From: a virus
Virus record (IMG/VR): IMGVR_UViG_3300012201_000008
Coordinates: 1-28,775 of that record
DNA length: 28,775 nt
Reading direction: 5' to 3' (one strand)
Of this stretch, positions 1 through 28,775 are shown piece by piece. Made by a program: the position numbers and the translations under genes. Position 1 is the stretch's first letter; each line of letters starts with the position of its first letter. The notes beneath the pieces were generated by a model. It ran no database searches. It was not told the DNA's origin and saw only the letters and a list, made by a program, of their open reading frames with translations.

Positions 1-66
1 ATAAAGCCTGGGGGGATACTCCTAAAAGATGATTATGTTTCTCTATCTCTTAGATAAGTAGGCAAA

Positions 67-483
67 ATGGCATTAATAATTAACTGGAATACTATGGATG
101 AAACTACCATTAACAACCTTCGAAAGGACAGAGAAACAATGGGATATGTTGCTACTGAAGACAATACCGTGAATAGTGTTGACGAAGATGTTCGTGCAGA
201 GATGCGTAAGCGCCTTCATGATCGTCTGCTGAAGGAAAAGATGGAACTGGTGGATAGCTTTGGTGATGATAGCTATCCGGTTGGTACAGTTTTAAAGTTT
301 GTCAAGCGTCTCGGCGAAGGATACAAAGAACTCGAATACGTAGCCTTGAAGTCTGACTATGGTAAGTGGTACATCTGTGGACCGTCAATGCAAATTTCTG
401 TAACTTGGGAAGATTTTATCGGTAAGCTCGTTTCTGGACCTTATCCAACTAAGGAACTTGTAGAGTTTGTCGCTAAGAATTAA
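67..483 (+). CDS. Hypothetical phage protein, 138 aa
   Basis: I do not recognise this protein. The N-terminal half is charged and probably helical, with a run of Arg/Lys/Glu around residues 40-60. The C-terminal half, from about residue 70, reads as beta-rich with several aromatic residues (YKELEYVALK, GKWYICGPSM), a pattern common in small actinophage proteins of unknown role. The ATG at 67 follows an AGTAGG stretch that can serve as ribosome site; in-frame ATGs at 94 and 139 are alternatives. It is the first gene of the rightward run and lies 9 bases before a lysine tRNA. Bases 1-66 hold no gene, only a small TATCT/AGATA inverted repeat near 43-55. Confidence 0.7.
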   Translation: MALIINWNTMDETTINNLRKDRETMGYVATEDNTVNSVDEDVRAEMRKRLHDRLLKEKMELVDSFGDDSYPVGTVLKFVKRLGEGYKELEYVALKSDYGKWYICGPSMQISVTWEDFIGKLVSGPYPTKELVEFVAKN

Positions 484-492
484 ATAGGAATA

Positions 493-566
493 GGGCCGTT
501 AGCTCAGAGGGTTAGAGCGTCTGATTCTTAATCAGAAAGTCGACAGTTCGAATCTGTCACGGCCTA
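493..566 (+). tRNA. tRNA-Lys(CTT)
   Basis: Full cloverleaf. The 7-bp acceptor stem GGGCCGT (493-499) pairs with ACGGCCT (559-565), with a G-U at the first pair, and the discriminator is A566. The anticodon stem TCTGA/TCAGA (520-524/532-536) encloses loop TTCTTAA with anticodon CTT at 527-529. The T arm contains the GTTCGAATC core. CCA is not encoded. It reads AAG lysine codons and is separated from the next tRNA by one base, so the two are probably cut from one precursor. Confidence 0.95.
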
Positions 567-567
567 C

Positions 568-641
568 GACCCATTATCTCAGTCTGGTAGAGAAACGGAT
601 TTTTAATCCGAATGACGTAGGTTCAAATCCTACATGGGTCA
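568..641 (+). tRNA. tRNA-Lys(TTT)
   Basis: Acceptor stem GACCCAT (568-574) pairs perfectly with ATGGGTC (634-640); discriminator A641. Anticodon loop TTTTTAA (600-606) has anticodon TTT at 602-604; the anticodon stem has four good pairs and an A-A mismatch at its outer end (595/611). T-arm core GTTCAAATC. It reads AAA (and by wobble AAG). Having both lysine anticodons side by side fits the lysine-rich, AT-leaning genes of this phage. Confidence 0.93.
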
Positions 642-643
642 CG

Positions 644-705
644 TCTGTGCGGCGCCCTGGGGCGGAGGAAAATTCTAGATAAATACTCTGTTTCCCCCAC
701 ACAGA
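644..705 (+). other. Candidate RNA hairpin domain downstream of the tRNA-Lys pair
   Basis: This non-coding stretch can fold into a closed domain. TCTGTG (644-649) pairs with CACAGA (700-705). Inside it, GGAGGAAA (664-671) pairs with TTTCCCCC (691-698) with one mismatch. A small GCC/GGC hairpin sits at 654-663. It begins 2 bases after the tRNA end, so it would share a transcript with the tRNAs. I know no family with this shape; it may be a tRNA-processing or terminator-like structure, or the 5' half of a larger RNA with the next element. Confidence 0.4.
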
Positions 706-712
706 AGATTAT

Positions 713-800
713 GGGGCCGGTACTTGCCGAGACCTTTACCAAGGATCAAGGGCTTTTTGGTAATGGTGTCACATCTGATGACAAGGGGGACACCGGCCCC
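713..800 (+). ncRNA. Candidate structured RNA, 88 nt, three-way junction
   Basis: A perfect 9-bp closing helix, GGGGCCGGT (713-721) with ACCGGCCCC (792-800), encloses two arms. Arm one: ACC (732-734) with GGT (765-767), then, after a T-T mismatch, TTACCAA (736-742) with TTGGTAA (757-763), loop of 14. Arm two: TGTCA (767-771) with TGACA (779-783), loop of 7; it competes with arm one for base 767. The size resembles a long-variable-arm tRNA, but there is no T-arm core before the 3' strand and no anticodon arm, so it is not a normal tRNA. A ribosome site (AAGGAG, 811-815) for the next gene follows, so a 5'-UTR regulatory element is an alternative. Confidence 0.5.
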
Positions 801-822
801 TCCTAGAAGTAAGGAGAAATAA

Positions 823-1236
823 ATGAGTACTGGTCCTGTCGAATTCACTCTCATACTCGACGAATCAGAATTCAAGACTAAGGGTTTACAGCCAAAAAAG
901 TATCGCGTAGTAAGCAGAAAAGAAGCTAACGAGCGTAATGCTGGTCGGCTTATGCGTAAAGCCGCTGCTATCCTCAAAGATAGAGGATGGGTAAAACATA
1001 CACAACTCTCCCTAGGTGGGAAGATGTGTATGATCGGTGCATTACACTTCGCATATTGTGGAAACGCCACGCCAAGGAGCCAAAACCATTTAGTCTCACT
1101 GGCTGACAACATATTTGCTCAGTGGAGTGGAGAACCAAATATCCCACATTATAACGATCATGTTGCAGAGAACAAAGATGAAGTTTTAGAAATTATGCTC
1201 AAGTTCTCGAATGAATTTGATCCACAGGGAGGGTGA
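823..1236 (+). CDS. DUF6197-like protein, 137 aa
   Basis: The central part shows the pattern of the DUF6197 family of actinobacteria and their phages: a helix with an AAAILKDRGW stretch (about residues 47-56), a Cys-containing core with CMIGAL near residue 70, and a C-terminal asparagine-aspartate followed by a helix (YNDHVAENKDEVLEI). The function of the family is unknown. The ATG follows AAGGAG at 811-815 with normal spacing. It overlaps nothing upstream and starts the first block of small overlapping genes. The assignment rests on motif resemblance from memory, so the family name is likely but not certain. Confidence 0.75.
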   Translation: MSTGPVEFTLILDESEFKTKGLQPKKYRVVSRKEANERNAGRLMRKAAAILKDRGWVKHTQLSLGGKMCMIGALHFAYCGNATPRSQNHLVSLADNIFAQWSGEPNIPHYNDHVAENKDEVLEIMLKFSNEFDPQGG

Positions 1237-1237
1237 C

Positions 1238-1396
1238 ATGGCGGAACGTCCCCGTTCTGACCCTTTGTTCAATAAGGATACTCCTTACCAAGACATCTGG
1301 CAATGGTTCAAAGCCAGACACATAGGCAACAACTCAGAGCACGAACTTCGTCGGATCCACCTTAAGTGGAAGAAGATAGCAGCGGAGGTGAAGTAG
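1238..1396 (+). CDS. Hypothetical small protein, 52 aa
   Basis: Short basic protein rich in Trp, His, Arg and Lys (IWQWFKARHIG; LRRIHLKWKKIA), possibly nucleic-acid binding, but no family is recognised. The ATG at 1238 is preferred over an upstream in-frame ATG at 1211 because GGGAGGG sits at 1227-1233 and the preceding gene stops at 1236. Its stop TAG overlaps the GTG start of the next gene, a sign of translational coupling. Confidence 0.6.
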   Translation: MAERPRSDPLFNKDTPYQDIWQWFKARHIGNNSEHELRRIHLKWKKIAAEVK

Positions 1397-1596
1397 TGGA
1401 TCCTAAAACTGCACTACCAACTGGAATAGATCCAGAGATTAAAAATCTCTTTACCAAAGAACACGATATCAGAATGATTGCATTGGAGCATGCGGAGCAA
1501 GGACATTCAGGGAGTAGTGTCGATAAAGCACGAAGTCACGTCAAGGCAGCAGCTATTATTGAACATTATATATTGACTGGTGGGACTAACGTATGA
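1396..1596 (+). CDS. Hypothetical small protein, 66 aa
   Basis: Unrecognised. Mostly helical, with a C-terminal helix rich in Ala and His (VKAAAIIEHYIL). GTG 1396 is taken as the start because it overlaps the previous stop codon (TAGTG) and is 7 bases after GGAGG at 1384-1388. The gene ends in an ATGA overlap with the following one. Confidence 0.6.
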   Translation: MDPKTALPTGIDPEIKNLFTKEHDIRMIALEHAEQGHSGSSVDKARSHVKAAAIIEHYILTGGTNV

Positions 1597-1781
1597 AGAT
1601 AGTTGAGTTTACCTATACGATTGGAAGTGCAACGTTTTCTACTTCCGCTGAAGTAGAGCAGTCAGACTGGGAAGAGATGGAGGATAGCGAACGGTTGGAT
1701 TTTCTTGAAGATCAAGCGATAGAGGAAATCCGCGATATGATTTCCGTGGAGGAAGATTCAATCACCATAGAAGATGAGTGA
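1593..1781 (+). CDS. Hypothetical acidic protein, 62 aa
   Basis: Unrecognised, very acidic (WEEMEDSERLDF, DQAIEEIRDM). A beta-strand pair at the N-terminus (FTYTIGSATF) is followed by acidic helices. Such short acidic phage proteins are sometimes inhibitors or DNA mimics, but nothing here specifically shows that. Starts in an ATGA overlap with the upstream gene. Confidence 0.6.
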   Translation: MKIVEFTYTIGSATFSTSAEVEQSDWEEMEDSERLDFLEDQAIEEIRDMISVEEDSITIEDE

Positions 1782-1789
1782 GAGGAAAA

Positions 1790-2053
1790 GTGTATAACAG
1801 AACGTTCATCTTAAACAGAGAAAAACTATACAAAGCGGTTGACTCAAAGAGACGACAAGATAAAATCTCGTGGGATAGACTCTCAAAGAGAATAGGTGTT
1901 CGTAGCACAAACCAATTTGGTGCCCTCTTAACAAACAAAAGAGATGTTTGGTCAAATATTGTCGTCTCTTGCCTTATGTACCTAAAACGACCACTCGAAG
2001 ATTTTGTAGAAACGGAAGAGGTGAAAACTAACGGTGGCAACTCCACTGAATGA
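1790..2053 (+). CDS. XRE/Cro-type helix-turn-helix protein, 87 aa
   Basis: One helix-turn-helix domain fills most of the protein: ISWDRLSKRIGVRSTNQFGALL corresponds to helices 2 and 3 of the lambda-repressor-like fold, followed by a fourth helix and the typical ending RPLEDFV. It probably binds DNA as a small regulator. GTG 1790 is chosen because AGAGG lies just upstream; GTG 1778 is also in frame. Its 3' end overlaps the start of the ParB-like gene by 20 bases. Which promoter it regulates cannot be seen. Confidence 0.7.
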   Translation: MYNRTFILNREKLYKAVDSKRRQDKISWDRLSKRIGVRSTNQFGALLTNKRDVWSNIVVSCLMYLKRPLEDFVETEEVKTNGGNSTE

Positions 2054-3278
2054 AATAAGGAAAATTGCTGCCCGTGCCCGCAGGATCGGTTGGGAAGTTG
2101 AAACCAGTCACGGTGCGCAAGCTTGGGTTCATCGAATCACTGCTCCCGAATGCGATGATGCGTATTGTACTCACCGGGTTCAGCTTCACGGAACTCCTTC
2201 TGACCGTTATTGGAAGGAGAACGTCATTCGAGAGCTAAACAGGCATGGCTTCGAAGAAGCAGAAAATGCCTTCCTTCAGCAGGAAGAGGAAGCTCGGAGG
2301 GCAGCGATTGACGAAGACAGACGAAAGAATGACATTGCCCTAGCTAAGGCTCAGCAGCGTTTGGTATCCGTCACGAAGGCATCAGGACCATTTGGTCCAC
2401 AGATTGCCGACATTGGTTGGCTTTTCCAAACTCATGAGCTTCCTGAAACTCGACGGGTATTGGTTCCACCGGAACTTTCTCGGAAGATCCTAGACGAACT
2501 TAACACCGCGAATCGGCCCCTACGCATTGCGAGAACTAGATATTGGTCAAATATCATGGCCAAGAAAAAGTTCAAGTATACCCACCAGGGTATCGCCTTT
2601 AATACTCTTGGTCAGCTCCAAGACGGTCAGCATCGGCTTGCGGCAAGCTTAGCACAGCAATACACGTTAGATATTAACGTGACCGTAGGTATGCCGGTCG
2701 AAAACTTCGAAGACATTGACACTGGATTCGGAAGAACCGGCACCGACACCTTCTCCGTGTGGGGCAAGGATTTTCCTGCTACCTATGCGGCTGGAACACG
2801 ACTCGTCGCGGCCTATGACAAATATGGGTCAGAGTTGAGATTAGGACTCAGGCAAAGGATTTCCAATGCTGAGTTGAGGGTGAAAGCTACCGAGTATGGT
2901 ACGGCGCTTGAGCAAGCTGTGGCCTTAGCCAGAGAAACCACTAGCAAACGTGATGGGCTAAGAATTTCCCCCAACGCGCTTACTGCTGCTATCTATCTCA
3001 TCAGCCGAAACCTGCCGGAAAATGACAGTCGGGTAATGGAATTCCTTCGTGGTTATTCAGAGGGAACATACCTGAATGCTGGAGATTCAAGAATCGCACT
3101 TCGATCGTTCTCAGCTAACGTGAGCGTCGATAAGCGAAGAATCCCAGTAGAGGACCAGCTTGCGGTAATCATCAAGGCTTGGAATGCATTCGCCAATGGT
3201 AGAGCAATTTCTCAGCTCACCATCCGTAAGGATGAAATGATGCCGAAGCCGTTTGTTCCTAAGCCCAGTGAAGAGTAA
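2034..3278 (+). CDS. ParB/sulfiredoxin-fold-like phage protein, 414 aa
   Basis: N-terminal 85 residues form a separate domain with conserved His and Cys (ECDDAYCTHRVQLHGTPS) that looks like a small nucleic-acid-binding unit. It is followed by a highly charged helix rich in Glu/Arg (about residues 82-110). The main domain has LQDGQHRLAASL at about residue 196, the signature turn of ParB/Srx-type nucleotide-binding or nuclease domains. The rest is helical. Similar proteins are common in actinophage early regions, but the biochemical role is unknown; an NTP-dependent DNA-binding or nuclease role is inference. GTG start after GGAAGAGG at 2014-2021. Confidence 0.65.
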   Translation: MATPLNEIRKIAARARRIGWEVETSHGAQAWVHRITAPECDDAYCTHRVQLHGTPSDRYWKENVIRELNRHGFEEAENAFLQQEEEARRAAIDEDRRKNDIALAKAQQRLVSVTKASGPFGPQIADIGWLFQTHELPETRRVLVPPELSRKILDELNTANRPLRIARTRYWSNIMAKKKFKYTHQGIAFNTLGQLQDGQHRLAASLAQQYTLDINVTVGMPVENFEDIDTGFGRTGTDTFSVWGKDFPATYAAGTRLVAAYDKYGSELRLGLRQRISNAELRVKATEYGTALEQAVALARETTSKRDGLRISPNALTAAIYLISRNLPENDSRVMEFLRGYSEGTYLNAGDSRIALRSFSANVSVDKRRIPVEDQLAVIIKAWNAFANGRAISQLTIRKDEMMPKPFVPKPSEE

Positions 3279-3286
3279 TTAATATA

Positions 3287-3371
3287 GGTTGGTCTGGCAG
3301 CTAGATAAGAAAATGCATCATGGGATAGAGCTGATCAGATTCCAAAGACAGGATGATGCGTTTCACCAACC
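3287..3371 (+). ncRNA. Candidate tRNA-sized structured RNA
   Basis: Nested helices: GGTTGGT (3287-3293) pairs perfectly with ACCAACC (3365-3371), GCATCAT (3315-3321) with ATGATGC (3353-3359), and GGGAT (3322-3326) with ATTCC (3339-3343, one G-U), around a CTGATCAG palindrome. A weak CTGG/CTAG hairpin could sit where a D arm would be. The outer helix has the length of a tRNA acceptor stem and is followed by A3372, but there is no T-arm core and no anticodon loop. It lies 8 bases after the ParB-like gene and 5 bases before tRNA-Arg, so it would be on the tRNA precursor. Confidence 0.45.
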
Positions 3372-3376
3372 AAAAA

Positions 3377-3449
3377 CCCCGTGTATCTCAATGGATAGAG
3401 AAACGAGCTTCTAACTCGTTGGTTGCAGGTTCGAGTCCTGTCACGGGGG
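3377..3449 (+). tRNA. tRNA-Arg(TCT)
   Basis: Acceptor stem CCCCGTG (3377-3383) pairs with CACGGGG (3442-3448), discriminator G3449. The anticodon stem ACGAG/CTCGT (3403-3407/3415-3419) carries loop CTTCTAA with anticodon TCT at 3410-3412. The T arm has GGTTCGAGTCC. It decodes AGA (and AGG by wobble), a codon used often in this AT-leaning window (for example in the Pol, primase and helicase genes) and rare in high-G+C actinobacteria. Confidence 0.95.
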
Positions 3450-3450
3450 C

Positions 3451-3630
3451 ATGGTAGAATTAATTAAAGAACACGATGGATCTGATGGTTGGATAGTATG
3501 GAGGATGGAGCCAGATGTTAGATTAGAAGATCTTCTCGATGCAATTCATAAGTTAGGTCTACAAATCGAAGATGTTAACATCGGAACCGATGGTGGTCCA
3601 CTTTATGTGACCTTGGACGCGCGCCAATGA
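3451..3630 (+). CDS. Hypothetical protein, 59 aa
   Basis: Unrecognised. The reading frame (MVELIKEHDGSDGWIV to the TGA at 3628-3630) looks like a compact alpha/beta fold ending in a strand (PLYVTLDA). Its ATG is 1 base after the 3' end of tRNA-Arg, so the GGGGG of the tRNA acceptor strand would be the only purine-rich sequence nearby, too close for a normal ribosome site. An ATGA overlap with the next gene supports it being translated. Confidence 0.5.
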   Translation: MVELIKEHDGSDGWIVWRMEPDVRLEDLLDAIHKLGLQIEDVNIGTDGGPLYVTLDARQ

Positions 3631-3869
3631 TAACAAGCTATGATTTCGACGATCCAGAAATAAGAGCAATGGTCAATATTAAGCACAAACCAATCGAATA
3701 TTATAGTTATAGCTATGCCAACACAAAACGTCTAGAAAATATTCGCTGCTACGTTTGCATGCAAGATTGGCCATGTTCCCCAATAAAGGAGCTACGAAGC
3801 TATGAACGAAGAAACCAAAACGATGATCATCAGGTCAAAGGTGGATCAACGGATCAGGAAGATGCATAG
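3627..3869 (+). CDS. Hypothetical Cys-containing protein, 80 aa
   Basis: Unrecognised. Contains a CYVCMQDWPC cluster (about residues 41-50), resembling the short metal-binding knuckles of many small actinophage proteins (CxxC followed by WPC). The C-terminal 25 residues are polar and overlap the next gene in another frame. Starts by ATGA overlap. Confidence 0.55.
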   Translation: MITSYDFDDPEIRAMVNIKHKPIEYYSYSYANTKRLENIRCYVCMQDWPCSPIKELRSYERRNQNDDHQVKGGSTDQEDA

Positions 3870-3972
3870 AGATATTGGCTTTATTGCTCCAGAATTATAT
3901 GATTTTGCTTGGGAGCAGTTCAGGGTGGATATCTTAAAGATTATCAATGAGGTGGTAGATGGACAGGTCTGA
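3802..3972 (+). CDS. Hypothetical protein, 56 aa
   Basis: Short helical protein, basic at the N-terminus (MIIRSKVDQRIRKMH) and ending FRVDILKIINEVVDG. No family recognised. The ATG at 3802 lies about 11 bases after AAGGAG (3785-3790). The gene overlaps the upstream coding region by 68 bases and the next start by 14 bases; the long overlap makes it less certain than its neighbours. Confidence 0.5.
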   Translation: MNEETKTMIIRSKVDQRIRKMHRDIGFIAPELYDFAWEQFRVDILKIINEVVDGQV

Positions 3973-4042
3973 AAAAGCACTGCTATTCACTTTGTGTTCG
4001 CTCGTATTTATCGCATTAGTAGTAGCAATTTTTTGGGGGTGA
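3959..4042 (+). CDS. Single-pass small membrane protein, 27 aa
   Basis: MDRSEKA followed by an uninterrupted hydrophobic helix (LLFTLCSLVFIALVVAIFW) and a terminal Gly. It would be a one-helix inner-membrane peptide with a short charged N-terminus. The ATG follows GAGGTGG (3949-3955) at good spacing, and its stop is 3 bases before the next ATG, whose ribosome site (GGGGGTGA) lies in its end. Function unknown; tiny holin-associated or superinfection proteins have this shape, but nothing shows which. Confidence 0.5.
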   Translation: MDRSEKALLFTLCSLVFIALVVAIFWG

Positions 4043-4045
4043 TTA

Positions 4046-4237
4046 ATGGGCAATCAAGTGGAAGAGATGCTGCGAAATAATCTGCAACTAGGGTTCGTAT
4101 ACATGGTATGCTACCGGTCTGGGGGATGCGCTTCCACGCATTTTGACCTAGAATTAGCTCTGGCCAGAGCGGAATCGCTCCAAGGTGTAGTGAGCGCTGT
4201 CCCAATTATCCGTGATTTTAGAACAGACTTAGGCTAG
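4046..4237 (+). CDS. Hypothetical protein, 63 aa
   Basis: Unrecognised. Compact alpha/beta pattern: strand (GFVYMVCYRSGG), then a helix (LELALARAESLQGVV). ATG preceded by GGGGGTGATTA. It lies in the run of short genes between tRNA-Arg and the helicase. Confidence 0.6.
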   Translation: MGNQVEEMLRNNLQLGFVYMVCYRSGGCASTHFDLELALARAESLQGVVSAVPIIRDFRTDLG

Positions 4238-4239
4238 TC

Positions 4240-4461
4240 ATGTTAGATAAAGACCAAGAGTTAACAGAGGCGGTAAAAAACTGGCTAAATTCGGAAAATA
4301 GTAAGAAGGATAGCCGCCAAGAGTTAATTGCTATGATGAGAATAAAACTTAAAAAGTATAGTATAACCGAGCTTGAAGCTCTCACTGGAATAAAAAGGCC
4401 AACGATATATTACATGATCTTTGGTAAGGAAGGTAAGAGTGGTGAGGACAGGACATCCTGA
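4240..4461 (+). CDS. Small helix-turn-helix protein, 73 aa
   Basis: The C-terminal half shows a helix-turn-helix: SITELEALTGIKRPTIYYMI (about residues 45-64), as in XRE/transposase-type recognition helices. The N-terminal half is a charged helix. It is probably a small DNA-binding regulator. Its 3' end overlaps the next gene by about 20 bases, suggesting coupled translation. Confidence 0.55.
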   Translation: MLDKDQELTEAVKNWLNSENSKKDSRQELIAMMRIKLKKYSITELEALTGIKRPTIYYMIFGKEGKSGEDRTS

Positions 4462-4861
4462 CAATTTGCACAGAATATACCAATACATGGTTGACCATCA
4501 AGAGGACATTGAATATGGCACGAGAGGCAATGTAGTTCCGGTATGGAAAGGTTTCGGTAGGATTCTTTCCTCCGAGCTAAAAGTGCCAATAGCAAATGTA
4601 TATAAGTGCACAGGACACCTAGAGATCCTAGGGTGTATAGATAAATTAAAATCTGGAGGTCCAAACTCTCCAACCATATTTGAACTGATAAAGCCACCAG
4701 ACAACCATGAAGGTAAATTGAGCCAAGAGCGAGAGGCACTTGCTGGTCAATTTATTTTGCCATCGAAAAAAGATAGAATATTAGATACTGTCACACGCTT
4801 GAACAATCGTCTAACCGCGCTTGAAGCGAGAGTTAATTCGATGGAGGAAAAGAATGGTTGA
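4442..4861 (+). CDS. Winged-helix-like protein with C-terminal coiled coil, 139 aa
   Basis: Residues about 5-85 read as a winged helix: LHRIYQYMVDHQ, a helix pair around GFGRILSSELKVPIANVYKC, then a beta-wing (LGCIDKLKSG to FELIKP). The C-terminal 30 residues form a heptad-like coiled coil (ILDTVTRLNNRLTALEARV), so it may dimerise. DNA binding is inferred. GTG 4442 or GTG 4439 are equally possible after AAGGAAGG (4427-4434). The stop overlaps the next ATG. Confidence 0.55.
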   Translation: MRTGHPDNLHRIYQYMVDHQEDIEYGTRGNVVPVWKGFGRILSSELKVPIANVYKCTGHLEILGCIDKLKSGGPNSPTIFELIKPPDNHEGKLSQEREALAGQFILPSKKDRILDTVTRLNNRLTALEARVNSMEEKNG

Positions 4862-5147
4862 TACTACATTCGACGAGATTCGGCGATGCCCACGGTGTGA
4901 GGAATTAGGTATACATTCGGGAACGCAGTCGGGTCCGAATCGAACGACAATTTACCTCTTCACCTGCGACAATGACCAATGTCGATGGTTCAACAGTGCG
5001 CCGTGGCTACGTCAACGTTACCCAGATGGCACGTGGGTACCCGCACAGCGCCACCAGAAATTCTTCCCACTGATCCCGGACCGCACCCAAGAGGTCCGGG
5101 ACGCGGTGGACAGAGACATTCAGAGGTCATTAAGTCGTGAACCTTAG
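4854..5147 (+). CDS. Zinc-ribbon protein, 97 aa
   Basis: Two cysteine pairs, CPRC near residue 12 and C-x4-C in FTCDNDQCRWFN, form a likely zinc ribbon. The C-terminal half is Arg/Gln-rich (LRQRYPDGTWVPAQRHQK), suggesting nucleic-acid contact. ATG 4854 follows GGAGG at 4843-4847 and overlaps the upstream stop. It directly precedes the helicase gene and may act with it; that is inference from position only. Confidence 0.6.
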   Translation: MVDTTFDEIRRCPRCEELGIHSGTQSGPNRTTIYLFTCDNDQCRWFNSAPWLRQRYPDGTWVPAQRHQKFFPLIPDRTQEVRDAVDRDIQRSLSREP

Positions 5148-5160
5148 AGGGCGGTAGCCA

Positions 5161-7560
5161 TTGCCAGAACTCTTTGAATTCCAAAAACAAGCAGTGGAAT
5201 TTCTTCTCGACAAAAGATCTTGTCTTATTGGCGACGATATGGGTTTGGGCAAGACCGCGCAAGCTATCATTCTTGACAAAGAGCGAAGACTAAAACAACC
5301 AAACATAGTCAAAACTCCAAAGACGTTGGTAGTAACATACCTCGGCATCTTTTCTTCCTGGGAAAACCATTTCAAAGACTGGAATCCTGAACTTAGAGTA
5401 AAAACCATTGATAATAAAAACAGAGATCCATTTCTAAAAGCGTTAGCGTCTGACGATGCGGACGTTTTTATCTGTCATTGGCAGGTCTTGCGTATCATTG
5501 AAGATGAACTGGCAAGAATCAAATGGTTCCACCTTATATATGATGAATGTGTAGTTCCTGGAACAAGAATTTCAATACCCAATGGAGAAAAAAACATAGA
5601 GGATTTGGAAATTGGAGATGTAATATACGGTTATGATCATAAAGCCAACAAGGTTGTAGAGACTGAAGTAAAACAAACATTCACTCGCAATACAACCTCC
5701 AAACTATACAACATTAATAATGTTATCATGACCGGAAACCACCCTGTTTACACTAAAGAGTCGAAATATATCAATGCTTCTGCTCTGGACAGCATGTCCT
5801 ACACGCTGCTAAGATTAGAAGATGACCAAGAAAAAAACAGCAATGGTAGACAAGATCTGCGAGTGGTGCAACAAACCTTATCAGTGCGAGAGGTACCTAA
5901 AAGACAAGCGTCGATATTGCAGCAAGATATGCTCAAACCAATGGAAGGCTCAAGTATACCACAAAGAAGTGCCGCGAAGGAATACAGAAAAGCAGATTGC
6001 CGCCGCGAAAGCCAATTTGGAAAAGACTCGTCAAAGCCCGGCGATGTTGGAATATTTGCATTCAGATCGAAACCCATTCAACGATCCAGCGGTGAGGGCA
6101 AAGGCTCATCTAACACTAGCACAACAAGGATACAAACACCTAACTGGTGGAAATGGAAGCCTGTCAGTACCTCAATTACTACTTTACACCCAATTGCAGT
6201 TATTAACCAAACTAACTTGGTCGCTAGAGATTCCAGCAAAAACAATTGGGAAACACTATGTGATAGACATTGCCCACGTAGACTTGAAAATAGCAATAGA
6301 GGTGGATGGGAATTCTCACCTAACCAAAGAGCGTCAACGAATAGATCAAGAAAAGGACAAGTTTTTAACTTCAACTGGCTGGACAATTTTCCGATTTACC
6401 AACTCGGAGGTTCTAAAGGATTCGACGTTGTGTGTGAAAAAGGTACACGAGTGTATAATATCGAAACTGGAACAGGAAACTATTTTGCGAATGGAATCTT
6501 AGTCCATAACTGTCACGGACTACAAAACCGGAAATCTAAGCAAACAAAGTCAGCTAAGGAATTTAAGTCAGTATACAAGACTGGTCTCTCTGGTACTCCA
6601 GCATTTGACAAACCAGATGATTTGTGGTCAATCCTTAATTGGCTTTACCCAGATCATTGGTCTTCATACTGGCGATACTACAACAGACACATTATTTACA
6701 CAGACTATAATGGTTATCGGACAATAGTCGGTGTAGCACATGCTAACGAACTTCAACAACAGATGTCAGGCTTCTATCTTCGACGAAAGAAGGAAGAAGT
6801 GCTTCTAGACTTACCAGAAAAATATAACACCAAAATTGAAGTAGACTTACACCCAAAGCAAGCTCGCGCGTACGAAAGTATGAGACGTGACTTAGTAGCT
6901 TGGGTGGGTGAACATGAAGATGAGCCGATTTCTGCCCCAATTGTTATAGCACAACTTACTAGACTTCAACAATTTTCGGACGCATATGGGGAAATTTTAA
7001 CAGTTAAAAAACGTCGTCGGGCTCAGAGCGAATTAGAACGACAAAAATCTGGTGAGTGGGTACCATACGAGGAACAACAAATGTTCCTCACCGAACCGTC
7101 TACTAAGCTTGACGCATTAATCCAAACAATCGAATCCACAGTAGAGCAAGTGGTGGTATTTAGTCAATTCTCCCAAGTGATAAAGCTATTGGGGAAGAGG
7201 TTAGAGAGTGGCCACATTTCACACGGCCTATTCATCGGTGAGACATCCACTTCGGATAGGAAGCGTATCATCGATGAGTTTCAATCCGGAAAACTTAAGG
7301 TATTCGCCGGTACGATTGCGGCTGGCGGTACGGGCATTACGCTTACGGCCGCGTCGACAGTTGTATTCATTGATCGCTCGTGGTCTGCTGCAAACAATCT
7401 TCAAGCGGAAGATAGATTACATAGAATTGGACAGAAGAATGCCGTCCAGGTTATTGATATTATCTCTAGAGGAACAATTGACGCAAAACGCCATGAAGAA
7501 ATTGATCTAAAATGGAGTTGGATTAAACAGCTACTTGGTGAGGATGATGAAGATGACTAA
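5161..7560 (+). CDS. SNF2-family DNA helicase/translocase, intein-containing precursor, 799 aa
   Basis: A dsDNA-translocating ATPase of the SNF2/SF2 type. N-extein: FQKQAVEFLL, Walker A GDDMGLGKT (24-32), motif Ia (LVVTYLGIFSSW), and the first half of Walker B, IYDE (to residue 129). Residues 130-450 are an intein. C-extein resumes with CHGLQN, giving DECH after splicing, then motif III LSGTPAF, VVFSQFSQ, motif V AAGGTGITLT and motif VI DRLHRIGQ. The spliced protein is 478 aa, a compact SNF2 core without accessory domains, as usual in phages. The start is TTG 5161, with AGAGG at 5146-5150. It probably supports replication or recombination. The ATPase cannot be active before splicing because the intein splits Walker B. 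Confidence 0.93.
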   Translation: MPELFEFQKQAVEFLLDKRSCLIGDDMGLGKTAQAIILDKERRLKQPNIVKTPKTLVVTYLGIFSSWENHFKDWNPELRVKTIDNKNRDPFLKALASDDADVFICHWQVLRIIEDELARIKWFHLIYDECVVPGTRISIPNGEKNIEDLEIGDVIYGYDHKANKVVETEVKQTFTRNTTSKLYNINNVIMTGNHPVYTKESKYINASALDSMSYTLLRLEDDQEKNSNGRQDLRVVQQTLSVREVPKRQASILQQDMLKPMEGSSIPQRSAAKEYRKADCRRESQFGKDSSKPGDVGIFAFRSKPIQRSSGEGKGSSNTSTTRIQTPNWWKWKPVSTSITTLHPIAVINQTNLVARDSSKNNWETLCDRHCPRRLENSNRGGWEFSPNQRASTNRSRKGQVFNFNWLDNFPIYQLGGSKGFDVVCEKGTRVYNIETGTGNYFANGILVHNCHGLQNRKSKQTKSAKEFKSVYKTGLSGTPAFDKPDDLWSILNWLYPDHWSSYWRYYNRHIIYTDYNGYRTIVGVAHANELQQQMSGFYLRRKKEEVLLDLPEKYNTKIEVDLHPKQARAYESMRRDLVAWVGEHEDEPISAPIVIAQLTRLQQFSDAYGEILTVKKRRRAQSELERQKSGEWVPYEEQQMFLTEPSTKLDALIQTIESTVEQVVVFSQFSQVIKLLGKRLESGHISHGLFIGETSTSDRKRIIDEFQSGKLKVFAGTIAAGGTGITLTAASTVVFIDRSWSAANNLQAEDRLHRIGQKNAVQVIDIISRGTIDAKRHEEIDLKWSWIKQLLGEDDEDD
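5548..6510 (+). mobile_element. Class 1 intein in the helicase Walker B box, with out-of-frame nuclease ORF
   Basis: A 321-residue intein in the helicase frame. It begins with Cys1 (CVVPGTRISIPNG, block A), has block B MTGNHPVYT with the TxxH motif, and ends with block F RVYNIETGTGNYFAN and block G ILVHN before Cys+1. These are all the residues needed for standard class 1 splicing. Between the end of the N-splicing domain (about base 5825) and block F (about 6430) the helicase frame is open but encodes a polar Ser/Arg/Asn-rich, feature-poor stretch of roughly 195 residues, with no endonuclease motif. The nuclease lies in the +1 frame. So the element is a splicing domain in one frame and a homing-type nuclease in another. 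Confidence 0.9.
5822..6502 (+). CDS. Zinc-finger plus Vsr/DUF559-like homing endonuclease nested in the intein, 226 aa
   Basis: Encoded in the +1 frame relative to the helicase. N-terminal zinc finger C13-x2-C16, C22, C33-x3-C37. A segment near residues 84-97 (NPFNDPAVRAKAHL) resembles DNA-binding modules of phage homing endonucleases. The C-terminal nuclease has VIDIAHVD (D149), EVDGNSH (E160, D162, H166) and RIDQEKDKFL (D175, D179), then GWTIFRFTNSEVL: the layout of Vsr/DUF559-type nucleases, including the EDxHD homing group. The frame has a TAG at 5816-5818 just upstream, so ATG 5822 (or ATG 5843) is the earliest start. No good ribosome site is visible. The TAG at 6500-6502 is 8 bases before the intein end, so its last helix shares DNA with the splicing blocks F and G. 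Its likely role is spreading the intein. Confidence 0.85.
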   Translation: MTKKKTAMVDKICEWCNKPYQCERYLKDKRRYCSKICSNQWKAQVYHKEVPRRNTEKQIAAAKANLEKTRQSPAMLEYLHSDRNPFNDPAVRAKAHLTLAQQGYKHLTGGNGSLSVPQLLLYTQLQLLTKLTWSLEIPAKTIGKHYVIDIAHVDLKIAIEVDGNSHLTKERQRIDQEKDKFLTSTGWTIFRFTNSEVLKDSTLCVKKVHECIISKLEQETILRMES

Positions 7561-7753
7561 TAACATGCTTTGCTCTGGTGAAGATTGCCAATGCGATAAT
7601 GTATTCGTTGGAATACATGACGAAACAATAAAGGCAGCTATAAATGCATTAGAAGCGTGCATGAATAACAAAAACGAGCCAGAAGAATGTAGAGAATGTT
7701 ATAATCAAGCTCATCGAGAGCTGGTAGAAATTTTCACGGGGAAACCAAGATGA
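7553..7753 (+). CDS. Hypothetical Cys-rich protein, 66 aa
   Basis: Unrecognised. Contains CSGEDCQC near the N-terminus and CRECYNQAH near residue 48, so it may bind a metal. Mostly helical. The start is uncertain: ATG 7544, 7547 or 7553 all follow GAGG at 7540-7543; 7553 has the best spacing. It overlaps the helicase end and ends in an ATGA overlap. Confidence 0.55.
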   Translation: MTNNMLCSGEDCQCDNVFVGIHDETIKAAINALEACMNNKNEPEECRECYNQAHRELVEIFTGKPR

Positions 7754-7932
7754 AAATTGATGCTAGAAGCCAAGAAGTTAGAATTGCCGCTGCTAATCTT
7801 ACTCTTTATCTAATTGAATTTCAAACGGAAAAGAACCTCACCGACATAGAAATGATTCATATCTTGGCTGAATCTGTGGAAAAGTTAGCTTGGCGTATGG
7901 CACGAAAGGAACGTGGAAGGCTTGAAGATTAA
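7750..7932 (+). CDS. Hypothetical helical protein, 60 aa
   Basis: Unrecognised. All-helical pattern (VRIAAANLTLYLIEF; IEMIHILAESVEKLAWRM) with a basic end. ATGA overlap with the preceding gene indicates coupled translation. Confidence 0.6.
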   Translation: MKIDARSQEVRIAAANLTLYLIEFQTEKNLTDIEMIHILAESVEKLAWRMARKERGRLED

Positions 7933-8221
7933 AGATTTCAAAGCAATACCATGGCGAATAAAATCACTTATCACCAGAAAATTCACTTGGGTTGACCAGG
8001 TGGATGGGTCAGAGACGACAGTTAAAGAACATCTTAGTACGGCTTGGTCTATGGTTGGTATTCATAGTCATAATTGGTGGTGGGTCAAGAAGTACGGTAG
8101 GCTCCCCTGTGGATGCATGAAAAACCCGCTTACCAGACGAATGGTCTCACGCAGAATGTTCTGCGCAGAACATTTCCCACAATCTATAAGAGATGAAAAT
8201 GACTTACGAAGTGACTCCTGA
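7913..8221 (+). CDS. Hypothetical protein with Cys/His cluster, 102 aa
   Basis: Unrecognised. A Trp-rich middle (HSHNWWWVKKYG) is followed by LPCGCMKNP and FCAEHF, a C-x-C...C-x2-H set that could hold zinc. The C-terminal end is polar. GTG 7913 is assumed; TTG 7922 is possible. It overlaps genes on both sides. Confidence 0.5.
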   Translation: MEGLKIKDFKAIPWRIKSLITRKFTWVDQVDGSETTVKEHLSTAWSMVGIHSHNWWWVKKYGRLPCGCMKNPLTRRMVSRRMFCAEHFPQSIRDENDLRSDS

Positions 8222-8456
8222 AGAAATGCAAAACTTGTACGAACATGACGGTGCAGAAGGAATAGCACATGTGGTAAACTACTGGGTTGTACGAGCCAAA
8301 ATTGTTGAAAATATACAAAGAATGCAAGAAGAACGTGACGAAGCTCGTAAACTTGCGATAATGTTTAAGAAAATGTTCGGCGAAATGCCTGCCGGAATTG
8401 AAGAAATATTTCCAGAATTGGAGCAACTTCCCGAAGACCATTGGTTGTGGGAGTAA
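8193..8456 (+). CDS. Hypothetical acidic helical protein, 87 aa
   Basis: Unrecognised. Acidic, with a long central helix (VENIQRMQEERDEARKLAIMF) that may form a coiled coil, and an acidic C-terminus ending PEDHWLWE. ATG 8193 or 8199 are possible. It overlaps the previous gene by 29 bases. Confidence 0.6.
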   Translation: MKMTYEVTPEEMQNLYEHDGAEGIAHVVNYWVVRAKIVENIQRMQEERDEARKLAIMFKKMFGEMPAGIEEIFPELEQLPEDHWLWE

Positions 8457-8463
8457 GAAGTAA

Positions 8464-8658
8464 ATGGCCGAGTTTATGGGACACCACGAAGACCATATCA
8501 AGTCTTACGAAATGGCTAAGAAGGATCAAATAAGAAAACTATCCTATTCACGCAAGACCAAACTTATAGTTTCTACCTGTGCTATTGAGCGCTTTGAAGA
8601 TGAGCTAGATCAAAAAATGTGGTTGAAAGAAATGCTAGGCTATCTTTTTGGAATTTGA
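8464..8658 (+). CDS. Hypothetical protein, 64 aa
   Basis: Unrecognised small protein with His-rich N-terminus (MAEFMGHHEDHI) and a helical C-terminal half. ATG preceded by GGGAG at 8449-8453. The 79 bases between its stop and the next assigned start hold only a 16-codon ORF at 8658-8708, which I do not call. Confidence 0.55.
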   Translation: MAEFMGHHEDHIKSYEMAKKDQIRKLSYSRKTKLIVSTCAIERFEDELDQKMWLKEMLGYLFGI

Positions 8659-8737
8659 TGTGTATACTGGAACACACCGACGGTGTCAACATGACATACA
8701 TTGGCTGAAAATGCTTCTTCGTCGAAGAGGAGTAACA

Positions 8738-8938
8738 GTGGGCAATAAGATAAAGGTAACCTTTACTAAGACCATGTATTACGATCCAATTCATGACGAA
8801 GATACGAAAGGATTTACAATCGAGCAGATTGCAGAATTAGATTCACACCTTTTTGTTGATCACCAAATAAGCTGGGACGACCTGTTCGATCGTAGTGACG
8901 TTATTTTTGAGGCGGTCCACAATGACGAAGATGATTAG
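8738..8938 (+). CDS. Hypothetical protein, 66 aa
   Basis: Unrecognised. Beta-strand N-terminus (KIKVTFTKTMYY) and acidic C-terminal half. The frame is open from 8648, but GTG 8738 is chosen because AGAGGAG lies 6 bases before it; ATG 8711 is an alternative that would add nine basic residues. Overlaps the next start. Confidence 0.55.
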   Translation: MGNKIKVTFTKTMYYDPIHDEDTKGFTIEQIAELDSHLFVDHQISWDDLFDRSDVIFEAVHNDEDD

Positions 8939-9131
8939 ACTCGTAAGAACTGAAGTTTATGAGTACGAACCAAACCTCAGCGATGGTGCATACATGGAGT
9001 GTGATATAAAAACTATTGAAGATGCACTTGAACTCGACAAAAAAGATCTAGAAGCTGGAAAAGTTCATCCAAGCGATTTGGTCATAGAAGATCCTACAAC
9101 TACTCACGAGTGGTCGATCGTAGATGTCTGA
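8922..9131 (+). CDS. Hypothetical protein, 69 aa
   Basis: Unrecognised. Strand-rich start (IRLVRTEVYEYEPN), then an acidic helix (IEDALELDKKDLEAG). ATG 8922 follows GAGG at 8909-8912. It overlaps both neighbours by a few bases, in keeping with an operon of coupled small genes. Confidence 0.6.
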   Translation: MTKMIRLVRTEVYEYEPNLSDGAYMECDIKTIEDALELDKKDLEAGKVHPSDLVIEDPTTTHEWSIVDV

Positions 9132-9354
9132 CGACCAAAAACAAACCACTGAATCAGAATGGTATACCCCCAAAGATGTAGGAAAATTGTTTGGTCTTGA
9201 TCCCAAAACAATAATTAGGTGGGATATTACTGGAAAACTTAAAGCACATAAAGTTACAGTAATTCGTACCCTTGGTGGGCATAGAAGATATTCCAAAGAA
9301 GATATAGACAGGCTATATCAAGAACTTAACCCAAAGGACAAGAGTGGATCTTAA
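9124..9354 (+). CDS. BldC/MerR-type DNA-binding protein, 76 aa
   Basis: Winged helix-turn-helix of the BldC/excisionase type: YTPKDVGKLFGLDPKTIIRW is the helix-turn-helix and IRTLGGHRRYSKEDI the conserved wing with its GGHRRY signature. BldC-like proteins are short actinobacterial regulators binding direct repeats; phage versions also serve as excisionases. No integrase is present in this window, so a transcriptional role is the safer inference. ATG overlaps the previous gene's end. Confidence 0.85.
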   Translation: MSDDQKQTTESEWYTPKDVGKLFGLDPKTIIRWDITGKLKAHKVTVIRTLGGHRRYSKEDIDRLYQELNPKDKSGS

Positions 9355-11587
9355 AGATTACATCGACAGAAATTTGTGTCATAGCATCCACACCTCTGAG
9401 CGTCGATCGCGACGTTCATGTCCACGTCGCCATGCCTGGGCATACAGAGACATGTATTATCCGAAGGTTACACCAGGTCAATTAGAGTTTGGTGTCTGGT
9501 TCCACCGGGCAATGGAGATATTCTACGAACCATCTACCTGGGGGAAGGATCCAGAAACACAAAAATTCCTTGCTCTCAAAGCATTTCGTGATGCTGCCGA
9601 CCATGGCCTCAAGGAATATCGCAGACTTAATGGAGAGCCAGAAGTTGATGTCCTAAACGATTACAAAGATCGACTTCAGCTCGGCCTAAACATGTTTAGA
9701 CATTATGCCGAAAATGTTAGCCCACAATACGACCAGAATCTAACTCCTGTCGAGGTAGAAGTACCGTTTGAGGTTCCTATCCTTTCTCCACAGGGGGAGG
9801 GCATCTGGTGTAAATGTGAACAATGTTGGAAAAAGTTTAGAGTATGGTGCTACAAACAGAATAATCATGGATCATTTAAAAACACACTTGGTGGTTCAGT
9901 CCGAGTCACAGACAATAATGCCACAAAATATTGGCTAGGTTTGCCCGTAACGTACGGCGGACGACTAGATATGTTGGCTAAAGACAATTTAGATAGATAC
10001 TGGATCACTGACTGGAAGCAACAACCTTTGGATTCTCCAGTGCTGACGCCCAATGGTTGGGTCAAAATGGGTGAGTTAGATGTTGGTGATTATGTAATTG
10101 GTAGCGATGGGAAACCTACCAAGGTAATTGGTGTTTATCCAAAAGGTCAACACGAGGTCTATGAAGTAGTATTCTATGATAAGACTAAAGTAGAATGCTC
10201 CAAAGATCATGCTTGGTTTGTGAAAGATATCTTTGGTAAATTCAATGTTAAAGAAGCTCAAGAGATTCTAAATAAGGCAAATTATCAGCGATACTCAGTA
10301 CAACTTCCCACCAGTCCTATAGAATTCAATAACCAAAATGACTTTCTATCTATGCACCCATATGTGCTAGGATCGCTTATTGGTGACGGCTACTTTGGTG
10401 GACATACTTTAGCTTATGCATCTCAGTCAGGTGAAACTGTAGATCTTCTCAAACATTTCGCCGAAGACTCAGTTGATATTAGAGACGATAGAGAATCAAA
10501 TGGAACTCGTTGGATAATAAGTGGACCTTGGAAAGGTCAACTAAAGGAACTTGGGCTCTGGGGTAAGCTATCAGGAGAAAAGTTTATACCAAAACAATAC
10601 CTGTTTGCTTCTGTGCCAGAAAGAATAAATCTTTTAAGAGGTCTAGCGGATACAGATGGTAATACCGGAATACTTCGAATCACTACAACCAGTCAACGGC
10701 TTGCAAATGACATCAGACACCTGATTTGGTCGCTCGGTGGACTTGCAAGTTTAAACGTTTCACAGGAACGATTACATCAAAATGGTCACACTATTAACGT
10801 TCCACAATATGGTATTAACTATTGGATTCCGGAATGGATTGAACCAAATCTCCTCATAAGAAAAAGAATCGGAAGACAAAGTAGAACAAAAGGATTTCAC
10901 AGAGGAATTAAGGAAGTTCGCGCAACTGGCTCAATGAAGGAGATGCAGTGTATCCGCGTTGAAGCAAAAGACAACCTCTATATGACAAATAATTTTATTC
11001 TTACTCATAATACTACTGCTCGAATGTTAAACGAAGGAACCGAGGAAGCTTTTCTTGAACTTGACGATCAGATTTCTAGTTATTGCTGGTCTTTATCTAA
11101 AGTTGGGATACCTGTCGCTGGTTTTATTTACGTTGAAATTAAGAAGGCTTACCCTCAACCTCCAAAACAACTAGCAAGACCATATAAAGGACGATCGTAT
11201 TCCACTGATAAACAAAATCTCACTACTTACAAACAATTCACCGAGTTCATTAAGGAACATGATCAGCAGGCTTTGGTGGACGGAGTTTATGATGAATATC
11301 TCAATTGGTTAAAAAACGATGGACCAAAATTCCACCAACGCCATCAAATCCACAAAAATGACTACGAGATCGACCAGATCGGAAGAAATATATATTTAGA
11401 AGCACTTGACATGATTGAGCGACCTAGAGATTATCCGACACCTGGCAGGTTTTCTTGTCCAACTTGTTTGTATCGTCAACCTTGTCTAGGCAAGAATCAA
11501 GGGGAACATTATGAATATACTCTCCAGACTCTTTTCGAAAAGAAAGAAAAACACTATTGGGAAGACCGAGAACCAAGCACAGAATGA
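9344..11587 (+). CDS. RecB/Cas4-type PD-(D/E)XK nuclease, intein-containing precursor, 747 aa
   Basis: Likely DNA exonuclease acting with the recombination proteins downstream. The N-extein has SCPRRHAWAYRD with the first cluster cysteine, then FGVWFHRAMEIFY (the conserved His helix), a Cys-rich insertion (CKCEQCWKKF), and the catalytic GGRLDML. The DWK of the DxK active site ends at residue 225, where an intein (226-556) is inserted; the C-extein resumes TTARMLN. The C-terminus has CPTCLYRQPC, giving with the N-terminal Cys the four ligands of a Cas4/AddB-type Fe-S cluster. The mature protein is 416 aa. GTG start after AAAGGA at 9334-9339, overlapping the BldC-like gene. Splicing is needed to join the catalytic Lys with its flanking helix. 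Confidence 0.9.
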   Translation: MDLKDYIDRNLCHSIHTSERRSRRSCPRRHAWAYRDMYYPKVTPGQLEFGVWFHRAMEIFYEPSTWGKDPETQKFLALKAFRDAADHGLKEYRRLNGEPEVDVLNDYKDRLQLGLNMFRHYAENVSPQYDQNLTPVEVEVPFEVPILSPQGEGIWCKCEQCWKKFRVWCYKQNNHGSFKNTLGGSVRVTDNNATKYWLGLPVTYGGRLDMLAKDNLDRYWITDWKQQPLDSPVLTPNGWVKMGELDVGDYVIGSDGKPTKVIGVYPKGQHEVYEVVFYDKTKVECSKDHAWFVKDIFGKFNVKEAQEILNKANYQRYSVQLPTSPIEFNNQNDFLSMHPYVLGSLIGDGYFGGHTLAYASQSGETVDLLKHFAEDSVDIRDDRESNGTRWIISGPWKGQLKELGLWGKLSGEKFIPKQYLFASVPERINLLRGLADTDGNTGILRITTTSQRLANDIRHLIWSLGGLASLNVSQERLHQNGHTINVPQYGINYWIPEWIEPNLLIRKRIGRQSRTKGFHRGIKEVRATGSMKEMQCIRVEAKDNLYMTNNFILTHNTTARMLNEGTEEAFLELDDQISSYCWSLSKVGIPVAGFIYVEIKKAYPQPPKQLARPYKGRSYSTDKQNLTTYKQFTEFIKEHDQQALVDGVYDEYLNWLKNDGPKFHQRHQIHKNDYEIDQIGRNIYLEALDMIERPRDYPTPGRFSCPTCLYRQPCLGKNQGEHYEYTLQTLFEKKEKHYWEDREPSTE
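10019..11011 (+). mobile_element. Class 3 (WCT) intein with LAGLIDADG endonuclease in the nuclease active site
   Basis: 331-residue intein starting with Gln (QQPLDSPVLTPNGW), so the usual Cys/Ser/Thr nucleophile at position 1 is missing. It carries the three residues that define class 3: Trp66 in block B (SKDHAWFV, two after His64), Cys311 at block F position 4 (MQCIRV) and Thr329 before His330-Asn331 (ILTHN). The +1 residue is Thr. Class 3 inteins use the block F Cys as first nucleophile. A LAGLIDADG homing endonuclease is present: LGSLIGDGYFGG and LLRGLADTDG keep both acidic motif residues, so it may be active. Confidence 0.92.
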
Positions 11588-11780
11588 AACAATTACCGAT
11601 ATTGGATATATGTCTCTATCACAGGAGCTACAAGACGAACTGTTAGGGAAGCTACCAGCAAATAAGACCTTACCTGAGCAGCTAGAGTATCCAGATCGGT
11701 CGCGAATGGTTTGGTGTTTAATATCAAACAAATATGTGGACGAGTTTCATGAGATGTGTGGGCATGAAAACAGCAGATGA
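11511..11780 (+). CDS. Hypothetical protein, 89 aa
   Basis: Unrecognised. Basic N-terminus (LFSKRKKNTIGK) and a helical middle (LSQELQDELLGKL). ATG 11511 follows AAGGGGA at about 8 bases. It overlaps the nuclease gene end by 77 bases, which lowers certainty of the first part. Confidence 0.5.
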   Translation: MNILSRLFSKRKKNTIGKTENQAQNETITDIGYMSLSQELQDELLGKLPANKTLPEQLEYPDRSRMVWCLISNKYVDEFHEMCGHENSR

Positions 11781-12036
11781 ATTGGTGCAAGAGATCATAG
11801 ATGACTCCGTAAAACTAGTTTATCCACCTGGTACAGGAAGTGATGAATTTAAATACTACAGGTCTTTGACCAAAAATGCACGAATACACGCTGAACGTAA
11901 GAGAACTCTTACCATGGCAATCGTCTCAAGAGAGCATTTCTATTCAACACTTTCGCAAGAAGGCAAAGAGAATATAATTCCAGAATTAGATAAACTATTG
12001 AAGATATTAATAGATTGGAGAATAAGTCTTGAGTGA
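11764..12036 (+). CDS. Hypothetical helical protein, 90 aa
   Basis: Unrecognised. Helical, with mixed charge (ADELVQEIIDDSVKL; PELDKLLKILIDW). ATG 11764 is chosen because it keeps the overlap with the preceding gene short; GTG/ATG starts up to 11734 are possible. Confidence 0.55.
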   Translation: MKTADELVQEIIDDSVKLVYPPGTGSDEFKYYRSLTKNARIHAERKRTLTMAIVSREHFYSTLSQEGKENIIPELDKLLKILIDWRISLE

Positions 12037-12229
12037 AGAATCTGTCAGAAAAGATTGGGAATATTTCAAACTTGAATTTGATCCAAACCCAAGTGAGAAA
12101 TATCCATTCGGATATTGGGATTGTTACATAGTGCCTGGATTTGATGGTGTAGGACCAACACCGGAGATAGCAATGGCGCAAGCTATTATTGGGATGTCAA
12201 AATATGTAATGGGATTAGATGATGGATAA
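12029..12229 (+). CDS. Hypothetical protein, 66 aa
   Basis: Unrecognised. Pattern of strand (YWDCYIVPGFDGVG) and helix (TPEIAMAQAIIGMSKYV), resembling small HicB-like or DUF folds with a partial substrate-like strand-helix unit, but no family can be named. TTG start at 12029, overlapping the previous stop, after GGAG at 12015-12018. Confidence 0.5.
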   Translation: MSEESVRKDWEYFKLEFDPNPSEKYPFGYWDCYIVPGFDGVGPTPEIAMAQAIIGMSKYVMGLDDG

Positions 12230-12485
12230 AATACCTTGTTTCGTTTGTGGAAAAGCACTAGAAAGTGTGTTTCCTGATCTGTACCAACCTTACGATGCGA
12301 CAAGTTTCGTGAGTTATGGACATTACGGATCTACAGTATTTGATCCTATGGATGGCACATACTTGAGAATAATAATTTGTGACGAACATTTAAAGGAAAG
12401 ACACGAGGCTGTTTTTATCTGTAAAAGAATAGAAAAGACTTTTGAGGTCACTTCAGAGCCGTGGAACCCAAATGAAGAAAACTGA
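12219..12485 (+). CDS. Putative zinc-binding protein, 88 aa
   Basis: CFVCGK near residue 7 and ICDEHLKERH near residue 53 give a C-x2-C...C-x2-H ligand set typical of small zinc-binding phage proteins. The rest is beta-rich. Function unknown. ATG 12219 or 12222; overlaps the preceding gene by 11 bases. Confidence 0.6.
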   Translation: MMDKIPCFVCGKALESVFPDLYQPYDATSFVSYGHYGSTVFDPMDGTYLRIIICDEHLKERHEAVFICKRIEKTFEVTSEPWNPNEEN

Positions 12486-12642
12486 ATTTCTTGATAGGAA
12501 TATTACTCTTCTCAAAGACAGATTAATGCTTGGTATAGACTTTGAATGTCCAAGTTTGGCTCTAACATGGCACCGTTGTCACAAATACATTTTCATTCAA
12601 CTAATCGTTTTTTACATTAACTTCCATTATGACAAAAAATAA
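12472..12642 (+). CDS. Hypothetical protein, 56 aa
   Basis: Unrecognised. N-terminal charged helix and a hydrophobic C-terminal stretch (YIFIQLIVFYINFHY) that could be a tail-anchor membrane helix. ATG 12472 overlaps the preceding stop region; ribosome site weak. Confidence 0.4.
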   Translation: MKKTEFLDRNITLLKDRLMLGIDFECPSLALTWHRCHKYIFIQLIVFYINFHYDKK

Positions 12643-12653
12643 ATGGAGAAATC

Positions 12654-12881
12654 ATGGAATACGTTCTTGGGTTCGTGTTAGTAAACATTAGTTTTCCGTA
12701 TCTTATTCGTCTCGTGAGGGAGTATTCAGTGATAAAGAAGGTTATGAAGTTTCTGTTTGGTGGACCTGAGTATTCAGGTAGGCACAATGTCGGTCCAGGA
12801 CGTCTCACTATCATGAATCACACAGTTACCTTCATGCACAGATTCTTCTACAATGGCGAACATGTGGTGGTGTTTAGCTAA
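12654..12881 (+). CDS. Hypothetical membrane-associated protein, 75 aa
   Basis: The first 25 residues are hydrophobic (YVLGFVLVNISFPYLI) and may anchor it in the membrane; the remainder is basic with aromatic residues. No family recognised. ATG follows TGGAGAAATC, a good ribosome site. Confidence 0.5.
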   Translation: MEYVLGFVLVNISFPYLIRLVREYSVIKKVMKFLFGGPEYSGRHNVGPGRLTIMNHTVTFMHRFFYNGEHVVVFS

Positions 12882-12882
12882 A

Positions 12883-13203
12883 ATGACTATGGAAAATTTC
12901 GACGACGACACATTCTCAAACTTTGATGAATATTTAATGTTTCTCGTTAAACGCATGCAAGAATTTCATCTTCGAGCTAGAAAAGAAGCAGTAAGAGCAG
13001 ATGGTCTATGGGCAAAATTTATCGACGACACTATAGCGAAACGTGCCGGCATAAAGGATGATTACGACAAGACCGTAAAGCGTCAGGAAATGTATGATCG
13101 TTGGACCATGCGAGAAGCATCTGTCATTCGCGCGATAGTTGCAGCTAAAGAGTACACTAACAATTTCGGATCCGGAGACTTTCGTATACCAAAACAATCA
13201 TGA
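12883..13203 (+). CDS. Hypothetical helical protein, 106 aa
   Basis: Unrecognised. Long charged helices (FLVKRMQEFHLRARKEAVRA; KTVKRQEMYDRWTMREAS), possibly coiled. ATG 12883 comes right after the previous stop; ATG 12889 or 12853 are alternatives. It is the last gene before the 151-base promoter-bearing gap. Confidence 0.6.
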   Translation: MTMENFDDDTFSNFDEYLMFLVKRMQEFHLRARKEAVRADGLWAKFIDDTIAKRAGIKDDYDKTVKRQEMYDRWTMREASVIRAIVAAKEYTNNFGSGDFRIPKQS

Positions 13204-13206
13204 TCT

Positions 13207-13222
13207 ATTGACCTCGGTCAAT
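13207..13222. promoter_or_regulatory. Operator-like inverted repeat
   Basis: ATTGACC-TC-GGTCAAT, a perfect 7-bp inverted repeat with a 2-base centre, starting 4 bases after a stop codon and about 65 bases upstream of the promoter-like site. Such short palindromes suit a dimeric repressor. The protein that binds it, if any, is unknown; several HTH proteins are encoded nearby. Confidence 0.4.
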
Positions 13223-13287
13223 TCGGATCTGTCCTAAATGACGTTGCAGAGGTGCCCTGAGCTGCGAATTGTCCCAAATACTCGTGC

Positions 13288-13316
13288 TTGACCTTGACGA
13301 CTAGCAGTGGTAGGCT
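13288..13316 (+). promoter_or_regulatory. Sigma-70-type promoter candidate for the recombination/replication operon
   Basis: TTGACC (13288-13293) and TAGGCT (13311-13316) with a 17-base spacer fit the -35/-10 of actinobacterial housekeeping promoters (-10 TAnnnT). It lies 39 bases before the ATG of the Sak4-like gene, in one of the few long gaps of the rightward arm (13204-13354). The rest of that gap has no ORF I would call. Confidence 0.55.
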
Positions 13317-13354
13317 AGGTGAAACTCTTCCAATAAAAACCATTGGATGGCTGA

Positions 13355-14113
13355 ATGAGCCTAAATGAGATCGCCGGCTTACCACTACAGAAAGTTAGTC
13401 AAAAGGCACCTCACATCAACATGCTCATTTACGGGGAGAGTGGTTCAGGGAAAACTACTTTAGCTGGTTCGGCGGATGACGTACCAGCCATGCGTAGGGT
13501 GCTTTTTATCGATGTCGAGGGTGGAACCCTATCTCTAAGAGATAGATATCCCAACGTAGAAACAGTAAGAGTCAGAAAATGGGCTGAACTACAATCAGTG
13601 TACGATTTCCTCTATGCTGGTCGTCACGATTTTACCACTCTCGTTATAGATTCCTTAACAGAGGTCCAGAAGACTTCCATGGATTCTGTCATGAGAAAAC
13701 TTGTTGAAGAACACGAAGAACGGGATGCGGACGTTCCTGGACTTCGTGAATGGAATATTAACCTTGAGCAAACACGAAAATTCGTCAGAGCTTTTAGAGA
13801 TCTCCCAGTAAATGCAATATTTACAGCTCTAGTACAAACAGATAAAAATCAAAAAACTGGAGCATCTAAGAGAAAACCTTCACTGTCCGGAAAGGTAAAG
13901 GATGAAGTGTCTGGCTTTCTCGACATTGTAGTTTACTTATATACAAAGGAGATTGATCAGGAGAATAGACGAGTCTTGCTCTGTGGCCAAACGGAAGATA
14001 CTATTGCAAAAGATAGAACAAATGCTCTTCCTTTGTTCATAGAAAACCCGACCATGGCTGACGTTTGGAAACATTTGAACAGGGAGTTAGTCTCTAATGG
14101 GTCTCAAGGTTAA
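13355..14113 (+). CDS. Sak4-like RecA-fold ATPase, 252 aa
   Basis: Phage ATPase of the AAA_24/Sak4 kind that helps single-strand annealing recombination. Walker A GESGSGKTT (about residues 28-36), a conserved strand VLFIDVEGGTLSL, and Walker B-like TTLVIDSLTEV (about residues 95-105). A C-terminal half with FTALVQTDKN and CGQTEDTIAKDR matches the family. It shares a 17-base overlap with the DUF669 gene, its regular partner in many phages. ATG 13355 follows GGATGG. It probably works with the RecB-type nuclease and the RuvC-like resolvase. Confidence 0.85.
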   Translation: MSLNEIAGLPLQKVSQKAPHINMLIYGESGSGKTTLAGSADDVPAMRRVLFIDVEGGTLSLRDRYPNVETVRVRKWAELQSVYDFLYAGRHDFTTLVIDSLTEVQKTSMDSVMRKLVEEHEERDADVPGLREWNINLEQTRKFVRAFRDLPVNAIFTALVQTDKNQKTGASKRKPSLSGKVKDEVSGFLDIVVYLYTKEIDQENRRVLLCGQTEDTIAKDRTNALPLFIENPTMADVWKHLNRELVSNGSQG

Positions 14114-14564
14114 TTTCAGTCAAAATGAAGCTGAATCTACTGCCCGCGAAGTAATACCTACTGGTGAATACCACTGCAAGATCGTCGACATCGAAATTCG
14201 CGAGGTAAAACCAGGAAGCAGAAACGTAGGGAAGCCATATTGGAATCTTCGGTTTGTCGTTCAAACTGGACAATATGAGGGTAATTCTATCTATGGCAAT
14301 ATTATGCTGTTCGAAGACAAAGATGGAACTCTCGGATCTCTTTCTCAGTTCCTTAAAGCCTTGGACTTTGATGTTCAAGCAGGGGAAATGGAACTCCCCG
14401 ACCAGGAAGATTTAATATCGCGTGATATTAATGTTCGTGGAAGAAAACTTCTCGCCGGCTTCGACAAGAAGGCTCAAAAGGATCTGCCGGACCGATTCCA
14501 GATCCAAGGATACAAGAGGGCCAATGTAGCCGTGAAGACTGGAGATTCTTCCCTCCTTCCATAA
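14097..14564 (+). CDS. DUF669-like ssDNA-binding-type protein, 155 aa
   Basis: The sequence PTGEYHCKIVDIEIREVKPG at the N-terminus, then YWNLRFVVQTGQYEG and FLKALDFD, matches the DUF669 pattern of OB-fold-like phage proteins that lie next to Sak4 or RecT-type genes. Likely role: binding single-stranded DNA during replication and annealing. No acidic SSB-type tail is present; the C-terminus ends GDSSLLP. It starts inside the Sak4-like gene and is followed by a strong hairpin. Confidence 0.75.
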   Translation: MGLKVNFSQNEAESTAREVIPTGEYHCKIVDIEIREVKPGSRNVGKPYWNLRFVVQTGQYEGNSIYGNIMLFEDKDGTLGSLSQFLKALDFDVQAGEMELPDQEDLISRDINVRGRKLLAGFDKKAQKDLPDRFQIQGYKRANVAVKTGDSSLLP

Positions 14565-14573
14565 TAATTCTCG

Positions 14574-14613
14574 CTGAGCCTCCCATAAGCATCCTGTGTT
14601 ATGGGAGGCTCAG
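14574..14613 (+). terminator. 15-bp perfect hairpin, terminator or translation-control element
   Basis: CTGAGCCTCCCATAA (14574-14588) pairs perfectly with TTATGGGAGGCTCAG (14599-14613) around a 10-base loop. It starts 9 bases after the DUF669 stop. The downstream bases TATATATT are not a clean U-run, so it may be only a partial terminator. Its 3' arm contains GGGAGG, the only good ribosome site for the primase gene, so in RNA that site would be paired. Confidence 0.6.
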
Positions 14614-14622
14614 TATATATTG

Positions 14623-16833
14623 GTGGTGGTAGTGGGATACTCAGTTTTTTCTGAACTGGTCACGGACACCGCTGAACAGCGTCGCGACTTCTTCAAGCTT
14701 GTCTTTGGTCACACCAGAGGCTATGTGTGCTTGGCATATAGAAAGCACACTGAACTAAAGAACATGCGGAAGAAGTACTTCAAGTGGCCAGATGATATTG
14801 ACAGAATGTTGGAGAACATCGACGCACACTCGAAACAACTTATTCATGCTTATTTCGGTGTTAGTTTGTACGGAGATCCGACAGCTCCAAAGTCCAAGGA
14901 GAATGTACTTAGGTGTACTACTCTATGGGCAGACCTGGACACAACAAATCCTGCACATTTGTTGGTAAAGCCTTCTATCCTAGTCCAATCTTCACCGGGA
15001 AAATTCCAAGCATTATGGCTTTTAGAGAATCCATTAGAACCAGAAGAAGCAGAAATATTAACTGCAAAAATTGCCTACTACCACAGGCATGAGGGAGCAG
15101 ACTATTGTTGGGATGCAGCTCATATATTCCGTATACCTTACACACCAAATTTCAAATATGGAGACATGAGTAGTGCTCCACTCGTAACTATTACACACGC
15201 AGAACGACTTTTATATCGTCCAAGTGATTTTGATCTCTATCCAGCAGTAGATAGTATCAAGAAATATCTAGAACCAGAAGCTAGAGGCAACATTCCAAAT
15301 GAATCAGCATCCAGTATAATTTCTAGATACCCATCTGACTCAGATCTTGAAGAGTTATTCTACCAAGAGCCAGAAGGAGACTGGAGTGCGGCATTATGGA
15401 AACTTGTAAAAACGTGTGAAGAAATGGGCATGAAGATGGAGGAAGCCTTCATCGTCGCGAATGACTCAAGATGTAATAAATATCGAAGAGACGGAAGACC
15501 GGAGACAGAACTGTGGCGAGAAATAAATAAAATCTACATTAAGAAGATTGAACAGAAAAAACTACTCCCCACCATTACTTCAACTATGCCAGATCTCTTA
15601 ACAGATGTAGAGGTAAGAATCGCACAAAGCAGAAAAACTTTTGTAGAAAGATATATAAACTGGGCATGTCAACTCACTGACGCACCGAGACAATATCACG
15701 AATCTGGGGCATTCATTCTTCTTAGCGCATTATTGGCCGGAAGCGTTCGTTTACCAACATCATTTGGTTCAATCATTCCTAATCTATGGTTTATGATTCT
15801 AGGCCCATCTACAATAACGCGTAAAACGGTTTCTATGAATCTAGCCATGCGATTGCTTTATGATGTTGATGATCGTGCACTTCTGGCCACCGATGGTTCG
15901 GTCGAAGGAATTTTGGTAGGTATGAGGGATAGGCCCAGACAGCCGTCAATCTTCCTACGAGATGAATTTACCGGCTTGCTAGAAGCGATCGCACACAGAG
16001 ATTACATGGCCGGATTCGCTGAGCAATTAACAAAACTTTATGACGGAGAAGCATTAAAACGTCTCCTGAGAAAAGAAACAATTGACATCAGAGACCCGAT
16101 ATTTATCATGTATGTCGGCGGAATAAAATCTAAAACACAAATGATGATAACCGAAGACCTAGTAATGGGTGGATTCTTGCCTAGGTTCATCATCATTAGT
16201 GGTGAAGCTGATATCAACAACATGAAGGAAATGGGTCCACCTCGGGAAACGTTTGACGATGGTAGAGACATTATAAAAAATGAATTGATAGATATGTTCA
16301 ACCATTATTCTAAAGAAACTAGAGTAAGTAGAAACGGTGAAAGTTTAGGAAAAGTAAAGAATGAATACTTAGTAGAACTCACCAAGGATGCTTGGAAGAG
16401 ATATAATGAGTATGAGCGCGAACTCATGCAAACCGCACTCAACACCGGTCTTGATTATCTTATTCCTACTTACGATCGATTGGCTAAATCAACTCTAAAA
16501 GTTTCCATGTTATTAGCCGCTAGTACTCAGCGAGACGACAAAGTTATTGTAGATGTTGAGGATATTATTCATGCTATCTATTATGCAAAGAATTGGCGCG
16601 AACACATGAATGAAGTGGTAGGAGGAATAGGAAAAACTTTCGATGAACGAATCATGGATCGAATCTACTACACCGTTGCACAAGCACAATTTGGTGCATC
16701 AAGGGCAGACATAATGAACATCTTCCATCTAGATGCGAAAAAGGCTGATCTTATGCTTAAGACCATGGAACAACGACAAATGATCTCCCTTACCGATGTA
16801 AACGGAGAAAGAAGATATAAAATTTATGGATGA
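14623..16833 (+). CDS. Primase-helicase: archaeo-eukaryotic-type primase domain plus DUF3987 ATPase, about 736 aa
   Basis: N-terminal half has the pattern of RepB/AEP-like primases: LWADLDTTNP (acidic metal-binding pair), ILVQSSPGKFQALWLL, and HIFRIPYTPNFKY with the conserved His and Arg. From about residue 340 it is DUF3987: YHESGAFILLSALLAG, a degenerate Walker A GPSTITRKT, FLRDEFTGLLEAI (Walker B-like) and ending in a small winged helix (FGASRADIMNIFHLDAKKAD). It should prime and unwind DNA for the polymerase downstream. The start is uncertain: TTG 14620 and GTG 14623, 14626, 14632 are all in frame; the frame is open from 14596, inside the hairpin. Confidence 0.85.
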   Translation: MVVVGYSVFSELVTDTAEQRRDFFKLVFGHTRGYVCLAYRKHTELKNMRKKYFKWPDDIDRMLENIDAHSKQLIHAYFGVSLYGDPTAPKSKENVLRCTTLWADLDTTNPAHLLVKPSILVQSSPGKFQALWLLENPLEPEEAEILTAKIAYYHRHEGADYCWDAAHIFRIPYTPNFKYGDMSSAPLVTITHAERLLYRPSDFDLYPAVDSIKKYLEPEARGNIPNESASSIISRYPSDSDLEELFYQEPEGDWSAALWKLVKTCEEMGMKMEEAFIVANDSRCNKYRRDGRPETELWREINKIYIKKIEQKKLLPTITSTMPDLLTDVEVRIAQSRKTFVERYINWACQLTDAPRQYHESGAFILLSALLAGSVRLPTSFGSIIPNLWFMILGPSTITRKTVSMNLAMRLLYDVDDRALLATDGSVEGILVGMRDRPRQPSIFLRDEFTGLLEAIAHRDYMAGFAEQLTKLYDGEALKRLLRKETIDIRDPIFIMYVGGIKSKTQMMITEDLVMGGFLPRFIIISGEADINNMKEMGPPRETFDDGRDIIKNELIDMFNHYSKETRVSRNGESLGKVKNEYLVELTKDAWKRYNEYERELMQTALNTGLDYLIPTYDRLAKSTLKVSMLLAASTQRDDKVIVDVEDIIHAIYYAKNWREHMNEVVGGIGKTFDERIMDRIYYTVAQAQFGASRADIMNIFHLDAKKADLMLKTMEQRQMISLTDVNGERRYKIYG

Positions 16834-17008
16834 GTTATTCAAGAGATTTGAGCAACTAAGAGCTGAACGTTGGGAAATAATCCAGAATCTCTTCGAATAC
16901 GAAGAGGATTTAGATGTATTCCTTGCAGACATAGCCAATATAGTAACACTGTTATTTATTTTGAAAAAGGTAAAGAAAGCTCAAGGATTCAAGTCATTAG
17001 GTGGATAA
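16826..17008 (+). CDS. Hypothetical small protein, 60 aa
   Basis: Unrecognised helical protein with a C-terminal hydrophobic stretch (IANIVTLLFILKKV). The ATG overlaps the primase stop, and the gene sits between primase and polymerase, but no role can be deduced. Confidence 0.5.
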   Translation: MDELFKRFEQLRAERWEIIQNLFEYEEDLDVFLADIANIVTLLFILKKVKKAQGFKSLGG

Positions 17009-17010
17009 AG

Positions 17011-17208
17011 ATGGAATGGATTGATTGTAAACAACTCGAAGAATCAGGAATAACTGGAATTTGGTGCTGCGACAGTTGTCATGATGACGCTTTGTATTAT
17101 TTCAATAGTTATCCTCTAATAGAAGAGTATCTGAAAGATGGTCGAAAGGTTCACATTTGTTGTCAAACTTATATACTCCTAAAAGACTTGGATATGATCG
17201 AAGAGTAG
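17011..17208 (+). CDS. Hypothetical Cys-rich protein, 65 aa
   Basis: WCCDSCHDDA (about residue 20) and VHICCQTYI (about residue 48) give a likely zinc site. No family recognised. ATG 17011 follows AGGTGG at 16999-17004; an upstream extension in the same frame overlaps the previous gene and is rejected. Confidence 0.6.
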   Translation: MEWIDCKQLEESGITGIWCCDSCHDDALYYFNSYPLIEEYLKDGRKVHICCQTYILLKDLDMIEE

Positions 17209-17214
17209 GTAAAT

Positions 17215-17367
17215 GTGGACGATAGAGAATTATTTGTCGATGAATTTCACAAGTGGTTGGAGAAAAATGGAGTTACAATAGGCAAATTCGATGATAATGA
17301 TAAAACCTTCGACTGCAAGGTAGATCTTAACAAATTAAAGTTGGGCATACTTATCCTGATGGAGTGA
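17215..17367 (+). CDS. Hypothetical protein, 50 aa
   Basis: Small acidic protein starting at GTG 17215 (VDDRELFVDEFHKWL) and ending LGILILME before TGA 17365-17367. It is 3 bases before the polymerase ATG, and its last codons contain that gene's GGAG ribosome site, so coupling is likely. No family recognised. Confidence 0.5.
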   Translation: MDDRELFVDEFHKWLEKNGVTIGKFDDNDKTFDCKVDLNKLKLGILILME

Positions 17368-17370
17368 AGT

Positions 17371-20300
17371 ATGGAACGTAAGCATCCTTTGGCAGAGTGC
17401 GAGAAGTGCCCTTTTGGGCAACTTGGTGGGTTCGTGCCCACCCTTAACCCGCATCCATCAGGAAAAATCGCCGTAATTGGAGAAGCCCCTGGTGCATATG
17501 AGGCTGCTTACAAAATTCCCTTCACCGGACCATCTGGAGACTTATTAAACCAGGTCTTGCACCATCATGACATTAATCGTGAAGATATTATGATTTCCAA
17601 CGTCTGCTTGTGCCGCCCTAAAGAAAATGAAGATCCACCCAAATCTGCCATCGCGGCCTGTTCGGGCAGGCTCCACAGGGAGCTGGCAGAAAGCGGTGTT
17701 GATACAATTATCGCAGTTGGTAAGGCAGCAGCACATGAGCTACTTGATGATAAAACAACAATGCGAAAGATGCGAATCGGACCTAAAAAGCCATATAAAT
17801 TTGACCACAATATTGGAGTAGTCGCGACGTGGCATCCTGCGTACTGTTTACGGACACCGGATGCCTTTCCGGACCTTGTCTCCGATATTGGAAAAGTTAA
17901 AAAGGATGTATTGAATGATTGGATTGAACCTCAATACCGAGTATATGACGATCCTGCTAATGCCGAAAGAGTTATCCGTGAGCTGGGATCGCGATTTGAA
18001 CGTTTCGTGCTCGACATTGAATGCGGTGCTGAAAAAGATTCCAGCTTTATCCATCCAAGCGACTGGCCTCTGCTCTGCCTGGGTATCGCATTTAGCTCAA
18101 AGCAAGCTGTGGTACTTGGCGAGAACGCCATTAACCATCCCCGCGTTGGAGCTGTACTCAGGGAAATTTTACCAAGAGTTAAGCTTGTTGCTCACAATGG
18201 AAAGTTTGACCTTGCGGGACTTCGTAACGTGGCGGGTCCACAGAAATTGTGGTTTGATACGATGCTTGCCTCCTATAGCCTTAATGAGCGTCCTGGACAC
18301 CATGGACTCAAACCACTCTCTATAGAGAAACTAGGGGCACCAGACTATGAGCAAGCAATCAGAAAATATATACCAAGGTCAGGGAACTATGCAGACATCC
18401 CAAGGGCAGTTTTATACAAATACAATGCATACGACGTTGTGTGCACCTGGGATCTTATGGAACAATTTGAGCAGGAAATGCTGCCTATTGATAGGCGGAA
18501 GCATAACTTCTTGGTCGATGCCGCTAACGTCCTCATCGATCTTGATACTGCCGGCTTAACCTTTGATGTTGAATACAACAAAGAACTTCACGTCCGATTT
18601 GAAGAAGAACTCCATGACATTGAATTAAAAATGAAAGAGATAATTGGTCGTGATATTAATCCAAGATCTGTGCCGCAAGTTCAAGCTTACTATAAAGACC
18701 AAAATCTTATTCTTCCGACGACTAATGCAGACTTTCTCAAAGAATTGTCTGAGGTCATCGACGGAGAACCACTCGCGTTCACTGAGCAACTGTTGCTCCA
18801 CCGGCGGCGAGCGAAGTTATTTGGCACATACGTCAAAGGACTTGCCAAACGTGTGTATAAAGACAAAGTATATACAACTTACCTATTGCATGGAACAACA
18901 TCCGGACGTCTTTCTTCACGAGATCCAAATTTGCAAAATATTTGTTTTTCTGATGATACTGAAATTCTTACTGATAATGGTTGGAAACTATTCTCTAAAC
19001 TGAATAAAACTGAATTGGTAGCTCAATGGTCAGGAGATGGAACAATAAAATTTGTTCAACCAGAAGAATATATTGAAAAAGAATATGAAGGTACAATGAT
19101 TCATGCAACTGCTCAAGGTATGAATCTATTAATGACTCCAGAGCATAGGGCATTGTCGCTTCAAAGAAATGGAAAATTGGTAATTGAACAAGCAAAAACA
19201 TGGCTAAAGTATGGAAATTATGATAAACTAGTATATAGAAAACTGGTAAGGGGAGGCATAAAAATTGGAGGTCATAAGCTGACTGAACAGGAAAAAATTA
19301 GCTTAGAAAAAGCTATAGCGTTTCAGGCAGATGGTACATGGAAAATCGATTGGAAAAATAAATGCAGTATAAGAGTCACATCAATAAGAAAAAGGCAACA
19401 ACTTGCTAAATTGTTTGAAAATGAAGTAAGACATTACAAGAATTGTGATACAATAGTATTAGAACATTCAGATTTTGATTTGAATTTATGGCTAAATCTT
19501 CCAGAAAAAACCTTTAAACCAAGTAAGATCATTGACCTTGACTTTGAAAGCCTAGAATTTTTTCTGAAATGTATAATGCGTTGGGACGGCGATTTTACTC
19601 GGGAAATGACTTACCTTCAACACGAAGATAGAAAACTATCAGTCGATGTGGTACAAATTGCTGCTTTATTGACAAACAAAAGCACATTATGGTATCAGAA
19701 ATCACAAGAATATCACACTGTAAATATACACAGACTTCCAGCAAGATGGTTTAGTTATACCAACATTAAAGAAGTATCATATATAGGCAAAGTTTATTGT
19801 GTAAACGTACCGTCTGGTTTCATTGTTGTCCGACGTAATGGAATGGCACTAGTATCTGGAAATTGTCGAGAAAAATATATCCGTAACCAGTTCACCGCAG
19901 AGAATAGTGACAACGTACTCGTACAATTAGATTTCAAACAAGCCGAAGGTCGTGTCATTGCCACCCTTGCTCAGGAAGAATACCTGCGCAATATATTCGC
20001 TGATCCTGACCGTGACCTATTCAACGAAATGTGTGATGATATTTTTGGAAAACAAAAGTGGAATAAAGAGAACCGCGTCGCGATGAAATCGATTTTCTAT
20101 GGTTGTGTACCACTTAATGTTAAAATCTTAACAAGAAGGGGATGGCTAAAGCACGACCAAGTTATAGCTGGTGAGGATGAAACTATTGGGTATGACCAAA
20201 TACTGGGAAAATCTAGATGGACAAAAATCACTGATGTTGTAAGGTATGATAATGTAGAAACAACAAAATTCTATTCCAGTAATATAGCGTTTGAAACAAC

Positions 20301-21594
20301 AGCTAATCACAGATGGTATGGACAAAATAGGAGATCAATAAATGGTAAAAGATTCTGGAAGAATGAATTCTTCACAACAGATAGCATTAAACATGATACA
20401 CGAATAATGCTTGGTGCAGAATTTGACTCTGACACAAAACTTAACATAACGGATCAGGAAGCAGCAATACTTGGATGGGCTTATAGCGACGGTTCTGTGA
20501 AAATGTCCGAGTTGTCTGGTATCACTGGGCAAGGAAGAGATGGTCGAAGAAGACAAACAATTGTAAATATTTGTCAAGATAAAAAGAGTCCATTTGTGAA
20601 AGACATAGATAGGCTTCTTGTTGGTTATAAACACTTTAGATATGAATATGAAAATAACAATCAGGTGTGGTGGAAATTACCATCTGCTGTTGGTCGGGAC
20701 CTTTTAACTAGGGCAAACCTCATTGACACAAATAAACCAATAACATTTGCTTTAACAATGTCAAACTCACAGCGCAAATCATTCTTTGATAGTGTCATAA
20801 AGGCAGAAGGGAATAAGTACGAAGCAAGAAAAATAGCTCAAAGTGAAGGATGGCTTAATGAAGTCATAAAGATTATAGGATATTTAAATGGTTTTCTTGT
20901 TAAAACGTACAAAGATGACAGTTCTTTAACTCAGATCAAAGATCATTACAAATATTGGCTAGCAAGACCAATTCTCACAGGTCAAGAAATTCGAAAAACT
21001 TCTGGAGGAAAGAAGGACGTCTGGTGTGTGAAAACAGAACTCGGAACGTGGACAATGCATCAAAATGGATTAACAGTTCTAACAGGCAACAGCGCCTACG
21101 GCCGAGGAGCTTTGAGCATTACCAAAGAACTCAATCTGCAAGGCTTAACCATAACAGAGCACGAAACTCGGACATTGATGAGCGAATTCAATTCGCTGAT
21201 ACCAAACGTGAAAACTTGGCAAAAAGAGATAAGACGGAGAGTTCTTAACGGTGAAGACCTCATTACTCCGTATGGTAGAAGAAGAAGCTTCTGGCTTATC
21301 ACTGACAGAAATCGAGAGGATGTCATCAATGAAGCTTTGTCCTTCTTGCCGCAGAGCATTGCTTCAGACATTACCCTTACCGCACTTATCAATGTGTACC
21401 CAAAAATGTCTGGATTTGCTACTATGCGATTGTCTATTCATGATGCACTTGTCTTCGAATGTGCAAAAGATAGAGTTCAAGAGGCTTCCAATATGGTTAA
21501 AAACGAAATGATTAAGGCAGCAGAAGAGTTTACTTCATATGTTCAATTTGCTGTAGACGTTACTACAGGTTATCGTTGGGGAGAATTAGGTTAA
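17371..21594 (+). CDS. Uracil-DNA-glycosylase/family A DNA polymerase fusion with two inteins, 1407 aa
   Basis: Residues 1-185: Fe-S UDG-like domain (family 4 type) with CEKC near residue 10, GEAPGAYEA, NVCLCRP, ACSGRL and ATWHPAYCLR; all four cluster cysteines are kept, the last Asp of motif 1 is Ala. Residues 210-370: 3'-5' exonuclease with FVLDIEC, AHNGKFDL and YNAYDV. Then the polymerase: GRLSSRDPNLQNI, motif A LVQLDFKQAEGRV, O-helix motif B RVAMKSIFYG|SAYG and motif C SIHDALVFE. Inteins occupy residues 525-831 and 912-1240. Mature length is 771 aa. A UDG-like domain on a family A polymerase is known from SPO1-type phages. ATG 17371 follows GGAG at 17361. This is the replicative polymerase. 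Confidence 0.93.
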   Translation: MERKHPLAECEKCPFGQLGGFVPTLNPHPSGKIAVIGEAPGAYEAAYKIPFTGPSGDLLNQVLHHHDINREDIMISNVCLCRPKENEDPPKSAIAACSGRLHRELAESGVDTIIAVGKAAAHELLDDKTTMRKMRIGPKKPYKFDHNIGVVATWHPAYCLRTPDAFPDLVSDIGKVKKDVLNDWIEPQYRVYDDPANAERVIRELGSRFERFVLDIECGAEKDSSFIHPSDWPLLCLGIAFSSKQAVVLGENAINHPRVGAVLREILPRVKLVAHNGKFDLAGLRNVAGPQKLWFDTMLASYSLNERPGHHGLKPLSIEKLGAPDYEQAIRKYIPRSGNYADIPRAVLYKYNAYDVVCTWDLMEQFEQEMLPIDRRKHNFLVDAANVLIDLDTAGLTFDVEYNKELHVRFEEELHDIELKMKEIIGRDINPRSVPQVQAYYKDQNLILPTTNADFLKELSEVIDGEPLAFTEQLLLHRRRAKLFGTYVKGLAKRVYKDKVYTTYLLHGTTSGRLSSRDPNLQNICFSDDTEILTDNGWKLFSKLNKTELVAQWSGDGTIKFVQPEEYIEKEYEGTMIHATAQGMNLLMTPEHRALSLQRNGKLVIEQAKTWLKYGNYDKLVYRKLVRGGIKIGGHKLTEQEKISLEKAIAFQADGTWKIDWKNKCSIRVTSIRKRQQLAKLFENEVRHYKNCDTIVLEHSDFDLNLWLNLPEKTFKPSKIIDLDFESLEFFLKCIMRWDGDFTREMTYLQHEDRKLSVDVVQIAALLTNKSTLWYQKSQEYHTVNIHRLPARWFSYTNIKEVSYIGKVYCVNVPSGFIVVRRNGMALVSGNCREKYIRNQFTAENSDNVLVQLDFKQAEGRVIATLAQEEYLRNIFADPDRDLFNEMCDDIFGKQKWNKENRVAMKSIFYGCVPLNVKILTRRGWLKHDQVIAGEDETIGYDQILGKSRWTKITDVVRYDNVETTKFYSSNIAFETTANHRWYGQNRRSINGKRFWKNEFFTTDSIKHDTRIMLGAEFDSDTKLNITDQEAAILGWAYSDGSVKMSELSGITGQGRDGRRRQTIVNICQDKKSPFVKDIDRLLVGYKHFRYEYENNNQVWWKLPSAVGRDLLTRANLIDTNKPITFALTMSNSQRKSFFDSVIKAEGNKYEARKIAQSEGWLNEVIKIIGYLNGFLVKTYKDDSSLTQIKDHYKYWLARPILTGQEIRKTSGGKKDVWCVKTELGTWTMHQNGLTVLTGNSAYGRGALSITKELNLQGLTITEHETRTLMSEFNSLIPNVKTWQKEIRRRVLNGEDLITPYGRRRSFWLITDRNREDVINEALSFLPQSIASDITLTALINVYPKMSGFATMRLSIHDALVFECAKDRVQEASNMVKNEMIKAAEEFTSYVQFAVDVTTGYRWGELG
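18943..19863 (+). mobile_element. Polymerase intein 1 (NLQNI motif), LAGLIDADG type
   Basis: 307-residue class 1 intein: Cys1 (CFSDDTEILTDNGW), block B LLMTPEHRAL, block F KVYCVNV with Cys at position 4, and end LVSGN followed by Cys+1. The penultimate residue is Gly, not the usual His. Two LAGLIDADG-like motifs (AIAFQADGTW; KCIMRWDGDF) remain. Local base composition is much more AT-rich than the surrounding extein: by hand 17 of 60 G+C at 18961-19020 against 33 of 60 at 18061-18120, a mark of recent or independent origin. Confidence 0.9.
20104..21090 (+). mobile_element. Polymerase intein 2 (O-helix, motif B), LAGLIDADG type
   Basis: 329-residue intein starting Cys1 (CVPLNVKILTRRGW), with block B TTANHRWYG, block F VWCVKT and end LTVLTGN before Ser+1. 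Trp71, Cys308 and Thr327 occupy the positions of the class 3 Trp-Cys-Thr triplet although Cys1 is kept; the penultimate residue is Gly. LAGLIDADG-like motifs are ILGWAYSDGS and SVIKAEGNK, the second with Glu for Asp. The insertion splits the O helix that binds the incoming nucleotide. Confidence 0.9.
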
Positions 21595-21595
21595 A

Positions 21596-21943
21596 ATGGT
21601 ACATATTGGCAAGACACTCAATGAAATGACCATCGAGGTTCGCACGGTGAACACCGAAAAGGGTTGGCGTACTGGCGAAAATACGTTTGGCGACTATATC
21701 TCACTAATACATAGTGAGTTGTCTGAAGCGCTAGAAGCATATCGCGACCGTCGGCTAGAGTGTTACACCACAGAGTCTGGTAAGCCAGATGACGTTGGTA
21801 GCGAGTTTGCCGACGTACTCATCCGACTACTCGATGTTTGCGACATATACGGCATTGACCTGGACACTGAGTTTGAGCGTAAGATAGCCTACAACCGCAC
21901 CCGACCATACCAACATGGTGGAAGAACTCTCTCCAAATGGTAG
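21596..21943 (+). CDS. MazG-type nucleotide pyrophosphohydrolase, 115 aa
   Basis: All-alpha NTP pyrophosphatase: IHSELSEALEAYRD (metal-binding ExxE helix, about residues 37-50), then VGSEFADVLIRLLDVC (second acidic E..D helix), and the usual ending FERKIAYNRTRPYQHGG. It hydrolyses (d)NTPs to monophosphates and in phages may clean damaged nucleotides or lower ppGpp. ATG 1 base after the polymerase stop, so co-translated with it. Confidence 0.88.
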   Translation: MVHIGKTLNEMTIEVRTVNTEKGWRTGENTFGDYISLIHSELSEALEAYRDRRLECYTTESGKPDDVGSEFADVLIRLLDVCDIYGIDLDTEFERKIAYNRTRPYQHGGRTLSKW

Positions 21944-21979
21944 ATATTTTCTAGTAGATTTCGATTAGGAGAGCTATAA

Positions 21980-22198
21980 ATGACAATTGTTGATGGTATA
22001 TGTGATGTTATTAGAGCAAAATGGATAATGGACGGAGCAGAAACACTTAGCGAGGCAGCAGATAAGTTAAGATCTTTTGCTGATTATCTAGAAGAGTTGG
22101 AAAAAGTAGGAATACAACTAATTGAAAAAGTAGAAGCCGATTACGGGTTTATCGATGGACCAGGCGTAGGACACTTAGATGAGGATGAAGAATTGTGA
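21980..22198 (+). CDS. Hypothetical acidic protein, 72 aa
   Basis: Unrecognised. Two helices (GAETLSEAADKLRSFADYL) and a very acidic tail ending GHLDEDEEL. ATG follows TAGGAGAG at about 9 bases. Its TGA overlaps the GTG of the antirepressor gene, so the two are coupled. Confidence 0.6.
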   Translation: MTIVDGICDVIRAKWIMDGAETLSEAADKLRSFADYLEELEKVGIQLIEKVEADYGFIDGPGVGHLDEDEEL

Positions 22199-23025
22199 CT
22201 GACATTGCATTGGTCGATTTGAATGAATCTCCATTTAACAAGATTCGTCACGATGATGAGAATGGAGAATTTTGGCTCGCTAGAGAACTGGCACCACTTT
22301 TAGGATATAGCACATCAGATTCATGGAAAAATTTTGTTGGTGTTATTGAACGTGCTCGGGCTGACATGATCAACATTGGTCAAGATCCAGACGCCAATGC
22401 CAGCAAGATCAAGTCCGATATGTCCGATTCGATCTCTCTGACACCAAGATCAATCGATGACTACCGTCTGTCACGATACGGTTGCTTCATGACAGCAATG
22501 AATGGCGATTATAGAAAACCAGAAATATCCGCTGCTAGATTCTATTTTGCTGATCGCACACGGCGGTACGAAATCTATCAAGAAATGACTGATCGTGAAA
22601 AAGCCGTTATGCTAGCTCGTCAAGTCGTTGAGTTAGACGAACAGCTTAACGAGGCTATGCAAGAGCTAGCAATAGCAATGCCAAAAGTTGAAGAATGGGA
22701 AGAAATAATAAATAGCAATGAACTATATGATTGGTACGAAGTTGCAGGGCTATTATATAACGACCAGACTGAGCGCGGTCGTGGCAGGCTATTAAAAGTT
22801 TTGCGAGAACTAGGAGTAATATTTCCTGTTGGTATTGCACAGCGCGCACAACCAAAGGCCAAATATCTTAAAAAGAACAATGGTCTAGGTTGGTTTGAAA
22901 TGATTACTCCTCGCCACCTTGGTGGAAAATCACAAACTTGCACTACACGACTTGGTGTTAGTGAGCTTTTTAAATTTCTCAAAGATCACGGAGAGGATGT
23001 TATTAACCCAAATGAAAATTTCTGA
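22195..23025 (+). CDS. Phage antirepressor, DinD/BRO-like N-domain and ANT-type C-domain, 276 aa
   Basis: N-terminal domain FNKIRHDDENGEFWLAREL with LLGYSTSDSWKNF and DYRLSRYGCFMTAMNGD matches the DinD/BRO-N-like part of phage antirepressors. A linker helix (LARQVVELDEQLNEAMQELA) leads to a C-terminal DNA-binding region (LYDWYEVAGLLYNDQTERGR; LLKVLRELGVIF). Such proteins bind DNA or repressors and change lysogeny control. GTG 22195 overlaps the preceding stop. A temperate past or present is suggested, although no integrase or clear prophage repressor is visible here. Confidence 0.8.
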   Translation: MTDIALVDLNESPFNKIRHDDENGEFWLARELAPLLGYSTSDSWKNFVGVIERARADMINIGQDPDANASKIKSDMSDSISLTPRSIDDYRLSRYGCFMTAMNGDYRKPEISAARFYFADRTRRYEIYQEMTDREKAVMLARQVVELDEQLNEAMQELAIAMPKVEEWEEIINSNELYDWYEVAGLLYNDQTERGRGRLLKVLRELGVIFPVGIAQRAQPKAKYLKKNNGLGWFEMITPRHLGGKSQTCTTRLGVSELFKFLKDHGEDVINPNENF

Positions 23026-23164
23026 CATGAAAACATCAGCCCAAGTAGTCGAAGAAGATCGACAAAATGATCCAGAGTTTCGTAAGTTGTGGGATGAGGG
23101 AGAAGAGGAAATTATTGACTTGGTTTTAGACACTAAACATCAAGAAGGAGTAATACATGAATGA
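23012..23164 (+). CDS. Hypothetical acidic peptide, 50 aa
   Basis: Acidic helical peptide (KTSAQVVEEDRQNDPEFRKL; WDEGEEEIIDLVLD). The DPEFR...W pattern resembles the N-terminal part of small antitoxin-like HTH proteins, but there is no HTH here and no toxin neighbour, so no function is claimed. ATG 23012 overlaps the antirepressor end; ATG 23027 is an alternative. The AAGGAG in its last codons serves the next gene. Confidence 0.5.
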   Translation: MKISDMKTSAQVVEEDRQNDPEFRKLWDEGEEEIIDLVLDTKHQEGVIHE

Positions 23165-23363
23165 AGAAGTTAAGTGGTATCTCATCGGAGAACCATGTCC
23201 GAAATGTTCACGGTTAGGATGGTATCGTCGTGAACATAAGAAGGATTTCGTTTTCAAGAAGGTAAGGTGGGTTCCAACCAAACACTATAAGTGTTCGAAG
23301 TGTGGGTGGGATAATGAAACGGAAGTTCGCTCTACATCCGGGGTACATAACAAGCAAGAATGA
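23157..23363 (+). CDS. Zinc-ribbon protein, 68 aa
   Basis: EPCPKCSRLGWYRR and YKCSKCGWDNE are two CxxC knuckles about 32 residues apart, a standard zinc ribbon. Likely nucleic-acid or protein binding. ATG 23157 follows AAGGAG with good spacing and overlaps the preceding stop. Confidence 0.7.
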   Translation: MNEEVKWYLIGEPCPKCSRLGWYRREHKKDFVFKKVRWVPTKHYKCSKCGWDNETEVRSTSGVHNKQE

Positions 23364-23520
23364 TGGAGATGAACACTACATCTCAGTCGGTCAGTTGGCT
23401 CAACTATATGAGCTAAAGCCAACTGAGTATATTATCTGGCGTGAGTTTCATGGCAGTTATTGGAATGATTACGTCCATCTTTATCCTTCTTACGAAGGAA
23501 ACTACGGAAGACCAAAATGA
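23314..23520 (+). CDS. Conserved actinophage-type hypothetical protein, 68 aa
   Basis: The stretch LHPGYITSKNDGDEHYISV followed by QLAQLYELK is, from memory, a recurring pattern among small actinophage proteins of unknown role. The domain is alpha/beta and ends with aromatic residues. ATG 23314 is chosen over GTG 23302 by spacing to GGGTGGG. It overlaps neighbours at both ends. Confidence 0.6.
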   Translation: MKRKFALHPGYITSKNDGDEHYISVGQLAQLYELKPTEYIIWREFHGSYWNDYVHLYPSYEGNYGRPK

Positions 23521-23840
23521 TATTGGCAACGCCTGAGCAATATCACAACAAAAACCACTCTGACGGTAGGTACAAGTTTGAATCATGCTGGCGTTGCGCA
23601 AGAGCTAGATTTCATTGCTTGTCAAAGATCAAATTCAGTTCATGGCTTGAAGCTGAAGAATGGGTTCAAGAATTTAATGAGTCTCGTAGCTACAAAGACT
23701 GCGTCACACGTTACAGATGTCGTTGGTGTATGCACTGGCATATGGCCAAAGCAGATGATAAAAGAAGTATGAAGCGTACAGAGAAGAAAAGACGTAAATG
23801 GCTTATTCAGAACAGGATAGAGGTGAACAGTGCGACATAA
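23517..23840 (+). CDS. Cys/His-rich basic protein, 107 aa
   Basis: CWRCARARFHC (about residues 24-34) and YRCRWCMHWHM (about residues 66-76) form a likely zinc site, followed by a strongly basic C-terminus (KRSMKRTEKKRRKW). It could bind nucleic acid. No family named. ATGA overlap at the start. Confidence 0.6.
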   Translation: MILATPEQYHNKNHSDGRYKFESCWRCARARFHCLSKIKFSSWLEAEEWVQEFNESRSYKDCVTRYRCRWCMHWHMAKADDKRSMKRTEKKRRKWLIQNRIEVNSAT

Positions 23841-24270
23841 ATTGAAAGTAGCAATACCAATTGCATTATCAGTAATATTTATAGGAATTGGAAGTTCGTT
23901 AATTCCAACAACCAAGATTCCTATCAACATGCTTAACTCTCAAGTCACTCAAGCAAATATCAAAGATACCATCTGTAAGTCAGGATGGACTGCAACTATT
24001 AGACCACCATCCTCATACACTACAAATCTTAAGAAGCAACAACTTGCGAATAAATCCGACAAGGACCCAACACACTATGAAGAAGACCATTGGATTCCAT
24101 TAGAACTTGGAGGAAATCCTACTGATCAACACAACTTGTGGCCAGAGCTATGGCCAGATGCACACAAGAAAGATGTAAAAGAAAATGCAAACCACAAAGC
24201 TGTATGCGATGGTACCATAACATTAGAGAAAGCACAACTAGACATGTATACAAATTGGGGACCAAGATGA
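23830..24270 (+). CDS. Exported HNH-like protein, 146 aa
   Basis: An N-terminal basic segment and hydrophobic helix (VAIPIALSVIFIGIGSSLI) suggest a signal peptide or membrane anchor. The exported part has VTQANIKDTICKSGWTATIR, then EDHWIPLELGGNPTDQHNLW with the H...N spacing of an HNH fold and ENANHKAVCDG with a further His. This domain occurs in bacterial exported proteins annotated as HNH-like; nuclease activity is plausible, not shown. GTG 23830 follows GAGG and overlaps the preceding gene. Confidence 0.7.
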   Translation: MRHKLKVAIPIALSVIFIGIGSSLIPTTKIPINMLNSQVTQANIKDTICKSGWTATIRPPSSYTTNLKKQQLANKSDKDPTHYEEDHWIPLELGGNPTDQHNLWPELWPDAHKKDVKENANHKAVCDGTITLEKAQLDMYTNWGPR

Positions 24271-24440
24271 ATATTCCCTTTGCGGCATTTATGGTAAACC
24301 ATCCAGATCACGACCATTATCATGAACTAACTGGCAAATGCTTGGCTCCGAAATGCCAAAAACACAACCCGAAGGATGAAAATGAACAAGTGGAAAATCC
24401 TCCTGATGGTGAGCACGATACTATGGACAGTAGGACTTGA
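24267..24440 (+). CDS. Hypothetical His/Cys-rich protein, 57 aa
   Basis: HPDHDHYHELTGKCLAPKCQKH is a dense His/Cys stretch likely to bind a metal; the rest is acidic. No family recognised. ATG overlaps the preceding TGA, and the gene overlaps the next by about 60 bases. Confidence 0.5.
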   Translation: MNIPFAAFMVNHPDHDHYHELTGKCLAPKCQKHNPKDENEQVENPPDGEHDTMDSRT

Positions 24441-24597
24441 ATTATATTTTGCAAAAAATAATGGTCCAACCATCACGTGGGTGTTTGTGCACTATATCCC
24501 ACAGGAGGCGACAATGATGCTCGTGAGCGCCTTGGGTGGTTGGTTGGGGAAACATTTAATCGATAACTACAGAAAGAACAAAGATGAATCCAAGTAA
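24382..24597 (+). CDS. Small two-helix membrane protein, 71 aa
   Basis: Two hydrophobic segments (ILLMVSTILWTVGLELYFA and ATMMLVSALGGWLGKHLI) with a basic C-terminus (DNYRKNKDESK), as in small phage holins. There is no endolysin next to it, so holin is only a possibility. ATG 24382 or 24376 after AAGGA. Confidence 0.6.
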   Translation: MNKWKILLMVSTILWTVGLELYFAKNNGPTITWVFVHYIPQEATMMLVSALGGWLGKHLIDNYRKNKDESK

Positions 24598-25024
24598 CTT
24601 CAAGGATTATAACGAATGGATTCTTACTACAACTCCAATAACGATAAGGAAGTCTATTTCTGAAGTAGAGTTAGAATGCATGAGAGATACGGAGATTATC
24701 TTCAAAGATATGTTGAACAACCTCATTGTGGAAATGAAGTCATATGTAACCACAGAAAAATTAGAACCAAAGGTATTCGAAGATAAATGCAAACACGCAC
24801 TAGATATACCTAACACCTGGTGGGATGCTTTCAAGGATCAATACCATGATACATGGTGGTTTTGTTGGTATTGTAAATTGAGGCCAGCTAAGTACTACAC
24901 TTTAAGATTTGATCACCTTCTTAAGGTAAGAGTAGATCCTATGATTTTATTTCCTGATGATAAACATGCACGGCAATTAGGGAGACATTTCCGACATGTC
25001 GAATATGAGAAGGTTGTGTGGTAA
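24584..25024 (+). CDS. Hypothetical protein, 146 aa
   Basis: Unrecognised. Helical N-terminal two thirds with many Glu/Lys residues, then an aromatic segment with a CxxxxC-like pair (WWFCWYCKLRPAKYY) and a basic C-terminus rich in His (HARQLGRHFRHVEYE). Metal binding is possible. ATG overlaps the previous gene end. Confidence 0.6.
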   Translation: MNPSNFKDYNEWILTTTPITIRKSISEVELECMRDTEIIFKDMLNNLIVEMKSYVTTEKLEPKVFEDKCKHALDIPNTWWDAFKDQYHDTWWFCWYCKLRPAKYYTLRFDHLLKVRVDPMILFPDDKHARQLGRHFRHVEYEKVVW

Positions 25025-25188
25025 TGATAACTAACCGATCAGCCAGCATTATGCAGCGCATTGTGGACCGCCTAGATCATCGGATTAAAGCGCTGACGGT
25101 GGCGCGTAACCTCATAGCGTCCAGGCTAGAAGAATCCGTAGCGGCCAAAGCTGAATCGGAAAATTCGGACACTGTGGAGGAAAAATGA
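25024..25188 (+). CDS. Hypothetical helical protein, 54 aa
   Basis: Single long amphipathic helix (MQRIVDRLDHRIKALTVARN; LIASRLEESVAAKAE) then a polar acidic end. Probably a coiled-coil peptide of unknown role. TAATG overlap with the preceding stop; its end holds the GGAGG ribosome site of the next gene. Confidence 0.55.
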   Translation: MITNRSASIMQRIVDRLDHRIKALTVARNLIASRLEESVAAKAESENSDTVEEK

Positions 25189-25283
25189 GTTTTATCTGTA
25201 GCGATTGTCAAGAAAAAGATCACGAAAAGTGTCCTCAAGGAACATGGTGCGACTGTGCTCATAGAACAAAGGACAAAAAATGA
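25185..25283 (+). CDS. Short Cys-rich actinophage-type protein, 32 aa
   Basis: CSDCQEKDHEKCPQGTWCDC followed by AHR: a C-x2-C, H-x3-C, C-x-C-x-H set seen (from memory) in many actinophage micro-proteins. It should bind one zinc ion. ATG follows GGAGGAAAA and the stop makes an ATGA overlap with the next gene. Confidence 0.65.
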   Translation: MSFICSDCQEKDHEKCPQGTWCDCAHRTKDKK

Positions 25284-25558
25284 AGTCTTGGCCAATCATT
25301 ACCATAGATCAGAACAACCCAAAGATCTATGACTTTGTCACAAAACAACATGCAGAAGATCTGAAAGCCGGACAAGAAATAATCGCGGTATGTATAGAAG
25401 AAACCACCAGATGGACAGATTCTGGTCCTATACCAATGCTTGATTTTGGATACGCCTTCTTCGTGAAGATCACAGAAATAAAACCTGTTATCAAGAATGG
25501 CGAAGAATATGTTCTTGTCCGAGCGGAGCGTATCGAAGATGATCTTAAAGTGCTATGA
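25280..25558 (+). CDS. Hypothetical protein, 92 aa
   Basis: Unrecognised. Beta-rich with long strands (EIIAVCIEETTRW; FGYAFFVKITEIKPVI), possibly a small barrel. ATGA overlap upstream; its last 20 bases overlap the RuvC-like gene. Confidence 0.6.
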   Translation: MKSWPIITIDQNNPKIYDFVTKQHAEDLKAGQEIIAVCIEETTRWTDSGPIPMLDFGYAFFVKITEIKPVIKNGEEYVLVRAERIEDDLKVL

Positions 25559-25988
25559 TCCTGGCATTACTACCGGTTGTGCAATGGTAGAGAACGAAAA
25601 GTACTACTTCGGACAAATAGATAGTAAAGACTTGTTACTTATCTACGATGATATTAGTAATTCTTTTTCACTAACAAATCCTCTTGTACTCGGATATGAA
25701 GATTTTAAACACAGACCACAGATTATTAACACTGAGCTCTATAGCCTACAGGTCATAGGTGCCATCCGCCTGTGGGCGACACTCCACGGCCAACCAGAAC
25801 CTTTTTGTTATCTACCAGCGAAGGCTAAAGCCTTCTGGTCAGATGATAAGATCAAGGCCATCCGTCTGTGGCAGCCAGGCAAAAAACACGCAATGGATGC
25901 ATTGCGTGTTCTTCTAACATATAGAATGGAAAATGACAAGGAATGGTTCAAAAGTATTATGGGAGAATTGCGTGACAATATCAGATGA
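25539..25988 (+). CDS. RuvC-like Holliday-junction resolvase, 149 aa
   Basis: RNase H-fold nuclease. Strand 1 CYDPGITTGCAMV gives the first catalytic Asp in the DPGxTTG pattern; VLGYEDFKHRP supplies the acidic residue of the middle strand; KKHAMDALRVLLTY gives the His and Asp of the last motif. The length fits small phage resolvases. It would resolve recombination or replication intermediates before packaging. ATG 25539 is taken over an upstream in-frame start because GGAG lies at 25524-25527. Confidence 0.85.
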   Translation: MILKCYDPGITTGCAMVENEKYYFGQIDSKDLLLIYDDISNSFSLTNPLVLGYEDFKHRPQIINTELYSLQVIGAIRLWATLHGQPEPFCYLPAKAKAFWSDDKIKAIRLWQPGKKHAMDALRVLLTYRMENDKEWFKSIMGELRDNIR

Positions 25989-26205
25989 TAACCTCCGAAA
26001 AGAAATTGATGAGTTAGTTACTAAGCTCGCTAACATCAGAAGGGAAAAGGGACTTAGTCAACTTCAACTTTCCGAAATAATGGGAACAACTCAAGGGGTA
26101 GTCTCTTATACCGAAAGTCTGAAACGTAATGTCAGACTAATCACAGTCATGTCATATGCAAAATCTTTAGGTAAGAAAATAAGATTGGTGATTGAGGATG
26201 AATAA
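25972..26205 (+). CDS. XRE-family helix-turn-helix regulator, 77 aa
   Basis: Standard lambda-repressor-like domain: LANIRREKGLSQLQLSEIMG then TTQGVVSYTESLKRNV and MSYAKSLGKKIRLVIED, the ending seen in HipB/HigA-like regulators. It is a likely DNA-binding regulator. GTG 25972 follows GGGAG and lies within the resolvase 3' end. No partner toxin is visible beside it. Confidence 0.8.
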   Translation: MTISDDNLRKEIDELVTKLANIRREKGLSQLQLSEIMGTTQGVVSYTESLKRNVRLITVMSYAKSLGKKIRLVIEDE

Positions 26206-26398
26206 TGCCGAAAAGATAGCAAAGGCTATCTATGACTCTCAACAAGCATTGGTAGCAATTTACTCTCAATTGGAGCATAACTCACGACCTTGGGAAAAAT
26301 TAATGAACTTTGAAAAAGATATAATGATAGCAGCTATAACAGGTCTCATCAATGCCGATATAATTCAAGAAGGTTCTAACCTTAAACACATTACTTAA
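26198..26398 (+). CDS. Hypothetical helical protein, 66 aa
   Basis: Unrecognised; helical throughout (AEKIAKAIYDSQQALVAIY; DIMIAAITGLINADI). Last gene of the rightward arm. Its stop overlaps the end of the leftward structural gene by 8 bases, and no bidirectional terminator hairpin is evident at the junction. Confidence 0.6.
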   Translation: MNNAEKIAKAIYDSQQALVAIYSQLEHNSRPWEKLMNFEKDIMIAAITGLINADIIQEGSNLKHIT

Positions 26399-28211
26399 TT
26401 ATTTTACCTGCTATGTCAGCGTTAACAGATGTTGTTTGTATACTAGGATTTTGAGTTCTACTGACGACATCGGAGTTTACAGTTCTACCGGTAATATCAG
26501 TATTTACCTTAACTCCTACAGTCACATTTATGTTCGCTGTCCGATAAATATTTGATATTCCAAAAGCTTCGCCAGAAGATATGCTGAATGGAAAAACCTG
26601 CAAACCTAGAGAAATAGAAGGTTCACCAAAAGATTCAATAGATTTTATTCCAACTGGTGCAATGGTTACTGCACTAACAATTATTGATGCATTACCAATT
26701 TGTTCAGAACTTTGTATTCCATGTGGCTGAACTACGTAAGAAGTAGAAGTATATCCAACTCGCTCTTGTGTTGAGATACCAAATGGTGAAATTGTGGTTA
26801 TTATGGAAACTGATGTAACACCAAAAACTTCCTGAGAATTTATTCCAACAGGTACTATTGTAACGGCACCTGGCGTGACGGAGGGATTACTAAATGTCTC
26901 AGTGGGAGATATACCAACGGGAGCGATATTTAGAGTTATTCCAGGGATTCCTAGACGCTCTTGAGTTGAGATCCCGTATGGGCTTATCGTCGATACATTC
27001 ATTATCGACGGAGAACCAAAGGTTTCCTGAGACTGAATACCAACAGGAGAAACAGTTAATGTTGTTTGAATGGTCCCAAATTGCTCAGAGCTGGATATAC
27101 CCTTTGGAAGAAGAGTAAATGAAACAGCCGGAGATCCTAGAGCTTCCTGAGACGGAATACCAGTGGGAAGAATTGCCTGACTTACTTGTGCGGTGCCAAT
27201 ATTTTCTGTGGATGAGATACCAGTGGGAGTTAGGTTTAACGTTACAACTGGATTCCCAAAAGATTCAGAAGTATTTAATCCAGTCGGCGATATGTTAAGT
27301 GTTATTAATTGTGTACCAAAATTTTCCTGTGATGTAGCTCCTAGTGGCGATATAACCTGTGCTATGTTTGGATTACCAAATTGCTCTTGAGTTGTGATAC
27401 CAAGCGGGTTAATAGTTTGATCGACGACAGTGACGTTCGGATTCGACCAGTTTTGATATAATGAAGTAATTAACTCCATTAACAGGTCTGGTGGCCAGAT
27501 TTGCGAATATGACGCTTGAGGTTGAGTGCTAGTAGCAACAGGCAATACTTCGGCATAAACCCAAGAGAGATTCGTTGAGGTACCTGGAAGTGTAACATTA
27601 AGAGTATTGCTAGAACCATTTGAATCATCGGCTGTTGTCCGTCGTACTACACCGTGGGTAATTTGAACATCATTCGCTGATCCTACTAGCGTGCATCCCG
27701 TGCCGGCAGTCATTGCAGCTTGAGCATCCCAGTCGGTCGCGAAGATTACTCCCCAACCACCGGTAGCACTTGCGGTATACGACTGAGCAATACTGGCAGC
27801 GCTTGTCGAACCATCCTTACCATGAGCACCGATTTGTGTGGTGGAGTCCTGTCCAGTAAATACGATTACCGATAATCCTCCACCTTGGAGGCTAGTACCG
27901 GCCCCGGATGTGACAGTAACGGTCATCGCGGCGGAAGTGCCAACCGTTGCCCACCATGAAGCAGCCTGGCCATTAGCGGTTGGTGAGGTGGCATGTGTTT
28001 TGTGGTCAAGTAGATTGTATGTTAGGTGTGCACCGAGATTATCAGTGATACTAGGTGCTGATGGATTATCACCAGCCTGGGTATTCCACATCCAACCTAT
28101 TAATAAAAGACTTCCGGCCGGAGGGGTAAAGCTGGCTGTAGTGACGGTAGTTGTAGAGTTGTTGGTAACGGTAGCAATCGCAGGAGTGCTGCCATCAATA
28201 GCAAGCGCCAC
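26391..28211 (-). CDS. Phage structural protein with fourteen tandem 20-23-residue repeats, 606 aa
   Basis: Residues 1-230: beta-rich virion-type domain (SLLLIGWMWNTQAGDNPSAP; LSVIVFTGQDSTT; WGVIFATDWDA) as found in tail-associated or capsid-decoration proteins. A linker (IWPPDLLMELITSLYQNW) leads to residues 267-558, made of 14 repeats with consensus I-x-P-x-G-I-x-S-x-E-x-F-G-x-P. The C-terminal 48 residues have smaller repeats (ITGRTVNSDVVSRTQ). It is probably a tail or surface protein exposed on the virion. GTG 28211 with GGTGAG upstream on the minus strand. Confidence 0.8.
   Translation of the reverse strand: MALAIDGSTPAIATVTNNSTTTVTTASFTPPAGSLLLIGWMWNTQAGDNPSAPSITDNLGAHLTYNLLDHKTHATSPTANGQAASWWATVGTSAAMTVTVTSGAGTSLQGGGLSVIVFTGQDSTTQIGAHGKDGSTSAASIAQSYTASATGGWGVIFATDWDAQAAMTAGTGCTLVGSANDVQITHGVVRRTTADDSNGSSNTLNVTLPGTSTNLSWVYAEVLPVATSTQPQASYSQIWPPDLLMELITSLYQNWSNPNVTVVDQTINPLGITTQEQFGNPNIAQVISPLGATSQENFGTQLITLNISPTGLNTSESFGNPVVTLNLTPTGISSTENIGTAQVSQAILPTGIPSQEALGSPAVSFTLLPKGISSSEQFGTIQTTLTVSPVGIQSQETFGSPSIMNVSTISPYGISTQERLGIPGITLNIAPVGISPTETFSNPSVTPGAVTIVPVGINSQEVFGVTSVSIITTISPFGISTQERVGYTSTSYVVQPHGIQSSEQIGNASIIVSAVTIAPVGIKSIESFGEPSISLGLQVFPFSISSGEAFGISNIYRTANINVTVGVKVNTDITGRTVNSDVVSRTQNPSIQTTSVNADIAGKIIK
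26538..27413 (-). repeat. Tandem amino-acid repeat array, 14 units
   Basis: Fourteen consecutive units (292 residues; nine of 20, three of 22, two of 23) within the structural protein. Each has P-x-G-I/L-x-S/T-x-E-x-F/L/I-G. At the DNA level they are diverged, so the array is old or shaped by selection on protein rather than by recent duplication. Confidence 0.85.
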
Positions 28212-28228
28212 AACTCACCAAATTCCAT

Positions 28229-28528
28229 TCACACAGTTACGCCAGTAAGATGCTTCGCATTAAACCAAAAATCACTGGTCGAGGACTGTGTGGCAATCGC
28301 GAAAGAGATATCACGGAGTTTTTGCAAGTCAGTGAATGAGGCACGAATCTGAGTAATATCACCAGCACTATAACCCAATGCGGTCAGTGTTGCGTCAGGT
28401 AAGACCGAACTGTCATTAAGCATAGCATTAAATGTAACGATATGACCAAGATCAGTACGGAGCGCCACTACCAATCTTCCCATAGTATTGTCTAGATCAG
28501 TCTTCGTGAACTGATAACCTGCACTCAT
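28229..28528 (-). CDS. Small phage structural-region protein, 99 aa
   Basis: YQFTKTDLDNTMGRLVVALR, TALGYSAGDITQIRASFTDL and ATQSSTSDFWFNAKHLTGV fit a helical protein type repeatedly found, from memory, in tail-gene clusters of actinophages. ATG follows GGAGG on the minus strand. It lies 17 bases upstream of the repeat protein in the same direction, so they are co-transcribed. Confidence 0.7.
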   Translation of the reverse strand: MSAGYQFTKTDLDNTMGRLVVALRTDLGHIVTFNAMLNDSSVLPDATLTALGYSAGDITQIRASFTDLQKLRDISFAIATQSSTSDFWFNAKHLTGVTV

Positions 28529-28543
28529 TACATATCCTCCATA

Positions 28544-28775
28544 TTAGTTGAAAATAGCTACCTTCAAACTATATGTAGTAATAGAGTTAGAAGCCGAAGA
28601 TGTGCCCCATGTAGCTGATACCCCAATCGCACGCTCAATGGTAGTATCAAAGGTTGACACTGTACGAAGTGCAGCAGTTATAGGGATTGGAACTGTTGCA
28701 TTGAATGTGGTAAGAGCGGAACCAAGGTATAGTCGTCCTTGACCTAGTAGAGTTCCTGCTGTACCTTCTGCGTTG
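28544..28775 (-). CDS. C-terminal end of a phage structural protein (cut by window edge)
   Basis: Open reading frame entering from the right edge and ending at TAA (28544-28546 on the plus strand). The visible 76 residues (GRLYLGSALTTFNATVPIPI; FDTTIERAIGVSATWG; YSLKVAIFN) are beta-rich, Thr/Ser/Ala-rich and typical of the C-terminus of tail fibre or receptor-binding-associated proteins, where this type of sequence ends the chain. The start lies outside the window. It is read in the same direction as the two genes that follow. Confidence 0.7.
   Translation of the reverse strand, partial: NAEGTAGTLLGQGRLYLGSALTTFNATVPIPITAALRTVSTFDTTIERAIGVSATWGTSSASNSITTYSLKVAIFN

Follow-up and report, generated by a model that had tools for sequence, protein, structure and literature searches.

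Can one stretch of phage DNA be read through in a single unbroken frame as a helicase interrupted by an intein, and at the same time encode a separate nuclease one base out of step? This question is raised by a helicase gene in the virus record IMGVR_UViG_3300012201_000008, a fragment of 28,775 bases from a virus contig collection, which was analysed over its whole length and is referred to here as the window. The original prediction, made from the sequence of the window, was that an intein in this gene carries a homing endonuclease of the Vsr/EDxHD type which is out of frame with the splicing domains and is produced separately from the host protein. The results of the current study show that the two-frame design is neither a product of chance nor a sequencing error, and that it recurs in more than 100 further loci of phages and bacteria. 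With high confidence, these observations are best explained by a mobile intein in which two genes overlap.

Results

The host gene is an open reading frame for an SNF2-type phage helicase of 799 amino acids (positions 5161-7560; all features described here lie on the plus strand), matching the Pfam families SNF2-rel_dom (E = 1.6e-36) and Helicase_C (E = 1.4e-16). It begins with a TTG codon preceded by a good Shine-Dalgarno sequence (SD energy -7.9) and is read without a single stop through a class 1 intein of 321 amino acids (5548-6510), which lies in frame. The point of insertion is helicase motif II (Walker B), DE/CH, where the slash marks the junction; the DE codons form the left flank (5542-5547) and the CH codons the right flank (6511-6516). 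The intein carries Cys1, the block B motif TxxH, a terminal HN and a Cys at +1 (CVVPG...TGNH...HN/C). Its N-terminal splicing half (residues 1-97, 5548-5838) is predicted with a pLDDT of mostly 88-98, lower at the end of the stretch. The C-terminal half (residues 273-321, 6364-6510) matches TIGR01443 (E = 3.2e-6) and reaches a pLDDT of 94-98 over its last 21 residues; a match of the intein end to TIGR01445 lies below the cut-off of that model. Foldseek matched the predicted structure, with its confident HINT halves (pLDDT 88-98), to solved inteins and BIL domains. Between the two halves, the intein-frame linker (residues 98-272, 5839-6363) has a pLDDT mostly below 55 and no secondary structure, and on this model is an unstructured by-product of the nuclease gene. 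The complete class 1 intein that had been read in the unbroken helicase frame is thus confirmed by the models of its ends and by Cys1, TGNH, HN and the +1 Cys, and the coordinates first assigned to helicase, intein and nuclease proved right on recheck. Homing nucleases with reading frames of their own are typical of introns, which would fit removal of the insert as an RNA intron and not as an intein, but the conserved intein residues, the unbroken frame and the predicted HINT fold make this reading practically negligible. At the Rfam gathering threshold, the window contains no intron, its only matches being tRNAs.

The nuclease gene (5822-6502) is hidden in the +1 frame and encodes 226 amino acids, with an alternative start at ATG 5843. 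Its stop lies 8 nt upstream of the intein end, the same distance that had first been noted. The product matches Pfam DUF559 above the cut-off (E = 2.3e-13). It contains a zinc-finger-like region (C13, C16, C33 and C37; 5858-5932), the cysteines of which are conserved in relatives, and the conserved catalytic motif ExDGxxH...D (E160, D162, H166 and D175; 6299-6346). Among 41 nuclease sequences D162, G163, H166 and D175 are invariant and E160 is conserved in at least 90%; ExDGxxH is kept in 139 of 141 nuclease loci. The predicted structure has a mean pLDDT of 88.1. Among solved structures it best matches 3hrl, a DUF559 protein, and 3r3p, the catalytic domain of the homing endonuclease I-Bth0305I (probability 1.0), the former also being matched by sequence profile (E = 4e-10). 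The predicted catalytic fold and the motif of acidic residues and histidine make the nuclease EDxHD/Vsr-like, in agreement with the zinc-finger and Vsr/DUF559-like enzyme originally read from the +1 frame.

The claim that such a long overlap is not due to chance had rested on the probability of a random stretch staying open, (61/64)^226. The conclusion stands, and we have replaced the calculation with synonymous shuffles and a count of risky positions. When the window nuclease was shuffled 20000 times among synonymous codons, keeping the same protein and the same codon usage, the helicase frame acquired 12 stops on average and was free of stops in none of the 20000 shuffles. The third forward frame (+2) holds 22 stops across the nuclease stretch. 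Two in-frame insertions elsewhere in the window, the DNA polymerase A intein and an intein or intein-like insert in the open reading frame at 9344-11587, have 23-33 stops per shifted frame, which is how an ordinary in-frame insertion looks. In the +1 arrangement, a stop in the intein frame requires a nuclease codon ending in T followed by AA, AG or GA, and a position was counted as risky where a T-ending synonym was available in such a context. Across 90 non-redundant contiguous loci, T-ending codons occupy 0 of 4029 risky positions where about 1356 were expected, their share elsewhere being 31.8%; T is found at 38 of 120 risky positions in two fractured loci.

Substitution rates per codon, sorted by nuclease codon position, were taken from 12 close pairs, and measure selection on relatives, not on the window copy. 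In the linker, the rates at nuclease positions 1, 2 and 3 are 0.198, 0.162 and 0.384, and the lower rates at the first two positions indicate that conservation in this stretch acts on the nuclease protein. For the C-terminal overlap the values are 0.130, 0.184 and 0.195, and the halved third-position rate indicates that both proteins are constrained. The view that both frames are selected therefore applies in full only to the C-terminal overlap; across the linker, selection keeps stops out of the helicase frame but does not act on its amino acids. A double-coded lock lies in this overlap at 6377-6397, where the nuclease reads GWTIFRF over the intein strand LDNFPI. In the family consensus, nuclease LGW[KT]V[LF]RF and intein strand RV[ED]SVEI are encoded by the same bases read one apart: the first two bases of the Trp codon, TG, complete an NTG codon (Val, Leu or Met) with whichever base precedes them, Trp-Lys reads as Glu and Trp-Thr as Asp. 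The match of the two motifs is not automatic, since 14 free-standing relatives share the nuclease motif but have neither the strict intein motif nor a Glu at the fifth place in their shadow frame, compared with 85 of 125 overlapping loci. This sharing of bases may account for both the constant phase and the retention of the nuclease.

Relatives of the element are widespread. A tblastn search with the nuclease matched 43 phage records, mostly within genes annotated as helicase; two Escherichia phages and one Leptolyngbya phage were left out of inspection. Eight regions, those of Vibrio phages CP-T1, K391, 1.194.O, 1.088.O, 159E43-1b and 104E43.1, Pseudomonas phage MR14 and Corynebacterium phage phi673, each have an intein at DE/C...HN/CH and a nuclease at +1 to the helicase. 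The fetched phage records have just one open reading frame annotated at the intein and nuclease region. Profile searches for the nuclease, blind to frame, covered viral contigs and one genome per species, and the phase of each locus was set by HMMs for the intein halves. The searches yielded about 190 distinct nuclease loci, about 140 of them with recognisable intein halves (the N half matched in about 137). Some 130 loci are contiguous and overlapping, five are fractured and one, a distant relative, is in frame. Relative to the N half, the nuclease is at +1 in 137 of 138 loci and in frame in one; relative to the C half, the figures are 139 of 140 and one. The sole in-frame locus, L230, lies in another host gene, apparently that of a phage head protein to judge by an NCRC motif. 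The homologous inteins with the same frame offset which had been proposed as a check thus exist, the +1 phase being kept in about 140 loci. The nuclease is nested in the intein, with its stop inside in 107 of 110 loci and a median of 259 nt separating its start from that of the intein. Class 1 residues are retained among 89 loci (Cys1 in 89, HN in 81, Cys or Ser at +1 in 89), and the insertion site is DE/CH in 63 of 89 non-redundant loci. The C-extein host proteins (92 loci) carry Helicase_C in 69 cases, SNF2 in 14 and the clamp-loader domain DNA_pol3_delta2 in 12. A single-sequence search of the viral contigs with the window nuclease gave no match, and a plasmid search returned just free-standing DUF559 genes or partial matches.

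The constant phase bears on the quality of the sequence itself. A homopolymer near 5830 and the origin of the window as a contig fragment could suggest a sequencing or assembly error in a nuclease that is truly in frame, as in ordinary inteins. The same phase, however, is present in about 130 loci, among them the cultured and independently sequenced CP-T1, phi673, MR14 and Vibrio phages, and the N and C halves already share one frame, so that each locus would need two compensating errors; such an error is scarcely conceivable. Compensating indels that bring the nuclease into frame, or relatives with a broken nuclease, had been named in advance as evidence against the prediction. No compensating indels were found, and the nuclease frame is broken after its start codon in 0 of 141 loci. 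Apparent breaks in L079, L080, L106 and L222 are stops upstream of the start codon, and these nucleases are intact.

Is the nuclease then an unexpressed relic in the window phage, with the intein alone being of consequence? The start region in the window is weak, and two shortened nucleases exist, in L119 and L016. The latter locus (also listed as L174) has a helicase sharing 67% identity with the window helicase and an intein shortened to 192 amino acids by a deletion that both frames survive; this copy aside, the closest nuclease is about 40% identical to that of the window. We regard a relic as quite unlikely, given that the window copy retains all the invariant residues, a full-length open reading frame and a confident predicted fold, and that its relatives are unbroken.

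How the nuclease would be produced is suggested by the sequence upstream of its start. First nuclease-frame ATGs have a mean Shine-Dalgarno energy of -4.5 kcal/mol, against -2.5 kcal/mol for other out-of-frame ATGs (p = 1e-7), and near-perfect Shine-Dalgarno sequences stand before the nuclease starts of L110, L036, L055, L089 and L101. The window starts at 5822 and 5843 have weak and unconvincing ones, although most other genes of the window possess one. It is this poor ribosome-binding site, together with an A-run at about 5830-5837 near the nuclease start, that speaks for a ribosomal frameshift or polymerase slippage close to where the N half ends, yielding a fusion of N-intein and nuclease with no independent start. 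The nuclease frame is closed, however, within 30 nt upstream of the first ATG in half of 92 loci, and 3 nt upstream in the window, which leaves a shift little room and favours an internal start. Strong Shine-Dalgarno sites and start codons in many loci also argue against a shift, as does the fact that slipping by -1 at the A AAA AAC of the window leads into the wrong frame. Frameshifting is therefore unlikely. Phase, stop avoidance and structure together support the central proposal of an intein with an out-of-frame homing endonuclease, which would be made as a separate protein from an internal start.

Comparison of related phages points to movement of the intein and nuclease as one unit. In the Vibrio phage pairs L005/L169 and L008/L169, intein and nuclease are 94.4% and 95.8% identical, exteins only 76-80%, and identity drops abruptly at both intein edges; between L005 and L008 the values are 97.4% and, for the C-extein, 82%, with less sharp edges. 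Empty sites are also found. The spliced helicase of phi673 is 98.9% identical to that of phi674, which has DE/VHH in place of DE/CHH, and further empty sites occur in 234P10 (93.6%), 1.024.O (89.7%) and 142E35-1 (85.1%). L171, L172 and L173, relatives of the window helicase at 70-74% protein identity, have empty sites as well. Intein, nuclease and extein distances are positively correlated in all three pairs, a pattern that does not separate vertical descent from joint transfer. Lateral transfer of the intein with its nuclease is evident from these alignments; the enzyme probably spreads the intein, and would drive its transfer by homing.

A nuclease of this type could instead serve the resident phage in Vsr-like repair, in degradation of host DNA or in exclusion of rival phages. 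DUF559 domains are often free-standing (L122-L168), and phage homing nucleases can also cause marker exclusion. We consider a purely resident function very unlikely, because the nuclease is nearly always located within the intein, or adjoins a helicase (L095), because intein and nuclease have passed with sharp edges between diverged helicases and empty sites exist, and because the nearest solved homing enzyme is I-Bth0305I.

The original prediction had also regarded the locus as a contiguous relative or intermediate of the fractured-gene arrangement. Five loci (L087, L112, L185, L187 and L227) show this intein and nuclease with unchanged phase but in fractured form: the N half is closed by a stop overlapping the start of the nuclease, and behind the nuclease lies a C half that may begin at new ATGs. 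These five form a single, fully supported clade, and the overlapping form is much the commoner. A fractured gene consists of two open reading frames with a stop and a restart around the nuclease, as in these five relatives; the window has no stop. The link to fractured genes is thereby supported. The tree is rooted at its midpoint, has many weak branches and an uncertain root, so that change between the overlapping and the fractured form may have run in either direction.

Discussion

We propose a series of linked steps for this element, based on its sequence and predicted structures. A ribosome on the helicase mRNA would read straight across the intein, and the HINT halves (residues 1-97 and 273-321) would splice themselves out together with the unstructured linker, restoring helicase motif II (DECH). 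The amino acids of the linker would be immaterial, stops excepted, because it is spliced away. Other ribosomes, initiating within the same mRNA close to where the N half ends, would read the +1 frame and make a free EDxHD/Vsr-like zinc-finger nuclease. This enzyme would cut motif II DNA lacking the intein in other phages, and repair would copy the element in by homing. The nuclease would be held in place because the bases of its C-terminal motif also encode part of the intein, a strand that is essential, and because any single-base indel in the nuclease would break the helicase as well.

Several known systems resemble this arrangement in part. Canonical inteins with LAGLIDADG or HNH homing endonucleases also have a HINT domain with the endonuclease between its N and C halves. 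In these inteins, the endonuclease is in the same frame and polypeptide, unlike in the window and nearly all its relatives, where it would be a protein of its own, read in a different frame; L230 alone has the in-frame form. I-Bth0305I (PDB 3r3p) has the same catalytic fold (TM 0.77 by target), with 16% identity over the aligned part, and is not encoded inside an intein. It is encoded in a group I intron. Fractured genes were reportedly described by Dassa et al. in 2009, with split inteins and EDxHD nucleases. These genes reportedly carry an EDxHD/Vsr-like nuclease in its own frame between the intein halves. Precisely this form is found in five of the relatives described here, while in about 130 the frame is contiguous, splicing is presumably in cis, and the nuclease is overprinted on the intein and does not lie between two genes.

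The original prediction knew of no described case of this design. In searches of the openly accessible literature, only the ShiLan-domain insertion in mycobacteriophage methylases came near: it has an out-of-frame HNH nuclease, and its authors conclude that it is not an intein (Arsenault et al. 2025, PMC11855218). Both are mobile insertions read through in the host frame, with an out-of-frame homing-type nuclease bearing zinc fingers. ShiLan differs in its HNH nuclease, in the frame, described as third, and in having no splicing domains; the window combines a complete intein of the HINT type with an EDxHD/Vsr-like nuclease at +1, and conserved motifs are shared between the two. A putative intein has been noted in the phi673 helicase, absent from phi674 (PMC6132909). 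It is the same kind of element; the hidden nuclease goes unmentioned in the available excerpt of that report and is unannotated as a gene.

On balance, it seems likely that these loci represent a widespread, probably old intein family whose homing endonuclease is overprinted on its own splicing domain. The bases of GW(K/T)V(L/F)RF and V(E/D)SVEI are shared one apart, so that simple indels could not remove the nuclease without killing the host gene. Protein splicing would then be the protein-level counterpart of an intron hosting a separate gene, and stops could turn such inteins into fractured genes. Between invasions, an intein would be expected to lose its endonuclease. In the present family this enzyme overlaps the host frame and is locked to it, so that the long-standing question of how homing endonucleases escape decay can be put to a direct test. 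The family connects inteins of the contiguous kind with split ones and with fractured genes, provides a naturally selected double-coding region in about 90 non-redundant sequences, and is a putative source of new cis- and trans-splicing inteins. Conserved codons of motif II, in helicases and clamp loaders, appear to be the target of its nucleases, and overlapping nuclease genes of this type escape annotation. Our results indicate that the overlapping intein and nuclease form a real, widespread and mobile element, which would act through splicing, internal translation and cleavage, and which is a little-noticed kind of selfish gene.

Nuclease relatives in and outside inteins

The in-frame nuclease arrangement was found in a single case among the approximately 140 loci with recognisable intein halves, namely locus L230, in which the intein at 2683-3807 carries a distant Vsr-like nuclease in frame. 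The L230 host gene, in which an NCRC motif is present, apparently encodes a phage head protein. In L095, a locus from a Spirochaetaceae bin, the nuclease gene (2977-3600) is free-standing and lies immediately 5' of a helicase gene whose motif II (DESHH) is without an intein; this nuclease is the closest relative of the overlapping nuclease of locus L021. Nucleases of the same group, near the clade of the window, are also free-standing in L046 and L066, flanked by other phage genes, and at these two loci the intein was either lost or never present.

Other features of the window

The DNA polymerase A ORF (17371-21594) starts with an N-terminal UDG-superfamily domain and is split at approximately residues 525-833 by an apparent intein, none of whose shifted frames stays open. 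In the ORF at 9344-11587, a PD-(D/E)XK exonuclease domain precedes a stretch that matches Hom_end_hint and LAGLIDADG_3 weakly, each under the Pfam cut-off; this looks like a third intein of the same phage, in frame. The window also contains three tRNA genes (493-641 and 3377-3449) and two long ORFs with no Pfam match, at 2034-3278 and, on the minus strand, 26391-28211.

Clamp-loader hosts of the intein family

The same intein family is hosted by clamp-loader (DnaX/delta'-like) ATPases at L020, L030, L103, L108, L123 and other loci, where the insertion site is DE|CH or EE|CH. These insertions hit the same motif as the helicase ones, in a different ATPase family.
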